From positions 1,054,001 through 1,118,000 of the forward strand of contig NC_014011.1 in the NCBI RefSeq assembly GCF_000025885.1: 64,000 nucleotides of DNA, given 5' to 3'. Positions 1 through 64,000 of this stretch are shown piece after piece. This DNA comes from Aminobacterium colombiense DSM 12261 (GTDB lineage Bacteria; Synergistota; Synergistia; Synergistales; Aminobacteriaceae). The stretch's first letter is position 1. The number at the start of each line of letters is the position of its first letter. The position numbers were made by a program, and so were the translations under genes. Below the pieces are notes generated by a model. It ran no database searches, was not told the DNA's origin, and saw only the letters and a program-made list of their open reading frames with translations.

Positions 1-27
1 AAGAACGTTAATACGTCCTTTTGCCAT
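1..27 (-). CDS. Start of a probable ferredoxin-type oxidoreductase subunit (cut by window edge)
   Basis: Only nine codons are inside the window, reading MAKGRINVL from an ATG at 27. An AAGGGG run lies about 11 bases upstream, and the gene follows the P-loop ATPase with 23 bases between. MAKGRI is a common opening of small 4Fe-4S delta subunits of 2-oxoacid:ferredoxin oxidoreductases, which is the only reason for the name. No cysteine motif is visible before the edge, so this is a guess from the N-terminus and position as the last visible gene of the def-fmt operon. Confidence 0.35.
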
Positions 28-50
28 TACGTGACACACCCCTTCCCCAT

Positions 51-815
51 TTAGTTCGACTCTTCAGTCTGACGCGACCACATAAAACCATCTTCCCATG
101 GAAGAAGCATATATCTCGAGAGAGGCCATATCGGGACAGGGTATCCCTCTCCCAAGACTCTTTTTACATCAGGAACTAACGACGGATTAACACCTGCATA
201 AAGAACTGGCAGATCGAGGTTCTGCCCAGCATCATAGACGGTTTTTATTCCTTCTATAGCATCGTGGACTGTTGTTTCATGCATAAGGTGAGAATTACTT
301 ATAAGAGCACCCACTTCCAGCCCGCAAATACTCTCCATTTTTTTCATCATTTTCTGGATTCTTGTTACGCTGGCGGTCTGAGGGCGAAACGCGTTTACTA
401 CAAGGATAAGCCGATAACCAACTTTTTTGATAATAGGTTCAAATTGCTTTAGTGCCAAGGCCCCTTCTGCATCCCCTCCTATATCCATAAGGAGGCGTGT
501 ACTTTCATCATGGAGAGCCCAGTCCACCTTGGGTGTTACAAGGGACATATCAAGCCATTTCGCTTGTTCAGGCATGGTTATGACAGATAGCCCCTTTTTT
601 TCAAGAACGTCGCTTACCTGACGTATACAAAAATATGGATTAATAATGTCAATATCAGCAATCGTTACTTTCTCCCCAGCCTCTAAAAGGGCAAGGGCCA
701 TATTCAAAACCCATTCGGTTTTTCCTGAACCGAGGGCACCTGTAACCGCTACAGCTTTTGGCCATTCATAAAGGCGAATTAAACTAGCAAGAAGAGTAAG
801 TCTGTTATTCAACAA
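51..815 (-). CDS. P-loop ATPase of the CobQ/MinD/ParA type, function unknown
   Basis: A 254-residue soluble protein with a P-loop near residue 26 (GALGSGKTE), a DIDIINPYF segment that resembles the ParA/MinD switch, and a DIGGD motif near residue 111. These features place it among SIMIBI-type ATPases, but I do not recognise a specific family member. Translation probably starts at TTG 815, six bases after a GGGGG run, and the start overlaps the end of fmt by 11 bases. The next gene downstream seems to encode an iron-sulfur oxidoreductase subunit, so a role in maturation or regulation of such an enzyme is possible. That role is inferred from position only. Confidence 0.75.
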   Translation of the reverse strand: MLNNRLTLLASLIRLYEWPKAVAVTGALGSGKTEWVLNMALALLEAGEKVTIADIDIINPYFCIRQVSDVLEKKGLSVITMPEQAKWLDMSLVTPKVDWALHDESTRLLMDIGGDAEGALALKQFEPIIKKVGYRLILVVNAFRPQTASVTRIQKMMKKMESICGLEVGALISNSHLMHETTVHDAIEGIKTVYDAGQNLDLPVLYAGVNPSLVPDVKRVLGEGYPVPIWPLSRYMLLPWEDGFMWSRQTEESN

Positions 816-1737
816 AGTTGTCCCCCTTCTTTAAACGAATGCCTCTGCTCCATTCTGAACCTGATTGAACTCGGCGGCCTTCTGGCTGAACCTCAAGAAG
901 AAGAACTGCGCCTTCTTGCAATGCTACGAGAGGATTCCCTTCTATAAAACCAAGTACTTCGCCTGGTTTTCCTGTCCCTTCACAAACAGATGTTTTCCAA
1001 ATTTTAAGCCTGCGTTTTTTATAAAAAATAAAGGCCCCCGGTTGGGGATTCAGAGCTCGAACCGTGTTGTGGAATCTCTGTGCATCAAAACTCCAAGAAA
1101 GCTGAGTTTCTCTTTTTTCTATTTTTGAAGCATATGTAACTAATTTAGAATTTTGTAACGTTGTTATATTAGTACCCTCATTACAAGATTTTACAACTAC
1201 TTTCAGTAAATTGCTACCCTCTTCCGCTAACCTCTGAAATAGGTCCCCCGAGGTTTCATCTGGCCCTATCTCTATTTGGGTCTGTCCGAGAACGGGCCCA
1301 GCGTCCATTTCCTCCACCAGTCTAAACACTGTCACACCTGTTGCTTTTTGTCCATCCATCAAGGCTCTCTGGATGGGAGCGGCACCTCGATATTGAGGTA
1401 GAATGGAGGGGTGGATGTTGAGGCAGCCCCATAAGGGGGTGCTTAAAAATGGTTCCTGGACCTTCTGTCCAAAATCAACAACGATGACGCAATGGGGTGG
1501 AGATTCGAGAAGAACTCTTTTTAGTTCCTCGTCTTTTGAAAGTTTATCTGTCCGAAAAACGGATCTGTTCAATTTTGTCGCTGTTTCTTCTACATATGAA
1601 GGTCTTTCCCCCATCCCTCTGCCTCCACGCTTAGGCATGCCAGTAATAATTCGATCAAAATGCATATTACATTTCGAAACAAGATGTTCAAGGCAAAAAG
1701 CCGCAAATGAACCCGTTCCTATAAACCATATCTTCAT
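805..1737 (-). CDS. fmt: Methionyl-tRNA formyltransferase
   Basis: Transfers a formyl group from 10-formyltetrahydrofolate to initiator Met-tRNA in the cytoplasm. The 310-residue length is normal. The formyltransferase core shows the catalytic triad as Asn107, His109 (motif LNIHPSILP) and Asp145 (motif EEMDAGPVL), with the SLLPxYRGAAP-like segment ILPQYRGAAPIQRA between them. A smaller C-terminal tRNA-binding domain follows after about residue 205. It lies two bases after def, the deformylase that later removes the same formyl group, a very common bacterial pairing. The two genes are almost certainly co-transcribed. Confidence 0.97.
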   Translation of the reverse strand: MKIWFIGTGSFAAFCLEHLVSKCNMHFDRIITGMPKRGGRGMGERPSYVEETATKLNRSVFRTDKLSKDEELKRVLLESPPHCVIVVDFGQKVQEPFLSTPLWGCLNIHPSILPQYRGAAPIQRALMDGQKATGVTVFRLVEEMDAGPVLGQTQIEIGPDETSGDLFQRLAEEGSNLLKVVVKSCNEGTNITTLQNSKLVTYASKIEKRETQLSWSFDAQRFHNTVRALNPQPGAFIFYKKRRLKIWKTSVCEGTGKPGEVLGFIEGNPLVALQEGAVLLLEVQPEGRRVQSGSEWSRGIRLKKGDNFVE

Positions 1738-1739
1738 TA

Positions 1740-2234
1740 TTAGCGTTCATCCTTTGCATGCTGTCTCATTCTTTTCCGTATGATATTCTTTTTCAAGGGA
1801 GAAAAATGGTCGATCAAAAGCCTCCCTTCAAGATGGTCCATCTCATGAAGAAAAGCTCGGGCAAGAAAATCTTCAGCTTCTATTGTCAGTTTCTCCCCAT
1901 GTTCATTATAAGCCTCAATTACTACATGACGGGGGCGAAGAACATTCCCGAATATTCCCGGGAAACTCAGGCACCCCTCTTCACTAACCTGCTCGCCATC
2001 GGCTTTTAAAAGGATGGGGTTAATGAGGACATAAAGAGTTTCATCATAATATACAATTGCCAGCTTTTTTGATACGCCCACTTGGGGGGCTGCAAGTCCT
2101 ACACCGTCCGATTCAAGCATAATAACCTTCATTTCTTCAATGAGATCCATTAGTTTTGAATCAAACAGGTCTATGGCTTCTGTTTCTTTTCGCAAAACAG
2201 GATCTGGATAGGTTCGAATCAGAAATTTTTTCAA
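1740..2234 (-). CDS. def: Peptide deformylase
   Basis: Removes the N-formyl group from nascent proteins. All three metal-site motifs are present: GVGLAAPQ (residues 44-51), EEGCLS with ligand Cys88, and HEMDH (130-134) with the two histidine ligands and the catalytic Glu131. Length of 164 residues is typical. The start is a TTG at 2234, preceded by GAGGAG at a suitable distance; there is no upstream ATG. It heads the def-fmt operon. The gap to the rpsA terminator is only about 45 bases, so its promoter must lie there or it depends on read-through. Confidence 0.97.
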   Translation of the reverse strand: MKKFLIRTYPDPVLRKETEAIDLFDSKLMDLIEEMKVIMLESDGVGLAAPQVGVSKKLAIVYYDETLYVLINPILLKADGEQVSEEGCLSFPGIFGNVLRPRHVVIEAYNEHGEKLTIEAEDFLARAFLHEMDHLEGRLLIDHFSPLKKNIIRKRMRQHAKDER

Positions 2235-2277
2235 GATCTTGCTCCTCTAAATTAAGACTTTTCAAAATTTTATTCAC

Positions 2278-2307
2278 TAAAAAGGGCTGCTGGTTCCAGC
2301 AGCCCTT
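2278..2307 (-). terminator. Rho-independent terminator after the rpsA-like gene
   Basis: A perfect 12-base-pair stem (AAGGGCTGCTGG with CCAGCAGCCCTT), a two-base loop and a T-run on the minus strand. It lies eight bases beyond the rpsA stop and closes the long efp-to-rpsA run. Confidence 0.93.
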
Positions 2308-2315
2308 CCCTTTAT

Positions 2316-3827
2316 TTAGCGATTAAGAAAGTCTTTCAAGACATCCCCGATAGTAATCGAGGGCTCTTCTTCATGGAATGTTGGCTGCTGTTTTTGCCTG
2401 CTCTCTTCTGCTTTCTGAGCGAGACGTTTCTTTTTCTCTTCTTCTCGATTCTTACGAATCTCTTCTTCGAAGAGAGCGCTAATACTTAGTCTCATTCTTC
2501 GCTCTGCAGGATTAATTTCAATGACCCGCGCTAAAACTTCCTCGCCTTCAGACAATACGTCTTCGGGCTTGTCTACACGTTTTGTGCTCAGTTGAGAGAT
2601 ATGGATGAGCCCCTCAACGCCTTCTTCCACTTCTACAAAGGCACCGAAATCAGCCAGCCTGACAACTTTAACAGTAATATCCTGTCCTTTGGTATATCTT
2701 TCCTCTATTCCTGTCCAAGGGTCATTAAGCTGTTTGTAGCCGAGGCTCATACGTTTTTTCTCCGCATCCACATCAAGAACCACAACTTCTACATTCTGGC
2801 CCTTTTTAAGGACATCACGTGGATGTTTAATACGCGCCCAGCTAAGGTCACCAATATGGATAAGCCCTTCAATGCCAGGCCCCACTTCTACAAAAGCCCC
2901 AAAGTCTGTGACATTTGTAACTACACCAGAAGCTTTGTCCCCAATTTTCCAGTTTTCTTCTACAATGCTCCAGGGATCTGGCTGGGTTTGTTTTATGCTG
3001 AGGGAAACACGGTTGTTTTCCTGCTCTATACCAATAACCTTTACCTTTACGGTTTCACCTTTTTTAACAACTTCTTTCGGTTTTACATTGCGCTTCCATG
3101 AAAGCTCGCTAATGTGAACAAGACCATCGATGGGGCCAAGATTGATAAAAGCGCCGAAAGATGTAATGCTGCTTACCCTGCCCTCAAGAATGTCTCCCTC
3201 TGAAACTGTTGTATAAAATTTATTCCGCTGCTCCTCTACTGCTTCTTCAACAAGCATTCTTCTTGAAAGGACAAGACGTCTCTTGCGTCGGTCTTTCTCC
3301 AAAAGTTTTACATCAAAGACTTCTCCCACAAATTTACCGGGGTTCACCCCTCGTCCCTCTTCAGCAAGATGGGAAATAGGAATAAACCCTTCGAGATTAA
3401 AGCAGTTGACCATCAATCCGCCCTTAACCTTGCGTATCCCTCTCACTGAAATAAGATCGTGAGAAGAAACAAAGGATTCCAACTCAGCCCAACGCCTGTC
3501 AAATTCACAGCGCCAGCGGCTTACCAGAAGCTGAGCATCTTCTCCGTGGCGTATATTGATGACCTGCACTTGAATTTCATCATTAATTGAGGGCTCTTCT
3601 TCCTCTTCAACTAATATTTTATGAGTCCACTCTCTTCGAGGAAGAAAACCTTCACACTTATATCCTACATCCACGAGCCAACCATCTTCATTTGCTCCAA
3701 CAATTGTCCCTGTTACAACTTTCCCTTTGTGAATTTCCTCTCCCGCATATTTCTCGAGCATGGATTCCATATCCATATTTTCGAAATTTTCGGTTGTTTT
3801 AACATCATTATTCATTTCTTCCATCAT
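2316..3827 (-). CDS. rpsA: S1-domain RNA-binding protein, ribosomal protein S1-like
   Basis: A 503-residue protein with five S1 (OB-fold) repeats. Repeats three to five are close to the consensus, with [18 protein letters not shown] and DFGAFVEVE motifs, each followed by a GL(V/I)HI segment. The first two repeats are more diverged. The C-terminal 60 residues are highly charged and Lys/Glu-rich. It lies 19 bases after ispH; ispH-rpsA neighbours, or even fusions, are known from Clostridia. A GGAAGG sequence precedes two adjacent ATG codons. It probably helps mRNA binding on the 30S subunit, but whether it is a full S1 equivalent cannot be told from sequence alone. Confidence 0.9.
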
Positions 3828-3846
3828 AACCTTCCATCCCCCTTGG

Positions 3847-4686
3847 CTACCTGCGTGATGACAATGTATTTTTAAGCTGACTAATCAGCCAATCCGGAGT
3901 ACTGGCCCCGGCTGTGATTCCTACTCGCGCCTTACCTGATAACCACCTCCTGTCCAATTCTTCAGCGTGTTCTATCCACACAACGTCAATTCCGGAAAAG
4001 CGGGCTATATCATACAGCTTCCCTGTATTTGCGCTGTTCCTGCCCCCCACTACTATAATACCATCTACAAATTGAGCTAGCTTGCGAGTGGCATCTTGTC
4101 GTTCACGAGTTGCATTGCAAATCGTGTTATAGACGCGCATTTCCTGAGTTCTGAGCGCGAGCTCTGAAACAATGGCTGCAAAAACCTTACTATCCTGTGT
4201 TGTCTGTGATATTACTCCTAATTTAGCAGTTTTACCAATCTCTGTGACGTCCTCTTTTTTTTCTATGACTGTAGCCTTGCCCTCAACTATCCCCTGAAGA
4301 GCTTTTATTTCTGGGTGATTCCCGTTACCGATGATACAAATTTTATATCCTTCCCGAGCAAGAAGCTTTATTCGCTCCTGAGCTTTTTTAACAAATGGAC
4401 ATGTCCCATCTACTATGTGAATGGAGTGTTTTTGAAGAGTGGAAAAGAGTTCTGATGATATCCCATGGGCGCGAATAAAGATACGGGATAACGGGGGAAT
4501 CATATCGGGGGAGTCAACAACAACAAGGCCCTTCTTCGCAAGTCTCTCAACCTCCTGTGGATTATGTATGGGCATGCCGAGAGAATATATGGGGCCTTCA
4601 TCGCTCAATATTTTTTCAAGGGTTTCTATAGCTCTGCGAACGCCAAAACAAAAACCCGTAGGGTCAGCAACTATTATTTGCTTCAG
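3847..4686 (-). CDS. ispH: 4-Hydroxy-3-methylbut-2-enyl diphosphate reductase, CTG start
   Basis: Last enzyme of the MEP isoprenoid pathway, an oxygen-sensitive Fe-S reductase that makes IPP and DMAPP. The first conventional start in this frame (TTG 4608) would remove the essential first cluster cysteine. The frame continues upstream without a stop and encodes [17 protein letters not shown], the normal IspH N-terminus. The only plausible initiator is CTG at 4686, which overlaps the miaA stop (CTGA) and has AAGGGG nine bases upstream. This gives 279 residues, the usual size, with Cys13. The other cluster cysteines are in DGTCPFVKK and NTICNATRE. Conserved substrate motifs [15 protein letters not shown] and SQTTQ are also present. 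Confidence 0.93.
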
Positions 4687-5642
4687 ATTTCGTTGCCCCT
4701 TTCAAGATGCCTTAAACAGGCTTCTAAAACATTTCGCTTCAAATCATCTTCTTTGTAAGCAGAAATATCATACCACAGAGTTGGCAAAAACTTTTTAAAC
4801 CAGGTCATTTGTCTTCTGCAAAACTTTTTAGTTGCGCTTATGTCTCCTTCGACAGCTTCTTCTTTTGTTAATTTCCCACGAAGATAAAGTGATATTTCCT
4901 TATATCCGAAACCCTGCATGGATGGAAACCGCTCATCAAAACCATGATGTAAAAGCCATTCCACTTCTTCTATAAAGCCTCCATCGAACTGTTGATGGAC
5001 ACGTTTCTCTATAGCGTCGAAAAGAAGTAGTCTAGGCCTATTCAACCCTAAATAAAGCACATCATAATATCCTTTTCTTTTTTCTTCGGAGGAATACCAC
5101 CATGTAGCATTTTGTCCTGTTAACTTGTAAATTTCAATAGCCCGGCTTACACGACGCACATCGTTAACATGAAGCTGTGAGGCTCTTTTCGGATCAATCG
5201 CGCTCAGTTGGTCATGAAGAGCCTGGTTTCCATGTTTTGATGCAAACTTTTCAAGTTCATCAGTGAGTTTTCTATCCCTAGGAAGGTCTTTCGTCAGAAC
5301 TCCTTCAAAAAGCGCATGGTAATAAAAAGGTGTTCCTCCCACAAAAAGGGGAATTTTCCCCCGATTCATGATTCGCTCAATCGCCGCCATGCTTTTGTCC
5401 ACAAAATCTGCAGCAGAAAAAACTTCGTCAGGATCCACCACATCAAGCATATGATGTAAAATGTGCTGCCTTGTCTGGAAGGTTACTTTATCAGTACCCA
5501 CATTCATATATCGATAGACTTGTCTTGAATCCACAGAGATGACCTCGGCCTTTAACGTTTCTGCTATTTCTAAGCTTAATTTGGTTTTCCCCACTGCTGT
5601 GGGGCCAATAATAGCAAGAATTGGCAGCTTCCCCTTCATCAT
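4683..5642 (-). CDS. miaA: tRNA dimethylallyltransferase
   Basis: Adds the dimethylallyl group to A37 of tRNAs that read codons starting with U. The P-loop GPTAVGKT is at residues 13-20, followed by DSRQVYRYM and the GGTPFYYHAL motif typical of the family; 319 residues is normal. The start ATG at 5642 overlaps the mutL stop, and its own stop overlaps the ispH CTG start, so mutL, miaA and ispH are probably translationally coupled. Its substrate DMAPP is the product of the next gene, ispH, which gives the order some metabolic sense. Confidence 0.96.
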   Translation of the reverse strand: MMKGKLPILAIIGPTAVGKTKLSLEIAETLKAEVISVDSRQVYRYMNVGTDKVTFQTRQHILHHMLDVVDPDEVFSAADFVDKSMAAIERIMNRGKIPLFVGGTPFYYHALFEGVLTKDLPRDRKLTDELEKFASKHGNQALHDQLSAIDPKRASQLHVNDVRRVSRAIEIYKLTGQNATWWYSSEEKRKGYYDVLYLGLNRPRLLLFDAIEKRVHQQFDGGFIEEVEWLLHHGFDERFPSMQGFGYKEISLYLRGKLTKEEAVEGDISATKKFCRRQMTWFKKFLPTLWYDISAYKEDDLKRNVLEACLRHLERGNEI

Positions 5643-7360
5643 TTTTCCCTCCCGAAAAATTGTTCGATTTCATATTTATCTAGTACGAGTGTTGTCGGCC
5701 GGCCGTGAGGGCAAACAGAAGGATTTTCACAGAACTGCAGTGCTGCATAAAGGTGTAATGCTTCTGCAGCATTGCAATGGGTTGTAAGTTTTACCGCTCG
5801 TTTGCAGGCAATTGTAGCCCATTTTTTCCAAATCACATCATCCATAGCTCGAGAACCAGTTTCATTCCATGTCAAAATTGCCGTCCTTAAGAGAAAGAGA
5901 GGTCCCTCTCTTCCTTCAATGGGAAGAGCGGGGGAAGCAGAAAGCATGCTTTGTCCTTCTTCAATTTCAAAAATAAAACCTGCCTTTTCCAACTCCACTC
6001 CATACTCCTCAACTTCAGAGGCAAGAGTTGGTGGGATGAGAAGCGGCGGATTCAACTTTTGAGATGGAAATTGCTCAGATTTCATTCTGGATAAGACTTT
6101 TTCATATTCTATGCGCTCGTGAGCCGCATGAGGATCCATAATAATGAGCTGCCCGTTTTTCTCAAACAGAAGGTACCCTGCAGCCATTTGAGCTATGAAA
6201 AATATCTTTGACTCATCTGGGGAAAAGACACTTTTTTCCCCCCAACTTTCAATTTTCACTTCTTCTAAAAGTTCCGGGGATGAAACTCTGGAAAATAGAT
6301 CCTGTCCTTCTTCTCGTTGCGGAAGTGCTTGTCGATGTAAATGAGGCGCAACAAATTCCTTCAGTTCTTTCCCTTCCCAAAAAGAAGGGAAAGAGAGCCT
6401 GGTCGGCCTGTTCTGCAAATCCAGACTCGCCGCTTTCACCGCCTCGAAAATTTCGGCAGGATATCTAAAACGTACTTCTGCCTTTGCCGGATGGATATTA
6501 ACATCCACAAGTTCCGGGGGAAGAGTAAAAAAGAACATCCAATTTCCAGAAAAATCCTTACAGGCTGCAGAAGCCGCTCCACGTATCAACGGGTCAGATA
6601 CAATTCTTCCGTTAACAAAGGAGGTAATTATGTTTTTTTGGCGTCCAGGAGTGGACTGCCACCAGCACTCAAGCTTTATTGATCCGCATGAGACTGTTGT
6701 GGACCGCGTTTCAGGAGAGGCCCCCCATAATGAACGAAGAACGGCGGCACGATCCCCAGTGCCCTGAGTTTCAAATATTTTATTGCCATTATGATAGAGA
6801 CTGAATAACACTGCAGGGTAGGCTGCTCCAAAGTCTCGCATTAACGCAGATATTTTCCTCAATTCGGAAAGGTTGCTTCGCAGAAATTTCTTACGTGCCG
6901 GGAAATTGAAAAAAAGGTCATCCACCTGCAGGCGGGTCCCTTCTTTCCATGGCAGCTGTTCATGACAGACAATACTGCCCCCCTCCGCCTTTAGAAGTCC
7001 TCCTTCGGCGGCTCCTTTAGCTTTGCTTCGAAGGTCTATTCTGCTCACAGCGGCAATACTGGCAATAGCTTCACCACGATATCCTAATGTCTTAATATTG
7101 CTCAGGTCATTAACAGTTGCTATTTTGCTAGTGGCATACCGAGTAATGACCAGGGGCATTTCCTGCCATAGGATGCCGTTACCATTATCTTCAACAACGA
7201 TGGAGGACTTTCCCCCTTCAGTTAAAGTTACCAGGATGCGAGACGAATGGGCGTCAAGAGAGTTTTCCAGCGCTTCCTTCACTACCGACACTGGGCGTTC
7301 CACAACTTCCCCAGCCGCTATTTTGAGAGCAACTTCACGGGGAAGTTTAAGTATTGCCAT
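5639..7360 (-). CDS. mutL: DNA mismatch repair protein MutL, nuclease type
   Basis: The N-terminal GHKL ATPase domain shows ENSLDAHSS, DNGNGI and GYRGEA motifs. The C-terminal domain carries DPHAAHERIEYE, a version of the DQHAxxExxxE metal site, and a terminal CPHGRP motif. These mark MutL proteins that nick DNA themselves, as expected in bacteria without MutH. Length is 573 residues; the linker between domains is fairly short. The gene overlaps the end of mutS by 14 bases. It acts with MutS to correct replication errors. Confidence 0.96.
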   Translation of the reverse strand: MAILKLPREVALKIAAGEVVERPVSVVKEALENSLDAHSSRILVTLTEGGKSSIVVEDNGNGILWQEMPLVITRYATSKIATVNDLSNIKTLGYRGEAIASIAAVSRIDLRSKAKGAAEGGLLKAEGGSIVCHEQLPWKEGTRLQVDDLFFNFPARKKFLRSNLSELRKISALMRDFGAAYPAVLFSLYHNGNKIFETQGTGDRAAVLRSLWGASPETRSTTVSCGSIKLECWWQSTPGRQKNIITSFVNGRIVSDPLIRGAASAACKDFSGNWMFFFTLPPELVDVNIHPAKAEVRFRYPAEIFEAVKAASLDLQNRPTRLSFPSFWEGKELKEFVAPHLHRQALPQREEGQDLFSRVSSPELLEEVKIESWGEKSVFSPDESKIFFIAQMAAGYLLFEKNGQLIIMDPHAAHERIEYEKVLSRMKSEQFPSQKLNPPLLIPPTLASEVEEYGVELEKAGFIFEIEEGQSMLSASPALPIEGREGPLFLLRTAILTWNETGSRAMDDVIWKKWATIACKRAVKLTTHCNAAEALHLYAALQFCENPSVCPHGRPTTLVLDKYEIEQFFGREK

Positions 7361-9923
7361 GAGACTGTAGCTCCTCTCTGCATTGATCAGTGATTTTATA
7401 CATCATCTCTAACGCCCTGAAGGGAGTCATTTTGTTGGGGTCAATTGCCGCAAGCTCCTCTATTATAGCCTGACTTGAAACAGGGAAAAGCTGTATTTGC
7501 TGGGATGTTTCCATAACTCCGCCCGATGGCTTTACCTCATCGGCGCGCTCAAAGGTTTCGAGCAAATGGAAGGCCCTTTTCAGCACTGCTGGAGGAATGC
7601 CGGCCAAACGGGCAACCTCAATGCCATATGAACGGTCAGCTGGCCCATCAACTACTTTATACAAGAATGAGATGCCCCTTTCTCCTTCATGAACGGCCAT
7701 ACTCAAATTTTTAAGACCATTAAGATGATCTTCCAACGCCACAAGCTCATGGTAATGGGTGGCAAAAAGAACTTTCGGTTTGGAGCCGCACCCATGATCA
7801 AGATATTCAAGCACAGCCCATGCGATGCTCATCCCATCATAGGTAGAAGTGCCACGCCCGATTTCATCCAGCACCACAATGCTTCTATCCGTTACATTGT
7901 GGAGTATATTAGCTGTTTCTATCATTTCCACCATAAATGTGCTGTTACCGCGAGAGAGCTCGTCACGAGCCCCTATACGGGTAAAGACCCTGTCCATCAA
8001 TCCCATGGAGGCCTCGGCAGCTGGGATAAATGCCCCCATCTGAGCCATGATGACAAGCAATGCGGCCATTCGCAAATAGGTAGACTTGCCTGCCATGTTT
8101 GGCCCGGTAATCAAGGCTATCCTCTCTTCGTCCCCATCAAGAACGATATCGTTGGGAACAAATGGCAGATCTAGAAATGTGGCTTCTATGACTGGATGGC
8201 GGCCGCCTTCTATTTTCAGATTCAAACCGTTATTTATTTGTGGGCGGATATAGTTTCGCTCCCAGGCAACCTGAGCAAGTGAAGCAAGAACATCAATACA
8301 GCTGAGCATAGCAGCCCCATCTTGTATTTTTTGTACGTGTTCCAAGGTGTGCTGAACAAGATCTGCGTAGATCTTCGATTCTAAGCTGGCTATTTCCTGT
8401 TCAGATGCTGCCATTTTTTCTTCAAACTCCTTAAGTTCAGGAGTAATAAAACGTTCAGCCGAAACCAAGGTCTGTTTGCGAATGTAATTTTCCGGCACCT
8501 TGTCAAGGTTGCCTTTGCTGATTTCTAAATAGTAGCCGAAAATCTTATTACTTCCCACTTTCAGTTTGGGAATATCCGTTTTGGCTTTCTCTTTTTCCAA
8601 ATATTGATCAAGCCACTGGTCGCCATGCTCCCGCAATTCTCTCCACGAATCGAGCTCGCTATTAAAACCGGTGCGAATTACGTCCCCATTATGCAAATGG
8701 CGAGGGACTTCATCGCACAGGGCAGAAGCCAGCAGGGTGGAGAGTGTCTCCAAACTGTTATCGGATGATATGAACTTTTCCAGTGGTGAAGATTTACAAT
8801 ACCCATAAACAAGAGGAATAAGAAGCAAAGTGTCACGAATGGCTGCCAGGTCCCTGGGATTTCCTGTGCCAAGGCTCAGCCTGGAAGATGCCCGTTCTAT
8901 GTCTCGACATTCCCCCAGCAAATTTTGAAGCTTTTGCCGCACAACAGGATCCTGTACAAGAAATTCAACACCGTTCTGTCTCTTGTTGATTGCATCTTGA
9001 TCAAGAAGAGGGCGAAGTATCCACTCCCTGAGAAGCCTCCGCCCCATTGGATTTTTACATTTATTCAGCACTGAATATAAAGTAGGGCCATCGCCGCTGA
9101 CAAGTTCCAGGTTCTGTTGAGAGGCGACATCAAGATGTAAAAAATGTTTCTCGCGCAAGGGATATATTCGCGTCACATGCTGTATAGCCCCAAACTGGGT
9201 TTCTTCAAGGTAATGAAGAACCGCTCCCGCACACCCTGTATCAAAAGCCCCTTCTTCGAGGCCAAAAACCGATAAAGCAGGAACATTAAAGATCTTGCAC
9301 AGCCAGCGGGCAGCCCCGTCAGGGGTAAACTGCTCTTTTGTTCTTTGGAGGATAAAAAAGTTTTGCAGTTCCACAGGAAGATCCTCTCTTTTGATCGTAT
9401 CTGGAATAAGAACCTCTCCTGGATTAAAACCGGTAATAAGTGACAGAGCCTCTTCTTTCTTCAATACTCCTGCCTCGAGACATCCAGTATTTACAGAAAG
9501 CATGGCTAAAGCGATAGTGTCATCATTTAAGAGGTTTATCGAGGCTAGACGTCCCTCTTCCCCTGCCTCTTCAGGGACATAGGTTCCGGGAGTTACAATG
9601 CGAATAACCCTGCGGTCTACAAGGCTTTTTCCGTCTGGGACGCTTACCTGCTCACAAATAGCTACTTTATAACCTGCTTTAACAAGTTTTCCAAGGTAAT
9701 TGTCCACAGCATGGAACGGAACGCCAGCCATAGGAATACTCTTGGAAGGGTCTCTGCTCGTCAAGGCTATATCGAGTATTTCAGACGCCTTCTGCGCGTC
9801 TTCAAAAAACATTTCATAAAAATCCCCCATCCGAAAGAATAGAAGACAATCAGGGTATTTCTTCTTCCATTCCACATATTGAGAAAGCATGGGGGTCATT
9901 TTTACATTGGGAGGAAGTATCAA
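7347..9923 (-). CDS. mutS: DNA mismatch repair protein MutS
   Basis: Mismatch recognition ATPase. The Phe-x-Glu mismatch wedge is FYE at residues 35-37, the Walker A loop GPNMAGKST is at about 607, and DEIGRGTST (Walker B and signature) follows near 686. Length of 858 residues is typical for MutS1. The start is probably TTG 9923, with GAGAGGTG upstream, although an ATG eight codons later (9899) would also leave the conserved TPML start intact. It lies three bases after ruvX and overlaps mutL. Confidence 0.97.
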   Translation of the reverse strand: MILPPNVKMTPMLSQYVEWKKKYPDCLLFFRMGDFYEMFFEDAQKASEILDIALTSRDPSKSIPMAGVPFHAVDNYLGKLVKAGYKVAICEQVSVPDGKSLVDRRVIRIVTPGTYVPEEAGEEGRLASINLLNDDTIALAMLSVNTGCLEAGVLKKEEALSLITGFNPGEVLIPDTIKREDLPVELQNFFILQRTKEQFTPDGAARWLCKIFNVPALSVFGLEEGAFDTGCAGAVLHYLEETQFGAIQHVTRIYPLREKHFLHLDVASQQNLELVSGDGPTLYSVLNKCKNPMGRRLLREWILRPLLDQDAINKRQNGVEFLVQDPVVRQKLQNLLGECRDIERASSRLSLGTGNPRDLAAIRDTLLLIPLVYGYCKSSPLEKFISSDNSLETLSTLLASALCDEVPRHLHNGDVIRTGFNSELDSWRELREHGDQWLDQYLEKEKAKTDIPKLKVGSNKIFGYYLEISKGNLDKVPENYIRKQTLVSAERFITPELKEFEEKMAASEQEIASLESKIYADLVQHTLEHVQKIQDGAAMLSCIDVLASLAQVAWERNYIRPQINNGLNLKIEGGRHPVIEATFLDLPFVPNDIVLDGDEERIALITGPNMAGKSTYLRMAALLVIMAQMGAFIPAAEASMGLMDRVFTRIGARDELSRGNSTFMVEMIETANILHNVTDRSIVVLDEIGRGTSTYDGMSIAWAVLEYLDHGCGSKPKVLFATHYHELVALEDHLNGLKNLSMAVHEGERGISFLYKVVDGPADRSYGIEVARLAGIPPAVLKRAFHLLETFERADEVKPSGGVMETSQQIQLFPVSSQAIIEELAAIDPNKMTPFRALEMMYKITDQCREELQSHGNT

Positions 9924-9926
9924 AAG

Positions 9927-10343
9927 CTAAACACCTCTCGTATGGTCAAGATAATTCTGAAGAATAAGGGCCGCTGCAAGCTGATCCACCTTTTCTTTTC
10001 TTTTTTTTCGCGACACATTCCCTTCGAGAAGCACCTGTTGAGCTATGGATGTTGTGAACCTCTCGTCCCATAATACTATAGAAATGTGAGGATATCTTAT
10101 TTTCAGTTCTGCCGCAATGTTTTTTATCTTGTCGGTTTCAGGGCCAGCTGTTCCATTAGTGCGGAGGGGGTTGCCGATTAACAGCATTTCTACATTTAGA
10201 GAGATGAGACTTTCGTCTAGTTTTAAAAGCCATTCCTTATTCATGGGGATGAAACCGACCCCCTGGGCGAAACACCCCAGGGGATCGGAAACAGCCATTC
10301 CTATCCTTTTTTCGCCAATATCAAGGGCAAGAATTCGGCCCAT
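9927..10343 (-). CDS. ruvX: Putative pre-16S rRNA nuclease, RuvX/YqgF family
   Basis: A 138-residue RNase H-fold protein. The family's LALDIGEKRIGMAVSD segment is at the N-terminus, LLIGNP in the middle, and the WDERFTT motif with acidic catalytic residues follows. The frame extends upstream into alaS, but the ATG at 10343, with GGGAGTG just before it and one base after the alaS stop, is the better start. An extended start at 10385 would add 14 residues with no family counterpart. Members of this family are implicated in 16S rRNA 5' end maturation. The alaS-ruvX pairing is common. Confidence 0.94.
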   Translation of the reverse strand: MGRILALDIGEKRIGMAVSDPLGCFAQGVGFIPMNKEWLLKLDESLISLNVEMLLIGNPLRTNGTAGPETDKIKNIAAELKIRYPHISIVLWDERFTTSIAQQVLLEGNVSRKKRKEKVDQLAAALILQNYLDHTRGV

Positions 10344-10344
10344 G

Positions 10345-12990
10345 TCACACTCCCATCTGTTTTTCAACGATCCCTCGCAACGCATGAAAGGCCTCGTCTA
10401 TTTTCTCAGGTTTTTTGCCGCCGGCCTGAGCTATAGCAGGCTTACCGCCGCCGCCACCGCCTAGAATAACCGCTACTTCTTTTACGATTTTCCCGGCATG
10501 GGCCCCCGCCTTCATGGCTTCGTCATCAGCCATGGCAACTATCAAAACATTTTCTTCTGAGATCTGGCTTGCTAAGACAATAACTATGTTCTTATTTTTT
10601 ACCTTGATACGATCGCAAAGTTCACGCAGCATGTCAGCTGAAACACCCTTAAAACTCCCCTGAAAAATGGACGTTCCGTTGGACAGAATTTCTTTTTTCA
10701 CTGATTCATCTATGGCTGCTGCAAGATTGTTCAGTTTAAGCTCGTCGATCTTTCTGCCTAATCCCTTTATTTCCGCCTGCATATTCTCGACATGGGAAAC
10801 CAGTTCATCTGTGGTTAATGTCAGAACATTGCAAAGGTCTTCTACTACTCTAAAAGAGTTTTGGAAGGCACGGAAGGCATTAAGTCCAGTCAATGCGGTA
10901 ATCCTCCTGGTTCCAGATCCAATGCCCTCTTCTTTTATGATCTTGAAGGCGCCAATATCGCCAGTGGCATCCACGTGGAGGCCGCCGCATAATTCAGTAG
11001 AGAAATCTTTTATACGTACAACCCGTACAATATCTCCGTATTTCTCATCAAAGAGAGCTTTCGCTCCCATCTCTCTTGCCTGTTCAAGGTCGCTTTCTAT
11101 TGTTTCAAGAGGAATGTTCTTGAGGATTTGCCTATTGACCATATCTTCCACAGCTGCAATCTGTTCTCTTGTCATGGATTCGAAATGGGTAAAATCGAAG
11201 CGAAGCAAGGCTTCGTTTACAAGGGAGCCCGCCTGACGAACATGGCTTCCAAGAACCTGTGACAAAGCTTCATGAAGAAGGTGGGTTGCTGTGTGGTTTC
11301 TTCGTATGGATTCCCTTTTCTCTTTATCAACAGAAGCATGGACGGCAAGACCTTCTGTAAGGACGCCTTCAAGAACTGTTACTCTATGAACAATAAGATC
11401 AGCTGTTTCAGATGTGGTGTCAGTTACACAAACCTTAACGCCCGCCGCGGAAAGAAGCCCCTGATCCCCAATCTCTCCGCCCCGTTCAGCGTAGAATGGA
11501 GATACTTTTAATACTGCCTCTCCACTTTCACCTTCAGAAAGAAAATCAACAGGCTGTCCATCTTTTATAAGAGCTACAACTTCTGTGTCCAGTTCAGAAA
11601 GCACATAGCCCTCAAAAGAAGTTTGTCCCTTTTCAGCAGCAATTTGAGAGTAAACATCACCTTTCATTTCGCTGCTTAATTGTTTGCTCGAAGCCCGAGC
11701 CCGCTCTCTCTGTTTCTCCATTTCTACGTGAAATCCTGCTTCATCCACTTTAATGTCATTTTCAGCACAAATTTCAGTTGTGAGTTCAAGAGGAAATCCG
11801 TAGGTATCGTATAGTTCAAAGGCAATTGTTCCCGAAAGAGCGTCTACATGACGTAGCCTCAGTCTGGAAATTTCCTGTTCTATAAGTTCTGTTCCCTGTT
11901 GAAGAGTCCTTCCAAAGCGTTTTTCCTCCATGCTCACAATCTGTTCTATCATGGGGCGGTTATCAAGAAGCTCCCTGTAGGGATCGGCCATGAGATCTAA
12001 CACATCGGGGAAGAGTTCGAGAAGAAATGGCCGGTCAAGACCAATAAGCTTTCCATAACGAGCTGCCCTCCTGATAAGTCGGCGCAGCACGTAGCCTCGT
12101 CCATCGTTCGCTGGCAAAATGCCATCGGCAATCATGAAGGCAACAGAGCGGATATGGTCGGCTATGACCCGTACCGCAAGGTTATGAGATGGAGAAGAAC
12201 CGTAGGTCACGCCTGTCATGGCGCAAATATGATCTATGAGCGGTTTAAAGAGATCAGTTTCAAAATCGGTTCGTACACGCTGCACTATGGATGTTAAACG
12301 TTCTAGCCCCATACCGGTATCAATGTTCTTTTTCGGGAGTGGAACCAGGGTGCCGTCTTCCTGAAGATCAAATTGGGTAAAAACAAGGTTCCAAATCTCA
12401 AGATAGCGGTCACAATTACAGCCAACGTCACAAGTAGGCTTGCCGCAGGAAAATTCCGGGCCCTGATCATAAATGATTTCGGAACAGGGGCCGCAAGGAC
12501 CGGTGTTTCCCATAAACCAGAAATTTTCATCCTTGTCGAAACGATAGATCTTATTTTCCGGGAGGCCAACCTCGTTCCTCCACACAGAATATGCTTCTTC
12601 GTCATCTTTATAGATCGTTGCGTATAGCCGCTCAGGTTCGAGTCCTATCACTTCCGTCAGAAACTCCCAGCCCCACGTTATAGCTTCTTTTTTAAAATAA
12701 TCACCCCAACTGAAATTACCAAGCATTTCGAAAAAAGTATGATGACGAGCGGTTCGCCCTACATTTTCGATATCATTTGTCCGTACACACTTCTGAGATG
12801 TCACCGCTCGTGTAAATTCCGGCTGTTGAATACCAAGATAGTATGGTTTGAAAGGGACCATCCCCGCAATGGTAAAAAGTAAAGAAGGATCATTAGGAAT
12901 TAAGGAGAAACTCGGATAATGCTTGCTTCCCTTCGATTCCCAAAAATCAATGAAAAGAGAACGTATTTCTTTTCCTGTTCGCCAACGCAT
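10345..12990 (-). CDS. alaS: Alanyl-tRNA synthetase
   Basis: Charges tRNA-Ala. An 881-residue class II synthetase with the expected order: catalytic core starting FIDFWESKGSKHYPSFSLIP, tRNA-recognition region, editing domain with HTATH (about residue 566) and CGGLH (668-672) zinc-site motifs, then the C-Ala domain with the glycine-rich GGGGGGKP motif. Start ATG 12990 follows GAAGGG. It sits between mtaD and ruvX in the long minus-strand run. Confidence 0.98.
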   Translation of the reverse strand: MRWRTGKEIRSLFIDFWESKGSKHYPSFSLIPNDPSLLFTIAGMVPFKPYYLGIQQPEFTRAVTSQKCVRTNDIENVGRTARHHTFFEMLGNFSWGDYFKKEAITWGWEFLTEVIGLEPERLYATIYKDDEEAYSVWRNEVGLPENKIYRFDKDENFWFMGNTGPCGPCSEIIYDQGPEFSCGKPTCDVGCNCDRYLEIWNLVFTQFDLQEDGTLVPLPKKNIDTGMGLERLTSIVQRVRTDFETDLFKPLIDHICAMTGVTYGSSPSHNLAVRVIADHIRSVAFMIADGILPANDGRGYVLRRLIRRAARYGKLIGLDRPFLLELFPDVLDLMADPYRELLDNRPMIEQIVSMEEKRFGRTLQQGTELIEQEISRLRLRHVDALSGTIAFELYDTYGFPLELTTEICAENDIKVDEAGFHVEMEKQRERARASSKQLSSEMKGDVYSQIAAEKGQTSFEGYVLSELDTEVVALIKDGQPVDFLSEGESGEAVLKVSPFYAERGGEIGDQGLLSAAGVKVCVTDTTSETADLIVHRVTVLEGVLTEGLAVHASVDKEKRESIRRNHTATHLLHEALSQVLGSHVRQAGSLVNEALLRFDFTHFESMTREQIAAVEDMVNRQILKNIPLETIESDLEQAREMGAKALFDEKYGDIVRVVRIKDFSTELCGGLHVDATGDIGAFKIIKEEGIGSGTRRITALTGLNAFRAFQNSFRVVEDLCNVLTLTTDELVSHVENMQAEIKGLGRKIDELKLNNLAAAIDESVKKEILSNGTSIFQGSFKGVSADMLRELCDRIKVKNKNIVIVLASQISEENVLIVAMADDEAMKAGAHAGKIVKEVAVILGGGGGGKPAIAQAGGKKPEKIDEAFHALRGIVEKQMGV

Positions 12991-13015
12991 ATATTTTTCC
13001 CTTCTTTCTCAACTC

Positions 13016-14299
13016 TCAAGAGATTAAAGCTTTTCTTGCCTGAGCCGCTTGTTTCAAAATTTCTTCTCGATCCACACTGGGGAATTCCCCATTAAAATAA
13101 ACCCACTGCCCTTTTACCATTGTCGCTTCAACATCGGTAGAAGAGCCTGCGTAAACAATATATACGGGAAGGGTCTCTACGTCAAAGCCGAGATAGTGAG
13201 GGCGATCAAGATCGATGAGAACGAGGTCAGCATCCCAAGTTTCGCGGATAAGTCCCGTTTTTTCAAAGCCCAGTCCACGGGCTCCATTCAAAGTTGCCAT
13301 GGTCAAAATTTGTTTCGCTTTTATTATTGTAGGGTCATGGCGAACACCTTTATGAATAAGGGCCCCATGACGCATTTCTTCCCATATATCGAGCCGGTTG
13401 TTGCTGGCGGCGCCATCCGTGCCGAGGGAAACAGAAATACCCTGATCGATCATTTCAGGAAGAGGCATAATGCCGCTTCCCAATTTTAAATTGCTATTAG
13501 GATTATGAACTATGGTTATATTGGAATCTTTTAACAATGGAAGTTCCTCTGGCAAGAACCATACTCCGTGGGCAAGTATGGTTCTTGGAGTATTAAGCAA
13601 TCCTGTCTTTTCCAGATATTCCACTGGCTGACAATGAAGTTCGTCTCTCAGGTACTGCCGTTCCCATTCAGTTTCAAGAAAATGGGTGTGGATTCCTACG
13701 TTCCTTTCTAAAGCCAGCTCACTTATTTTTTTCATGGCATTCATGGGGACAGTATAGGGAGCATGGGGACCTAGCTGCACAGAGAGAAGTCCTTTCTTTC
13801 CATGCCAATCATCGATAAGTTTCAGGTTCTCATCGACCCTCTTCTGATCTTCACCGATGAGGCCTCTGGAAAGAGCGCATTTCATTCCCATGGCCAAAGA
13901 AACTTGAGCCACCTGATCCATTTCAAAATACATATCGCCAAAACATGTTACCCCGCAGGAAGCCATTTCTAAAAGGGCCAATGCCGTTCCCCAATAAATA
14001 TATTCCGGTGTAAGGCGGGCTTCCACTGGCCAAATCTGTTCTTTCAACCACGACATCAAAGGCGTTTCTTCGCCAAGTCCCCGTAAAAGGGACATGGCCG
14101 CATGGGTGTGACCATTAACAAAACCGGGAAGAAGTAGTTTTTCCCCGTTACAGTCAATAAGGGAGACATGGCCATCGTCGATGGTGTTAGGAGCTTCTAT
14201 TTTAGAAATTACCCCATTCTCTACGAGCACATCGCAGCGCAGGCCTCGTTCCATTTGTCCATCGTAAATGTATGTGTTTTGAAAGAGGTAGGTTGACAT
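13016..14299 (-). CDS. mtaD: 5-Methylthioadenosine/S-adenosylhomocysteine deaminase
   Basis: An amidohydrolase of 427 residues that deaminates S-adenosylhomocysteine, methylthioadenosine and often 5'-deoxyadenosine to the inosyl forms. Metal-site motifs are NGHTHAAM, the HTHFLETEWE segment, LAHGVWF and the SLGTDGAASNN aspartate. It follows ahcY by three bases. With mtnA and ahcY upstream it forms a salvage group that handles the by-products of S-adenosylmethionine reactions. The exact substrate preference cannot be read from the sequence. Confidence 0.93.
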   Translation of the reverse strand: MSTYLFQNTYIYDGQMERGLRCDVLVENGVISKIEAPNTIDDGHVSLIDCNGEKLLLPGFVNGHTHAAMSLLRGLGEETPLMSWLKEQIWPVEARLTPEYIYWGTALALLEMASCGVTCFGDMYFEMDQVAQVSLAMGMKCALSRGLIGEDQKRVDENLKLIDDWHGKKGLLSVQLGPHAPYTVPMNAMKKISELALERNVGIHTHFLETEWERQYLRDELHCQPVEYLEKTGLLNTPRTILAHGVWFLPEELPLLKDSNITIVHNPNSNLKLGSGIMPLPEMIDQGISVSLGTDGAASNNRLDIWEEMRHGALIHKGVRHDPTIIKAKQILTMATLNGARGLGFEKTGLIRETWDADLVLIDLDRPHYLGFDVETLPVYIVYAGSSTDVEATMVKGQWVYFNGEFPSVDREEILKQAAQARKALIS

Positions 14300-14302
14300 T
14301 CA

Positions 14303-15544
14303 TTATTCCTCCCAGCTTTTCATATAAAGCTCTTGCTCCTCAGTTAACTTTTCCAGCGAAATACCAAGAGACGCCAACTTTACTTCCATGACACTCCTGT
14401 CTATTTCTTCAGGAACTGGGTGCACTCCGGCAGGAAGGGAGATGCGAGAAATATGAAGTGCGGACTCAAGTTGAAGGGCGAAGCTCAGGTCCATGATTTC
14501 TATGGGATGTCCGTCTGCACAAGCCAGATTCACAAGACGTCCTTCTCCTAAAAGATGAAGAAACCGCCCATCGCGCAGTTCATAGGTTTCAATATTCTGC
14601 CTGGTAGATTCAATGGAACGAGCCATTTCTGAGAGGTCGCGCTTACTTATCTCCACATCGAAATGGCCTGCGTTGGCAAGAATCGCACCACTTTTCATGT
14701 GCTGAAAATGCTCTTTTCTGATAACCTGTGTATTCCCTGTAAGGGTTAGGAAAATGTCCCCAAGGGAGGCTGCTTCTTCCATGTTCATAACCTGATGGCC
14801 ATCCATCAGAGCTTCAAAGGCACGGTGAGGATCTACTTCCACGACAATAACAGAGGCCCCCATGCTCTGTGCCCGCATGGCTACCCCCCTGCCGCACCAT
14901 CCATACCCTGCCACAACAACCCTTTTGCCGGCAATGAGCATATTGGTGGTACGCATAAGGCCATCCATCACCGATTGCCCTGTCCCGTAACGATTGTCGA
15001 AAAGATACTTGCTGTAGGCATCATTTACGGCAATCATGGGAAATTTTAGTGTGCCGTCTTCCTCCATGGCCTTGAGACGCTTAACGCCGGTAGTTGTCTC
15101 TTCAGAACCTCCCCGCACCAAAGAAATGAGCTGAGGGAATTCTGTATGAAGAGTAGCTACGAGATCAGCTCCGTCATCGATAATAATATCAGGGGCAATT
15201 CTAAGAACTGAACGTAGGTTATCATAATATTCTTTTGTTGACATTCCATAATGGCTAAAAACGTGAACCCCCTTTTCCACGAGGGCAGCACAGACATCAT
15301 CCTGGGTTGAAAGGGGATTACTCCCTGCAGCCCAGACCTCTGCCCCGAGTTTATGAAGAGTTATAAGCAAACATGCTGTCTTTGCTTCGAGATGCAGGCA
15401 TGCCGCCAGTTTCAGTCCATGTAAAGGAGCCTTAGGAACGTAGTCCTTGGAAAGAGTTCGAAGCACTGGCATAAATTGCCATGCCCATGTAATCTTTTTC
15501 ATCCCTGCTGGTGCAAGGTTCACATCTGCAATGCGGTTTTCCAT
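14303..15544 (-). CDS. ahcY: Adenosylhomocysteinase
   Basis: Splits S-adenosylhomocysteine to adenosine and homocysteine with a bound NAD. The protein has 413 residues. The NAD-binding loop is VVAGYGWCGRGVAMRA, and NDAYSKYLFDNRYGTGQS carries the conserved region around the catalytic Lys/Asp. The C-terminus is shorter than in plant and animal enzymes, as in the archaeal/thermophile-type bacterial forms. It lies between mtnA and mtaD, which competes for the same substrate, so the cell appears able to remove S-adenosylhomocysteine in two ways. Confidence 0.95.
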   Translation of the reverse strand: MENRIADVNLAPAGMKKITWAWQFMPVLRTLSKDYVPKAPLHGLKLAACLHLEAKTACLLITLHKLGAEVWAAGSNPLSTQDDVCAALVEKGVHVFSHYGMSTKEYYDNLRSVLRIAPDIIIDDGADLVATLHTEFPQLISLVRGGSEETTTGVKRLKAMEEDGTLKFPMIAVNDAYSKYLFDNRYGTGQSVMDGLMRTTNMLIAGKRVVVAGYGWCGRGVAMRAQSMGASVIVVEVDPHRAFEALMDGHQVMNMEEAASLGDIFLTLTGNTQVIRKEHFQHMKSGAILANAGHFDVEISKRDLSEMARSIESTRQNIETYELRDGRFLHLLGEGRLVNLACADGHPIEIMDLSFALQLESALHISRISLPAGVHPVPEEIDRSVMEVKLASLGISLEKLTEEQELYMKSWEE

Positions 15545-15567
15545 GGGGTATTTCCTCCCTAAAAATT

Positions 15568-16572
15568 TTATATATCAATGATCTTTTCAAGAAAGGGCGG
15601 AGTCAGAACCCCTTTTTCTGTGACGATTGCTTGTATTAGTGTATGTGGGGTTACATCGAAGGCCGGGTTCCAAACAGGAAATGACTCTGGGATCAGAGGA
15701 TGGCCGGCAGGCTCCCGCACCTCGCTGCCGTCCCTTTCTTCAATTTCAATGCAAGACCCCTCGCAGGCCTCCTTATCTATGGTCGACGTTGGCGCAACCA
15801 CATAAAAGGGCACTGAGTGATAGCGGGCCAGAATAGCGAGGGAATAAGTGCCAATTTTATTAGCTGTATCACCATTCAATGCAATTCTATCGGCTCCTAC
15901 CAAAACAGCGGCAACAGCCTGTTTTTGCATAAGAGCACCTGCCATATTGTCACATATTACAGTAACATCAAACCCCTCCTCAAGCAGTTCCCATGCGGTA
16001 AGGCGAGCCCCTTGAAAGACCGGACGGGTTTCATCAGCATAGACCTTTATATTTTTACCATGTTCCCGTGCTGCACGAATTACTCCCAATGCTGTACCAT
16101 AACCTGCAGTGGCAAGAGAACCAGCATTGCAGTGAGTTAAAACTATGCCATCCCTGGGAAGAAGGCTCTGACCCAAAGTGCCGATCTGACGATTTATAGC
16201 AATATCTTCTTCCCGAATGGCGTGGGCTTCATTAAGCAAACACGAAAAGAGTTTCTCTTCTTCTGTTCCCGCCGCAATTTGTGACATTCGATCCAGAGCC
16301 CAGAATAGATTTACAGCAGTTGGTCTCGTTCTGGAAAGCCTTTCTATGGCTCTTTCTACTTCTAACTTTCCCTTTCGTGCCCCAAGTGCCACCCCATAGG
16401 CTGCCGCAACTCCTATGGCCGGGGCGCCGCGAACTGCCAGGCTTTCTATTGCTTGCGCCACATCTTCACAAGTGTTGCAAAATATAAAAGACACTTCCCA
16501 GGGAAGAAGCCTCTGGTCTAAAACGCAGAGGTTTTTTTCTTGGTTATTCCAGCAGACCGGACAAGGCAGCAT
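15568..16572 (-). CDS. mtnA: S-methyl-5-thioribose-1-phosphate isomerase
   Basis: Converts methylthioribose-1-phosphate to methylthioribulose-1-phosphate in methionine salvage. The 334-residue protein shows THCNAGSLATAGYGTALGV with the catalytic cysteine, and GADRIALNGDTANKIGTYS with the catalytic aspartate. The start ATG 16572 lies 29 bases inside the end of xseA, with GGACGAAG upstream, and gives the expected N-terminus (VLDQRLLPWEV). No mtnP, mtnK, mtnB or mtnC is in the window. Related isomerases also act on 5-deoxyribose-1-phosphate in oxygen-independent salvage; this could apply here. Confidence 0.94.
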   Translation of the reverse strand: MLPCPVCWNNQEKNLCVLDQRLLPWEVSFIFCNTCEDVAQAIESLAVRGAPAIGVAAAYGVALGARKGKLEVERAIERLSRTRPTAVNLFWALDRMSQIAAGTEEEKLFSCLLNEAHAIREEDIAINRQIGTLGQSLLPRDGIVLTHCNAGSLATAGYGTALGVIRAAREHGKNIKVYADETRPVFQGARLTAWELLEEGFDVTVICDNMAGALMQKQAVAAVLVGADRIALNGDTANKIGTYSLAILARYHSVPFYVVAPTSTIDKEACEGSCIEIEERDGSEVREPAGHPLIPESFPVWNPAFDVTPHTLIQAIVTEKGVLTPPFLEKIIDI

Positions 16573-17800
16573 GGTCTTCGTCCTTTTCTCCAGTTTTTGT
16601 TATCTTTTCTACCCGCACATTTGATCGTCCATCTATAAAGGAAAGAATGAGTTTTTCCCGAATCTCAAGCTGATCTACAGAGGTTACCACTTCTCCTTCT
16701 TCCTTTGTACAGCTTATAAATCCTCTTCCAAGGATGGATAAGGGAGAAAGGGCATTAAGTGCGCCTGCTACAGATGATAGTGCCTGTTTTCTCCCTTCCA
16801 GGAGGGTTTTCATTAGAAGATCCATATGTCTTTTATTTTCCTGGAGGATTTTAGCCCCTCTTTCCACCATTCTGGAAGAGTGAGTAAACATGAGCTGTTG
16901 GAAATGAGCGAGGTTATCTTTTTTCTTTCTAATATCCGTCTGCATGGTTCTAGACAAAGAAGATGAGAAAAAATCTACGTGACGAATGAGGTCTATGTGG
17001 TCGGGGAAAAGACGCTCTGCCGCTGCTGAAGGTGTAGAAGCAGCGACATCAGCAGCCAAATCGCTTAAGGTCGTGTCTGTTTCATGTCCTACTCCAGTTA
17101 TCACTGGGACAGGACATGACCGTATGGCGCGGATAACCCTTTCGTCATCGAAAGGGTTGAGATCATCGCGACTTCCCCCTCCCCTCACAAGCATCACTGC
17201 GTCAACATCTATGAGAGGCCTGATCTGCACGAAGGCAGAAAATATTTCTTCCGGCGCGTCGTAACCCTGAACAAGACAAGGGACAATCACAATAGAACAT
17301 TGGGGAAAACGATTACGTGACACCTTCAGCACATCTTTTATAGCAGCCCCTGTCGAGGAAGTGATTACTGCCACTTTCTGCGGATAAGCGGGAAGTTTTC
17401 TTTTTAAGCGAGGGTCAAAAAGCCCCTCTTTATCAAGCCGCAAGCGTAATTCTTCCCTGGCACGAGCCGCAGCCCCTATTCCTTGAGGGGTAAGACGGCG
17501 TACATAGAGCTGATAGCTCCCCCTGGGAGGATACACTCCAACACGGCCTTCCGCCCACACTTCATCCCCTTTTCGGGGCCACTCAGGAACACGAGCAGCA
17601 TCATTCTTGAAAAGAACACATGATAACCGCCCTTCATCCCCTGATAAAGTAAAATAAACATGGCCGCTTGTATGCTTTTTAATTTCAACTATTTCGCCCA
17701 CAACTATAAGGTTCTGTAGTACCGGATCAGAAAAAAATAGTCCTTGAATGCGGTTTGTTACCTCGTCAACTGAGAGTTTTGGAAGGTTTGTCCCCTGCAT
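16544..17800 (-). CDS. xseA: Exodeoxyribonuclease VII large subunit
   Basis: Large subunit of the nuclease that degrades single-stranded DNA. An N-terminal OB-fold (GEIVEIKKHTSGHVYFTL) is followed by the catalytic domain with TSSTGAAIKD, LVRGGGSRDDL and PVITGVGHETDTTLSD, all typical. A long helical region and C-terminal segment complete 418 residues. Two ATGs, 17809 and 17800, are possible; the second has GATGAGG just before it. The gene overlaps the end of nusB. The small subunit xseB is not next to it, and I saw no candidate in the window. Confidence 0.95.
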   Translation of the reverse strand: MQGTNLPKLSVDEVTNRIQGLFFSDPVLQNLIVVGEIVEIKKHTSGHVYFTLSGDEGRLSCVLFKNDAARVPEWPRKGDEVWAEGRVGVYPPRGSYQLYVRRLTPQGIGAAARAREELRLRLDKEGLFDPRLKRKLPAYPQKVAVITSSTGAAIKDVLKVSRNRFPQCSIVIVPCLVQGYDAPEEIFSAFVQIRPLIDVDAVMLVRGGGSRDDLNPFDDERVIRAIRSCPVPVITGVGHETDTTLSDLAADVAASTPSAAAERLFPDHIDLIRHVDFFSSSLSRTMQTDIRKKKDNLAHFQQLMFTHSSRMVERGAKILQENKRHMDLLMKTLLEGRKQALSSVAGALNALSPLSILGRGFISCTKEEGEVVTSVDQLEIREKLILSFIDGRSNVRVEKITKTGEKDEDHAALSGLLE

Positions 17801-18245
17801 TTTCCTCATCCTTTACCGATGGTGAAAGAGCACGTACAATTTTGCCGAGTACTCCATTGACAAATCGGCCTGACTCGTCTGTTCCAAAGGTTTTCGCCAG
17901 CTCCACGGCTTCAGAGATGGCCACAGGTACAGGGATCATCTGTTTTATAATCCCTTCATAAATAGCGAGACGGAGGGCGGCGCGATCAACGGCCACCATT
18001 CGCTCAGGCCTCCACCCTACTACATGTTTGCGTATAAGGGTATCAATTTCAAAGCGCGCTTCCCACACTCCTTTAACAAGAAGAGAAGCATAAGAAACAA
18101 CATCTGGCTCCTCATCTCCAAATGGATAGAGTGAGAACATTTCATTTACCTTTTCACTATTGCGAATATCGAGGGCATATAAAATCTGTATCGCAATTTC
18201 ACGAGATCTGCGTCTTTTTTGAGGAAGGATGTTCTTAGTCAACAT
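17766..18245 (-). CDS. nusB: Transcription antitermination factor NusB
   Basis: A 159-residue all-helical protein that takes part with NusE (S10) in rRNA antitermination. The N-terminus RRRSREIAIQILYALDI and the C-terminal VPVAISEAVELAKTFGTDES segment followed by FVNGVLGKI are characteristic. The ribosome-binding site GGAGGTAA is formed by the end of the upstream gene, whose TAA stop directly precedes this ATG. The order asp23-like, nusB, xseA resembles the yqhY-nusB-folD-xseA region of Bacillus. Confidence 0.96.
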   Translation of the reverse strand: MLTKNILPQKRRRSREIAIQILYALDIRNSEKVNEMFSLYPFGDEEPDVVSYASLLVKGVWEARFEIDTLIRKHVVGWRPERMVAVDRAALRLAIYEGIIKQMIPVPVAISEAVELAKTFGTDESGRFVNGVLGKIVRALSPSVKDEENAGDKPSKTLS

Positions 18246-18734
18246 TTACCTCCTAATGATCTGTTTAACACGATTGATGAATCGGTGCAACAAAATCTGC
18301 CCATTTTCAGAAAGAAGGAATCGAGCTATCACAAAAGTCAGCGCACCCACTACTATTGTCCACAGAACACCTCTTATGCGCATATGGATAAGGGCCGTTA
18401 GCCCCGCTGCTCCCACAGTCCATGACAAGGGGTTTTTTAAGATTTCTGGAAAAACCCTAGGTTCTATGGGCTGCTTTTCTTCAGTCCACGAAATATGGGC
18501 ACCTAATCCCATTTCATTACAAGACGCTGAAATTTTCTCCTCTAGCATCTTAACTTCGAGAGTATTATGGGGATGAGGCAACGATAAAACAATATACAAC
18601 GAATTCTCTGCTCTGGAAAGGGCTACTTCTTTGCATGCATAGGAAGGCAAAAGCAAGGAATTTATAAATTCTGTTATCCCTTCCCTAGAAAGACTGAGAC
18701 TTCCAAGGGCTGTACTTTTCCAAAAAAGATACAC
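18246..18734 (-). CDS. Small membrane protein between asp23 and nusB, AmaP-like position
   Basis: A 162-residue protein that I do not recognise by sequence. The first 90 residues look globular; the C-terminal third holds two hydrophobic stretches (about residues 103-121 and 123-142), followed by a basic tail ending in KQIIRR. The start is GTG at 18734 after GGGGGTGG. In Firmicutes, genes beside asp23 often encode AmaP, a membrane anchor for Asp23, and the position and topology here fit such a role, but the hydrophobic segments are at the other end of the protein. Function is inferred from context only. Confidence 0.7.
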   Translation of the reverse strand: MYLFWKSTALGSLSLSREGITEFINSLLLPSYACKEVALSRAENSLYIVLSLPHPHNTLEVKMLEEKISASCNEMGLGAHISWTEEKQPIEPRVFPEILKNPLSWTVGAAGLTALIHMRIRGVLWTIVVGALTFVIARFLLSENGQILLHRFINRVKQIIRR

Positions 18735-18757
18735 TTTTAACCACCCCCGGGATTAAA

Positions 18758-18786
18758 GACAGGCCGGCCACAATGGCCGGCCTGTC
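18758..18786 (-). terminator. Strong inverted repeat between asp23 and the membrane protein gene
   Basis: A perfect 13-base-pair stem (GACAGGCCGGCCA and its complement) with a three-base loop. The T-run after it on the minus strand is short (TTTAAT), so it may act as a partial terminator or mRNA-stabilising hairpin that sets different levels for efp-asp23 and the genes after it. Confidence 0.65.
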
Positions 18787-18808
18787 AATCTTATAGTAAG
18801 AACTAATT

Positions 18809-19354
18809 CTATTTAGGCTCAGCGTCAACATCAATTCCTGAAGTAAAATCTTCTTTGGTAGGAATCTTATCTGAAGCTAGTTTTTCTGTATCGGCAACAA
18901 CATTCTCTGCCGGGCGATCATTAATAAATATTCCCTGCACATTGACATTGACAGCTTTCACTGCATAACCAGTATACTGTTCGAGATTGTTTTTTACTGC
19001 CTCCTGAAGATCCCAAGCCACATCAGGAATACGAAGCCCGTATTTTACCAGTACGAACACATCCACAGTTATAAGGGGTGGAGTTACGTTCTCTTCAACA
19101 GAAACCTTTATCCCGTCAATAGCTTTGCGTCCTACTAACCCTAATTTAGAGGCTAGCCCTGGATTTGCCGGTTGCACCCCAGGGACAAGAGATAACGTTT
19201 TTCGGGCTAGTTCAGTGATGACATCTTCTGCTATATGAACACTCCCCTGAACAGAACGCTCTTCAGCAGCCATTGTCTGTTCTTCTATTGCTCCTTCTGG
19301 TTCTTTTTCTTGCTCCTGAGATTCCAGGTCCAGGGTGTTATGAACTTCATCCAT
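18809..19354 (-). CDS. Asp23/Gls24 family envelope stress protein
   Basis: The first 45 residues are acidic and probably disordered. The Asp23 domain follows, from VHIAEDVITELARKTLSLVPGV to VNVNVQGIFIND. Family members associate with the cell envelope and are linked to stress or to fatty-acid synthesis (YqhY). I prefer the ATG at 19354 (181 residues), with GGAGGG eight bases before it, over the GTG one codon earlier. Position upstream of nusB matches yqhY of Firmicutes, although accBC are absent here. Confidence 0.9.
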   Translation of the reverse strand: MDEVHNTLDLESQEQEKEPEGAIEEQTMAAEERSVQGSVHIAEDVITELARKTLSLVPGVQPANPGLASKLGLVGRKAIDGIKVSVEENVTPPLITVDVFVLVKYGLRIPDVAWDLQEAVKNNLEQYTGYAVKAVNVNVQGIFINDRPAENVVADTEKLASDKIPTKEDFTSGIDVDAEPK

Positions 19355-19374
19355 CACTAACCCTCCTTTTTAGC

Positions 19375-19794
19375 TTACTCCTCAGCTGGTTGGGCAAAGG
19401 TCTCTCCACAGTCAGGGCATTGAAGAGCTTCGCCTTCTTCATACATTTCCGGCTGGTAGTAAAAAACATGTCCGCATTTCGGGCATGCTACAGACTCATA
19501 GGCTTCATCAAATTCATTCTCTTCTTCGTCGGTTTCTTCAAAATCTTCACCCATGAACTCTGCAAAGGATCGTTCTAAAGTATCAAGGTCCTCGTCAAGA
19601 AGAGAGAAATCGTCTTCAAGCTCTTCATAAAGATCCTGCTGCTCTTCAATTAGCGCTGCATGCTCTTCAATTTCATCTGCAAGAGCTTCAAGAGCTTCAG
19701 TAACCGAGCTAAACGCTTTAGCTGCAGTTTCATCCTTCATGTTAAGCCCAGCCAACAAGCCCTTCAGATATGCTATCTTTTCTTTTGCGCTCAT
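19375..19794 (-). CDS. Acidic coiled-coil protein with C-terminal zinc ribbon
   Basis: A 139-residue protein. The N-terminus MSAKEKIAYLKGLLAGLN resembles the CD1247-type N-terminal domain of clostridial proteins. A long, very acidic helical region follows, and the C-terminus has a CPKCGHVF...CPDCGETF zinc ribbon. The ATG at 19794, with GGGAGGG upstream, is chosen; the frame is open further, but the extra 27 residues have no family feature. It lies between efp and asp23. Function is unknown; the ribbon suggests contact with protein or RNA. Confidence 0.8.
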   Translation of the reverse strand: MSAKEKIAYLKGLLAGLNMKDETAAKAFSSVTEALEALADEIEEHAALIEEQQDLYEELEDDFSLLDEDLDTLERSFAEFMGEDFEETDEEENEFDEAYESVACPKCGHVFYYQPEMYEEGEALQCPDCGETFAQPAEE

Positions 19795-19813
19795 AGTTTG
19801 CCCTCCCAGATTC

Positions 19814-20386
19814 TCATTTTTTAGCCCGTTCGAGATATTCTCCAGAACGGGTATCAACAACCACTGTGTCTCCAATGTTTATAAAAATTGGCACTGTAAT
19901 TGTTATTCCTGTTTCCAGTGTCGCCGGTTTCCCTCCGCTGGAAACAGTATCCCCCTTGTATCCAGGAGGAGTGTCTATAACTTGCAACTCCACGCTTTTG
20001 GGGAGATCGATTCCCATTACTCGTTCTTCAAAATACTCAATCTGTACTTCCAGGTTGTCAGTCAAATAATTAATTGCATCCCCGAGCACATCTTTATGGA
20101 TATAGAGCTGATCATAGGTTCCCATATCCATGAAAACGTAGCTGTCCCCTTCCTGGTAAAGAAACTGCGCTGCTTTCTCGTCATAAATGACTCTTTCAAA
20201 TTTTTCTCCGGAACGGAATGTCGTCTCTACAGAAGATCCTGTTTCGACATTTCTAAGTTTTGTGCGAATAACAGCTCCACCGCGGCCCATTTTATGATGC
20301 TGGTAATCTATTATTTCCCATATTCCATCTTGCCACTTCACTTTTATGCCCGAATAAAAATCACTGGTGTCAATAACTTGACTCAT
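19814..20386 (-). CDS. efp: Elongation factor P with arginine at the tip
   Basis: Relieves ribosome stalling at polyproline stretches. The 190-residue protein has the usual KOW-like domain I and two OB folds; the third domain contains the signature GDTVVVDTRSGEYLERA near the end. The domain I loop reads HHKMGRGGAV, so the tip residue that is lysine (modified by EpmA or others) in most EF-Ps is Arg35. Arginine is known at this place in EF-Ps that are rhamnosylated by EarP, but the flanking residues differ from those. AGGAGG precedes the ATG. It heads the long minus-strand run. Confidence 0.96.
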   Translation of the reverse strand: MSQVIDTSDFYSGIKVKWQDGIWEIIDYQHHKMGRGGAVIRTKLRNVETGSSVETTFRSGEKFERVIYDEKAAQFLYQEGDSYVFMDMGTYDQLYIHKDVLGDAINYLTDNLEVQIEYFEERVMGIDLPKSVELQVIDTPPGYKGDTVSSGGKPATLETGITITVPIFINIGDTVVVDTRSGEYLERAKK

Positions 20387-20705
20387 GCATTTCTTACCTC
20401 CTAGTAATATCAGAGCTTGTTATACACATGCAGTAAGGATACAGCATAAACGCTATAGATGCAAAGTGTAGAAGTGACACTTTCTGTTAAAGCCGCTTTT
20501 TTATAAGTATTTGCTATGATAGCTCTTCTTATGTATATTATGCCACATCACCTAAATAATTTATCCATGAAACTTATTATGCATTGCATGCATTTCGCGC
20601 CTATGCCCATCTGTTGACAGGTATTTATCACCATGATAGACTGCGTTATAAATTAAGAGTTTTATCCTTTAATTAGATAAAGCTGCAAAGAAGTGGGGTC
20701 TTAAG
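20387..20705. promoter_or_regulatory. Divergent intergenic region efp/hisC with a promoter for hisC
   Basis: A 319-base AT-rich region without a gene. On the plus strand TTGACA (20614-20619) and TAGACT (20637-20642) are 17 bases apart and would start hisC transcription about 50 bases upstream of its ATG. On the minus strand I see only weak matches to a promoter for the efp run. I see no riboswitch or strong hairpin. Confidence 0.6.
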
Positions 20706-21743
20706 ATGTCATCTTTCAAACAAATGATCCGTCTCGATAAAAACGAGAATCCCTTTTCCATTCCAGATTTTATTCAAAAGGAAATCTTTTCTGCTCTTGT
20801 ACATACAGAAATAAATAGATACCCCGACGCATCGTATGGAGAAATTAAGGAGTCGCTGCGAATATTAACAGGTTTTTCACCTAAAAACTATATTTTAGGA
20901 AACGGTGGAGACGAGGTTCTCTGGCTTCTGTTTGCCGCGTACGCAGGGCCAAACGCGACCATTCTTTCTTTTTCTCCTTCTTTTTCAGAATATGCCCACT
21001 TATGCAAGGTCTTTCATGCCCGTCATGTAACAGTGCCCATCGATATGGGCGATAAGGATTGCTCTTTTGACACAGGCCTTTTCTTAGAGAAGGTCAAAAG
21101 TGAAAGACCGGCCCTAGTCCTTATAGATTCACCCAATAACCCCACCGGTAAAAATTTGCCGCAACAGTTCCTTAGAGAGGTTATAGAAAACAACGAGGGA
21201 ATTACAGTGATTGATGAAGCTTATGGGGAATTTGCTCAGAAAACCTTTTTGCAATCCCTCCAGACGAAAGAAATGCCTCCGAATACTGTAATTCTTAAAA
21301 CTCTCTCCAAAGCATGGGGGTTGGCAGGTATTCGTTTTGGCTACGGCATCTGTGATCCCACAGTAGCCCACGCTCTAAATACTATAAAAAGCCCTTTTAA
21401 CGTCAATCAGCTTACTGCTGCTATAGTTCAAATAGTTCTGAAGTATCCCCAATTATTTGAAAATCGAAAGATGGAACTTATAAAAATCAGAGACTCTTTT
21501 ATTGATCAATGTTCACGATTCCCATGGCTTAAAATTTATCCGAGTGAAGCTAACTTCGTGTTGCTTCATATTCCTGAAGAGAAAAAGTTTTTGCAGCGGT
21601 TTTTTGAAGAAAACAATGTAGCAGTCAAGTTTTTCAAGATATCCCATGAAGATGATAGTTGGATTCGAGTTTCAATTGGCCTCTCCAGCGAGATGGAAAA
21701 GGTGCTAGATTGCCTTTCTCGACTATCAAAACGTTTTGAATAA
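20706..21743 (+). CDS. hisC: Histidinol-phosphate aminotransferase
   Basis: PLP enzyme of fold type I, 345 residues. It opens with RLDKNENPFSIP and shows GNGGDEVLWLL, DSPNNPTGKN, VIDEAYGEF and the PLP lysine Lys202 in TLSKAWGLAGIRFGYG. These fit HisC well; the related CobD (threonine-phosphate decarboxylase) or an aromatic aminotransferase remain possible because no other his genes are nearby. It is followed by the TrpR-like regulator gene after 18 bases, so the two form a small operon. Confidence 0.85.
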   Translation: MSSFKQMIRLDKNENPFSIPDFIQKEIFSALVHTEINRYPDASYGEIKESLRILTGFSPKNYILGNGGDEVLWLLFAAYAGPNATILSFSPSFSEYAHLCKVFHARHVTVPIDMGDKDCSFDTGLFLEKVKSERPALVLIDSPNNPTGKNLPQQFLREVIENNEGITVIDEAYGEFAQKTFLQSLQTKEMPPNTVILKTLSKAWGLAGIRFGYGICDPTVAHALNTIKSPFNVNQLTAAIVQIVLKYPQLFENRKMELIKIRDSFIDQCSRFPWLKIYPSEANFVLLHIPEEKKFLQRFFEENNVAVKFFKISHEDDSWIRVSIGLSSEMEKVLDCLSRLSKRFE

Positions 21744-21761
21744 CGAGGAGGTAAGGAGTAT

Positions 21762-22073
21762 ATGTCAGAAAAGTGGAAAGATCGGTTAACAGATCAACTT
21801 TGCGAAGCGCTGCTCTCGTTAAACTCTGTTGATGAAATGTATGGGTTTCTCGAAGACGTAGCTACCATTGGGGAAATACGTGCCTTGGCACAACGCCTTG
21901 AAGTGGCTAGACTTCTCGACGAAGGATACACCTATCCTCAAATTGCGCAACAAACCGGAGCGAGCACTGCAACCATAAGCCGAGTAAAAAAGTTTCTCGA
22001 GTACGGAGCAGACGGATATCGCGCTGTCTTGGGAAACCTCAAAAAATCCGAGGAAACAAAAGAAGTGCAATAG
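21762..22073 (+). CDS. yerC: TrpR-like regulator of the YerC/YecD family
   Basis: A 103-residue helical DNA-binding protein. The core ATIGEIRALAQRLEVARLLDEG followed by the helix-turn-helix YPQIAQQTGASTATISRVKKFL matches the TrpR-related YerC/YecD family. AACGAGGAGG lies before the ATG. The target is unknown; the partner hisC suggests control linked to amino-acid supply. Its last three codons lie in the terminator palindrome shared with nth. Confidence 0.88.
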   Translation: MSEKWKDRLTDQLCEALLSLNSVDEMYGFLEDVATIGEIRALAQRLEVARLLDEGYTYPQIAQQTGASTATISRVKKFLEYGADGYRAVLGNLKKSEETKEVQ

Positions 22074-22102
22074 GCGGCCAGAAGGCCGCCTATTGCACTT
22101 CT
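22061..22102. terminator. Bidirectional terminator shared by yerC and nth
   Basis: A perfect 19-base-pair inverted repeat (22061-22079 with 22084-22102) around an AGAA loop. It contains the stop codons of both convergent genes, and both proteins end in Glu-Val-Gln because each arm encodes the same residues. The T-rich tail is better on the minus strand (TTCTTTTG). Confidence 0.92.
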
Positions 22103-22848
22103 CCATTTATTACAAAAGCACATAAGTCGTTTACAGAACATTTATCGCATCGGGGCTGCCTTGCGAGACAGATATTTCTTCCGTGGGTAATGATATTAAT
22201 GTGGCCACCCAGGTAACGCTCTTCTGGAACTACCTGCTCTAACATTCCTTCTATTTCTTCTGGTTTACAACGATCATGGGCCCAGCCAATCCTCTTAGAA
22301 AATCGGTGGATATGGGTGTCTACTGGGAAAGCAGGATACCCGAGATCAAATAGCAGCACACATGCCACAGTTTTTGCCCCCACTCCAGGCAATTTGAAAA
22401 GAAAAGCCCTTGCCTGTTCGCGGCCACGCTTTCGAAGCTCTTTTATGGAGTAGCTGCCAAATGCGTCTTGTACAGCTACAAGAATTTCTTTTATTCTTTT
22501 CGATTTGATATCGGATAGACCTGCGACCCGTATGGCTTCTTTTATTCGTTCAGTATCAGCCTGTGCAACTTCTTCCCACGTTGGGTATAGTTGTCTTAAA
22601 CTCTCGTAAGCCCTGTCTCTGTTCCTATCGTTCGTATTCTGGGACAGAAGGGTTAATATGAGCCCATCCAAAGGCTCTTCATGGCGAAGATCCGGAGGAT
22701 TTTTCTCCATATTCCAGCAAAGTTCAAGACGATCTAAAACTTTAGCGACATGAAACGAATTTGGGAGAGATTTGCAAGCTTTTTCCTTCAATGGGCTCCC
22801 CCGGTCAAGCTTTTGAGGTGTCTTTCTCATTCTCTGATGACGCACCAT
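22090..22848 (-). CDS. nth: Endonuclease III (DNA glycosylase/AP lyase)
   Basis: Removes oxidised pyrimidines from DNA. The helix-hairpin-helix LPGVGAKTVA contains the catalytic lysine, the catalytic aspartate is in FPVDTHIHRFSKRIG, and the C-terminus has the Cx6Cx2Cx5C Fe-S motif (CLARQPRCDKCSVNDLC). At 252 residues it is longer than E. coli Nth because of about 35 extra N-terminal residues; the start is uncertain, with a further ATG at 22830. It overlaps the end of the Lon-like protease gene by up to 44 bases. Confidence 0.95.
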   Translation of the reverse strand: MVRHQRMRKTPQKLDRGSPLKEKACKSLPNSFHVAKVLDRLELCWNMEKNPPDLRHEEPLDGLILTLLSQNTNDRNRDRAYESLRQLYPTWEEVAQADTERIKEAIRVAGLSDIKSKRIKEILVAVQDAFGSYSIKELRKRGREQARAFLFKLPGVGAKTVACVLLFDLGYPAFPVDTHIHRFSKRIGWAHDRCKPEEIEGMLEQVVPEERYLGGHINIITHGRNICLARQPRCDKCSVNDLCAFVINGEVQ

Positions 22849-25246
22849 ATTTCTTCTTCAGCTTCGCGGCTTCTTCCATCCACGTAACAAGCTGCTTTTT
22901 CACAAGACCATGCACGGAATCCTCAGGATACGCACCCTTTTCGTCAGGCACTCCTGCCGGTTTACCTGTAAGGATCTCTACCCCCTGGTCAATAGTTTCC
23001 ACTGCCCAGATATGGAATTGACCCTTTTCTACGGCATCCAGCACATTCTGGCTTAACATTAAGTGAATAGTATTGGGCGCCGGGATCATGACACCCTGAG
23101 TTCCCGTCAGGCCACGATGCTCACAGTACCTGTAGAATCCTTCTATTTTCTCATTTACTCCCCCTATGGCCTGCACATTCCCAAACTGGTCCACAGAGCC
23201 CGTCACCGCTATATCCTGCCGCAGCGGGAGGCCGGAGAGAGCTGAAAGCAGGCAGTATAACTCGGTAGAGGATGCGCTATCCCCCTCAATCTCTCCATAG
23301 GTCTGCTCAAAAGCTATACGAGCTGAGAGGGAAAGAGGCATGTCCTGAGCATATTTCCTTCCAAGGTAGCTGGTAAGAATCATTAGCCCCTTATTATGGA
23401 TAGGCCCCGTTAATTTCACTTCTCGCTCAATATTTACAATGCCTTCCTGCCCCATGTAGACATTTGACGTGATCCGCGAGGGGTGTCCGAAAGCATAATC
23501 CCTCAGATCGATAACAGAAAGTCCGTTGATCTGCCCTACCAGGGAGCCTTCCGTCTGAATATTGATAACTCCCTCTTCATAGGCTCTCTGGATACGCTCC
23601 TGAATAAGGTTGCTTCGAAATCTTTTTTCTTCTATGGCCTTATAAACGTGACGATCTTCAACGAGAGTCGCATTCTCAGAAAGAGCCCATGCCGTGGCTT
23701 CTACAATAACCTCTATTATCTTATTGAATTCCGTTGTTACACGATTCTGATGCTCTGCCAGACGACCTGCCCATTCTATAACCTCCGCAACCGCTTTTAC
23801 AGTGAATGGTATTTTCCCCTCATTACGTACGAAACCACAGATAAATTGGGCCATCTGCTGCTCTGATTCAAAAGTACGCGGCATATCCCTATCAAATTCG
23901 GCCTTGATCTTAAACATCTTAAGGAACTCGGGATCGTAATATTGCAACAAAGCGTAGAGATAGGGCGTTCCCACCATAACAACCTTAACGTTAATTGGAA
24001 TAGGCTGAGGTCGAAGGGAGGAAATGGGAATTGCCCCATACTGCTCCCCAAGGTTTTCAATGGTCGCTTCTCCTGTTCTAAGAGCACGCTTCAACGCTTC
24101 CCAGGACATGAAGTTGAGAAGTACCTTTTCAGCATCAAGCACGAGATATCCGCCATTTGCCTTCTGAAAGGCGCCAGATACAATCTTATGGAAGTCAGTG
24201 TAAAGGTAGCCTTGACGGCTTTCATACTCCACTTTACCTGTCAGATTATAATAAGTGGGGTTGGTTTCCCAAATCACAGGCACGCCGTTTTCAGGGTCAT
24301 TGGCTACAAAGACATTTATGGTGTACCGGCTGAAGTCTATTTCCGTTGATTCGTCTTTTGCTGCCGCAACGAATATATTGAAGTTGCTGATAATATCTTC
24401 GGCCAGGGCATCGATCCACTTGCAGAGGATCTCAGTGGTTCCATACTTTTCTTTAACATCCTGCAGGTAGGGGGTAATAGCGGAACGGCAAATTTCCGCT
24501 TCCAGTTTGCCAATCTCTTCTTTTAAGGCTTTTTCAAGATCACGGATTTTACGCAGGGTGTCGAGAGTCCTTTGAGAGATCTCTTCTGATTTTCCCTGCA
24601 ATTCCTTCTGTTTCTCTTCAGAGAGAGATTCAAATTCCTCCTGCTGCAATTCTCTTTTAGACACATCACCTGATTCCGTAGTTTCTTCGATCATAGGAAT
24701 ATTGACAAAGCCCTGAGGAGTTCGTTTAAGAGCGAAGCCTTTCTCACCTGCCCAGGCCCGCACCTCTTCCATAAGCCCATTGACCTGCTCCTGAAAGTTT
24801 TTTACAAGCTGGGCTTTGGCATCTTCATACTGGCTCTTCTCGAAGGCTTTACTGATCGCTATTTTAAGCTCACTCAGCAGTTCTTCGAATGCAGATCCCA
24901 TTTCCTTTCCTTTTCCCGCTGGTAAATTTATGGCCAGCGGTCGACTGGGATCACTAAAATTATATGCGTAGATCCAGTCATCTGGCGCTGGTTTCTCTTT
25001 GGCACTTTCATGAAGTCGCTGAAGAGAGTAGCTCGTGCGGCCACTCCCTGGATTTCCAAGAACAAAGATGTTATAACCTTTACTTTCCACAGACAAACCA
25101 AAGGAAATAGCTTGCACTGCCCTCTCTTGTCCAATAAATTTTTCCAGACATTCTATATCATCTGTTGTTTTAAAGGAAAGGGCGCTAATATCAGTTCTTT
25201 TCCTCAGTTTCTCTAAAGGTAGTTTGTTTTTATTGATTACTGACAC
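22805..25246 (-). CDS. Lon-like ATP-dependent protease (COG1067 type)
   Basis: An 813-residue AAA+ protease. The P-loop is GNPGSGRTSY, a Walker B-like GGYLVLDAE lies in the middle, and the C-terminal S16 domain has the catalytic dyad Ser657 (EGDSASS) and Lys700 (GGVNEKIEG), spaced 43 residues apart as in E. coli Lon. The N-terminal part and a charged coiled-coil insert (about residues 150-260) differ from classical Lon. No transmembrane segment is evident. The start is GTG 25246 with GGAGGTG upstream, overlapping the end of mnmA; a longer frame to 25288 lacks support. It probably degrades damaged or regulatory proteins. Confidence 0.92.
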   Translation of the reverse strand: MSVINKNKLPLEKLRKRTDISALSFKTTDDIECLEKFIGQERAVQAISFGLSVESKGYNIFVLGNPGSGRTSYSLQRLHESAKEKPAPDDWIYAYNFSDPSRPLAINLPAGKGKEMGSAFEELLSELKIAISKAFEKSQYEDAKAQLVKNFQEQVNGLMEEVRAWAGEKGFALKRTPQGFVNIPMIEETTESGDVSKRELQQEEFESLSEEKQKELQGKSEEISQRTLDTLRKIRDLEKALKEEIGKLEAEICRSAITPYLQDVKEKYGTTEILCKWIDALAEDIISNFNIFVAAAKDESTEIDFSRYTINVFVANDPENGVPVIWETNPTYYNLTGKVEYESRQGYLYTDFHKIVSGAFQKANGGYLVLDAEKVLLNFMSWEALKRALRTGEATIENLGEQYGAIPISSLRPQPIPINVKVVMVGTPYLYALLQYYDPEFLKMFKIKAEFDRDMPRTFESEQQMAQFICGFVRNEGKIPFTVKAVAEVIEWAGRLAEHQNRVTTEFNKIIEVIVEATAWALSENATLVEDRHVYKAIEEKRFRSNLIQERIQRAYEEGVINIQTEGSLVGQINGLSVIDLRDYAFGHPSRITSNVYMGQEGIVNIEREVKLTGPIHNKGLMILTSYLGRKYAQDMPLSLSARIAFEQTYGEIEGDSASSTELYCLLSALSGLPLRQDIAVTGSVDQFGNVQAIGGVNEKIEGFYRYCEHRGLTGTQGVMIPAPNTIHLMLSQNVLDAVEKGQFHIWAVETIDQGVEILTGKPAGVPDEKGAYPEDSVHGLVKKQLVTWMEEAAKLKKKYGASSENEKDTSKA

Positions 25247-26295
25247 GGGGACACCTCCTCCGATGAGATAATAATTCCTCCGCCACAAACAACGTCTTTA
25301 TTATACAGAACGAGGGATTGTCCTGGAGCTACAACTGGACAAATTTCCACTCCTCTAACCACCATGGCTTGTTCCGTCACACTCTCTATCATTACTGAAA
25401 AGGGGCGAGTTCTGTATCTATGCTCAGCCATGTAAAAAGCTCCTTCAGTTAAATAGCGATACATCACGGGTGCTTCACACCAAATACGCAAAGAAGAAAG
25501 CTCCTTTTTACGTGAGACACGCAAAATATTATGAACTATATTTTTAGAAACTACAAACCAAGGACCCCCAGGCAAACCTAAACCTTTCCGCTGCCCGATG
25601 GTGTAACGCCACAACCCGTTGTGAGTTCCGATTTCTTTGCCGCTTTCATCCATAATACTGCCCGGCTGGCATGTCTTCTTATCACTCAAATGAAAATTTA
25701 AAAAATCGTCAAGACCTTCCGGCGCAAAACAAACATCCTGACTCTCCTTTTTTTGAACCACCCACTCTGGCAAAAACGACTTGGCTATCTCCCGAACTTC
25801 CTCCTTGCGAAGATCGCCAAGGGGAAAAACAATAGAACTCAGCCACTCCCGAGGAAGGCGATACAACATGTAACTTTGGTCTTTTTTTTCGTCAACTCCG
25901 CGTGCTATGGCAGGCCCGCTTTCTTCCTCCACTATACGGGCATAATGGCCTGTAGCAACGTATGGAATAGCTTTTTGCTCTGCAAGAAAAAACAAGAGTT
26001 TAAACTTGACAGAAGGGTTACAAAGAATACATGGATTGGGCGTCATTCCCTTCTCATAAGCAGAAAGAAGTTTCGTTAACACGTTTTTTTGAAAGAGTTC
26101 CCGGCCATCGTAAACTTCGAATTTTATGTCAAGTTTCTGGGCCAGATCTGCGGCCTGTCTTTCAGCAACGCTTTCATCTGCTCCTGAAAGGGCGAAAAAA
26201 ACTCCCACTACCTCATACCCCTGTTTTTTTAAAAGAAGAGATGTGACTGCGCTATCAAGACCGCCACTCATCCCTACGAGAACTTTTTTCTTCAT
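25237..26295 (-). CDS. mnmA: tRNA-specific 2-thiouridylase
   Basis: Introduces sulfur at U34 of tRNAs for Lys, Glu and Gln. The PP-loop is SGGLDS at residues 10-15, the catalytic cysteine is Cys92 in CILCNP, and the second cysteine is in SQDVCFAPEG, preceded by KKDQSYMLYRL. Length is 352 residues. The N-terminal cysteine region also has an extra Cys89. It precedes the Lon-like protease and overlaps it by ten bases. The sulfur donor system is not in the window. Confidence 0.95.
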   Translation of the reverse strand: MKKKVLVGMSGGLDSAVTSLLLKKQGYEVVGVFFALSGADESVAERQAADLAQKLDIKFEVYDGRELFQKNVLTKLLSAYEKGMTPNPCILCNPSVKFKLLFFLAEQKAIPYVATGHYARIVEEESGPAIARGVDEKKDQSYMLYRLPREWLSSIVFPLGDLRKEEVREIAKSFLPEWVVQKKESQDVCFAPEGLDDFLNFHLSDKKTCQPGSIMDESGKEIGTHNGLWRYTIGQRKGLGLPGGPWFVVSKNIVHNILRVSRKKELSSLRIWCEAPVMYRYLTEGAFYMAEHRYRTRPFSVMIESVTEQAMVVRGVEICPVVAPGQSLVLYNKDVVCGGGIIISSEEVSPCQ

Positions 26296-26303
26296 TTTTT
26301 CAC

Positions 26304-28835
26304 CTAGAATTCTGTAATGAACTTACGCAACTGGGCAATTAAAGTTGGAAGAAGCGCCGCACAGAAAACTATCCCCCACTCTTCCAGTTGAAGGGGGACA
26401 ATTCTTAATACCTCCTGAAAAAGAGGAATGTACGTAATACTAATTTGAAGTGATATGGATAAAGCTATTCCACACAAGAGCCACAGATTCTGCCATAATT
26501 GCGATGGGTATCTGAAAAGGCTCTGCTTCCGCACACTTACGACAAAAAAGAGCTGAGCCAGAACCAAAGTATGGAAACTGATCTCTGTTGCCCTTACAAA
26601 ATCTCCTTTATGATACCAGAGAGACCAGTAATACGCCGCAAAAACACCGGAAGTGATAACCACACTGTAGAAAAGAATCAATATCTTGTGGGTTCCTGTA
26701 ATTATACCTTCATCTCTGCTTTTAGGCTTACGGTCCATAATGCCTGGCTCTGCAGAATCAAGAGAAAGAGCGAGGGCCGGCAAAACATCTGTTACTAGAT
26801 TGATCCAGAGAATCTGAAGGGGAATGAGTATAGCCGGCAGTTTCATTATAATGCTGATGAAGACTGTCAAGACCTCGCTCATGTTGCAGCAAAGTAAAAA
26901 GAGTATGGCTTTTCGAATATTATCAAAAATGCGGCGGCCTTCTTTTACAGCTTCCACTATAGTATTGAACCGATCGTCCTGCAGAATAATGTCAGATGCC
27001 TCCTTACTCACTTCCGTTCCCTGAATGCCCATGGCAATCCCAACATCCGCCTGCTTCAACGCTACGGCATCGTTCACTCCGTCACCTGTCATGGCAACGA
27101 CTTCTCCCGCTTTTTGAAGTCCCTTCACTATTTTTAACTTATGTTCCGGCGCAACTCTTGCCACAACTGCCACTTGACCAGCCTGGGCAGCAATTTCATC
27201 TTCCGACATCCTTTCGAGATCTGCACCTGTCAGAGACGTCTTGTGGGTATCTTTTAATATACCAATCTCCTGAGCTATGGCTTCCGCGGTAACACGATGG
27301 TCTCCCGTTATCATAATAACGTGTATGCCGGCCTTATGGCACAGAGATACTGCTTCGGGCACTTCTTCTCTAGGGGGATCATCTATTCCCGCCACTCCTA
27401 AAAAAACAAGGTCTTCCAATGAGGAACCCCAAGCCATCGCTATGGTACGCATTCCTTTTGAAGCAAGCTCCCTTACCTTGGCATACCATTCCTCCCGCGA
27501 TTCTTCGGTGAGGGGGATCGCACCTTCTTCAGACCAGATAGCGCTGGAATCATTCAGTATCCGCTCTGGAGCCCCTTTCACTGCGACCCCATTCTCATGC
27601 CATGTAACCATTCTCATAGCTTGAGAATCGAAGGGTTCTTCCTTTATCCGAGGAAAGCTTTTTCGTAAAGACACGATGTCCTCTCCCGCATAGCGCAAAA
27701 GAGCTACTTCCATAGGGTCGCCAATTCCTTCGTCCTTTGAAAGAACAGCATCGTTACAGAGTACCGCTGTTCGAAGAAAAAGAGAACTTGCCAAAGGATG
27801 GACAAGCTCTGCCGTTCGAACTGTCATGTTATTCATAGTGAGGGTGCCCGTTTTATCTGTACAGATTACAGTGGTGGAACCCAGGGTCTCTACCGATGCA
27901 AGATTCCGTACCAGTGCATTGATTTTGGCCATTCTATGAACGCCGAGGGCCAGGGTCATGGTGGCAACAAAGGGAAGACCTTCTGGAACTGCCGCTACTG
28001 CTAGAGCAATGCCGGTTTCAAGCATAGAAACAAAGCCTCGCCCCTGAAAGATGCCTATCCCTACAATGATTGTCGCTATGGCAAGGGTTGCCCAGATAAG
28101 GAATTGACTGAATCTTGCCAGACGTTCTTCTAAGGGTGTAGACTGAGCGGCCACATGCTGCAGCATTTTCCCGATTCGCCCTATTTCGCTATCCATACCA
28201 GTATTGAAGACCAGAGCTCGAGCAGTGCCTTTTACAACGCTCGTCCCGGCATATACGCAATTCTTTCGGTCAGGAAGCAATGTTTCATATGCCAAAGTTT
28301 CTGTTATTTTTTCGATGGGCATGGATTCTCCCGTCAAGGCTGCTTCGTTCACCATAAAGTTAGATATTTTAAAAAGCCGTCCGTCTGCCGGAATCACATC
28401 CCCAGCTTCCAGAATTAAAATATCACCAGGAACCACGTCCTTCGATTGAATCAATGCGGGCCGGCCATTCCTCAACACACGGCAATGGGGAGATGTCATG
28501 GCTTTCAAAGCTTGCAAAGCCCGTTCTGCCCTGTATTCTGTAAGAAAACCAATAACCCCATTAATAATGATTACCACAACTATCGCACTTCCATCGAGAG
28601 TTTCTTTCATCACAAAACTGATAATGGCAGCCGCTGTCAGAAGATAGACCATAGATGTGGTAAACTGCCGTAATAAAATTTTCCACCATGGAACGGTTTC
28701 CGTTTCTTCCAGTACATTCGCACCGTACTTTTCCAGGGCCAGTGCGGCCTGCCTGTCGTTTAGCCCCCCCTCGGGAAGTGTCCCGAGTTCGTTCATAAGA
28801 TGCTCTGCTGATGCAGCGTGAGGATTCCTATTCAT
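26304..28835 (-). CDS. Calcium-type P-type ATPase (P2A)
   Basis: A cation pump of about 843 residues with ten predicted membrane segments. The phosphorylated Asp327 is in CTDKTGT; TGES and TGDGVNDAVALKQADVG are present. The transport-site residues match SERCA-like Ca2+ pumps: PEGLP in segment 4, NMSE in segment 5 and NLVTDVLP in segment 6. Calcium export is therefore the likely role. The ATG at 28835 with GGAAG eight bases upstream is preferred; a TTG at 28862 is an alternative. It lies between cobO and mnmA without an obvious functional link. Confidence 0.9.
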   Translation of the reverse strand: MNRNPHAASAEHLMNELGTLPEGGLNDRQAALALEKYGANVLEETETVPWWKILLRQFTTSMVYLLTAAAIISFVMKETLDGSAIVVVIIINGVIGFLTEYRAERALQALKAMTSPHCRVLRNGRPALIQSKDVVPGDILILEAGDVIPADGRLFKISNFMVNEAALTGESMPIEKITETLAYETLLPDRKNCVYAGTSVVKGTARALVFNTGMDSEIGRIGKMLQHVAAQSTPLEERLARFSQFLIWATLAIATIIVGIGIFQGRGFVSMLETGIALAVAAVPEGLPFVATMTLALGVHRMAKINALVRNLASVETLGSTTVICTDKTGTLTMNNMTVRTAELVHPLASSLFLRTAVLCNDAVLSKDEGIGDPMEVALLRYAGEDIVSLRKSFPRIKEEPFDSQAMRMVTWHENGVAVKGAPERILNDSSAIWSEEGAIPLTEESREEWYAKVRELASKGMRTIAMAWGSSLEDLVFLGVAGIDDPPREEVPEAVSLCHKAGIHVIMITGDHRVTAEAIAQEIGILKDTHKTSLTGADLERMSEDEIAAQAGQVAVVARVAPEHKLKIVKGLQKAGEVVAMTGDGVNDAVALKQADVGIAMGIQGTEVSKEASDIILQDDRFNTIVEAVKEGRRIFDNIRKAILFLLCCNMSEVLTVFISIIMKLPAILIPLQILWINLVTDVLPALALSLDSAEPGIMDRKPKSRDEGIITGTHKILILFYSVVITSGVFAAYYWSLWYHKGDFVRATEISFHTLVLAQLFFVVSVRKQSLFRYPSQLWQNLWLLCGIALSISLQISITYIPLFQEVLRIVPLQLEEWGIVFCAALLPTLIAQLRKFITEF

Positions 28836-28867
28836 GTAACTGTCTTCCTTTCTCCATCCCAAGCCCC

Positions 28868-29404
28868 TTAGTATTCAATGCCCCGTCGACCCGTTATCCC
28901 CTTCTGAAAAGGATGGCGAATTTCTTTCATTTCAGTTATCAGATCAGCGTATTCCAGCAAGGCTACTGGCGGATTCCGCCCTGTCAACACCACTTCCACG
29001 AAGGGAGGGCGCTTTTTAAGAATGTCTATAACTTGATCCAGTTCGACAAGTTCGTAGTCAAGGGCAACGTTTATTTCATCTAAAATAACAATATCAAAAA
29101 GTCCTTTTTCAATCCATTTTTTTGCCAGTTCGAGCCCTCGTTGGGCTTCTTCTATATCAAATTGCAAAGGGGAGCCCTTTTTAACAAAATCAGGGCGTCC
29201 TGTCTGAACCAATTGAATCTCTGGGAAGCGGGCTAAACTGGCAAGTTCTCCATATTGGGGCCAGCCCTTCATAAATTGAATGATCCCGACTTTCATGTTC
29301 CATCCCGCAGCTCTTATTGCTAGTCCTAGAGCAGCAGTTGTCTTCCCTTTCCCATCGCCCATATAGACCTGAACAAAACGCCTGACCACTGTATTTTTAC
29401 CCAT
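28868..29404 (-). CDS. cobO: Corrinoid adenosyltransferase, CobA/CobO/BtuR type
   Basis: Adds the adenosyl group to cob(I)alamin or its precursors, needed for adenosylcobalamin-dependent mutases and eliminases that are common in amino-acid fermenters. The 178-residue protein has the P-loop GDGKGKTTAALG, IQFMKGWPQYGE, and DIVILDEINVALDYELV. The C-terminal GRRGIEY is typical. No other cobalamin gene is adjacent, so a salvage role is as likely as synthesis. It is first in its minus-strand run, divergent from hypF. Confidence 0.94.
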   Translation of the reverse strand: MGKNTVVRRFVQVYMGDGKGKTTAALGLAIRAAGWNMKVGIIQFMKGWPQYGELASLARFPEIQLVQTGRPDFVKKGSPLQFDIEEAQRGLELAKKWIEKGLFDIVILDEINVALDYELVELDQVIDILKKRPPFVEVVLTGRNPPVALLEYADLITEMKEIRHPFQKGITGRRGIEY

Positions 29405-29434
29405 TTTGATGGCAAAGCTCCTTTATTTCATATA

Positions 29435-29452
29435 TTTGGCCCTTGAGCCAAA
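29435..29452. promoter_or_regulatory. Small inverted repeat between cobO and hypF
   Basis: TTTGGC and GCCAAA are separated by six bases in the 90-base divergent region. It could be an operator for either gene, but there is no second copy in the window and no known site that it matches. Confidence 0.3.
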
Positions 29453-29494
29453 GCTTTCTCTGTTTTAAAATGCCTTGAGAACGGAGGTTTGTCA

Positions 29495-31795
29495 ATGCAC
29501 AATATCTCGACTTTTCTTGTTACAGGAATAGTACAGGGAGTAGGTTTTCGGCCATTTTGTGCCCGACTGGCCGAAGACATGGGGCTTGGCGGCTCAGTCA
29601 AGAACACCTCCGATGGGGTTGTCATAAAGTTGCAAGGTTCCCAAACCCAAATCGAAGCTTACCTTCAAAGACTACAAAAAGAAAAACCTGAGGCCTCCCA
29701 CATATCATCTATAGACCTGCTTTTTCAGGAGGACAGTTGTGAAGAAAAGGGAAACTTTGTTATAGAAAAAAGTCTGCGTCTTGAACATCAACGGGTGCTT
29801 ATACCTCCTGATATCGCTACCTGCAATGATTGTCTCAGAGAAATGAGAGACCCATCAAACAGGCGGTATCGGTATCCCTTTATCAATTGCACTAACTGTG
29901 GGCCCCGATACACCATCATAGAAGATCTACCTTATGACAGACCATCTACCACCATGAGATCTTTTGCTATGTGCCCTCAATGTCATTTTGAGTATACTCG
30001 GTCATCTGATCGAAGATATCACGCACAACCTAACGCCTGTTTCGATTGCGGCCCCTCTCTCTACCTCATTGATAAAAACGGCAGGGTCGCGGCCGAGGGT
30101 GAAGAGGCCCTTCAGATCTGCTGCTCACGGTTAAAAAAAGGGGAAACAGCTGCCATTAAAGGGCTAGGAGGGTTCCATCTCGCCTGTGACCCTTTCAATA
30201 GTGAGGCTACGCAAAAGCTGAGGCGACGTAAAAACAGAAAAGACAAACCCTTCGCTTTAATGGTTTCAGATCTTGCTCGGGCCAAACAACTTGTCTATCT
30301 GACAGGGACAGCAGAAAAACTTCTTACATCCTCAAAACGACCAATTGTTTTGTGCCCCGCCAAGAGAAATAGCGGTCTGTCTCCATTGGTGGCCCCTGGA
30401 CAGAATGCCCTTGGCATCATGTTGCCCTACACACCCCTTCACCATTTGTTGCTAGAGCACTTCGATGCCCTTATTATGACAAGCGCCAACATGAGTGACG
30501 CCCCCATTATTTCTGATAACAACGAAGCCCAGGCGTCCCTTTCTGACCTCGCTGACTTTTTCCTTATGCACAATCGGGATATCCACATGGCCATCGATGA
30601 TTCTGTCATTGCATCCCAGGGGCAAGAGTACATAGTGCTGCGCCGGGCTAGAGGATTTGTTCCTATCCCCCTTGCATCTCTTCATAAGGGACCAGTAATA
30701 ATTGCTGCAGGGGCGGAGATGAAATCCACATTTACACTGACCCAGGATAACACCATCTTCCCAGGACAATATCTAGGCGATCTCAAACAGATAGGGACAA
30801 TAGTCTATTATAAAAAGGCATTAGAGCATTTTCTTAAGCTTTATAATTTGCACCCAGAATATCTTGTCTACGATCTTCACCCCCAATATATTTCTGGTCC
30901 ACTCGCCCGAAAGGTGATAAAAAGACCCTTTAATGCAACTCTTGGAGTACAGCATCACCATGCCCATATGGCAGCATGCCTTCTTGAAAATCGCAGGGAA
31001 GAACCGACTATAGGAGCAATCTTTGATGGCACCGGGTATGGAGATGACGGAACGATATGGGGTGGAGAATTTTTAGTGGCAGATATGAAATCCTATGAGC
31101 GTAAGGGCTCACTGCTGCCTTGCCCACTTCCAGGGGGAGAAAAGGCTGTGCTTGAACCGTGGAGATACGGCCTGGCTCTTTTAACATTAACCCTGGGAAA
31201 TGAAGAGGCAATAGCGCTTTCTGGTCAAATTTGGCCTGAAAAGAAGAGTCTGCTACCGAGTCTGCTCGCTATAATGAATGCTTCCCCTATAACCACTTCT
31301 TGCGGACGTTTCTTTGACGGTGTATCCGCTCTATTGGGTTTCTGCACCGACATTTCCTACGATGGACAGGCGGCAATGGAGCTCGAAGGACATGCGAAAG
31401 GAGAATCTATTGCTCCCTTTGAAATTCTGGAAAAGGACGATTTTTTGTCTTTGGACTGGCGTCCCGCATTGAAATGGATGGTAGAAAACCGCCAACACCA
31501 TAGAAAGGAATCCCTTGCAGCCGCATTCCATGGAGGGCTTGCTCTTGGCACGGCTAACCTGTGTTTGCGCATCTCTGAGCGAACCGGGATAAAACACGTA
31601 GCCCTATCAGGCGGAGTGTGGCAGAACAGGAGGCTCCTGGTTCTGACTCTTTCCTATCTTCGCAGAAGGGGACTTCTCCCACTTACCCATCATCTGCTTT
31701 CTCCAAACGATGAGAACGTTTCTGTGGGACAAGCGGCCATAGGCATGGCCCACTGGGCAGTGCCAGGTCTTGAATATGTGCAGAGTGGGCAATAA
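29495..31795 (+). CDS. hypF: Carbamoyltransferase HypF, NiFe hydrogenase maturation
   Basis: Makes the thiocarbamate on HypE that becomes the cyanide ligand of NiFe hydrogenases. Domains in order: acylphosphatase (VTGIVQGVGFRPF), two zinc fingers (CNDC...CTNC and CPQC...CFDC, about residues 108-190), YrdC-like (KGLGGFHLACD), and the Kae1-like carbamoyltransferase with HHHAHMAACL. The 766-residue length is normal. ATG 29495 lies seven bases after GGAGG. No other hyp or hydrogenase gene is in the window. Confidence 0.96.
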   Translation: MHNISTFLVTGIVQGVGFRPFCARLAEDMGLGGSVKNTSDGVVIKLQGSQTQIEAYLQRLQKEKPEASHISSIDLLFQEDSCEEKGNFVIEKSLRLEHQRVLIPPDIATCNDCLREMRDPSNRRYRYPFINCTNCGPRYTIIEDLPYDRPSTTMRSFAMCPQCHFEYTRSSDRRYHAQPNACFDCGPSLYLIDKNGRVAAEGEEALQICCSRLKKGETAAIKGLGGFHLACDPFNSEATQKLRRRKNRKDKPFALMVSDLARAKQLVYLTGTAEKLLTSSKRPIVLCPAKRNSGLSPLVAPGQNALGIMLPYTPLHHLLLEHFDALIMTSANMSDAPIISDNNEAQASLSDLADFFLMHNRDIHMAIDDSVIASQGQEYIVLRRARGFVPIPLASLHKGPVIIAAGAEMKSTFTLTQDNTIFPGQYLGDLKQIGTIVYYKKALEHFLKLYNLHPEYLVYDLHPQYISGPLARKVIKRPFNATLGVQHHHAHMAACLLENRREEPTIGAIFDGTGYGDDGTIWGGEFLVADMKSYERKGSLLPCPLPGGEKAVLEPWRYGLALLTLTLGNEEAIALSGQIWPEKKSLLPSLLAIMNASPITTSCGRFFDGVSALLGFCTDISYDGQAAMELEGHAKGESIAPFEILEKDDFLSLDWRPALKWMVENRQHHRKESLAAAFHGGLALGTANLCLRISERTGIKHVALSGGVWQNRRLLVLTLSYLRRRGLLPLTHHLLSPNDENVSVGQAAIGMAHWAVPGLEYVQSGQ

Positions 31796-31827
31796 AAAGG
31801 AGCTGCTTCGTCAGAAACAGCCCCTTT
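31796..31827. terminator. Terminator between convergent hypF and glpX
   Basis: A stem of about ten pairs (AAAGGAGCTG with CAGCCCCTTT, one G-T pair) around a 12-base loop. On the minus strand it ends in TTTTT, so it chiefly serves the glpX run; it may also stop hypF transcripts. Confidence 0.75.
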
Positions 31828-31853
31828 ACAGTTTCATTCAAAATAAATGTTTC

Positions 31854-32861
31854 TTATTGATGGTTAGCCTCATATTCAGGTGCATAGTCTATGCCACTGA
31901 TAGTACATAGTTTTTTAGGGTGATGAATGGCCTCTACATATCGCACAGTACCGCTTTTCGAGCGCATTACCATAGAGAAGGTACGAATGCGACGCCCTTC
32001 ATAACGAACCCCCTTCAAGAAATCACCGTCTGTAACGCCAGTGGCAGCAAAGAAGACATTGTCTCCTTTAACGAGGTCGTCTAGGGTAAGCACAGCATCA
32101 AGATCAAGCCCCATGGCCCTGCTCTCTTCAGCTTCCTTCTCATCCCTTACCCAAAGTTTGCACTGCATATTACCCCCAAGACATTTAATGGCACAAGCAG
32201 TAATAACAGCCTCCGGAGAGCCTCCTATCCCTACGAGAAGGTCTGCGCCACCCTCTTCCTTGCAAGTCAAAAGAGCTCCTGCCACATCTCCATCCGGAAT
32301 CAGCTTTATACGTGCCCCTATTTGGCGTATGCGGCTTTTTATCTCATCGTGACGGGGTCGATCTAGAACAACAACTGTTACGTCTCCAACAGATTTAGCT
32401 TTCTTTTTAGCTACCCTCTTAATATTCTCTTCGATGGGAGCCTCTATATCTATGACTCCGGCCGCATCGGGACCGGTAGCTAGTTTGTTCATGTAAAAAA
32501 TATTCCGGGGATCATACATGGTTCCTTTTTCAGAAAGGGCCACTACGCTAATTGCACCAGGAAGCCCCATGGCCGTTAGGCGGGTGCCATCTATGGGATC
32601 AACGGCAATATCCACTTCGGGGGAAACCCCGGAACCCAGGCGTTCGCCATTGAAAAGCATGGGAGCCTCGTCTTTTTCTCCCTCTCCTATGACTACGGTC
32701 CCATCCATAGCTATCGTATTCAGCATATAGCGCATAGCTGTAACGGCAGCCCCATCAGCTTCGTTCTTATCTCCCCTGCCCATCCAACGGCCGGCAGCCA
32801 TAGCAGCAGCCTCTGTTCCTCGCACCAGTTCAAGAGCCAGATTTCGTTCTGGAATCGCCAT
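31854..32861 (-). CDS. glpX: Fructose-1,6-bisphosphatase, class II
   Basis: Gluconeogenic phosphatase of 335 residues. The lithium-sensitive phosphatase motifs are GEGEKDEAPML and the metal site DIAVDPIDGTRL; further on, LIPDGDVAGA and GIGGSPEAVI are characteristic of GlpX. A gluconeogenic enzyme fits an organism that lives on amino acids. AGGAGGATAAATT precedes the ATG. It is the last gene of the prfB-to-glpX run. Confidence 0.96.
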   Translation of the reverse strand: MAIPERNLALELVRGTEAAAMAAGRWMGRGDKNEADGAAVTAMRYMLNTIAMDGTVVIGEGEKDEAPMLFNGERLGSGVSPEVDIAVDPIDGTRLTAMGLPGAISVVALSEKGTMYDPRNIFYMNKLATGPDAAGVIDIEAPIEENIKRVAKKKAKSVGDVTVVVLDRPRHDEIKSRIRQIGARIKLIPDGDVAGALLTCKEEGGADLLVGIGGSPEAVITACAIKCLGGNMQCKLWVRDEKEAEESRAMGLDLDAVLTLDDLVKGDNVFFAATGVTDGDFLKGVRYEGRRIRTFSMVMRSKSGTVRYVEAIHHPKKLCTISGIDYAPEYEANHQ

Positions 32862-32878
32862 AATTTATCCTCCTAATC

Positions 32879-34192
32879 TTATTCTTGAATCTGAGACGGT
32901 TCAGTAAATCTTGAAAAGACCTCATCTACAGCACTCAAATAGTAGTCAATGTGGAATAGGCTATCAAGTTCTTCCCTTAAAATATATTGATTAACTCTAT
33001 TGTCAGCCCATAGAAGGTCTGCAAAGGTTCCTTCTCCGCGCCAGCATTTCATAGCATTTTCCTGTACCACTGCGTAAGCTTCTTCCCGAGCCAGCCCAAA
33101 CTTTTCAACAAGTTCAAGCAAAACCCTCTGACTAAAAACAAGCCCCTTCATCTTTTTAAGGTTGGCCATCATATTTTCAGGTTCTACGTCAAGGCCTTCC
33201 ACAATCTGGGACATTTTCTGCAGCATATAAGTAATGAGATGGAAGGCATCCGGCCAGATTATCCTCTCTACGGAAGAATGACTGATATCCCTTTCATGCC
33301 AGAGAGCCACATTCTCCATGGCAGCTGCGGCGTATCCCCTCAACAAACGGGCCATTCCCGTAAGCCTTTCGCAAAGGATCGGGTTTCTTTTATGGGGCAT
33401 GGCTGAAGAACCTTTTTGCTTTTTGCCAAAAGGTTCGAGAGCTTCAAGAACTTCTGTCCGTTGAAGGTGACGAACCTCCACGGCCATGCGTTCAATAGCT
33501 GCGCCAAGAAGGGCCAGAGCATTCATGACATGAGCATGTCGATCCCGCTGAAGAATCTGGGTTGATATCGCCGCAGGCTGAAGATCAAGAATTTCGCAGA
33601 CACGCCTTTCTATGCGGGTGGGGCAATGGGCATAAGTACCTACGGCACCAGAAATCTTACCGTAGCTGATCTGCTCCCTGGCTTGTCCCAGACGTTGTTT
33701 GTCTCGAAGCAGTTCATAATACCAATTTAAAAGTTTCAATCCAAAGGTCATGGGTTCAGCGTGAATTCCGTGGGTTCGCCCAACACAGGGGGTATATTTG
33801 TGTTCAACCGCGCGTTTCCATATGAAAGAAAGAAGTCTGTCTACCTCTATTATGACAACGTCAAGTGATTCTTTAAGCAATAATGATGAAGCTGTATCAA
33901 GCACATCACTGCTAGTGAGGCCTAAATGAATGAAACGGCCGCAGGGGCCAACTTTTTCTGCCACCGCTGAAACAAAGGCGATCATGTCATGATGAACCTG
34001 ATTTTCTATCTCGTAAATCCTCTCTATATCGAAATCTGCTTTTTTTTCAATTTCTTCCAGGGCTTCCCGAGGAATGAGCCCATCTTCCGTCCAGGCTTTA
34101 CATACAGCCAGTTCTACCTGGAGCCACGTTTTATATTTGTTATCATCAGACCAAATTTTTTTCATCAATGGAGTTTCATATCTATCAATCAT
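32879..34192 (-). CDS. purB: Adenylosuccinate lyase
   Basis: Fumarase/aspartase-superfamily enzyme that acts twice in purine synthesis. The 437-residue protein has the signature SSAMPHKRNPILCERLTG with the flexible catalytic loop serines, and GRTHGIHAEPMTFG with a catalytic histidine. GGAG lies nine bases before the ATG. It overlaps nothing and follows the DUF4416 gene by five bases, suggesting tight co-expression. Confidence 0.97.
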   Translation of the reverse strand: MIDRYETPLMKKIWSDDNKYKTWLQVELAVCKAWTEDGLIPREALEEIEKKADFDIERIYEIENQVHHDMIAFVSAVAEKVGPCGRFIHLGLTSSDVLDTASSLLLKESLDVVIIEVDRLLSFIWKRAVEHKYTPCVGRTHGIHAEPMTFGLKLLNWYYELLRDKQRLGQAREQISYGKISGAVGTYAHCPTRIERRVCEILDLQPAAISTQILQRDRHAHVMNALALLGAAIERMAVEVRHLQRTEVLEALEPFGKKQKGSSAMPHKRNPILCERLTGMARLLRGYAAAAMENVALWHERDISHSSVERIIWPDAFHLITYMLQKMSQIVEGLDVEPENMMANLKKMKGLVFSQRVLLELVEKFGLAREEAYAVVQENAMKCWRGEGTFADLLWADNRVNQYILREELDSLFHIDYYLSAVDEVFSRFTEPSQIQE

Positions 34193-34197
34193 GAACG

Positions 34198-34722
34198 TTA
34201 TCTCCTCTCCGACATTTCCTTAGACCAGATATCCCTGGCTTTCAACAGAAAAGCATCATAACGCCCACTGGCAAAATCAGGGAACGTATAATCAAAGGGA
34301 ACCCACCGCTTAAAGCGGTATCTCATTGTGACCTCTGCAAAAATCCCATCAGAAATATAAATACGATGGGCATGGTCCTTAGTGGAAGCCAGCACAAGCC
34401 TAGCTCCATTGACATACCCCGGATCAATATTCACAGTTCGTATGGTTCGGTTTTCAAATGCCTTGCTGCTCTCTTCTTCAATAGAACAGCTCTCTTTTTT
34501 CCATCGGACAATATCTCCTCCGTGGCGAAGTCCCTTAAAAGAAAGAAACTGCCGATAGAGAGTTGGAGCTATGTCATGGTAATAATTTGTAAGATCAAAA
34601 GGAACAGGTTCACTCTCTGCGTCAATCTCGCCCCAAACCGCAGTAACTTTTTCTATTACCCATTCTCGCCATCTCTCGTCAGGGTACAGAACTCCCGTGA
34701 TCAATTTCACTGGATAAAACAT
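34198..34722 (-). CDS. DUF4416 family protein
   Basis: A 174-residue protein of a small family seen in anaerobes and deltaproteobacteria, recognised by PVKLITGVLYPDE at the start, VPFDLTNYYHDI, and the TVNIDPGYVNGARLVLAST segment. No catalytic motif is known to me. It lies between ftsY and purB. The conserved Asp/Tyr-rich segments suggest an enzyme, but I assign no function. Confidence 0.8.
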   Translation of the reverse strand: MFYPVKLITGVLYPDERWREWVIEKVTAVWGEIDAESEPVPFDLTNYYHDIAPTLYRQFLSFKGLRHGGDIVRWKKESCSIEEESSKAFENRTIRTVNIDPGYVNGARLVLASTKDHAHRIYISDGIFAEVTMRYRFKRWVPFDYTFPDFASGRYDAFLLKARDIWSKEMSERR

Positions 34723-34736
34723 ACAGAGGACTCCTT

Positions 34737-35669
34737 TTATACGTTATTTCCGTTATTTTCAAGCAACGCCCGCACAAATTCCTGGGGTTCAAACAGCCTC
34801 AGATCATCCACACTTTCGCCAAGACCTATATATCTGATCGGCAAAGCAAGACGGTGGGCTATGGCAAGGATGACGCCACCTTTTGCAGTGTTGTCATATT
34901 TCGACAAAATCACTCCATTCAGGCTGAGAGCCTTATGGAATGATTCGGCCTGGGCAAATCCATTCTGCCCCATAACGGCATCAAGCACTAGAAGGTTTTC
35001 CATAGAATCCCGCCCCACTTCGCGCTCAATAACACGGACAATCTTTGTAAGTTCCTCCATCAGATTATGTTTTGAATGAAGCCTTCCTGCTGTATCGATA
35101 ATCAAAACATCCGCTCCAGAAGCCCGAGCTGCCTGAAGGGCATCATAAGCGACTGCGGCAGAATCGCTTCCCTGCTGCTGGGCAATAACGCGGCTTCCCG
35201 TACGCTCACCCCATATTTTCAGTTGATCGATAGCAGCAGCTCTAAAGGTATCGGCTGCGCCTAAAATAACCTTTTTACCCTGTCGATGGAACTGTTCCGC
35301 TAATTTTGCAGCAGTAGTAGTCTTACCACTGCCATTCACTCCCACGAGCACGATGACTTTAGGTGATTTGTCAAGGACAATTTCCTTGCCCATTCCATCA
35401 ACAGCTACAAGGCGTTCTGTCACTAAGTCGATAAAATACGCTATTAGCTGGTCAGGCGTTTTCAGGCCTTCCCGCTTCACAGTTTTTTGAAGCTCTTCGA
35501 TCAATTCTTCTGTAAGATCAATACCTACGTCGCCAGATATAAGAATTTCTTCTAGGCTGTCCCAAAATTCTTCATCTATTGTGGAGCCTGAAAAAAGTGA
35601 AACCAACCCGCCGCTCCAACGATTTTTTACCTCTTTCAGGCTATCTTTTAATTTACTCCAAAGAAACAT
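34737..35669 (-). CDS. ftsY: Signal recognition particle receptor FtsY
   Basis: The SRP receptor GTPase that docks translating ribosomes at the membrane. The NG domain shows GVNGSGKTTTAAKLA, DTFRAAAIDQL, DTAGRLHSKHNLM and GLGESVDDL. The G4 element reads SKYDNTAKGG where TKLDGTAKGG is usual. There is almost no acidic A domain, so membrane contact must come from the first helix. The ATG at 35669 (310 residues), with GAGGTG upstream, is preferred to the GTG three codons earlier. Confidence 0.97.
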   Translation of the reverse strand: MFLWSKLKDSLKEVKNRWSGGLVSLFSGSTIDEEFWDSLEEILISGDVGIDLTEELIEELQKTVKREGLKTPDQLIAYFIDLVTERLVAVDGMGKEIVLDKSPKVIVLVGVNGSGKTTTAAKLAEQFHRQGKKVILGAADTFRAAAIDQLKIWGERTGSRVIAQQQGSDSAAVAYDALQAARASGADVLIIDTAGRLHSKHNLMEELTKIVRVIEREVGRDSMENLLVLDAVMGQNGFAQAESFHKALSLNGVILSKYDNTAKGGVILAIAHRLALPIRYIGLGESVDDLRLFEPQEFVRALLENNGNNV

Positions 35670-35687
35670 TCGCTCCACCTCACACCA

Positions 35688-36950
35688 CTAATCGTCTTTA
35701 GACGTATCTGTTTTTTCCGGCCTTTTTTTTCTCAAGGGCCGTTTGTTTCGGGGACGGCTCCGTTCTTCTCCCGAACGGGTTATTTTGTTTCGGGGGTTTT
35801 TTTCTTTTTTCCCCTCCGCCCCACCACTCCCAGACTGTGGTTTCTTTTTGCGTTTCCGTTTCTTTTTATTTCTGGCATTATTTTCTTCTTTTCCTCTATG
35901 CCTTTCTTTTTTCTCTTTTATATTTTCGTCCTCTTCCTGAACATCTGCAGGTTTAAAGGCTTCTGCATCTGTAAGGACTGTCGCTGCCAAACGTTCTTCT
36001 TCTATATCATGATTGAATGCAACGAGCACTCCCTCTTCTGGTAAAAGGGAAGGGGTTTCGAGAATAGACGATTCCCAGTTTTCACCCTTCATGACCGTTT
36101 CCTTGAAGTTTTCAAAGTCTTTTACAGATACTAGTACTTCAGTCCCTTCGGGAGTCCTTGCTCGAAAAGCGCTATGGGCCAGGTCGACGCCAAGTATAAT
36201 ATAAACACCTTGAGGAGCTTTAATCTTCGCTCCAGGATTGGGAAGATCCTTCCAAAGACACCCGTACATCTGATGTTCATAGGCCATACAACACATGAGC
36301 CGCCCACAAACGCCAGATATTTTGGTGGGGTTAAGGGCAAGATTTTGCTCTTTTACCATTTTTATACAAATGGGATCAAATTTATGCAGCCAATATCCGC
36401 AACAACATTCTCTTCCGCATGGCCCCAGGCCGCGCACAGTTTTAGCTTCATCACGAACTCCAATTTGGCGAAGTTCTATCCGCGTTTTAAATTCCCGAGC
36501 AAGGTCACGAACATAGGCCCTGAAATCCACCCTCTGTTCTGATGTGAAATAGAAAAAAAGTTTTTTGCGGTCTAATAAATATTCAACATCTACCAACTTC
36601 ATAGATAGGTCATGCTGGGAAAGAAGCTCTCTCGCCTTAACAAGAATAGCTTCCTCTTCTTCCCGCTGAGTTTGTGCCATCTCTTCATCCTCTTCCGTCG
36701 CAGTGCGTACAAAAGAGATATTTTGCAACATAGGTTCCCCACCCTTGGGCTGTCCATCGCAGAGATCCTCGCAACATGTATTTCGATAGCGGTCCTCCTG
36801 CTCTTCAGAAATTGGGCCGCCCACAATAGCCAGTTCTATCCCTCTCATTGTTTCAGCAACAATTTTTTCCCCTTTTTCCGGGGTGAAGGCTGTGTCTTCT
36901 ATGTTTACTAAACCTAGGTATCTTGGTTTACCAAAGATTGTCAAATACAT
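35688..36950 (-). CDS. ricT: PSP1-domain protein, RicT/YaaT-like, with long basic tail
   Basis: The PSP1 domain is recognised by the cysteine-rich GPCGRECCCGYWL and GVCGRLMCCMAYE segments; RicT of Bacillus uses such cysteines to bind Fe-S clusters in a complex that affects RNA processing. About 420 residues: the last 100 are a Lys/Arg/Glu-rich, probably disordered extension. The ATG at 36950 is inside the end of holB; a TTG at 36956 has GGAGGG at better spacing and may be the true start. The holB-ricT order matches Firmicutes (holB-yaaT). Confidence 0.88.
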   Translation of the reverse strand: MYLTIFGKPRYLGLVNIEDTAFTPEKGEKIVAETMRGIELAIVGGPISEEQEDRYRNTCCEDLCDGQPKGGEPMLQNISFVRTATEEDEEMAQTQREEEEAILVKARELLSQHDLSMKLVDVEYLLDRKKLFFYFTSEQRVDFRAYVRDLAREFKTRIELRQIGVRDEAKTVRGLGPCGRECCCGYWLHKFDPICIKMVKEQNLALNPTKISGVCGRLMCCMAYEHQMYGCLWKDLPNPGAKIKAPQGVYIILGVDLAHSAFRARTPEGTEVLVSVKDFENFKETVMKGENWESSILETPSLLPEEGVLVAFNHDIEEERLAATVLTDAEAFKPADVQEEDENIKEKKERHRGKEENNARNKKKRKRKKKPQSGSGGAEGKKEKNPRNKITRSGEERSRPRNKRPLRKKRPEKTDTSKDD

Positions 36951-37698
36951 GTTCAAACGCAAAACCCTCCTTGAGTGATAATAATATAAGATCAAGCACC
37001 ATCCCCTGTGGAAGTTTGCGGCTTTCACATATGAGACGTAACCTATCGACCCGGGCAGCAAGAGAGGCTTGTCCCTCTTCAATGGCCCATGTTTCCCAAC
37101 AATGAAGTTGTTTCTCCAACTCTTCTATAGTCATAGTTTCCCCACTTTCAAGCCATTTTTTCCAGCTTCTCTCTGCTGATGGAATTTCTTCTGGCTCAAA
37201 GCGTTCTTCATGAGCTAAAGCGAGATTCCAGCATCGGCTCTTTAGTGTTGGTAAAAATTTGTCATTTTCCAAAAGGAAAAGAATAACTCCGTGTTCTGGC
37301 GGTTCTTCAACTATTTTCAACATGCTATTGGCAGCTGGAAGTAATAGAGTGTCCGCTGACTGAATAACTACAAGCCGACAAGAGGCAACCACCGGATAAA
37401 GAGAAAGTTCTACTGCTATCTCCCTGCACTCGCTGATGGTAGGCGCCTTTTCTAAGGAACCCGAAAGGACGAGATCAGGGTGGGTTTTCTCGTGCCAGGA
37501 ACAGCACGAGAGACACTGTCCGCATGCATTCTTCTTTTCACATAGGAGAAGCCGGGCAATATCAATTGCTATCTTTTCATGATACTGCTTAGGCGCTGAC
37601 AGCGCCAAGCTCTGTGGAAACCGATTTCCCTCCAAAGCTTTTTTCAGTTCAGACCACATTAGGCTTGATGTCACGAAACATGTTTCTTTTTCGTTCAT
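36928..37698 (-). CDS. holB: DNA polymerase III subunit delta prime
   Basis: Clamp-loader subunit of about 256 residues. The N-terminal AAA-like domain has a degenerate P-loop, as expected for delta prime. The four-cysteine zinc knuckle is in CEKKNACGQCLSC. SMLKIVEEPP and the arginine-finger-type segment PTLKSRCWN are typical. The ATG at 37698 overlaps the tmk stop (ATGA). It lies in the conserved tmk-holB-ricT order. Confidence 0.9.
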   Translation of the reverse strand: MNEKETCFVTSSLMWSELKKALEGNRFPQSLALSAPKQYHEKIAIDIARLLLCEKKNACGQCLSCCSWHEKTHPDLVLSGSLEKAPTISECREIAVELSLYPVVASCRLVVIQSADTLLLPAANSMLKIVEEPPEHGVILFLLENDKFLPTLKSRCWNLALAHEERFEPEEIPSAERSWKKWLESGETMTIEELEKQLHCWETWAIEEGQASLAARVDRLRLICESRKLPQGMVLDLILLSLKEGFAFEHVFDNLW

Positions 37699-38306
37699 TT
37701 CGATAGATGGACCTCCACAACTTTCCATATCTGTGCCGATACTTCCTCGGTTGGCTGCGAACCGTCTATTCGCACTATCCTATGGGGGAAACGCTTTGAA
37801 AGCTCTTTATATCCTTCACAAACCCTGTTAAGGAACCCGTCTGTTTCGGACTCTATGCGATCAAAATGCCCCCTTGTGGTTTTTATCCTGTTTATTGCCA
37901 CGGGAAGGGGCGTGTCTATCCATAATGTAAGATCAGGTTCGGGGAAAGAACACCATGCGAAAAGGTCTTCTACTTTCTCTTCCGGCAAGCCTCTTCCCCA
38001 GATCTGGTAGGCTCGAGTGGAGTCGGTATAACGCTCACATAAAACAATCTGGCCGCACGAAAGGGCTGGAGATATAACCTGACTCACATGTTCACAGCGA
38101 TCAATTACAAAAAGGAACAGCTCGCTTAGTTCGTGGCGTAGATCCTTCTCCAAAAGAAGTGTTCGCACAAAATCTCCATGAACCCATCCTCCCGGCTCAC
38201 GAGTCCAGAGCACAGGCTCCTTTTTCTTCTGTTGCAACTGTTCTTTTAAAAAGGCTGCCTGGGTGCTTTTGCCGCAACCGTCAATCCCCTCAAGGGTTAT
38301 AAACAT
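37695..38306 (-). CDS. tmk: Thymidylate kinase
   Basis: Phosphorylates dTMP to dTDP. A 203-residue P-loop kinase: GIDGCGKST at residues 7-15, TREPGG, and the CERYTDSTRAYQ motif (a DRY variant). GGAAAGG precedes the ATG. It is coupled to holB by a four-base stop/start overlap. Confidence 0.96.
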   Translation of the reverse strand: MFITLEGIDGCGKSTQAAFLKEQLQQKKKEPVLWTREPGGWVHGDFVRTLLLEKDLRHELSELFLFVIDRCEHVSQVISPALSCGQIVLCERYTDSTRAYQIWGRGLPEEKVEDLFAWCSFPEPDLTLWIDTPLPVAINRIKTTRGHFDRIESETDGFLNRVCEGYKELSKRFPHRIVRIDGSQPTEEVSAQIWKVVEVHLSK

Positions 38307-38308
38307 CG

Positions 38309-40129
38309 TTATTTCCTTTCCTTGGCATCATTTTCTTGTGGTTCTACCTGTATTATTTCACGAAGGAGGCCTTCCACCACATAATCTGTTTTAAAGATGC
38401 GCAATGTCCCCTCGTCAAGCCTTCTTTCCTTGGTCTGACTCAAAAGCTCACGATCTTCTTTTGTTGGCCCCGGCTTCGCTCCATCATCAGGAACTTTATC
38501 ATAGTTCAGTTCTAATATAACCTCATTGTTAGTTTCAAGAGCGTTAATTTCTTTCAGCATCTGGTCAAAATTATCAATAGACTTCCACCCCTGGACAATA
38601 GCCTCTTCTTCAAGGGGCATGATTCCACCGCCACGCACCGCGACCTCAACTGATCCGGCAGCATTTTGGGGCACCATCAGTTCAAATTTCTTTTTTGTCT
38701 GTTCTCCCCGGTAGGGACGCAATGTTATTTCCACAGGAACCTTTTCACCTGGGAGAAAGGTTTCACCTTCAACTTCCAGGCCCTCAATATATATAACGTT
38801 GGGTTTTTGTGTTATCTCCACAGCGAGGTGAAAGCCCAGCGGATAGACCTCCTTATAAGGATTCAGGGAGATCGCTTTCATTATTTCTCTAATCTCGCTA
38901 AGAGCTTCATCGCCAATATCTTTGTCTGAAAAGAACATGTTACTTCGAGTCCACCCTTTTGGGAGGCCAAACCCCTCTATCTGCAGAGAAATCCTTGCCG
39001 TCCCTTCTCCAATTCTTCCCCATAGGCGGTCAATCAAGCCCGTAAAAAGGGTTGATGTCATATCAGAGTTCACAAAGGGATCTGATACGATATGGAACCG
39101 CTTTAAGTCTCTCTGGTTTCGATCAATATCCCTAAAACGAAAGGAGGCATCCACAGATGGAGTAAAGTAACCTACTTGGCCACCAACAGCCTCTGCTCGA
39201 TCCTGAGTCACCGTTCCTATAATTCGCGAGAAGCTGCCCACTTTAAATGGACTTTCCAAACTCGGGATGACATTATGTACCTGAACTTTTGTGGCAGGGA
39301 AGGCTACAACGCCTTTCTGTAGAAAAGGATGCCCGAAAGCTAAAAAACGCCCCTTTTCATCAATGGATGTTACAGTACCAATAGTTCCAACTGTTACGTC
39401 ACCCCATGCCAGAAGAACCCCTACCGCCTCCCCTGGGACCAACTGACTGCTGTAGTCTACCAGTTGTCCCTCGCCATTTAATCCTCCGGCAAGGACTGCC
39501 TTTCCTCCCAGAAAGGTCCCAAGACGATCTGCTGTCCTCTGGCTGACTCCACCAACTTGAAGGGGAGCTGCTTTTTTGATCAACCCTGTAATCTCATTTT
39601 CCTTTTCATCCTCTTTTTCTTGTTCCAGTTCAAGTTCATGTTCTTCCGGAGGAAAAACCGATAGTTGTGGAAGTTTCTGTCTTTCATCTGGCCATTCCCA
39701 AATAGACATCATATCTTCTATAGGGGTTACGTACCCAATATCATGCTCGCTAAAATTAAAACCGTATCCTATTGCTCCTATGAGTTTTTTATTGATATAA
39801 ACAGGGCTTCCGCTCATCCCTGCCGCAATGCCCCCTGTCTTTTTTATAATATCACCGCCAGCACGTACCATAATCAAATGGCGCGGCCTGCTTTCAAGCT
39901 GGGGGACTACGCTTATTATCTCTATGGGAAAGGATACTACATCTTCACCTTGAATAACGGTCAAAGCTTCCCCTTTCATTCCCGGCTTGATCTCACTGAG
40001 AGGAAGAATTGGTACAGATGAAGCAAAAGAAACTGAAGAGGCAAAACCTGTTTCTATTAATATTGTGAGTAAAATTAAAATGGAAACAATGCCAACGGAA
40101 ACTTTGCTTCGTACATAACGTTCTATCAA
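38309..40129 (-). CDS. Exported SpoIVB-like peptidase (S55 family)
   Basis: About 606 residues. The N-terminus has a basic start and a hydrophobic stretch (SIVILLTILIETG-like region, about residues 11-29), a signal peptide or anchor. The S55 domain carries GDIIKKTGGIAAGMSGSPVY, similar to the SpoIVB catalytic region with its Asp and Ser (here about residues 93 and 106). A second S55-type segment, FLAFGHPFLQKG, follows near 280. The C-terminal half is unassigned. The start is TTG 40129 with AGGAGG six bases upstream; the frame is open to 40183, but that part lies in prfB. No sporulation genes are near, so the substrate is unknown. Confidence 0.85.
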   Translation of the reverse strand: MIERYVRSKVSVGIVSILILLTILIETGFASSVSFASSVPILPLSEIKPGMKGEALTVIQGEDVVSFPIEIISVVPQLESRPRHLIMVRAGGDIIKKTGGIAAGMSGSPVYINKKLIGAIGYGFNFSEHDIGYVTPIEDMMSIWEWPDERQKLPQLSVFPPEEHELELEQEKEDEKENEITGLIKKAAPLQVGGVSQRTADRLGTFLGGKAVLAGGLNGEGQLVDYSSQLVPGEAVGVLLAWGDVTVGTIGTVTSIDEKGRFLAFGHPFLQKGVVAFPATKVQVHNVIPSLESPFKVGSFSRIIGTVTQDRAEAVGGQVGYFTPSVDASFRFRDIDRNQRDLKRFHIVSDPFVNSDMTSTLFTGLIDRLWGRIGEGTARISLQIEGFGLPKGWTRSNMFFSDKDIGDEALSEIREIMKAISLNPYKEVYPLGFHLAVEITQKPNVIYIEGLEVEGETFLPGEKVPVEITLRPYRGEQTKKKFELMVPQNAAGSVEVAVRGGGIMPLEEEAIVQGWKSIDNFDQMLKEINALETNNEVILELNYDKVPDDGAKPGPTKEDRELLSQTKERRLDEGTLRIFKTDYVVEGLLREIIQVEPQENDAKERK

Positions 40130-40158
40130 GACTATCCTCCTCCTAACCACTCTATTCG

Positions 40159-41266
40159 CTATTTGCTGCCAAGTTTCTTCCAACGCAAGTAGGCCATTAT
40201 GAAGTCGTCAATATCTCCATCTAGCACGGCCTGCACATTCCCCGTTTCCTCTCCAGTCCTGTGATCTTTGACGAGGGTATAGGGGTGAAGGACATATGAA
40301 CGGATCTGACTCCCCCAGCTTATTTCTTTTTTCTCTCCTATAATGGTATCCATTTCGTTTCTTCGCTCTTCAATGGCCCTCTCATAGAGCTTGCTCTTCA
40401 GAACCTGCATTGCCACAGCTTTATTCATATGCTGAGAACGCTCATTCTGGCAGCTTACCACAATACCGGAGGGGAAATGGGTTATACGAACTGCTGAGTC
40501 AGTCATGTTGACATGCTGGCCGCCAGCTCCGCTTGATCGGTAGGTATCGATCCGCAAGTCTTCAGTCCGTATCTCTATGTCTTCATCTTCAGGAAGTTCA
40601 GGAACAATATCCACAGAAGCAAAACTCGTATGACGTCTCCCCGCTGAATCAAAGGGCGAAATCCTGACGAGACGATGAACACCCTTTTCAGACTTTAAAT
40701 ACCCATAGGCATAGCTACCTTCAACAAGTAATGTAACGTTGCTAATTCCGCCTTCTGAATCTTTGATCAAGTCGAGTACCTTTACACGAAAGTCATTCTG
40801 TTCCATCCATCGCGCATACATCCTATAAAGCATTTCTGCCCAATCCTGGGAATCCAGACCGCCTGATCCTGCATGGACAGACACAATAGCATTGCCCTGG
40901 TCATAATCTTCACTCAGAAGCTCAATAAGCTGCTGGCGTTCTATTTCTTTTTTAAGGGAAAATGCTTTCTGCTCAAAATCCTTTTGAAGCTCTCTGTCTT
41001 CTTCTTCCTTAAGCATCTCTTCTATGATTTCAAGATCCTCATAGTCTTCGGCTATCTTCTTCCAGGAATCAAGTTTGTCCTGATAGCGAGCCAATTCCTG
41101 TGTTACTTTCCTTGCCTCATCACTTCCCCAGAAATCCGGTTTTAAAGTCTTTTCTTCCAGTTCTTGTATTTTTATCTCCAAAATGGGCAGGTCAAAGACT
41201 TTCCTGCAGTTCATCTTTTAAGGAACGCAGTTCCTCCAATACTGTAGAGTTTGGAATTGTTGCCAT
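40159..41266 (-). CDS. prfB: Peptide chain release factor 2, with programmed +1 frameshift
   Basis: Reads UGA and UAA stop codons. The GGQ motif (SSGAGGQHVN) and the RF2-type SPF tripeptide (RISPFDSAG) are present. The main frame alone starts too late. An ATG at 41266 opens a 24-codon frame that ends in CTT-TGA-C; shifting +1 there joins it to DLPILEIKIQELEEK and gives 368 residues, the normal size. An AGGAAA sequence stands at the place of the internal Shine-Dalgarno that promotes shifting. This is the autoregulatory circuit known from E. coli: low RF2 favours frameshifting and RF2 synthesis. It is divergent from selD. Confidence 0.96.
41191..41205 (-). other. prfB frameshift site
   Basis: On the minus strand AGGAAA, GT, then CTT TGA C. 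The P-site codon CTT can slip to TTT when TGA waits for RF2. The TGA is codon 25 at 41194-41192; the E. coli site is at codon 26 with an almost identical CTTTGAC. Confidence 0.93.
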
Positions 41267-41494
41267 AATTCCAAATGCCCCCTTTACAAAATGCTGTATA
41301 ATTTTCTTCAAGCATTTTATTATAACATTCTGATTGAGCTGTAATTGCTTTTATTCCAAAGAATTGTAAAGATAAAACATACTAAATATCCACCATATAA
41401 AGTGCACCTTTTAATAGAGGTGCCTCTTTAAGAAAGCTATGTCTTTTTGTTATAATTATTATTGCGTTTAAACATCAAAGGAGGCCTTCGCGCT
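41267..41494. promoter_or_regulatory. Divergent prfB/selD control region
   Basis: A 228-base region. For selD, TTAAGA (41429-41434) and TATAAT (41452-41457) are 17 bases apart. For prfB, a TATAAT lies at 41324-41319 on the minus strand, without a clear -35. A hairpin with GCACCT (41405-41410) and AGGTGC (41419-41424) sits just upstream of the selD -35 and could be an operator. AAAGGAGG stands ten bases before the selD ATG. Confidence 0.6.
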
Positions 41495-42541
41495 ATGCGA
41501 TTAACAGAACTCTCTAAAACAAGTGGCTGAGCAGCCAAAATAGGTCCGGCGGACCTGGAAAAGATTTTGCGGGATCTCCCTCCCGTAAAAGATGACCGTA
41601 TTATTTCGACATGGGCATCAGGAGAAGATGCGGCTCTTTGGATCATTGATCAGAAGCGTCTTGGCATATTGACCCTGGATTTTATAACACCTATTGTGGA
41701 TAACCCAAGAAAATGGGGGGAAATCGCTGCGTGCAACTCCATAAGCGATGTTTTCGCCATGGGTGGACGTCCGATAGTGGCCCTAAATATCGTGGGCTTC
41801 CCTGTTAAAAAACTTGATATAGAGGTATTGCGGCAAGTTCTGGAAGGCGGCTACGCAAAAGTCAGGGAAGCAGGGGCTTTTCTAGTAGGAGGCCATAGTG
41901 TAGAAGACGATGAACCTAAATATGGCCTTGCGGTGTATGGAGAAGTGTCCAGAGATCATCCATGGCAAGTTATAGGATCCATGCCAGAAGACGCCCTAAT
42001 ACTGACAAAGCCGGTAGGGACAGGCGTTATAGCTACTGGAATCAAAGCGGACATGATCGAAGATCCTATGGGACCAGAGGAAGCCATACGCTGGATGACA
42101 ACACTGAACAATGTTCCCCTTGTTCTTCCGCAGCACCTTCTTGATGAGGTTCATGCCTGTACAGATGTAACAGGTTTTGGCCTAATAGGTCATGCCCTTG
42201 ATATGCTTTCAACCAAAGAACTGAATCTATGTCTCGGCCTTCATAATGTTCCTCTTCTTCCCGGGGTCATAGAGCTGGCAGAGAGCGGGCTCGTACCTGC
42301 AGGAACGTATAACAACAGAATCCAGTACGAGAATAGTGTTGTCGAAATTGAAACTTTGCAGGAAGAAAGGGTCGACATGCTTTATGATGCCCAGACATCA
42401 GGCGGATTGCTTCTCTCCGTTCACAAAGATCATGTGCCGGCGGTGATAGCCGCTTTAAAAGAAGCTGGTTTCGAAAAAACTGAATGTATCGGTTATTTCA
42501 AGAAAGGGCAGGGACAGATTGAAATTGTCCATAACGTTTAG
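41495..42541 (+). CDS. selD: Selenophosphate synthetase containing selenocysteine
   Basis: Makes selenophosphate, the selenium donor for selenocysteine and selenouridine. From ATG 41495 the frame reads MRLTELSKTSG, then TGA at 41528-41530, then AAKIGPADLEKIL and the rest of SelD without a break (348 residues). The TGA aligns with the catalytic Cys17 of E. coli SelD, so it encodes selenocysteine at residue 12, as in many SelD proteins of the SGUAAKIGP type. A start downstream of the TGA (TTG 41567) would lose the catalytic residue and the lysine. Later motifs include LTLDFITPIVDNP and GGHSVEDDEPKYG. selA, selB and selC must be elsewhere. Confidence 0.95.
41528..41556 (+). other. Selenocysteine UGA and candidate bacterial SECIS hairpin of selD
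   Basis: Eleven bases after the TGA an exact six-base-pair hairpin forms, AGGTCC, loop GGC, GGACCT (41542-41556). Position fits a bacterial SECIS, which SelB reads just downstream of the UGA. The apical loop is small unless the top C-G pair opens. Confidence 0.8.
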
Positions 42542-42571
42542 TAATATAAGACTATAGCATGACTTTTAATT

Positions 42572-42599
42572 AAACTCCCTCATTAAAATGAGGGAGTTT
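42572..42599 (+). terminator. Terminator-like hairpin after selD
   Basis: Twelve base pairs (AAACTCCCTCAT with ATGAGGGAGTTT) and a TAAA loop. The T-run is weak (TTTC), so some transcripts may read on into the MFS gene 18 bases downstream. Confidence 0.75.
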
Positions 42600-42616
42600 C
42601 AAAGGGGCTCTACTCT

Positions 42617-43813
42617 ATGCGCAAAACTTTATCATCTCATCATAGCTACATTTTATTGACTCTTTCCTTGGCGCTTTTCTGTGCAATGCTCGGAGTTGGA
42701 GTTATCAGCCCTATTTTGCCGATTTACGCATCAAAGCTTGGTGCAAGCGGAATCCTCATGGGGTTAATATTCGGAACTTTCCCTTTTGCAAGAACTGGGG
42801 GAATGATACTAAGCAGTGAACTTGCAGAACGTTTTGATAGAAAACGTTTGCTAAGTGCCGGTTTGCTAGTCTATTCACTAGCATCTTTGGCTTATATTCA
42901 TGCGGAAACAACTGAATCCCTTATTACGATCCGTTTTTTCCACGGACTTGGCTCCGCCTTTGTCGTTCCTATTGCTATGGCTATAGGTGCGGATATTGCG
43001 GAAAAGGGTAAAGAGGGAGTCTTTTTCGGCACCTTGCAGGGAGCGCATTTTCTGGGGATTGGTTTTGGTCCCCTTATCAGTGGTGTCCTTACAGACCATT
43101 TCGGGTGGCATGTTCCTTTTTACTTTATGACAGCTCTCACTGCTTTAGCTCTAGTTATGGTTATCAAAAAACTCCCCGTAGAGCTGACTGCCAAACCTTC
43201 TTCCAGCGGCCAAATGCTTTCTTCTATTGGTGGAATGATAAGGAACTCTGCCCTTCGTACATGTTTTTATTACCAATTCTGCTTTGCCATGTGTCGGGGC
43301 ACAATGCTCATGGCCATTCCCCTTATGGCGGCCGGTTTGTCCCTATCCTTCTCACAAATAGGAATAATATTATCTCTGAACTCTCTTACAACTGGTGTAC
43401 TGCAAAGATATTTCGGGAAACTCGCAGACAAGATATCCCGGTATAACCTGATCATCATAGGGGGTATCATTTCGGGGATAGTTTTTATGATCATTCCTTT
43501 TTTCAATACTTTCATAGGACTCACAGTGGCAAGTGTAATTTTCGGCGTAGGACATGCTCTTTCGTCGCCATCCCTTGCAGCTATCGCTGCAGAAAACAGT
43601 TTCATGTTTGGCAGCGGCAGGACCATGGGTGTATTTAACATTTTCTTTAGTCTCGGCTTGATGACCGGCCCAGTTCTCAATGGTTTTGTAGTTCAATCAA
43701 CTCTTTCTCTCAGTCCCTTCCATGTGTTAGCTGTTTTTATTTTTTCAGCCACAATTCCCTTCCTCTTTCTTATAAAAAAGAAAGAAGTATCTACTGTGGA
43801 AAACGTTGATTAA
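42617..43813 (+). CDS. Major facilitator superfamily transporter
   Basis: A 398-residue membrane protein with about 12 hydrophobic segments. The loop between segments 2 and 3 has ELAERFDRKRLL, a version of the MFS GxxxDRxGRR motif. It resembles drug/metabolite antiporters of the DHA1 group, but the substrate cannot be read. AAAGGGG lies nine bases before the ATG. Its TAA stop overlaps the stop of the convergent next gene. Confidence 0.85.
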   Translation: MRKTLSSHHSYILLTLSLALFCAMLGVGVISPILPIYASKLGASGILMGLIFGTFPFARTGGMILSSELAERFDRKRLLSAGLLVYSLASLAYIHAETTESLITIRFFHGLGSAFVVPIAMAIGADIAEKGKEGVFFGTLQGAHFLGIGFGPLISGVLTDHFGWHVPFYFMTALTALALVMVIKKLPVELTAKPSSSGQMLSSIGGMIRNSALRTCFYYQFCFAMCRGTMLMAIPLMAAGLSLSFSQIGIILSLNSLTTGVLQRYFGKLADKISRYNLIIIGGIISGIVFMIIPFFNTFIGLTVASVIFGVGHALSSPSLAAIAAENSFMFGSGRTMGVFNIFFSLGLMTGPVLNGFVVQSTLSLSPFHVLAVFIFSATIPFLFLIKKKEVSTVENVD

Positions 43814-44688
43814 CTTCCACCCGAGGAAGCCGCGTTCCAAATCGCCAAGTATTGATCGTACAGAGAAAGAATAATATCTTGTCCAATATCAGGATATTCC
43901 AATAGGACAACACCAAGGCTTTTACTCTCTAAAAGCACTTTATGAATAGAGACCGGGCTTTTCATATCAAATAGCACCGGGACGTTGTTCTTTCGGCATT
44001 CCTCGATTTTTTGTTTAAGGCCATCCAGAGAGTCTCCTTTGGCCCACTCCTTCCAAAGCTCATCCTCTGGATGAAGAATCTCGCATTGCGCTGCACGTAA
44101 AAACTCAACGAAGCCCTTGGAGAGGTTGAAAACCTTTTTCCCTTTTAGCAACTGCCGTCCAAGAAGGACAGTACTCTCAAGACGCCCTTGGAACTCGGCC
44201 AGCCGACGTTGATAGAAAAAGTAATGTTCATGATCAAGACTCGAAAAAATGTTCATAATCCTTTGTGCTATAAAAGGGAGGACTGATGGGTCTGTAAAAT
44301 ATGTGTCCGCCTCTTCGTAAGAAAAAGGCAGATGTGTATATAGAACAAAAAGATTCTTCTGAGATGACTGGATGCCATATTTCAGTGCCTCATCATAATC
44401 TAAAGCAATAAAATGGCTGCCAGCGGGAACTTTTTTTATAGAAAGCTTATTTATTCCACCATCTTCTGCCCATTGGCCTAATGGCTTAACATTGATGAAA
44501 ACACCTCCCATAAAATTAGCAACTACAGAAAGCCATGGAGAAGTTATCCATACGTCCATGGCAAAGACTTCGGAAGAAAAGGAAAACAGACAGAAGAGCA
44601 ACAGCAAAAATCTTGCCGCACCCTTTCGAAACCGAGAAATTCCTGGGTTAGCTTTCTTTTTCACAGATAACCACGTCATTCTTGCCAT
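43810..44688 (-). CDS. Exported protein resembling ZnuA/TroA metal-binding proteins, degenerate
   Basis: A 292-residue protein with a basic N-terminus and a hydrophobic export signal (ARFLLLLFCLFSFSSEVFA). The middle part DPSVLPFIAQRIMNIFSSLD followed by YYQRRLAEFQGRLE-like residues resembles zinc/manganese ABC binding proteins. The usual metal ligands (His in the HxYEPSP region, His of the NPHxW motif) are not evident, and there are no transporter genes beside it. It overlaps pyrR and the start is uncertain. It may bind a different ligand or have lost transport function. Confidence 0.55.
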   Translation of the reverse strand: MARMTWLSVKKKANPGISRFRKGAARFLLLLFCLFSFSSEVFAMDVWITSPWLSVVANFMGGVFINVKPLGQWAEDGGINKLSIKKVPAGSHFIALDYDEALKYGIQSSQKNLFVLYTHLPFSYEEADTYFTDPSVLPFIAQRIMNIFSSLDHEHYFFYQRRLAEFQGRLESTVLLGRQLLKGKKVFNLSKGFVEFLRAAQCEILHPEDELWKEWAKGDSLDGLKQKIEECRKNNVPVLFDMKSPVSIHKVLLESKSLGVVLLEYPDIGQDIILSLYDQYLAIWNAASSGGS

Positions 44689-45193
44689 CTATTTCTTCTA
44701 CACGTACTTCCACTATTTCGTTGGAAGATGTGGGAACCTTTTTGCCGCAATAATCAGGCTGGATTGGAAGCTCCCTATGCCCACGATCAATAAGGACAGC
44801 CAGCTGAACAACTGATGGGCGCCCTAAATCCATAAGGGCGTCGAGGGCAGCGCGGACTGTTCGTCCCGTGTAGATCACATCATCCACTAAAACCACTTTT
44901 GCTCCGTTCACATCGAAGGGAATAGACGTGCTTTGAACAACCGGCTGTTCATGAAGGAGGGTGAGGTCATCCCTGTAAAGCGTTATGTCAAGTTCGCCAG
45001 CAGGTATTTTTACCTTTTCCTGTTTTTTAAACAAATTCTGGAGATGCTTGGCCAAAAAAACGCCGCGTCTTTGAATACCTACTAAAGCTATATTCTCTGT
45101 TCCTCTGTTTTTTTCAATAATTTCATTGACGATTCGTTTGAAAACCCTTTCCATATCGTCGCTGTTCATAATTATTGCTTTTTCCCTGAGCAT
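44648..45193 (-). CDS. pyrR: PyrR, pyrimidine operon attenuator / uracil phosphoribosyltransferase
   Basis: A 181-residue phosphoribosyltransferase-fold protein. The PRPP-binding motif is VVLVDDVIYTGRTVRAAL, and VGIQRRGVFLA and LIDRGHRELP are typical of PyrR. In Firmicutes it binds pyr mRNA in response to UMP; no pyr gene or PyrR-binding loop is visible here. The ATG at 45193, with GGAGGG eight bases upstream, is preferred to the TTG two codons earlier. Confidence 0.93.
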   Translation of the reverse strand: MLREKAIIMNSDDMERVFKRIVNEIIEKNRGTENIALVGIQRRGVFLAKHLQNLFKKQEKVKIPAGELDITLYRDDLTLLHEQPVVQSTSIPFDVNGAKVVLVDDVIYTGRTVRAALDALMDLGRPSVVQLAVLIDRGHRELPIQPDYCGKKVPTSSNEIVEVRVEEIDGKNDVVICEKES

Positions 45194-45214
45194 TTCCAAG
45201 GCCCTCCATAATGG

Positions 45215-45937
45215 TTATTTTTTACACCCCAAACCTACCTGTTTCAACGCTCGCTGCGCCGCTAGAGTTTCCGCTACTTTAATAGAATGCCCCTGGCCGC
45301 TCCCGTAAAGCTGCCCATCTATTTTAAGCTGAACTGTAAAAATCGGCATGTGAGGGGGGCCTTCTGTTGAAATAACCACATAACAGGGCTGCCCTAAACC
45401 TCTTTTTTGTGTTTCTTCCTGTATGAGAGATTTTGGGTCGCTATTCTTGTCATAAGCGTTAATGTTCGATTGGAAAAAAAGATATCTCCGCACAACGTTT
45501 TGGGCTGCCGCAAATCCGCCATCTGAAAAAACTGCACCTAATACAGCTTCAGACGTATCAGCAATTATAGACGCACTCGCTCCTTGCTGTTCTAGGCCCT
45601 TTCCCAAACGGATGATCTGTGGCAACCCTATGGATTTTCCCCATACTGATAATGCATTTTTGCAAACAAGATTTGAACGGTATCGAGTGAGGGTACCCTC
45701 GTCAACATCAGGATATCCGTTAAAAAGATTAGCTGAAACAATTAATTCAAGAACAGCGTCTCCCAAAAACTCTAAACGCTCGTTATGAAAATGGAGGCCC
45801 TTTTCATGTGCATAAGAAGCATGGGTTAGGGCCTCCTGGAGAATTTCCTTTTTTGAAAAAAGGTACCCTAACCGTTCCTGGAAGGAGGCAAGCTCTCGTT
45901 GCCACCATTGCTCCCTCTCTGATAAGCTCCCTTTCAA
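45215..45937 (-). CDS. rnc: Ribonuclease III
   Basis: Double-strand-specific RNase that processes rRNA and mRNA. The 240-residue protein has the signature NERLEFLGDAVLEL, the second catalytic acidic segment DTSEAVLGAVF, and a C-terminal double-stranded-RNA-binding domain (DPKSLIQEETQKRG onward). The start is TTG 45937 after GAGGGGT. It follows fabF by four bases, like the fab-rnc clusters of Firmicutes. Confidence 0.96.
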   Translation of the reverse strand: MKGSLSEREQWWQRELASFQERLGYLFSKKEILQEALTHASYAHEKGLHFHNERLEFLGDAVLELIVSANLFNGYPDVDEGTLTRYRSNLVCKNALSVWGKSIGLPQIIRLGKGLEQQGASASIIADTSEAVLGAVFSDGGFAAAQNVVRRYLFFQSNINAYDKNSDPKSLIQEETQKRGLGQPCYVVISTEGPPHMPIFTVQLKIDGQLYGSGQGHSIKVAETLAAQRALKQVGLGCKK

Positions 45938-45941
45938 AATT

Positions 45942-47180
45942 TTACCCCTCGAATTTCTGGATTGCTACAACTGCGTTATGCCCGCCAAAACCAAAGCTAT
46001 TAACGAGAAGACGGGCGACATCTTTAGAAACGGCCTCTGTCCCCACAACATTAATAGCGCACTCTGGATCTGGAGTTTCATAGTTTCTTGTTGGATGAAT
46101 AACTCCCTCTGCAATTGTCTGGATTGCGGCTATGGTTTCAAGGGCTCCTGCTGCTCCCAAACAGTGTCCTATCATAGATTTTGTTGAGTTAACGTGAACT
46201 TTCGGCGTATGGTCGCCAAAAACAGTATTTATTGCCATGGCTTCCATTTTATCATTGAGCTCTGTCGATGTCCCATGGGCATTGATATAGTCTACATCTT
46301 CAGGAAGCCATTTTGCCTGACGCATGGCCTGGCGCATAGCTCTTACAGCTCCATCACCCTGGGGGTCTGGCGCCGTTATGTGGCTCGCATCGCATGTAGA
46401 GCCATATCCCACTATCTCGCCATAGATCGTAGCTCCTCTTTTTTTGGCATGCTCGAGCTCTTCTAAAACAAGAACCCCTGCCCCTTCTCCCATAACGAAC
46501 CCGTCACGATCCTTATCAAAAGGACGAGATGCGCGTTCTGGTTCGTCATTTCGAGTAGAGAGAGCTTTCATTGCCGCAAAACCAGCTATGCTTATGGAAC
46601 GAAGGGCTGCTTCTGTCCCTCCAGCTAGAATAATGTCAGCATCATCACGCAATATGGAGTAATATGCTTCGCCAATGCTATTCGTTCCAGTGGCACAAGC
46701 TGTAACAACACACATATTGGGGCCCTTGGCACCATATCTGATAGCCACATAGGCCGTTGACATATTACTGATCATCATAGGGATAAAGAAGGGACTTACC
46801 CGTCTTGGTCCTTTTTCAATAAGGGTCTGAAAGTTGTTAAATGTGGTTTCAATACCCCCCTGACCTGTTCCAATATAAACTCCGAATCTATTCGAATCCA
46901 GGCTCGTTACATCCAGATGGGCATCCTCAACTGCAAGATCTGCAGCAGCAACGGCAAAATGAATTACCCGATCCGATCGTTTTGCCTCTTTTTTGTCAAG
47001 CCAAAGTGTTGGGTCAAAATCTTTTATCTCGGCGCCAAAGGTTACCGGGAGATCACTGGCATCAAATGTGGAAAAAGGTAAAACTCCGTTTTTCCCTTCT
47101 TTAAGAGCCTGCCAAAAGTTTTCCCTACCATTCGCGATTGGGCTGACAAGACCAAGCCCTGTGATAACTACCCTTCTCAA
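45942..47180 (-). CDS. fabF: 3-Oxoacyl-ACP synthase II
   Basis: Condensing enzyme of fatty-acid elongation, 412 residues. The active Cys162 is in VVTACATGTN, the two histidines are in NAHGTSTELND and SMIGHCLGAAGA, and the C-terminus has NSFGFGGHNA. It lies after acpP in the fab run. Confidence 0.97.
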   Translation of the reverse strand: MRRVVITGLGLVSPIANGRENFWQALKEGKNGVLPFSTFDASDLPVTFGAEIKDFDPTLWLDKKEAKRSDRVIHFAVAAADLAVEDAHLDVTSLDSNRFGVYIGTGQGGIETTFNNFQTLIEKGPRRVSPFFIPMMISNMSTAYVAIRYGAKGPNMCVVTACATGTNSIGEAYYSILRDDADIILAGGTEAALRSISIAGFAAMKALSTRNDEPERASRPFDKDRDGFVMGEGAGVLVLEELEHAKKRGATIYGEIVGYGSTCDASHITAPDPQGDGAVRAMRQAMRQAKWLPEDVDYINAHGTSTELNDKMEAMAINTVFGDHTPKVHVNSTKSMIGHCLGAAGALETIAAIQTIAEGVIHPTRNYETPDPECAINVVGTEAVSKDVARLLVNSFGFGGHNAVVAIQKFEG

Positions 47181-47228
47181 ATTATGTCACTCCTCACCGT
47201 TCAGGGATAGGGCGTTTCATTGTTTTGG

Positions 47229-47266
47229 AAGGCCGGAGGATGTTAAAATCTTTCCCCTCCGGCCTT
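47229..47266 (-). terminator. Hairpin between acpP and fabF
   Basis: An 11-base-pair stem (AAGGCCGGAGG with CCTCCGGCCTT) around a 16-base loop. No T-run follows on the minus strand, so it is more likely a processing or stabilising element that could raise acpP mRNA relative to fabF than a full terminator. Confidence 0.55.
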
Positions 47267-47285
47267 TACGATGCATTTATTGTGT

Positions 47286-47537
47286 TTATTCTTCCACTCC
47301 AAGCTTATCGAGGGTATACTTCATAGCTTCCCCTACGGAAGTGAGCTTTTCTGCATCCTCATCAGGAATCTCGATGTCAAACTCTTCCTCTATACCCATA
47401 ATGAGCTCAACAATGTCAAGAGAATCTGCCCCAAGATCTTCTACAAAGGATGCCTCAGGGACGATCTGGCTTTCTTCTACGTCTAGTCTATCGATGATTA
47501 TTTCTTTCAGATGGGCAATTACTTCGTCTTTCTTCAT
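47286..47537 (-). CDS. acpP: Acyl carrier protein
   Basis: An acidic 83-residue carrier. Ser39 in [10 protein letters not shown] receives the phosphopantetheine arm. The N-terminal helix and the [16 protein letters not shown] segment are typical. It stands between fabG and fabF, the usual place. Confidence 0.97.
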
Positions 47538-47583
47538 TCTCTTTCACCCCCTTCCAAACTCTTAATTCAAATATAAAATGTCT

Positions 47584-48324
47584 TTAACACATGGTCATGC
47601 CGCCATCGACGGCTAACACCTGTCCTGTAATATATGCTGCATCATCACTGGCAAAAAAAGCTGCAGCTTTCGCTATATCCTCGGGTATTCCTACTCTATT
47701 CAGTGGGATCTGAGACAGCATAATCTGTTTTATCTCTTCTTTCAAGATAGCGGTCATATCTGTTTCAATAAATCCCGGTGCTATGGCATTGACTGTAATG
47801 CCCCTCCCTCCGTATTCTCTTGCAATAGCCTTTGAAAAGCCTATTATGCCTGCCTTTGAAGCACAGTAGTTTGACTGGCCGGGGTTTCCAATGAGCCCTA
47901 CAACTGATGAAATATTAATTATTCGCCCCCACCTGGCTTTTACCATTTTCTTAAGGGCCTGTTTAGAACAGCGATATACGGATGTCAGATTGGCTGAAAT
48001 AACGCTATCCCAATCATCATCCTTCATGCGCATAAGAAGATTGTCCCGGGTTACACCTGCGTTGTTAACAAGTATTTCCACAGGCCCAAGCTCTTTTTCA
48101 ATCTCTGAAAACAGAGCCTCTACCTGATCTGCAAATGTAACGTTACATTTTACCGCCAGGCTCTTAACGCCAAAGGTTGACATTTTTTCACATATTTTCA
48201 TCGCTTCGTTTTCGCTTCTGTTATAACTAATGGCTACATTATTCCCTCGAGAGGCAAGTTCCAGTGCAATAGCACTCCCTATGCCCCGTCCACCTCCTGT
48301 TACAAGAGCAACCCTTCCAGACAT
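47584..48324 (-). CDS. fabG: 3-Oxoacyl-ACP reductase
   Basis: NADPH-dependent short-chain dehydrogenase. Cofactor loop TGGGRGIGSA, NNAG, catalytic Ser in NISSVVGL and YCASKAG (Tyr-x3-Lys). The ATG at 48324 gives 246 residues, the typical length, with GGGAGG upstream inside the end of fabD; a GTG four codons earlier is less likely. Confidence 0.96.
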   Translation of the reverse strand: MSGRVALVTGGGRGIGSAIALELASRGNNVAISYNRSENEAMKICEKMSTFGVKSLAVKCNVTFADQVEALFSEIEKELGPVEILVNNAGVTRDNLLMRMKDDDWDSVISANLTSVYRCSKQALKKMVKARWGRIINISSVVGLIGNPGQSNYCASKAGIIGFSKAIAREYGGRGITVNAIAPGFIETDMTAILKEEIKQIMLSQIPLNRVGIPEDIAKAAAFFASDDAAYITGQVLAVDGGMTMC

Positions 48325-48325
48325 T

Positions 48326-49279
48326 TTACGCGGCACCTCCCTCGTTAAACAGAGCGGCTATAATCCGCAAATCCTCTTCATTCATAGCCGAATAGGTTTT
48401 CAGCCCCTTCTGGCATCTTTTAATAAGTCCAGCCAGAACTGTTCCTGGACCTAATTCCAGGTAAGTGTCAACTTCTTGTGAAGCCATATATAAAACCGAA
48501 TCTGCCCATAGGACAGGACTATAGGTCTGATGAAAAAGTGCCTTTTGAATATCTTCCACTGTAAAAACAGGCTGGGCCGAAACATTAGCAACTATGGGGC
48601 AGTGTGGAAGATTCCACTGGCATTTTTCAAAAGCCTTTTGCAACTGATCCGCTACGGGCACCATCAAATTGCTATGGAAGGGAGCACTCACCTTCAACAT
48701 AACGGCTTTACGCGCTCCCTGGACCTTCGCCTCTTCAACCGCCTTTTCTACAAAAGATGTTTCTCCGGAAATAACTACCTGCCCAGGAGAATTGAAATTC
48801 GCGGCCTGGCATTCTTTGTTCGGAGCAACCCTTCGGCAAACCTCTTCGACCACATCAGGCTCTAGCCCTATGAGGGCAGCCATTGCCCCCTTACCCTCAG
48901 GAACAGCCTCCTGCATCAGGGATCCTCGCAAATGGACTAGGCGAACTCCATCTTCCAGGGAAAGGGCTCCTGCGGCAACAAGGGCCGTATATTCTCCAAG
49001 GCTGTGTCCCGCAAGAAATGCCGGCTTTAACGATACACCCATGCTCTCTGTCAAAACCCTATATGCGGCAATGCTTGCAGTTAAAATAGCAGGTTGAGTA
49101 AAAGCCGTAAGGGTCAATTTCTCTTCGGGTCCTTCAAATATGAGCTGGCTTAATTTGAAATTGAGGGCATGGTCAGCTTTTTGAAAAACGTCTCGTGCGG
49201 CATCAAAAGTATCATATAAACTTTTCCCCATACCGACTTCCTGAGCCCCTTGGCCAGGAAAAACCAGAGCATATCTCAC
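48326..49279 (-). CDS. fabD: Malonyl-CoA:ACP transacylase
   Basis: Loads malonyl groups on ACP. Opens with VFPGQGAQEVGMG; the nucleophile is Ser93 in GHSLGEYTAL, and the catalytic histidine is in APFHSNLM. The GTG at 49279, six bases after GAGGTG, gives the classical MRYALVFPGQG start (317 residues); the frame extends three codons upstream. Confidence 0.96.
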   Translation of the reverse strand: MRYALVFPGQGAQEVGMGKSLYDTFDAARDVFQKADHALNFKLSQLIFEGPEEKLTLTAFTQPAILTASIAAYRVLTESMGVSLKPAFLAGHSLGEYTALVAAGALSLEDGVRLVHLRGSLMQEAVPEGKGAMAALIGLEPDVVEEVCRRVAPNKECQAANFNSPGQVVISGETSFVEKAVEEAKVQGARKAVMLKVSAPFHSNLMVPVADQLQKAFEKCQWNLPHCPIVANVSAQPVFTVEDIQKALFHQTYSPVLWADSVLYMASQEVDTYLELGPGTVLAGLIKRCQKGLKTYSAMNEEDLRIIAALFNEGGAA

Positions 49280-49297
49280 AGTAGACACCTCGTTTCC

Positions 49298-50245
49298 CTA
49301 AAACACAAAATGAGGGAGCTTAGCTATAACGCCAGCAGCTTCGTCAAACATGGCATGTATAATTTCCGCAGCTGGTTTAATGTCATTGATCATGGCAGAG
49401 CTTTGCCCGGCCATAAGAGACCCCCACTCAACGTCGCCATTAACCACCGCCGCCCTCAGCCTTCCAGTGCCAAGTTTTTCTATTTCCTCTATTGATGCTC
49501 CTGCTGATTCAAGTTCTTCAAAACGTGATGTTAGTTTATTTTTTAGACAACGTACAGGGTGCCCGGTAGGCCTACCCGTTACTACATTGCTTCTGTCACG
49601 AGCCTTTATAATAGCCTCTTTGTAATTCTGATGAACTGAACACTCAGAACAGCATACCATCCTGGTTCCCACCTGAACTCCCTCAGCGCCAAGACAGAAA
49701 GCGGCGGCTACTCCACGTCCATCCGCTATTCCACCTGCCGCTATAACTGGAATTCCAAGTGCATCCACTACTTGAGGCACGAGAACCATCGTAGTCGTAT
49801 CTCCAACGTGTCCCCCCGCTTCTGTTCCTTCTGCCACAACAGCGTCAGCACCTTGTTTTTCCACCCGTTTAGCCTGAGCTACTGATGCGACAACAGGGAT
49901 AACTACCGTCCCGAGAGGTTTTAATCTATCGATAACTTTCCCCGGACTTCCCGCACCAGTGGTCACTATGGGGACACGGTGTTTTTCTGCAAGTTCCAGT
50001 GCATCATCCGCGGTAGGAGACATAAGCATAATATTGAGCCCAAAAGGCTTATCTGTAAGCTGCCTTATCCGCACGAGTTCCTGGTCGAGAATTTCTGGAG
50101 GCATATTAGCTGCCCCGATAAGTCCTATCCCTCCGCCATTGCTCACAGCTGCGGCAAGGGCCGAATTTGCTACCCAGGCCATGCCTCCCTGTATGAGTGG
50201 ATATTTCACCCCAAGAATTCGCGTTACTCTATTTTCCCAAACCAA
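49298..50245 (-). CDS. fabK: Enoyl-ACP reductase II (FMN-dependent)
   Basis: Final reduction step of fatty-acid elongation. About 315 residues of TIM-barrel flavoprotein with PLIQGGMAWVA, KPFGLNIMLMSP, GADAVVAEGTEAGGHVG and PVIAAGGIADGRG. These agree closely with FabK of streptococci rather than nitronate monooxygenase, and the place in the fab run supports it. The start is probably TTG 50245, six bases after GAGGTG. No fabI or fabL is present. Confidence 0.93.
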   Translation of the reverse strand: MVWENRVTRILGVKYPLIQGGMAWVANSALAAAVSNGGGIGLIGAANMPPEILDQELVRIRQLTDKPFGLNIMLMSPTADDALELAEKHRVPIVTTGAGSPGKVIDRLKPLGTVVIPVVASVAQAKRVEKQGADAVVAEGTEAGGHVGDTTTMVLVPQVVDALGIPVIAAGGIADGRGVAAAFCLGAEGVQVGTRMVCCSECSVHQNYKEAIIKARDRSNVVTGRPTGHPVRCLKNKLTSRFEELESAGASIEEIEKLGTGRLRAAVVNGDVEWGSLMAGQSSAMINDIKPAAEIIHAMFDEAAGVIAKLPHFVF

Positions 50246-50255
50246 AATTTTCACC

Positions 50256-51254
50256 TCACATCTCATACAGTATAGAGCCGTATGTCATGCCCGCTCCAAA
50301 ACTTGTCAACACCATTTTATGTCCTTTTTTCACTTGCCCGCTCTCAAAAAGTTCGGCAAGGACAAGAAAAATAGAAGCCGCAGATGTGTTTCCGTAACGA
50401 TCAAGATTTATCCATGTTTTTTCAGGTTCAGCATCAAGGCGCTTCATCACTCCGTCTACTATGCGAAGATTGGCCTGATGGAACAGCCACCAATCGATTT
50501 CTGCCGGTTGAATATTTTCAGCTCGAACAAACTCCTTTAAAAAGGTTGGAATAACCTGGTTCACAAACTTAAAGACCTCGTTCCCTTTCATATGGACATA
50601 ATGCAAACCCTCTTTAAGGGTCTTTTCTGAGGCTGGATTTTCAACAACCCCACCAGGGAAAATAATGAGGTCTGACTTTGTTCCGTCTGACCTAAGATCA
50701 GATGAGATAAACCGACCTTGCCCAGCATGGGCTGAACCAAGAACTACCGCTCCGGCACCATCTCCGAAAAGCACACACGTATTGCGATCCTGCCAATTTA
50801 TAATTCTGGAAAGCACTTCTGCTCCCACAACTAGAACCTTGTCCCAAAGCCCGCAGGAAATGCCGGTTGCAGCCACAGTAAGAGCATACACACACCCTGT
50901 GCATCCAGACTGGAGGTCAAAGGCTCCAGCACGAGAAGCATTTAGTTTTCCCTGCACTTTAGGTGCTACTCCAGGAAACACCGTATCCGGGGAGTTTGTC
51001 GCCACAATGACCATGTCTAGTTCAGATGGTGATACGCCGCTTTTTTCAAGAGCCGCTAAAGAAGCTTTATACGCTAAATCGCTTGTCAATTCTCCTTCTG
51101 ATGCGATATGTCTCTCCCGAATACCTGAACGCTCCTGTATCCACTCATCACTCGTATCGACTATTTTTGAAAGATCGTCGTTTGTCAATGTTTTTTCTGG
51201 AACATACATTCCCGTTCCAAGAATAGCGACATCACGACCATGAAACTGCCCCAT
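50256..51254 (-). CDS. fabH: 3-Oxoacyl-ACP synthase III
   Basis: Starts fatty-acid chains from acyl-CoA and malonyl-ACP. The active Cys118 is in DLQSGCTGCVYAL, the histidine in LFHQANLRI and the asparagine in GNTSAAS. The ATG at 51254 (332 residues) is preferred; AAGGAGG lies 12 bases upstream and the frame reaches ten codons further into plsX. GCTGC, with a second cysteine three residues on, is a slight variation of the usual motif. Confidence 0.96.
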   Translation of the reverse strand: MGQFHGRDVAILGTGMYVPEKTLTNDDLSKIVDTSDEWIQERSGIRERHIASEGELTSDLAYKASLAALEKSGVSPSELDMVIVATNSPDTVFPGVAPKVQGKLNASRAGAFDLQSGCTGCVYALTVAATGISCGLWDKVLVVGAEVLSRIINWQDRNTCVLFGDGAGAVVLGSAHAGQGRFISSDLRSDGTKSDLIIFPGGVVENPASEKTLKEGLHYVHMKGNEVFKFVNQVIPTFLKEFVRAENIQPAEIDWWLFHQANLRIVDGVMKRLDAEPEKTWINLDRYGNTSAASIFLVLAELFESGQVKKGHKMVLTSFGAGMTYGSILYEM

Positions 51255-51261
51255 AATATAA

Positions 51262-52260
51262 TTAAACCTCCTTGTGAAGCTCATTCGTTATATGTTCGAC
51301 GCCCTTTTGCAGAACAAAGTTTCTCGCCACTCTAATCGCACTCGCAACAGCTGGGGCTTTCGAACGGCCATGAGCTTTAATTACAACTCCTTTTACGCCG
51401 AGAAGAGGTGTTCCTCCATGCTTTTCGTAATCGAACCGGCCCCATAAACTTTTAAGCATGGGGACCATGAAAACCATGCCTATTTTAGGCAATATTCTTC
51501 GTCCCATCTCTTCTTTGGCAATTGAATAAACAGCCTGAATAACGCCCTCAGCAAATTTCAAGACCACGTTTCCAGAAAATCCATCACAAACCACAACATC
51601 AGCCTTACTGAAAGGAACTTCGTCACCTTCCACGTATCCTGTAAAATTTAAGGAGCTAACTTTTAACATTTCCTTTGCGCTTGCTATAACTTCGTCTCCC
51701 TTAATATCTTCAGAACCATTAGAAAGCAGAGCTATTTCTGGGGAAGGCACCCCTAAGATATATTTTGAGTAGATATTACCCATTAAAGCGAATTGATAAA
51801 GATTAATAGGCTTTGCTCGAACAGTAGCTCCCACATCTAAAAGGAAAGTATATTTATTCAGAGTCGGCATGGCCACTCCTAATGCGGGGCGGTCAATTCC
51901 GGATATACGACCTACGACAAGAACACCACCAGCAACGATAGCCCCCGTGTTCCCAGCTGAAACACACCCCTGGGCTTCACCGCTTCTAGCCATTTCCATG
52001 GCCAGCCGGAGGCTGGAATGTCGTTTTTGTCGTATGCTTCTGCTCGGATGTTCATCCATGGAAATATATTCTTCCGTATGGACCACAGAAAGTCTTCGGC
52101 GTACATCATCAGCCGCCTGATCTATAATAGGTTCAATTTGTGCACGATTTCCCACAAGAATGATTTCAAGATCGCTAAATTCCCTACAGGCTAAAATAGC
52201 CCCTTTACAGGGCTCATGTGGAGCATTGTCTCCCCCCATTGCATCAAGAGCCAACAACAT
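51262..52260 (-). CDS. plsX: Phosphate acyltransferase PlsX
   Basis: Converts acyl-ACP to acyl-phosphate for phospholipid synthesis. The 332-residue protein starts LALDAMGGDNAPHEP and has SAGNTGAIVAGG, LLDVGATVRAKP and CDGFSGNVVLK, all conserved. GGAGG lies nine bases before the ATG. It links the regulator fapR with the fab genes, as in Firmicutes. Confidence 0.97.
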   Translation of the reverse strand: MLLALDAMGGDNAPHEPCKGAILACREFSDLEIILVGNRAQIEPIIDQAADDVRRRLSVVHTEEYISMDEHPSRSIRQKRHSSLRLAMEMARSGEAQGCVSAGNTGAIVAGGVLVVGRISGIDRPALGVAMPTLNKYTFLLDVGATVRAKPINLYQFALMGNIYSKYILGVPSPEIALLSNGSEDIKGDEVIASAKEMLKVSSLNFTGYVEGDEVPFSKADVVVCDGFSGNVVLKFAEGVIQAVYSIAKEEMGRRILPKIGMVFMVPMLKSLWGRFDYEKHGGTPLLGVKGVVIKAHGRSKAPAVASAIRVARNFVLQKGVEHITNELHKEV

Positions 52261-52278
52261 GGCAAATTGCCTCCCCTC

Positions 52279-52857
52279 TTAACTCTTCATCTCGAGGGAG
52301 TCGATGACCACAGCGATAAAACGGCCGACAAAAATTTCTTGATCTCCTACCCGAGTCCTGACACTGACTATATATTTGTTGTCTTTATGAACACCGACTT
52401 TAGCGCGTGCGATCAGTACGTCCCCAACTTTGGCGTGGCTTTTATACTCGCCTCTCATTGAATCGATTATAACCATATCTGCTTCAACGACAGCAATCGC
52501 TATTGAACTCGCCTGGGAGTATATATAATGATCACATACATAATCTGTATGGCGGAAAGCCATCTCTTTTTTTGTCTGAAGAACTGATAAAGCCCATTTA
52601 TTGGGCTCAAGTTCGAGAAGATCGCCTACCACTTCACTTTGTTTTAATGAGCGCAGCTTGCTCGTAGCACGCTGAGCCATATTTATGGTGCGCTCTCTCA
52701 ATTCTGGCACACCAAGGAGAGCTCGATCAAGGCGAATAGTGCTAACACTAGCTGACAAGGCATCAGCCAATTCTTTATCCGTATAAAGCGGATTTTGCTC
52801 TAGGAGTTTTAATAATTTCCCTTGCCGTTGTTTCTTCTTTTTTGAACGAATTACCAA
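52279..52857 (-). CDS. fapR: Fatty acid biosynthesis repressor FapR
   Basis: A 192-residue regulator. The N-terminal helix-turn-helix (DKELADALSASVSTIRLDRALLG without its first residues) is followed by a linker and a hot-dog domain that binds malonyl-CoA or malonyl-ACP. A basic KKKKQR stretch opens the protein. The start is TTG 52857, only three bases after GGAGG; this tight spacing suggests low translation. It probably controls its own operon through a site in its leader. Confidence 0.92.
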   Translation of the reverse strand: MVIRSKKKKQRQGKLLKLLEQNPLYTDKELADALSASVSTIRLDRALLGVPELRERTINMAQRATSKLRSLKQSEVVGDLLELEPNKWALSVLQTKKEMAFRHTDYVCDHYIYSQASSIAIAVVEADMVIIDSMRGEYKSHAKVGDVLIARAKVGVHKDNKYIVSVRTRVGDQEIFVGRFIAVVIDSLEMKS

Positions 52858-52873
52858 CGACCTCCAATCTTAC

Positions 52874-52941
52874 TTATGACCAGGTACCAACATCTGATCT
52901 GATGACTTGGTCAGTATAATATGTTTCTCAAGGGAGGTCAA
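52874..52941 (-). promoter_or_regulatory. fapR-plsX-fab promoter with candidate FapR site
   Basis: On the minus strand TTGACC (52941-52936) and TATACT (52918-52913) are 17 bases apart. Downstream, at 52890-52874, lies TTGGTACCTGGTCATAA, which resembles the FapR box of Bacillus (TTAGTACC-type half-site). Its place after the start of transcription would let FapR block the polymerase. Confidence 0.7.
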
Positions 52942-52942
52942 G

Positions 52943-52977
52943 AAAAAAATAACGGAGAGCAATTTCCTCTCCGTTAT
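52943..52977 (-). terminator. Terminator of the ackA-yceD-rpmF run
   Basis: An 11-base-pair stem (ATAACGGAGAG with CTCTCCGTTAT), loop of seven, and seven T on the minus strand. It ends right beside the -35 of the fapR promoter. Confidence 0.92.
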
Positions 52978-53017
52978 AAACTTTCTTAGAAATTTCTAAG
53001 GGTTTTATATATGCCTT

Positions 53018-53224
53018 TTAGGCCTCTTCCACTGTTTCTTCAGCTGTTGTCTTAATAACCTTACGGCTACGATAATAACCACACTCGGGACAAGCTCTGT
53101 AGGTCATGATCATTTCACCGCAATGAGGGCACGTAGTAAGACCTGGCATAGAGGCAGATCCAAGCCAATTTGCTTTTCTTTTATGGGTACGTGCATGAGA
53201 AACTCTGCTTTTCGGCGTTGCCAT
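53018..53224 (-). CDS. rpmF: 50S ribosomal protein L32
   Basis: A 68-residue protein with the zinc ribbon CPHCGEMIMTYRACPECGYY, so this is the cysteine-containing form. The N-terminus MATPKSRVSHARTHKRKANW is close to the family consensus. AAGGAGGGG precedes the ATG. yceD and rpmF are neighbours in most bacteria. Confidence 0.97.
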   Translation of the reverse strand: MATPKSRVSHARTHKRKANWLGSASMPGLTTCPHCGEMIMTYRACPECGYYRSRKVIKTTAEETVEEA

Positions 53225-53244
53225 ATCAGTTCCCCTCCTTTTCT

Positions 53245-53814
53245 TTAAGCTTCCAAATCGTCTTCTTTCATTTTCAACAGGTCTGAGAGCCTGGGATCTA
53301 TAGCCTGGCGGTTACAGCCGCAGTCCCCTTCGTTAAGAGATGCTCCGCAAATAGGACAAAGCCCCTTGCACTCCTCTCTGCAAAGGGGATGGAGCGGAAG
53401 GCTTAAAATAAGACTCTCCCACACCTGGGGAGTAATATCCAGTCTGTTTTCTAAAGAATCCACAAGCACTATATGTTCGTCAGCTTCCTGTTCACGACCT
53501 GACGATACAAAATCCCGCAAAGAGTAAAGATACATGAAATGCGTCCGTAATGCAATATCTGTTAGCTCAAGACAGCGAACACAGGGAACTGAAATCGTTG
53601 CCTCTAGATCTATTTCAACCATAACTGACTGATCAGCCCAGCGCGCATGAGCGTTGACCTGAAATGGAGAAATAAAAGTAAATTCTTCCTGAGCAAAAAA
53701 TAACGGCTCCTTGAGTTCCACATTCCAGGAAGCATCTACAACTTCCGGACCTTCCTCTCGATCTGGAAGAAGAATCCAGAACGACCAGTCAGAAGGCAGA
53801 TCAGTTATCGCCAT
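53245..53814 (-). CDS. yceD: YceD/DUF177 family protein
   Basis: A 189-residue protein. The core VPCVRCLEL and the C-terminal CREECKGLCPICGASLNEGDCGC motifs are typical of DUF177; the latter likely binds zinc. Homologues are linked to 23S rRNA accumulation. It precedes rpmF by 20 bases. Confidence 0.9.
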   Translation of the reverse strand: MAITDLPSDWSFWILLPDREEGPEVVDASWNVELKEPLFFAQEEFTFISPFQVNAHARWADQSVMVEIDLEATISVPCVRCLELTDIALRTHFMYLYSLRDFVSSGREQEADEHIVLVDSLENRLDITPQVWESLILSLPLHPLCREECKGLCPICGASLNEGDCGCNRQAIDPRLSDLLKMKEDDLEA

Positions 53815-53838
53815 GCTGCACCATCCTCCCGTCTTCTC

Positions 53839-55035
53839 TTACTTTGATACTATATCCCTGGTATCACGGGCAATAACAAGCTCTTCGTTTGTGGGGATGA
53901 CAAGCACCTTGACTCTGGAATCGTCGGTGCTGATTACCGCTTCTTTCCCTCGGACATTATTCTTCTCTGAATCGATCTTAATGCCAAGGAATTCCATATT
54001 CTTACAAACCATTTCTCTGGCCCTGGCACTATTTTCTCCAATTCCAGCAGTAAATACAAGCGCATCTATACCGCCCATAGCTGCGGCATAGGCGCCAACA
54101 TACTTTTTAATGCCGTAATAGAGCATGGATTCAGCAAGCTCTGCCCGTTTATTTCCCTTCGCCGCTTCTTCTTCTATGTCCCGAAGATCGCTGCTTATTC
54201 CTGAAATGCCAAGAAGGCCGCTTTCTTTGTTCAGAATATGATTCATTGCTTTCGGGTCAATATCTTCCTGCTCAGCAAGGAACGTAAGAAGCTGGGGGTC
54301 GACATCTCCGGCGCGAGTTCCCATAATAACGCCGGGAAGCGGGCTGAAACCCATGCTTGTGTCGATGGATTTGCCGCCATCGACAGCCGTAATGGAACTT
54401 CCATTCCCTAAATGGCATGTTACAATCTTCAGATCTTTAACATCTCTCCCTAAAAACTCAGCCGCTCTGTAGGAAACATAGAAATGGCTTGTTCCATGAA
54501 AACCATATCGGCGAACTTTATACTTTTCATAGTAGTGATATGGGACTCCGTACATAAATGCCCGACCCGGCATTGTCTGATGGAAAGCTGTATCAAAAAC
54601 ACCAACCTGAGGAACATTGGGAAGAGCTTCCTGCATAGCTTCGATGCCCATAAGATTTGCCGGATTATGAAGAGGGGCAAGAGGCACACATTCCTGAAGA
54701 GCATCGATAACTTCTTTGTTTATCATGACAGAATAGGCGAACTTCTCTCCCGCATGAACTACCCTATGTCCGACCGCATTGAGCTCGTCTAGACTTTTCA
54801 GCACACCGTGTTCTGTGCTGAGCAAGGCCTCAAGTACATGTTTGATAGCTACTTTGTGGTTATTAATTTCAATGTTTTTAATTACAGGATCCATTCCAGT
54901 CTTAGAATGCTTAATACGAGAACCTTCAATCCCAATACGCTCTACCAGCCCCTTGGCTAGAACGGCCTCTGTTTCCATATCAAAAAGCTGATACTTTAAA
55001 GACGAGCTTCCGCAATTAAGAACTAGTATTTTCAT
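53839..55035 (-). CDS. ackA: Acetate kinase
   Basis: Makes ATP from acetyl phosphate, the energy step of acetate fermentation. The 398-residue protein has VLNCGSSSLKYQ at the N-terminus, GHRVVHAGEKF, FDTAFHQTMP, RRYGFHGTSH and FTAGIGENS. GGAGG lies 12 bases before the ATG. No phosphotransacetylase gene is near. PFOR in the same window supplies acetyl-CoA. Confidence 0.97.
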   Translation of the reverse strand: MKILVLNCGSSSLKYQLFDMETEAVLAKGLVERIGIEGSRIKHSKTGMDPVIKNIEINNHKVAIKHVLEALLSTEHGVLKSLDELNAVGHRVVHAGEKFAYSVMINKEVIDALQECVPLAPLHNPANLMGIEAMQEALPNVPQVGVFDTAFHQTMPGRAFMYGVPYHYYEKYKVRRYGFHGTSHFYVSYRAAEFLGRDVKDLKIVTCHLGNGSSITAVDGGKSIDTSMGFSPLPGVIMGTRAGDVDPQLLTFLAEQEDIDPKAMNHILNKESGLLGISGISSDLRDIEEEAAKGNKRAELAESMLYYGIKKYVGAYAAAMGGIDALVFTAGIGENSARAREMVCKNMEFLGIKIDSEKNNVRGKEAVISTDDSRVKVLVIPTNEELVIARDTRDIVSK

Positions 55036-55132
55036 TGTTTCTAGATTCCTCCCTCTTCTTGACCTGATAGAATTCTACAGGGTATCTTTATAAATATATA
55101 GATCATATAACTTTAAGAAAGTGTGATAAACC
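55036..55132. promoter_or_regulatory. Divergent ackA/tmcAL region
   Basis: Ninety-seven AT-rich bases. On the plus strand a TTGACC and a TATCTT 18 bases later could serve tmcAL. Minus-strand signals for ackA are not clear. No hairpin is seen. Confidence 0.45.
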
Positions 55133-56368
55133 ATGAGCAACAACATTGTTGGCATCATCGCAGAGTATAACCCACTGCATAATGGGCATGTATTCCAATT
55201 GGAAGAGGCTGCTCGAAGAGCAGAAGCTTCAGGAATAGTTGTTGTTCTCTCTTCCCACTTCACCCAAAGAGGAGAACCCTCTTTTATTGATAAATGGCAG
55301 CGCACTGCCCTGGCCCTTCAGGCAGGAGCAGATATTGTCTTAGAACTGCCAGTTTTTTTCTCGTGCCATAATGCCGGAGTTTTCGCCGCAGGAGCGGTAG
55401 ATATTCTGGCAGCATGCCACACTGTTACCCATCTATCTTTTGGCATGGAAAATCATTGCAGTGATTTGTCTGCAATCCTTGACATTCTAATTCACGAACC
55501 TGATCCTTTCAAGAGACAACTCCGCCGTTATCTGGATAAAGGGTACTCATATGTAAAAGCGCGAGCAATGGCTATGGATGAAATGATCCCATTATCTGGT
55601 TCCATTCTTTCTCTCCCCAACAATTCTCTCGCTCTGGCCTACCTTCTCCACTCCAGAAAAAAGGGATACCCCTTCCAGCCCCTTCCCATAGAGAGGAAGG
55701 GGGCGGATTTCCATGATGAAAAGAGCTGCGGCAAATGGGCCAGCGCATCTGCCATCAGAAAAGCATATAGTGATGGAAGGATCTCTGATGTACACATGGC
55801 CCTCCCCCTCTACTCCCGTCTGGTCCTTGAAAGAACCTTGGAGGAAGGAAGGATCGTTTTTTCTGCCCAAAATCTCTGGCCCTTCCTTCAGACAAGCCTT
55901 CTGCGGAGCTCACAGGAAGAAATTTCTCGTACGGCGGAAATGAAAGAAGGGCTTGAAAATCTATTTCTCAAGCTAGCTGCCACGAGTTCTTCATGGAAAG
56001 AATTCATTTCAAAGGGCACCTCTAAGCGCTATACCATGGGGACGCTCCAGCGCCTCGCAATCCATTACCTATTAGGTATCTCCCATTGGGAGAACAGAGC
56101 ATGGCAGCGATTAGGCCCTCAATATATTCGCGTACTCGGATTTTCACAAAAGGGGCAGAAAATGCTGAGGGATATGAGAAAAAGGTCTACACTACCTATT
56201 ATAACAAGGGGGCACATGCCGCCCTCCCAGGGGATTGGAAGCCGGCTCCTACAACTGGAACACTTTGCCTCCATATTGTGGGAGCATCTTGTCCCATCTC
56301 CTCTATTCAACCAGGAAATAAAGGCAAAGCCTCTTCAGACAGAGAGCTCCTTCCTTGACCTTAATTAA
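55133..56368 (+). CDS. tmcAL: tRNA(Met) cytidine acetate ligase TmcAL
   Basis: Uses acetate and ATP to make N4-acetylcytidine at the wobble base of elongator tRNA-Met. The 411-residue protein opens with GIIAEYNPLHNGHVFQLEEA, the nucleotidyltransferase motif of the YlbM family, followed by VLSSHFTQRGEPSFIDKW and LPNNSLALAY. The ATG at 55133 has only a weak ribosome-binding site. It is head to head with acetate kinase, which shares acetate and ATP as reactants. Its stop overlaps that of coaD. Confidence 0.92.
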   Translation: MSNNIVGIIAEYNPLHNGHVFQLEEAARRAEASGIVVVLSSHFTQRGEPSFIDKWQRTALALQAGADIVLELPVFFSCHNAGVFAAGAVDILAACHTVTHLSFGMENHCSDLSAILDILIHEPDPFKRQLRRYLDKGYSYVKARAMAMDEMIPLSGSILSLPNNSLALAYLLHSRKKGYPFQPLPIERKGADFHDEKSCGKWASASAIRKAYSDGRISDVHMALPLYSRLVLERTLEEGRIVFSAQNLWPFLQTSLLRSSQEEISRTAEMKEGLENLFLKLAATSSSWKEFISKGTSKRYTMGTLQRLAIHYLLGISHWENRAWQRLGPQYIRVLGFSQKGQKMLRDMRKRSTLPIITRGHMPPSQGIGSRLLQLEHFASILWEHLVPSPLFNQEIKAKPLQTESSFLDLN

Positions 56369-56865
56369 CTATGGAAGGGTCTCGGAAAACGTTCTCGAAG
56401 CCGCCTATACACTCCCGGAGGCACCATTTCCTGAATGGGTCCTCCAAAGTGGAAGATCTCTTTAACGGCATGGCTTGAAAGATAGGAATACTTTGCGTCA
56501 GTCACAATAAAAAGGGTTTCTATATCTGGGGCAAGCTGCCTATTCATAAGCGCAAGCTGAAATTCATACTCGAAATCAGAAAGAGCCCGGAGGCCGCGTA
56601 TAATGACACGGCTTCTCTCTTGCCGCGAAAAATCTACAAGAAGCCCCTCAAAGAAACTCACTTTGACATTAGGTAAATGGCTTAGAGCCTCTCTCGCCAT
56701 GGCCTGCCGCTCCTCCACACTAAACGTTGCCTTTTTTTGAGGGTTAAGCAACACACTTACTACGAGTTCGTCAAAAAGAGCTGCCGCTCGCTCTGCAATG
56801 TAGATGTGCCCATTGGTAATGGGGTCGAAAGAACCTGGATAGACAGCTCGCATGGGGCGTCTCAT
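56365..56865 (-). CDS. coaD: Phosphopantetheine adenylyltransferase
   Basis: Penultimate step of coenzyme A synthesis. The 166-residue protein has YPGSFDPITNGHIYI, RGLRALSDFEYE and YLSSHAVKEIFHFGG, all diagnostic. The ATG overlaps the rsmD stop (ATGA). rsmD-coaD is a common bacterial pair. Confidence 0.97.
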   Translation of the reverse strand: MRRPMRAVYPGSFDPITNGHIYIAERAAALFDELVVSVLLNPQKKATFSVEERQAMAREALSHLPNVKVSFFEGLLVDFSRQERSRVIIRGLRALSDFEYEFQLALMNRQLAPDIETLFIVTDAKYSYLSSHAVKEIFHFGGPIQEMVPPGVYRRLRERFPRPFHS

Positions 56866-57371
56866 GAAATGGCCTCCTTCTTTTTTAGAAAGGTGAGTAT
56901 GGTGTCTCCGTAAGTGCGACGATCAATCACTACAAAATCTCCTTCAAGTATATCAAGAGGTTCATGAATAGAATGTTCTATAATAATATCTCCTTCATTT
57001 TTGATTATAGAATTTCTCTCTTTTAACAACTGAAGGATCTTTCTAGGCCATCCTTCTTCGTAAGGAGGATCTGCGAAAATAATATCAAAAGAGTAGTTTT
57101 TCTTCTCTAGCCACTGGAGGGCCCTTCGAATATCCATAGAAAGTACAATATAGTTATTCTCCATGCCTATTCTTATGTTTTTACGGATAGCTGCAGCCCT
57201 TTTTTGCAGTAATTCCACTTCAACCACAGCAAACGCTCCACGCTCATAGGCCTCAAGCCCCACCCTACCTGTTCCGGCGAAGAGATCAAGGAAGGTCAAA
57301 CCATGAAGGGGCCCCAAAATATTAAACAAAGCCTGAAGGACCTTAGATGAAGTGGGACGAACATCTTTCAT
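56862..57371 (-). CDS. rsmD: 16S rRNA guanine-N2 methyltransferase, RsmD family, short N-terminus
   Basis: Methylates G966 of 16S rRNA. FLDLFAGTGRVGLEA (SAM site) and IIFADPPYEEG (catalytic DPPY) are present. At 169 residues it lacks about 15 residues at the N-terminus: the usual opening beta strand before RPTS is missing, and an in-frame TAA lies 27 bases upstream of ATG 57371. GGAG eight bases before the ATG supports this start. It overlaps both neighbours by four bases. Confidence 0.92.
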   Translation of the reverse strand: MKDVRPTSSKVLQALFNILGPLHGLTFLDLFAGTGRVGLEAYERGAFAVVEVELLQKRAAAIRKNIRIGMENNYIVLSMDIRRALQWLEKKNYSFDIIFADPPYEEGWPRKILQLLKERNSIIKNEGDIIIEHSIHEPLDILEGDFVVIDRRTYGDTILTFLKKKEAIS

Positions 57372-57766
57372 TTGGAACTCTCCATGACAAAAGGTTTAAT
57401 GTCAAGGACCGGGGTTCCGTCAATAGCATCAAGCCCTTTAACAACAAGCACCGCTCCTTCTCTTCTGACCAGGCGGCAACGAGTAGCCCCAAGAAAATTT
57501 GGACGACGGGGGGAACATGTGGAAAAAACCCCCCGTAAGGGACGGCTGGCATCTCCTCTTGGATGGACCACAAAAGGAAAGGATGAAGACCTATGAAAGC
57601 GGAAAATAACCAGAATATCCTGTGGATCCTTTAAATCTTCGAAAGCTGGAAGATAGAAGGAATCAAGAACGATACGAGACTCATGATCTTTGAACATGTC
57701 AGGAGAAACAGGATTCTTCATTGAGGATCGTACAACCCCCACAGGGCTTAATGCAAAACCTTTCAT
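57368..57766 (-). CDS. TrmO/TsaA-like tRNA methyltransferase family protein
   Basis: A 132-residue protein. [10 protein letters not shown] at the start and [21 protein letters not shown] in two parts are the family signatures of TrmO/YaeB, which methylates t6A37 in tRNA-Thr. This form is short, without the C-terminal domain of E. coli TrmO, so its substrate may differ. The ATG at 57766 overlaps the trmB stop; upstream in-frame sequence lies in trmB and is ignored. Confidence 0.85.
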
Positions 57767-58716
57767 GAATGGTCCTTTGCCTGTGAAAGATGCTCTGCCA
57801 GACAATATATAGATTGTTTCAATGCAGGGGTACGAAAAGCAGTACAATTAGGGTCAAGTTTAATAAGGGTCTCTTTTTCCCCTTTAACTAACTTTAAAAA
57901 GAAGCGTTGCTCGAAGCCTCCATCAGAAGCTATTGTTTCCAGCAAAAAGGACTCCCCTGAAGACATGTAATAATTCTTATAGGTCCAATGGCAATCCCCC
58001 GCTTTCCCCTCTAATCCATTAAGGACTTGAAGTTGAGAGGGAGTCCAGGTAACGTTTCCAATTTTTGTGTGCATAACATTTTCCTCCTTGATGAGGCGAT
58101 CTACAGTAAATTTTTCTTTCTTCTCTATCTGGACGAGGAAGATATCTTTTCCCTGGGCAAGCCATTTTCTTTCGTACTTCGTAGTTACTGAACGGTGGGG
58201 ATTCTTCTCGTAAGCATAAAGGGCAAGGGCCTGATGATCAGAGAGAACGGCTTTGACTTCATCTGCATACCACTCTTCGTCGGTTACCAGTTCAAAAACA
58301 CCGCCACGACAAAGAACGGCGGCAAGCATATCCGCAAAGCCCGAGTATGTTACTCGCCGCTTTCCATGGCGGGATTTAGGCCATGGACATGGGAAGTTCA
58401 TATATACTTTATGAATAGTTTCATCCTGAAAACATTCTCGAAGCAGAAAACGCGCATCGCCGCACATGAGAAATAAATTTTTTATTCCAAGGTTTCGTAT
58501 TCTTTTTGCCGCTTTTAACACGCAGGTCTGAGAAACCTCTATACCCCAAAAAGTATCTTCCCCATGGGAACGGGCCATATATACCGGAAACTCCCCGTTG
58601 CCAAAGCCTATTTCTACCACATGTTTTCCTGTACCATAGGATGATAGGTCAAAGGGAATATCTATACCTTCTGGCCGAACAATCACATTCTCTAACGCTA
58701 CTGAATCCACAGGCAT
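57763..58716 (-). CDS. trmB: tRNA (guanine-N7)-methyltransferase TrmB, long form
   Basis: Methylates G46 of t[20 protein letters not shown] is the SAM site; a region of [16 protein letters not shown] follows, where Cys110 replaces the aspartate of the conserved FPDPW motif. After about residue 205 there is an extra C-terminal part of 110 residues, as in some thermophile TrmBs. 317 residues from ATG 58716, with GGAGG five bases upstream. Three tRNA/rRNA modification genes and coaD form this run. Confidence 0.88.
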
Positions 58717-58761
58717 CAACGCCTCCTCAACCTTAATTCACACTCGTAAAAAAGCAAATAA

Positions 58762-58770
58762 ATTATAGCA
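58762..58770 (-). promoter_or_regulatory. Extended -10 promoter of trmB
   Basis: TGCTATAAT on the minus strand, about 46 bases before the trmB ATG. The -35 region is poor, which fits an extended -10 promoter. Confidence 0.6.
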
Positions 58771-58791
58771 GTCTTTTCATTAAATGCAGCG

Positions 58792-59083
58792 TTGACATAC
58801 TAAGAAAATGTATCTACCATTTGTTATTACTATAACATTTTGTAGCTACTACAACATTGACAGCACCTTTCATTATGATAATATCAAACACAAAAGAAGG
58901 TCTGGTTTTACCATCGTTTTAATGGAAATAAAGTTTTTAAATATGGGTTTTTACAAATGTTTTTCCTTCTCCTGAACTTATTTTTAGCAATTAATTGTTA
59001 TTATATTTCAATAGAGACACAATTATTCTGGGATACCAGAAGTATAAGGGCTCTTTATTGAAAAAAACAGAGGGGGTACATGA
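58792..59083 (+). promoter_or_regulatory. Leader and tandem promoters of the PFOR gene
   Basis: Gene-free and AT-rich. Two TTGACA boxes occur, at 58792-58797 (with TACCAT 17 bases on) and 58857-58862 (with TAATAT 16 bases on). Between them is the palindrome TTGTAG CTA CTACAA (58840-58854), a candidate operator three bases before the second -35. The rest of the leader shows no strong hairpin. AGGGGG lies just before the ATG. Confidence 0.55.
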
Positions 59084-62000
59084 ATGGTGGCTAAGCAGTG
59101 GAAGACGATGGATGGAAACACCGCGGCAGCGCATGTTTCCTACGCGTTCACTGAGGTTGCTGCTATCTATCCCATCACTCCTTCTTCTCCTATGGCAGAA
59201 GAGATTGATGAGTGGGCAGCACATGGTTTGAAAAATATTTTTGGCAGAACAGTTGATGTGGTTGAGCTTCAATCAGAAGCTGGCGCAGCAGGTGCAGTAC
59301 ACGGTTCTCTTTCGGCAGGTTCTTTAACGACAACCTTCACAGCTTCACAGGGACTCTTGTTAATGCTTCCCAACATGTATAAAATTGCCGGCGAACTTTT
59401 GCCGGGGGTTTTTGATGTTACTGCCAGGGCTGTAGCAGGTCACGCTCTTTCAATCTTTGGTGACCACAGCGACGTGACAGCATGCCGCGCTACCGGTTTC
59501 GGATTCCTCGCTTCTGGTAGTGTACAGGAAGTTATGGACCTGACAGGAGTTGCACACCTTGCTTCCATTAAGGCAAGCATTCCCTTCGTTAACTTTTTTG
59601 ACGGGTTCAGGACTTCTCATGAGATTCAAAAAGTCGAAGTTATGAACTATGACGATCTGGCTAAAATTGTTGACTGGGATGCGATAAAACGCTTTAAAGC
59701 CCGTGGGTTAAACCCGGAGCGTCCTTATCAGAAAGGTACCGCACAGAACCCAGATATTTACTTCCAGGCCAAAGAAGCGGCAAACAGATTCTACACAGAC
59801 CTTCCTGACATCGTTGAAGGCTACATGCAGGAAATAAAAAAAATAACAGGAAGAGAATATCATCCCTTTAACTACTACGGAGCACCTGACGCAGACCGCA
59901 TAATCGTTCTTATGGGTTCAGCCTGCATGGCTGCAGAAGAAACAGTGGATTACCTTAACGCAAGAGGAGAGAAAGTGGGAGTTATAGCTGTACACCTGTA
60001 TCGACCTTTCTCCGCAAAATACTTCTTCAACGTTCTTCCCAACTCAGTCAAAAAAATTGCCGTACTCGACAGAACGAAAGAACAGGGCGCACTTGGCGAA
60101 CCTCTTTACGAAGATGTCTGTACGCTTTTCTACGATAGAGCAGATAGACCGGTTATCGTTGGTGGCCGCTATGGCCTTGGTTCTAAAGATACTACTCCAG
60201 CACAGATCAAGGCAGTATTTGATAATCTGAAGGCAGATGAGCCCAGAAACCACTTTACCATTGGTATCGTTGATGATGTAACCCACACTTCCCTTGAAGT
60301 GAACGAAAACATTAATGCAGCTCCTGAAGGAACCATCCGCTGCAAGTTCTGGGGACTTGGCTCTGACGGTACTGTAGGCGCTAATAAAAACTCCATTAAG
60401 ATCATCGGCGATAACACTGACATGTACGCTCAGGGATATTTCGCCTATGATTCTAAAAAATCTGGCGGCGTAACGATCTCCCACCTTCGTTTCGGGAAAA
60501 AACCGATTCGTTCTACCTATCTCATTGACGAAGCGGACTTCATCGCTTGCCACAAACAGGAGTACGTTTACCTTTACGACGTTCTTGCCGGTCTTAAAAA
60601 AGGCGGGACATTCCTTCTTAATACCCAGTGGACAACCTTAGAAGAACTTGAAAAGAACCTTCCTGGAAATGTAAAGAAATATCTTGCCGAAAATGAAATA
60701 GAACTATACGTACTAAACGGCATTGACCTCGGAATGGAAATTGGCCTAGGCAACAGAATCAATATGATCATGCAGTCAGCCTTCTTCAAACTGGCCAAAG
60801 TCATTCCTCTTGACGATGCCGTGAAATATATGAAGGATGCCATTTTAGAAACATATGGTCTGAAGGGTGAAAAGATCGTTGAGATGAACTACAAAGCAGT
60901 AGATGCAGGAATAGGCGCCCTTATTAAAATAGACGTTCCTGCAAGCTGGGAAAATGCAGAAGAGAGCTGCTGTGGCTGTAGCAAAGATAGCGACAGACCT
61001 GATTTCATTAAAAACGTCTGTGACGTTATCAACCGCCAGGAAGGCGACAAACTTCCTGTCAGCGCATTCTTAGGCAGAGAAGACGGTAGCTTCCCCTCAG
61101 GGACATCCGCATACGAAAAACGCGGCGTAGCCGTTAATATTCCTGAGTGGCTCAAAGACAAATGCATCCAGTGCAACCAGTGCGCTATGGTCTGCCCCCA
61201 CGCAGCCATCCGCCCGGTTCTTCTTGATGAAGAAGAAAAGAAAAATGCACCTGCGACCTTCGCTACAGTTGAAGCCAAGGGCAAAGAATTTGCGGGACTT
61301 TCCTTCCGCATGCAGGTTTCTTCCCTTGACTGCCTTGGCTGCGGAAACTGCGTAGACATCTGCCCCGTAAGCGCTCTTGAAATGAAACCTCTCGCCTCTC
61401 AGACAGAGGCGGAAGTTCCCAACTGGGATTACTCTGTCACAGTAACAGACAAGTCACATCTCACCAACAAGAGCACTGTGAAGGGGAGTCAGTTCTCTCA
61501 GCCGCTGTTCGAGTTTTCCGGCGCGTGTGCTGGCTGCGGAGAAACACCCTATGCCAAACTGATCACCCAGCTTTACGGTGATCGCATGCTCATCGCTAAC
61601 GCCACAGGTTGCTCCTCCATCTGGGGCGGCTCTGCTCCAAGCATGCCCTACACAAAGAACGCAAAGGGTCAGGGCCCAGCATGGGGCAACTCCCTCTTCG
61701 AAGATAACGCTGAATATGGATACGGCATGTATCTTTCCGTCAAGAACAGCGTGAAGGCCCTTGCGGAAAGTGTCAGAAAACTGCTCGCCCTTGACATCCC
61801 CGCGGATGTTAAAGCTGTTTTTGAAGAGTGGCTTGAAAATAAAAATGACGGAGATAAGTCCAAGGTGACAGCTGAAAAGGTTTATGCCATTCTTGACAAA
61901 GACCTTGGAAACGCCGAAGCAAATGCGCTGCTCGCCAAAATAGCCGAGAGCAAAGACTATCTTGTGAAAAAGTCTGTGTGGATCTTCGGCGGCGACGGCT

Positions 62001-62644
62001 GGGCATATGACATCGGATTTGGCGGACTTGACCACGTTCTCGCCTCTGGCGAAGACGTAAACGTATTTGTATTCGACACTGAAGTTTACTCGAATACAGG
62101 CGGACAGTCCTCAAAAGCCACTCCTACCGCCGCTGTAGCTAAATTCGCTGCTTCCGGCAAGAGGGTCAAGAAAAAGGACCTCGGCCATATCGCCATGACC
62201 TATGGCTATGTCTATGTTGCCCAGGTAGCTATGGGAGCAGATAAGAACCAGCTTATGAAGGCTATTACTGAAGCTGAAGCCTATAACGGACCTTCCCTCA
62301 TCATCGGCTACGCTCCATGCATCAATCACGGCATTAAGGTTGGCATGGGCAAATCCCAGGCTCAGGAGAAAAAGGCTGTTGAGGCGGGATACTGGCACCT
62401 GTATCGTTTCAACCCGCTCCTCAAAGAAGCTGGCAAGAACCCCTTCGTTCTTGACTCCAAGGAACCCAAGGCAGACTTCAAAGAGTTCCTTATGAGCGAG
62501 GTTCGATACGCTTCTCTGGCTAAATCCTTCCCGGATGTCGCTGAGTCTCTCTTCGAGAAGGCGGCGGAAGACGCCAAGGATAGATATGAATCTTACAAAC
62601 AGCTTGCTGAAATGGGAAAAGAAGCTGTTAAAACAGAAGCATAA
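59084..62644 (+). CDS. nifJ: Pyruvate:ferredoxin oxidoreductase, single chain
   Basis: Oxidises pyruvate to acetyl-CoA and CO2 with reduction of ferredoxin. The 1186-residue protein has the full domain order: pyrimidine domain (IYPITPSSPMAEE), transketolase C-like and gamma domains, two 4Fe-4S motifs (CIQCNQCAMVCP from Cys694 and CLGCGNCVDICP from Cys750), the proximal cluster CAGCGETPYAKL from Cys815, and the TPP-binding GDGWAYDIGFGG at about 970. Codon use is more GC-rich and regular in the second half, as in highly expressed genes. With acetate kinase it forms the core of acetate-producing energy metabolism. Confidence 0.98.
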   Translation: MVAKQWKTMDGNTAAAHVSYAFTEVAAIYPITPSSPMAEEIDEWAAHGLKNIFGRTVDVVELQSEAGAAGAVHGSLSAGSLTTTFTASQGLLLMLPNMYKIAGELLPGVFDVTARAVAGHALSIFGDHSDVTACRATGFGFLASGSVQEVMDLTGVAHLASIKASIPFVNFFDGFRTSHEIQKVEVMNYDDLAKIVDWDAIKRFKARGLNPERPYQKGTAQNPDIYFQAKEAANRFYTDLPDIVEGYMQEIKKITGREYHPFNYYGAPDADRIIVLMGSACMAAEETVDYLNARGEKVGVIAVHLYRPFSAKYFFNVLPNSVKKIAVLDRTKEQGALGEPLYEDVCTLFYDRADRPVIVGGRYGLGSKDTTPAQIKAVFDNLKADEPRNHFTIGIVDDVTHTSLEVNENINAAPEGTIRCKFWGLGSDGTVGANKNSIKIIGDNTDMYAQGYFAYDSKKSGGVTISHLRFGKKPIRSTYLIDEADFIACHKQEYVYLYDVLAGLKKGGTFLLNTQWTTLEELEKNLPGNVKKYLAENEIELYVLNGIDLGMEIGLGNRINMIMQSAFFKLAKVIPLDDAVKYMKDAILETYGLKGEKIVEMNYKAVDAGIGALIKIDVPASWENAEESCCGCSKDSDRPDFIKNVCDVINRQEGDKLPVSAFLGREDGSFPSGTSAYEKRGVAVNIPEWLKDKCIQCNQCAMVCPHAAIRPVLLDEEEKKNAPATFATVEAKGKEFAGLSFRMQVSSLDCLGCGNCVDICPVSALEMKPLASQTEAEVPNWDYSVTVTDKSHLTNKSTVKGSQFSQPLFEFSGACAGCGETPYAKLITQLYGDRMLIANATGCSSIWGGSAPSMPYTKNAKGQGPAWGNSLFEDNAEYGYGMYLSVKNSVKALAESVRKLLALDIPADVKAVFEEWLENKNDGDKSKVTAEKVYAILDKDLGNAEANALLAKIAESKDYLVKKSVWIFGGDGWAYDIGFGGLDHVLASGEDVNVFVFDTEVYSNTGGQSSKATPTAAVAKFAASGKRVKKKDLGHIAMTYGYVYVAQVAMGADKNQLMKAITEAEAYNGPSLIIGYAPCINHGIKVGMGKSQAQEKKAVEAGYWHLYRFNPLLKEAGKNPFVLDSKEPKADFKEFLMSEVRYASLAKSFPDVAESLFEKAAEDAKDRYESYKQLAEMGKEAVKTEA

Positions 62645-62661
62645 CCCATAAATAATCAAGC

Positions 62662-62695
62662 AAAAGGCCGTTCCTCAGCGGGCGGCCTTTTTTAT
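62662..62695 (+). terminator. Terminator of the PFOR gene
   Basis: AAAGGCCG and CGGCCTTT pair around a 12-base loop and are followed by a run of T. Confidence 0.92.
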
Positions 62696-62736
62696 TGCTT
62701 TACAGAGAATGTATAATAGAAAGACGCCATGAAAGC

Positions 62737-62765
62737 TTGACCTTCACTGGTATATTAGGTAAAAT
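62737..62765 (+). promoter_or_regulatory. Promoter of tRNA-Pro
   Basis: TTGACC (62737-62742) and TAAAAT (62760-62765) with 17 bases between. The start of transcription would be a few bases before the tRNA. A separate TATAAT lies at 62712-62717 without a clear -35. Confidence 0.7.
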
Positions 62766-62776
62766 ACCCAAGTCAT

Positions 62777-62854
62777 CGGGACGTAGCGCAGCCTGGCTAG
62801 CGCACCTGCATGGGGTGCAGGTGGTCGGAGGTTCGAATCCTCTCGTCCCGACCA
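62777..62854 (+). tRNA. tRNA-Pro, anticodon GGG
   Basis: A full cloverleaf: acceptor CGGGACG with CGTCCCG, D arm GCGC/GCGC, anticodon stem CCTGC/GCAGG with loop ATGGGGT (anticodon GGG), T arm GGAGG/CCTCT (one G-T pair) with TTCGAAT, then A73 and an encoded CCA. C1-G72 fits bacterial tRNA-Pro. Reads CCC and CCU codons. Confidence 0.97.
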
Positions 62855-62863
62855 TGGATAAGT

Positions 62864-62890
62864 AAGCGGGGTATTTACCCCGCTTTTTTG
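62864..62890 (+). terminator. Terminator after tRNA-Pro
   Basis: AAGCGGGGTA and TACCCCGCTT form a ten-pair hairpin with a tiny loop, followed by TTTTTT. Confidence 0.93.
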
Positions 62891-62938
62891 TTTTGTAGAC
62901 ATTATGGTTTTTAGTTTAGAAAGGGCAACGAAAGTTAT

Positions 62939-63769
62939 ATGAAGGATCAAACATTTAAACACAAATCTAGTTTAGGGCAAAACTTTCTTACGGATAGAAA
63001 TATTCTAGGGCAGATAGTTAAATGGGCTGCCATAGATGAGTCTGACATTCTTTTGGAAATAGGGGCCGGTCAAGGGGTTTTAACAAGAGAGCTCGCTCTT
63101 TCTCCATGCAGCCGTATATTTGCCCTCGAAATCGATAAGACACTTCACACTCATCTCGACCCTCTAGAAGAAGAATTCAGACCGAGGCTTTCTATTATCT
63201 GGGATGACGCGGTTACTTTTGATTACGAAACCAAATTACCAGCTGCCCCAACTAAGGTTGTCGCCAATATCCCCTACAATATAACAACACCTCTTATCTG
63301 GAGGCTTCTAGAAGCCTTTGCTGGCAAAGGTTTACATTCGATGATCTTAATGGTTCAGCGAGAAGCTGCTCTTCGTTTAAACGCTTCCCCTAATACCAAG
63401 GATAGATATCCCCTTGGGATCACCCTTGAGATTATGGGAGAACGAAAAATATTAAGGAAGGTTCCGCCTCAGGCTTTTTATCCTCAACCTGCAGTAGATT
63501 CCGCTGTAATTGAGATAAAGGTACAAAGGAACTTTGATCTGCCCCGGCAGAAAAACTGGAGGACCCTCCTTCGGGCTTCCTTTGCCCAGAGGAGGAAAAC
63601 ACTGATTAACTCTGCCTCTCGAAATGGCGTCAGCAAAAACCACCTTATTGATGCCTTTTCTGCCCTCCATTTCAATCCCTCCCTTCGGGCAGAGAATCTT
63701 ACAGGAAAACAGTGGCTTGAACTCTGGCATATGTTAAATAGCATTGAAAAAGAGAGAGGCCCCTTTTAG
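62939..63769 (+). CDS. rsmA: 16S rRNA dimethyladenosine transferase
   Basis: Dimethylates A1518 and A1519 of 16S rRNA, a late 30S assembly step. The 276-residue protein shows SLGQNFLTDRNIL, the SAM motif LEIGAGQGVLTRELA, the catalytic NIPYNITTPL and FYPQPAVDSAV. The ribosome-binding site is distant and weak. Its stop codon lies in the loop of the terminator hairpin. Confidence 0.97.
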   Translation: MKDQTFKHKSSLGQNFLTDRNILGQIVKWAAIDESDILLEIGAGQGVLTRELALSPCSRIFALEIDKTLHTHLDPLEEEFRPRLSIIWDDAVTFDYETKLPAAPTKVVANIPYNITTPLIWRLLEAFAGKGLHSMILMVQREAALRLNASPNTKDRYPLGITLEIMGERKILRKVPPQAFYPQPAVDSAVIEIKVQRNFDLPRQKNWRTLLRASFAQRRKTLINSASRNGVSKNHLIDAFSALHFNPSLRAENLTGKQWLELWHMLNSIEKERGPF

Positions 63770-63777
63770 GGGCCTCT
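63755..63777. terminator. Bidirectional terminator between rsmA and the HU gene
   Basis: Nine pairs (AGAGGCCCC with GGGGCCTCT) and a five-base loop that contains the rsmA stop. T-rich tails are on both sides. Confidence 0.88.
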
Positions 63778-63801
63778 TCTTTAATAATAAAACAAAAATT
63801 C

Positions 63802-64000
63802 CTATTCCACTTTTTCCTTAAGAGCCTTGCCTGGCCTAAAGACGGGAACCTTCTTCGCTGGAATCTTAATGACTTTTTTAGGATCCTGAGGGTTTCTTCC
63901 TTCTCTAGCCGCTCTTTCGCGAACCTCGAAGGTACCAAAACCAACAAGCTGTACTTTATCACCCTTGGCCAGAGAATTCTCAATAGCCTGCAGCACCGCA
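63802..64000 (-). CDS. hup: HU family DNA-binding protein (N-terminus outside window)
   Basis: Histone-like dimeric DNA-bending protein. The visible C-terminal 65 or so residues include the signature [19 protein letters not shown] and the arm region [15 protein letters not shown]. The frame stays open to the window edge, so the first 25 or so residues lie beyond 64000; a GTG at 63996 is internal and not a start. Confidence 0.95.

Follow-up and report, generated by a model that had tools for sequence, protein, structure and literature searches.

Start codons other than ATG, GTG and TTG that are kept throughout a bacterial genus are already known but rare, and the CTG proposed here for ispH of Aminobacterium is a well-supported candidate for a new case. 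The best described example is sigR of Streptomyces, for which a GTC start, together with its ribosome-binding site, is reported to be conserved in 32 of 34 species, and was demonstrated through stop-codon mutants and the mature N-terminus of the protein, and found to be repressed by IF3 (PMC5472188). The ispH case is similar in the conservation of its CTG and putative ribosome-binding site across a genus, but differs from sigR in the codon used, in concerning a metabolic gene, in the overlap of its proposed start with a stop codon, and in being proposed from sequence alone. A second precedent is infC, the gene for IF3, which likewise has a widely conserved non-canonical start. According to the same source this start serves IF3 autoregulation (PMC5472188), a role with no known counterpart in ispH.

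Of the NTG codons, CUG is the one that bacteria shun at translation starts, and the cause of this avoidance is described as unclear; in E. coli it gives 0.86% of AUG expression, and its share of bacterial initiation codons is 0.024% (PMC11497404). In mycobacteria it accounted for 0.03% in a selected leadered library (PMC4633059), and in triplets of close genomes AUG was replaced by CUG at 2 of 61,358 ancestral starts, and UUG by CUG at 1 of 2,468 (PMC5622118). Ribosome profiling of E. coli with tetracycline reported CTG at six of the 67 new sites analysed, and the three CTG cases listed there had signal at the original site too (PMC4909307). The ispH of Aminobacterium differs from these E. coli sites in lacking a canonical alternative before its conserved N-terminus.

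Short overlaps between genes are reported to couple their translation, and a distance of about 20 nt almost abolishes the coupling; the -4 nt overlap that joins miaA and ispH is one of the two commonest arrangements among termination-reinitiation pairs (PMC10666635). In Aminobacterium this overlap reads CTGA, a string absent from the main text of that article. No published CTG start, whether for ispH, in Aminobacterium or at miaA-ispH overlaps, was found in a limited literature search, conducted mostly at the level of listings.

The miaA-ispH locus of Aminobacterium colombiense

The locus lies in a 64-kb stretch of the genome of A. colombiense DSM 12261, referred to below as the window, and its features are collected in Table 1. 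An earlier note on this DNA had proposed a CTG start for ispH, and had described this CTG as overlapping the miaA stop codon as CTGA, AAGGGG as standing nine bases before it, and the N-terminus bearing Cys13 as encoded only upstream of the first ATG, GTG or TTG of the frame; the letters and coordinates bear out this description. Downstream of the in-frame TGA, the ispH frame continues AAG GGG CAA CGA AAT CTG AAG CAA ATA ATA GTT GCT GAC CCT ACG GGT TTT TGT, with no ATG, GTG or TTG between the upstream stop and the conserved N-terminus, the first of these codons being the TTG at 4608.

Table 1. Features of the miaA-ispH locus, in window coordinates
Feature	Position	Strand	Evidence or remark
miaA, with stop	4683..5642	-	TIGR00174, 273.4 bits against a cut-off of 148.65
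19-base block holding the putative ribosome-binding site	4692..4710	-	invariant in three Aminobacterium genomes
TGA, in-frame, closing the ispH frame upstream	4702..4704	-	sequence reading
AAGGGG, Shine-Dalgarno-like	4696..4701	-	9 bases between AAGGGG and CTG
Proposed ispH start codon CTG	4684..4686	-	conserved N-terminus not preceded by any canonical start; CTG also in G001 and G002
miaA stop TGA	4685-4683	-	CTGA 4686-4683 forms a 4-base overlap with the ispH CTG
ispH CDS read from CTG, with stop	3847..4686	-	TIGR00216, 282.3 bits against a cut-off of 187.85
Cys13 codon in the GFCFGV motif	4648..4650	-	translation; alignment with 3dnf
TTG, first canonical in-frame start, codon 27 from CTG, downstream of Cys13	4606..4608	-	
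Ribosomal protein S1 homologue gene, next downstream of ispH	2316..3827	-	PRK06676.1 (NCBIfam model), 511.2 bits against 368

Read from the CTG, the IspH protein matches TIGR00216 over model positions 1-279 of 282, i.e. at full length. Its GFC, TCP and TIC motifs, whose three conserved cysteines we take to be the cluster ligands, are all present in the translation and aligned with those of the solved IspH chain 3dnf, and the GFC cysteine, presumably the first in sequence of the iron-sulphur cluster ligands, is residue 13 in both proteins as counted on the alignment. This cysteine is retained only with a start upstream of TTG 4608, and IspH begun at that TTG would be expected to be inactive because the cluster cysteine is lost.

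The stretch upstream of the TTG behaves as coding sequence. Over codons 2-26, the window genome (G000) differs from the two other Aminobacterium genomes by 10 synonymous and 1 non-synonymous codon differences (G001) and by 10 synonymous and 7 non-synonymous differences (G002), and 23 of 31 residues of the N-terminal stretch are identical in all three. The first canonical in-frame codon falls at codon 27, 33 and 23 in the three genomes, and this differing placement argues that none of them is a conserved start.

A single IspH match and an ispG gene are present in the window genome, and a search of this genome gave no match to HMG-CoA synthase, and IspH is therefore expected to be functional. 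ispH is thus probably essential to the cell, in which case even a weak start must suffice.

Conservation in Aminobacterium and other Synergistota

All three Aminobacterium genomes examined carry CTG at the same site, with no canonical start before the conserved N-terminus. IspH of the window shares 77% identity with that of G001 and 68% with that of G002, and the start regions in these two genomes read AAGGGGCAACATAATCTG and AAGGGGCAACGAAATCTG, respectively. A pattern with CTG ten codons before GFCFGV was present in 3 of 81 family genomes, which are precisely the Aminobacterium three, and a wider pattern with any base followed by TG at that spacing was present in 22 of the 81; both patterns cover one fixed spacing and are uninformative on family genomes with other spacings.

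A search of 59 genomes yielded IspH in 58. Of these 58 Synergistota ispH genes, 54 have a canonical start that precedes the GxC motif by 8-40 codons, and the four that do not are the three of Aminobacterium and one other. In that other gene (G019, locus L138) the only canonical codons stand five and one codon before the motif; as it has neither a well-placed canonical start nor a CTG there, unusual ispH starts also occur without CTG. In this genome, which belongs to another member of the Synergistaceae, an AT-rich sequence separates miaA from ispH, and the only upstream ATG stands five codons before GFC; damage, a shorter N-terminus and another odd start are alternative explanations.

The overlap with miaA was surveyed at 58 distinct loci (the IspH set and four Synergistaceae loci, with identical loci counted once), and the miaA stop was located by script in 47 of them. 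An ATG, GTG or TTG occupies the same 4-base (-4 nt) overlap at 19 of the 47 loci (ATG at 7, GTG at 9 and TTG at 3), one of which, L029, also has an ATG 5 nt past the miaA stop. CTG occupies the overlap at five loci. Three are those of Aminobacterium, with no other start there, and the other two are L016 and L030; ispH starts elsewhere in the remaining loci. The nearest relative outside the genus (G007, IspH identity 57%), which the script failed to pick up, carries TTGA at the overlap. The earlier note had suggested looking for ATG at this place in relatives. Outside the genus, ATG, GTG or TTG stands in the overlap in the 19 loci and TTG in G007; within the genus the codon is CTG in all three genomes. 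The canonical starts of relatives in the same overlap support the proposed position of the ispH start. These comparisons establish that no canonical start is available to Aminobacterium ispH, that the proposed site is homologous to canonical starts of its relatives, and that the CTG is conserved in the genus.

In the two other Synergistota with a CTGA overlap, L016 and L030, the miaA stop is followed after 2 nt by a canonical ispH start. A canonical start was present 8-40 codons upstream at 74 of 76 loci (L035-L110); L063 was unreadable by the motif, and L046, from a deltaproteobacterial metagenome-assembled genome (MAG), was without such a start. In L046 the ispH CTG (locus position 2219) lies as CTGA over the stop codon of an upstream gene, which we take to resemble cmk, and no canonical start occurs within 40 codons. 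The similar locus L037 has GTGA where L046 has CTGA. Going by its contig name, L046 has a coverage of 1.87, and its CTG may therefore be an error.

Sequence constraint at the end of miaA

The block GCATCTTGAAAGGGGCAAC, followed by AATCTGA, is invariant in the three Aminobacterium genomes. In miaA as a whole, the same codon is kept in all three genomes at 64 of 210 amino-acid-identical codons, and over 19 genes at 1061 of 4313; at the end of miaA, by contrast, all seven of the final amino-acid-identical codons are unchanged across the three genomes. Only miaA, one gene of the 19, ends with seven of seven identical codons, and 6 of 4199 windows of seven amino-acid-identical columns are fully codon-conserved, in tests of the miaA end that were chosen after the site had been seen.

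The last isoleucine codon of miaA, which contributes the C of the CTG, is ATC in all three genomes. ATC in all three was found in 6 of 266 invariant isoleucine columns, including that of miaA, and ATC is kept in 6 of the 37 isoleucine columns in which it is the majority codon, so that its retention is not extraordinary given an ATC ancestor. A change of this codon to ATA would give ispH an ATG, and a change to ATT would give it a TTG, both silent in MiaA. The case for selection acting on the C of the CTG would be modest, and that for selection on the putative ribosome-binding site is the stronger of the two.

The usual 16S tail was found in the window genome, and the duplex predicted between this tail and AAGGGG has an energy of -7.3 kcal/mol in all three genomes, which is moderate; the corresponding value for infC is -15.4. 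No shared RNA structure was found at the start in 100-nt folds from the three genomes, which have z-scores of -1.12, -0.03 and -1.59 and differ in structure, and a structural RNA switch at this site was dropped as a candidate on the same grounds.

Proposed mechanism and alternative explanations

The favoured reading, given a probability of about 0.88, is that Aminobacterium ispH is translated from the CTG at 4686-4684, placed by AAGGGG and fed mostly by ribosomes ending miaA. The initiator fMet-tRNA would pair with CUG, positioned by AAGGGG nine bases upstream, and ribosomes terminating at the overlapping miaA UGA would supply most ispH initiation by termination-reinitiation, yielding a protein that begins fMet-Lys-Gln-Ile-Ile-Val-Ala-Asp-Pro-Thr-Gly-Phe-Cys13. 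The coupling of translation by short overlaps, and its near loss at about 20 nt, favour initiation at the CTG by ribosomes finishing miaA. The pairing of the two genes would also have a metabolic logic, as DMAPP, a product of IspH, is a substrate of MiaA. In the ancestor of the genus, a TTG would have changed to CTG by one T-to-C transition that left the final isoleucine of MiaA unaltered, and the CTG would have been kept since; a TTG ancestor would make the simplest history. We infer use of CUG by the ribosome, an output below that of an ATG and, from the overlap, coupling to miaA. Standing against the CTG are the very poor performance of CUG as a start codon and the only moderate strength of the predicted Shine-Dalgarno duplex, together with the unremarkable retention of ATC, the absence of a shared RNA structure and the odd ispH start of G019.

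A start at another near-cognate codon, for instance the ATA at codon 4 or 5 (4677-4675 and 4674-4672), is improbable. It has a precedent in infC, which has no ATG, GTG or TTG before its conserved N-terminus in G000 (L143), G002 (L180) or G001 (L181), and which probably starts at an ATA nine bases after GGAGG; moreover, codon 5 of ispH is ATA, ATA and ATT in the three species. However, AAGGGG is 18 and 21 bases away from the two ATA codons, neither of which falls in the overlap, and codon 4 is GTT in G002. Among the first twelve codons, the CTG alone is near-cognate in all three genomes and also matches the starts of the relatives in spacing and overlap; the ACG of codon 10 is also common to all three, but a start there loses most of the first conserved strand. 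Production of IspH as a MiaA-IspH fusion, through a -1 ribosomal frameshift shortly ahead of the miaA stop codon, would require no start codon at all, and the ispH frame is indeed open upstream of the CTG to 4701, overlapping the end of miaA. This explanation is considered very improbable, since no classical X XXY YYZ heptamer was seen by eye in the miaA frame over 4704-4683, and since ATG, GTG or TTG occupies the same overlap in many relatives, where the genes are thus separate.

Still less credence is given to a start at TTG 4608 with a truncated IspH lacking Cys13: although this TTG is the first canonical in-frame start, the stretch upstream of it is conserved as protein with many synonymous changes, the position of the first canonical codon varies by genome, and the product would lose the GFC cysteine. 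The least probable of the alternatives is that an ATG, GTG or TTG was turned into CTG by faulty sequencing or assembly. A single base change would suffice to yield a canonical start, but the CTG is identical in three independent assemblies, two of which were produced by different technologies if the genome assignments are right (PMC3035294, PMC11008193), and the A. colombiense DSM 12261 genome is finished, with a stated error rate below 1 in 100,000 (PMC3035294). Such an error, which the earlier note had named as a finding that would overturn its proposal, is excluded, unless all three assemblies share it, by the presence of the codon in the three genomes of the genus, and the proposed CTG start of ispH is an inherited feature of Aminobacterium.

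A further suggestion, which builds on the CTG start and is regarded as unlikely, is that the CTG has been selected as a weak, IF3-sensitive gate, with IspH made almost only by ribosomes finishing miaA. The supply of DMAPP would then be tied, at a constant low ratio, to miaA translation and to the level of IF3, in the manner of the GTC of sigR.

With or without such a gate, translation of ispH from the CTG would mean that a gene of central metabolism keeps CUG genus-wide with ATG one silent base away, offering a natural test of whether reinitiation relaxes start-codon choice. Annotation restricted to ATG, GTG and TTG would remove the catalytic N-terminus of IspH.

Start codon use in the rest of the window

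The window contains 121 open reading frames of at least 100 amino acids, 107 of which have a match in G001 or G002, and the non-overlapping set compared with both sister genomes comprises 58 genes. By a threshold of our own (at least 6 identical residues, making up at least 40% of those aligned, upstream of the first ATG, GTG or TTG), five of these 58 were flagged, namely ispH, rpsA, hypF, selD and ackA. In ackA and hypF a conserved leader or ribosome-binding sequence precedes an ordinary start, and rpsA was judged to be of the same kind from sequence listings; the frame of selD passes through an in-frame TGA that would encode selenocysteine. ispH is the sole gene without a usable start among the 58, and generally lax initiation in the genus was rejected as an explanation on this basis. 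All three genomes encode a tRNA-Met that has the usual initiator anticodon stem and a CAU anticodon; an altered initiator tRNA was likewise rejected, the stem being ordinary in each. The probable non-canonical start of infC suggests, without proving, that IF3 discriminates start codons in Aminobacterium too.

Two of the flagged genes have features of separate interest. In selD (selenide, water dikinase; 41495-42538, forward strand), the TGA at 41528-41530 lies inside the conserved N-terminus in all three Aminobacterium genomes and likely encodes selenocysteine, as expected of a selenocysteine-containing SelD; a gene finder would shorten the gene. The leader of ackA (acetate kinase), at about 55036-55088 on the reverse strand ahead of the ATG at 55035-55033, shows strong conservation among the three genomes in the part preceding the ribosome-binding site, and is perhaps a promoter or regulatory element.
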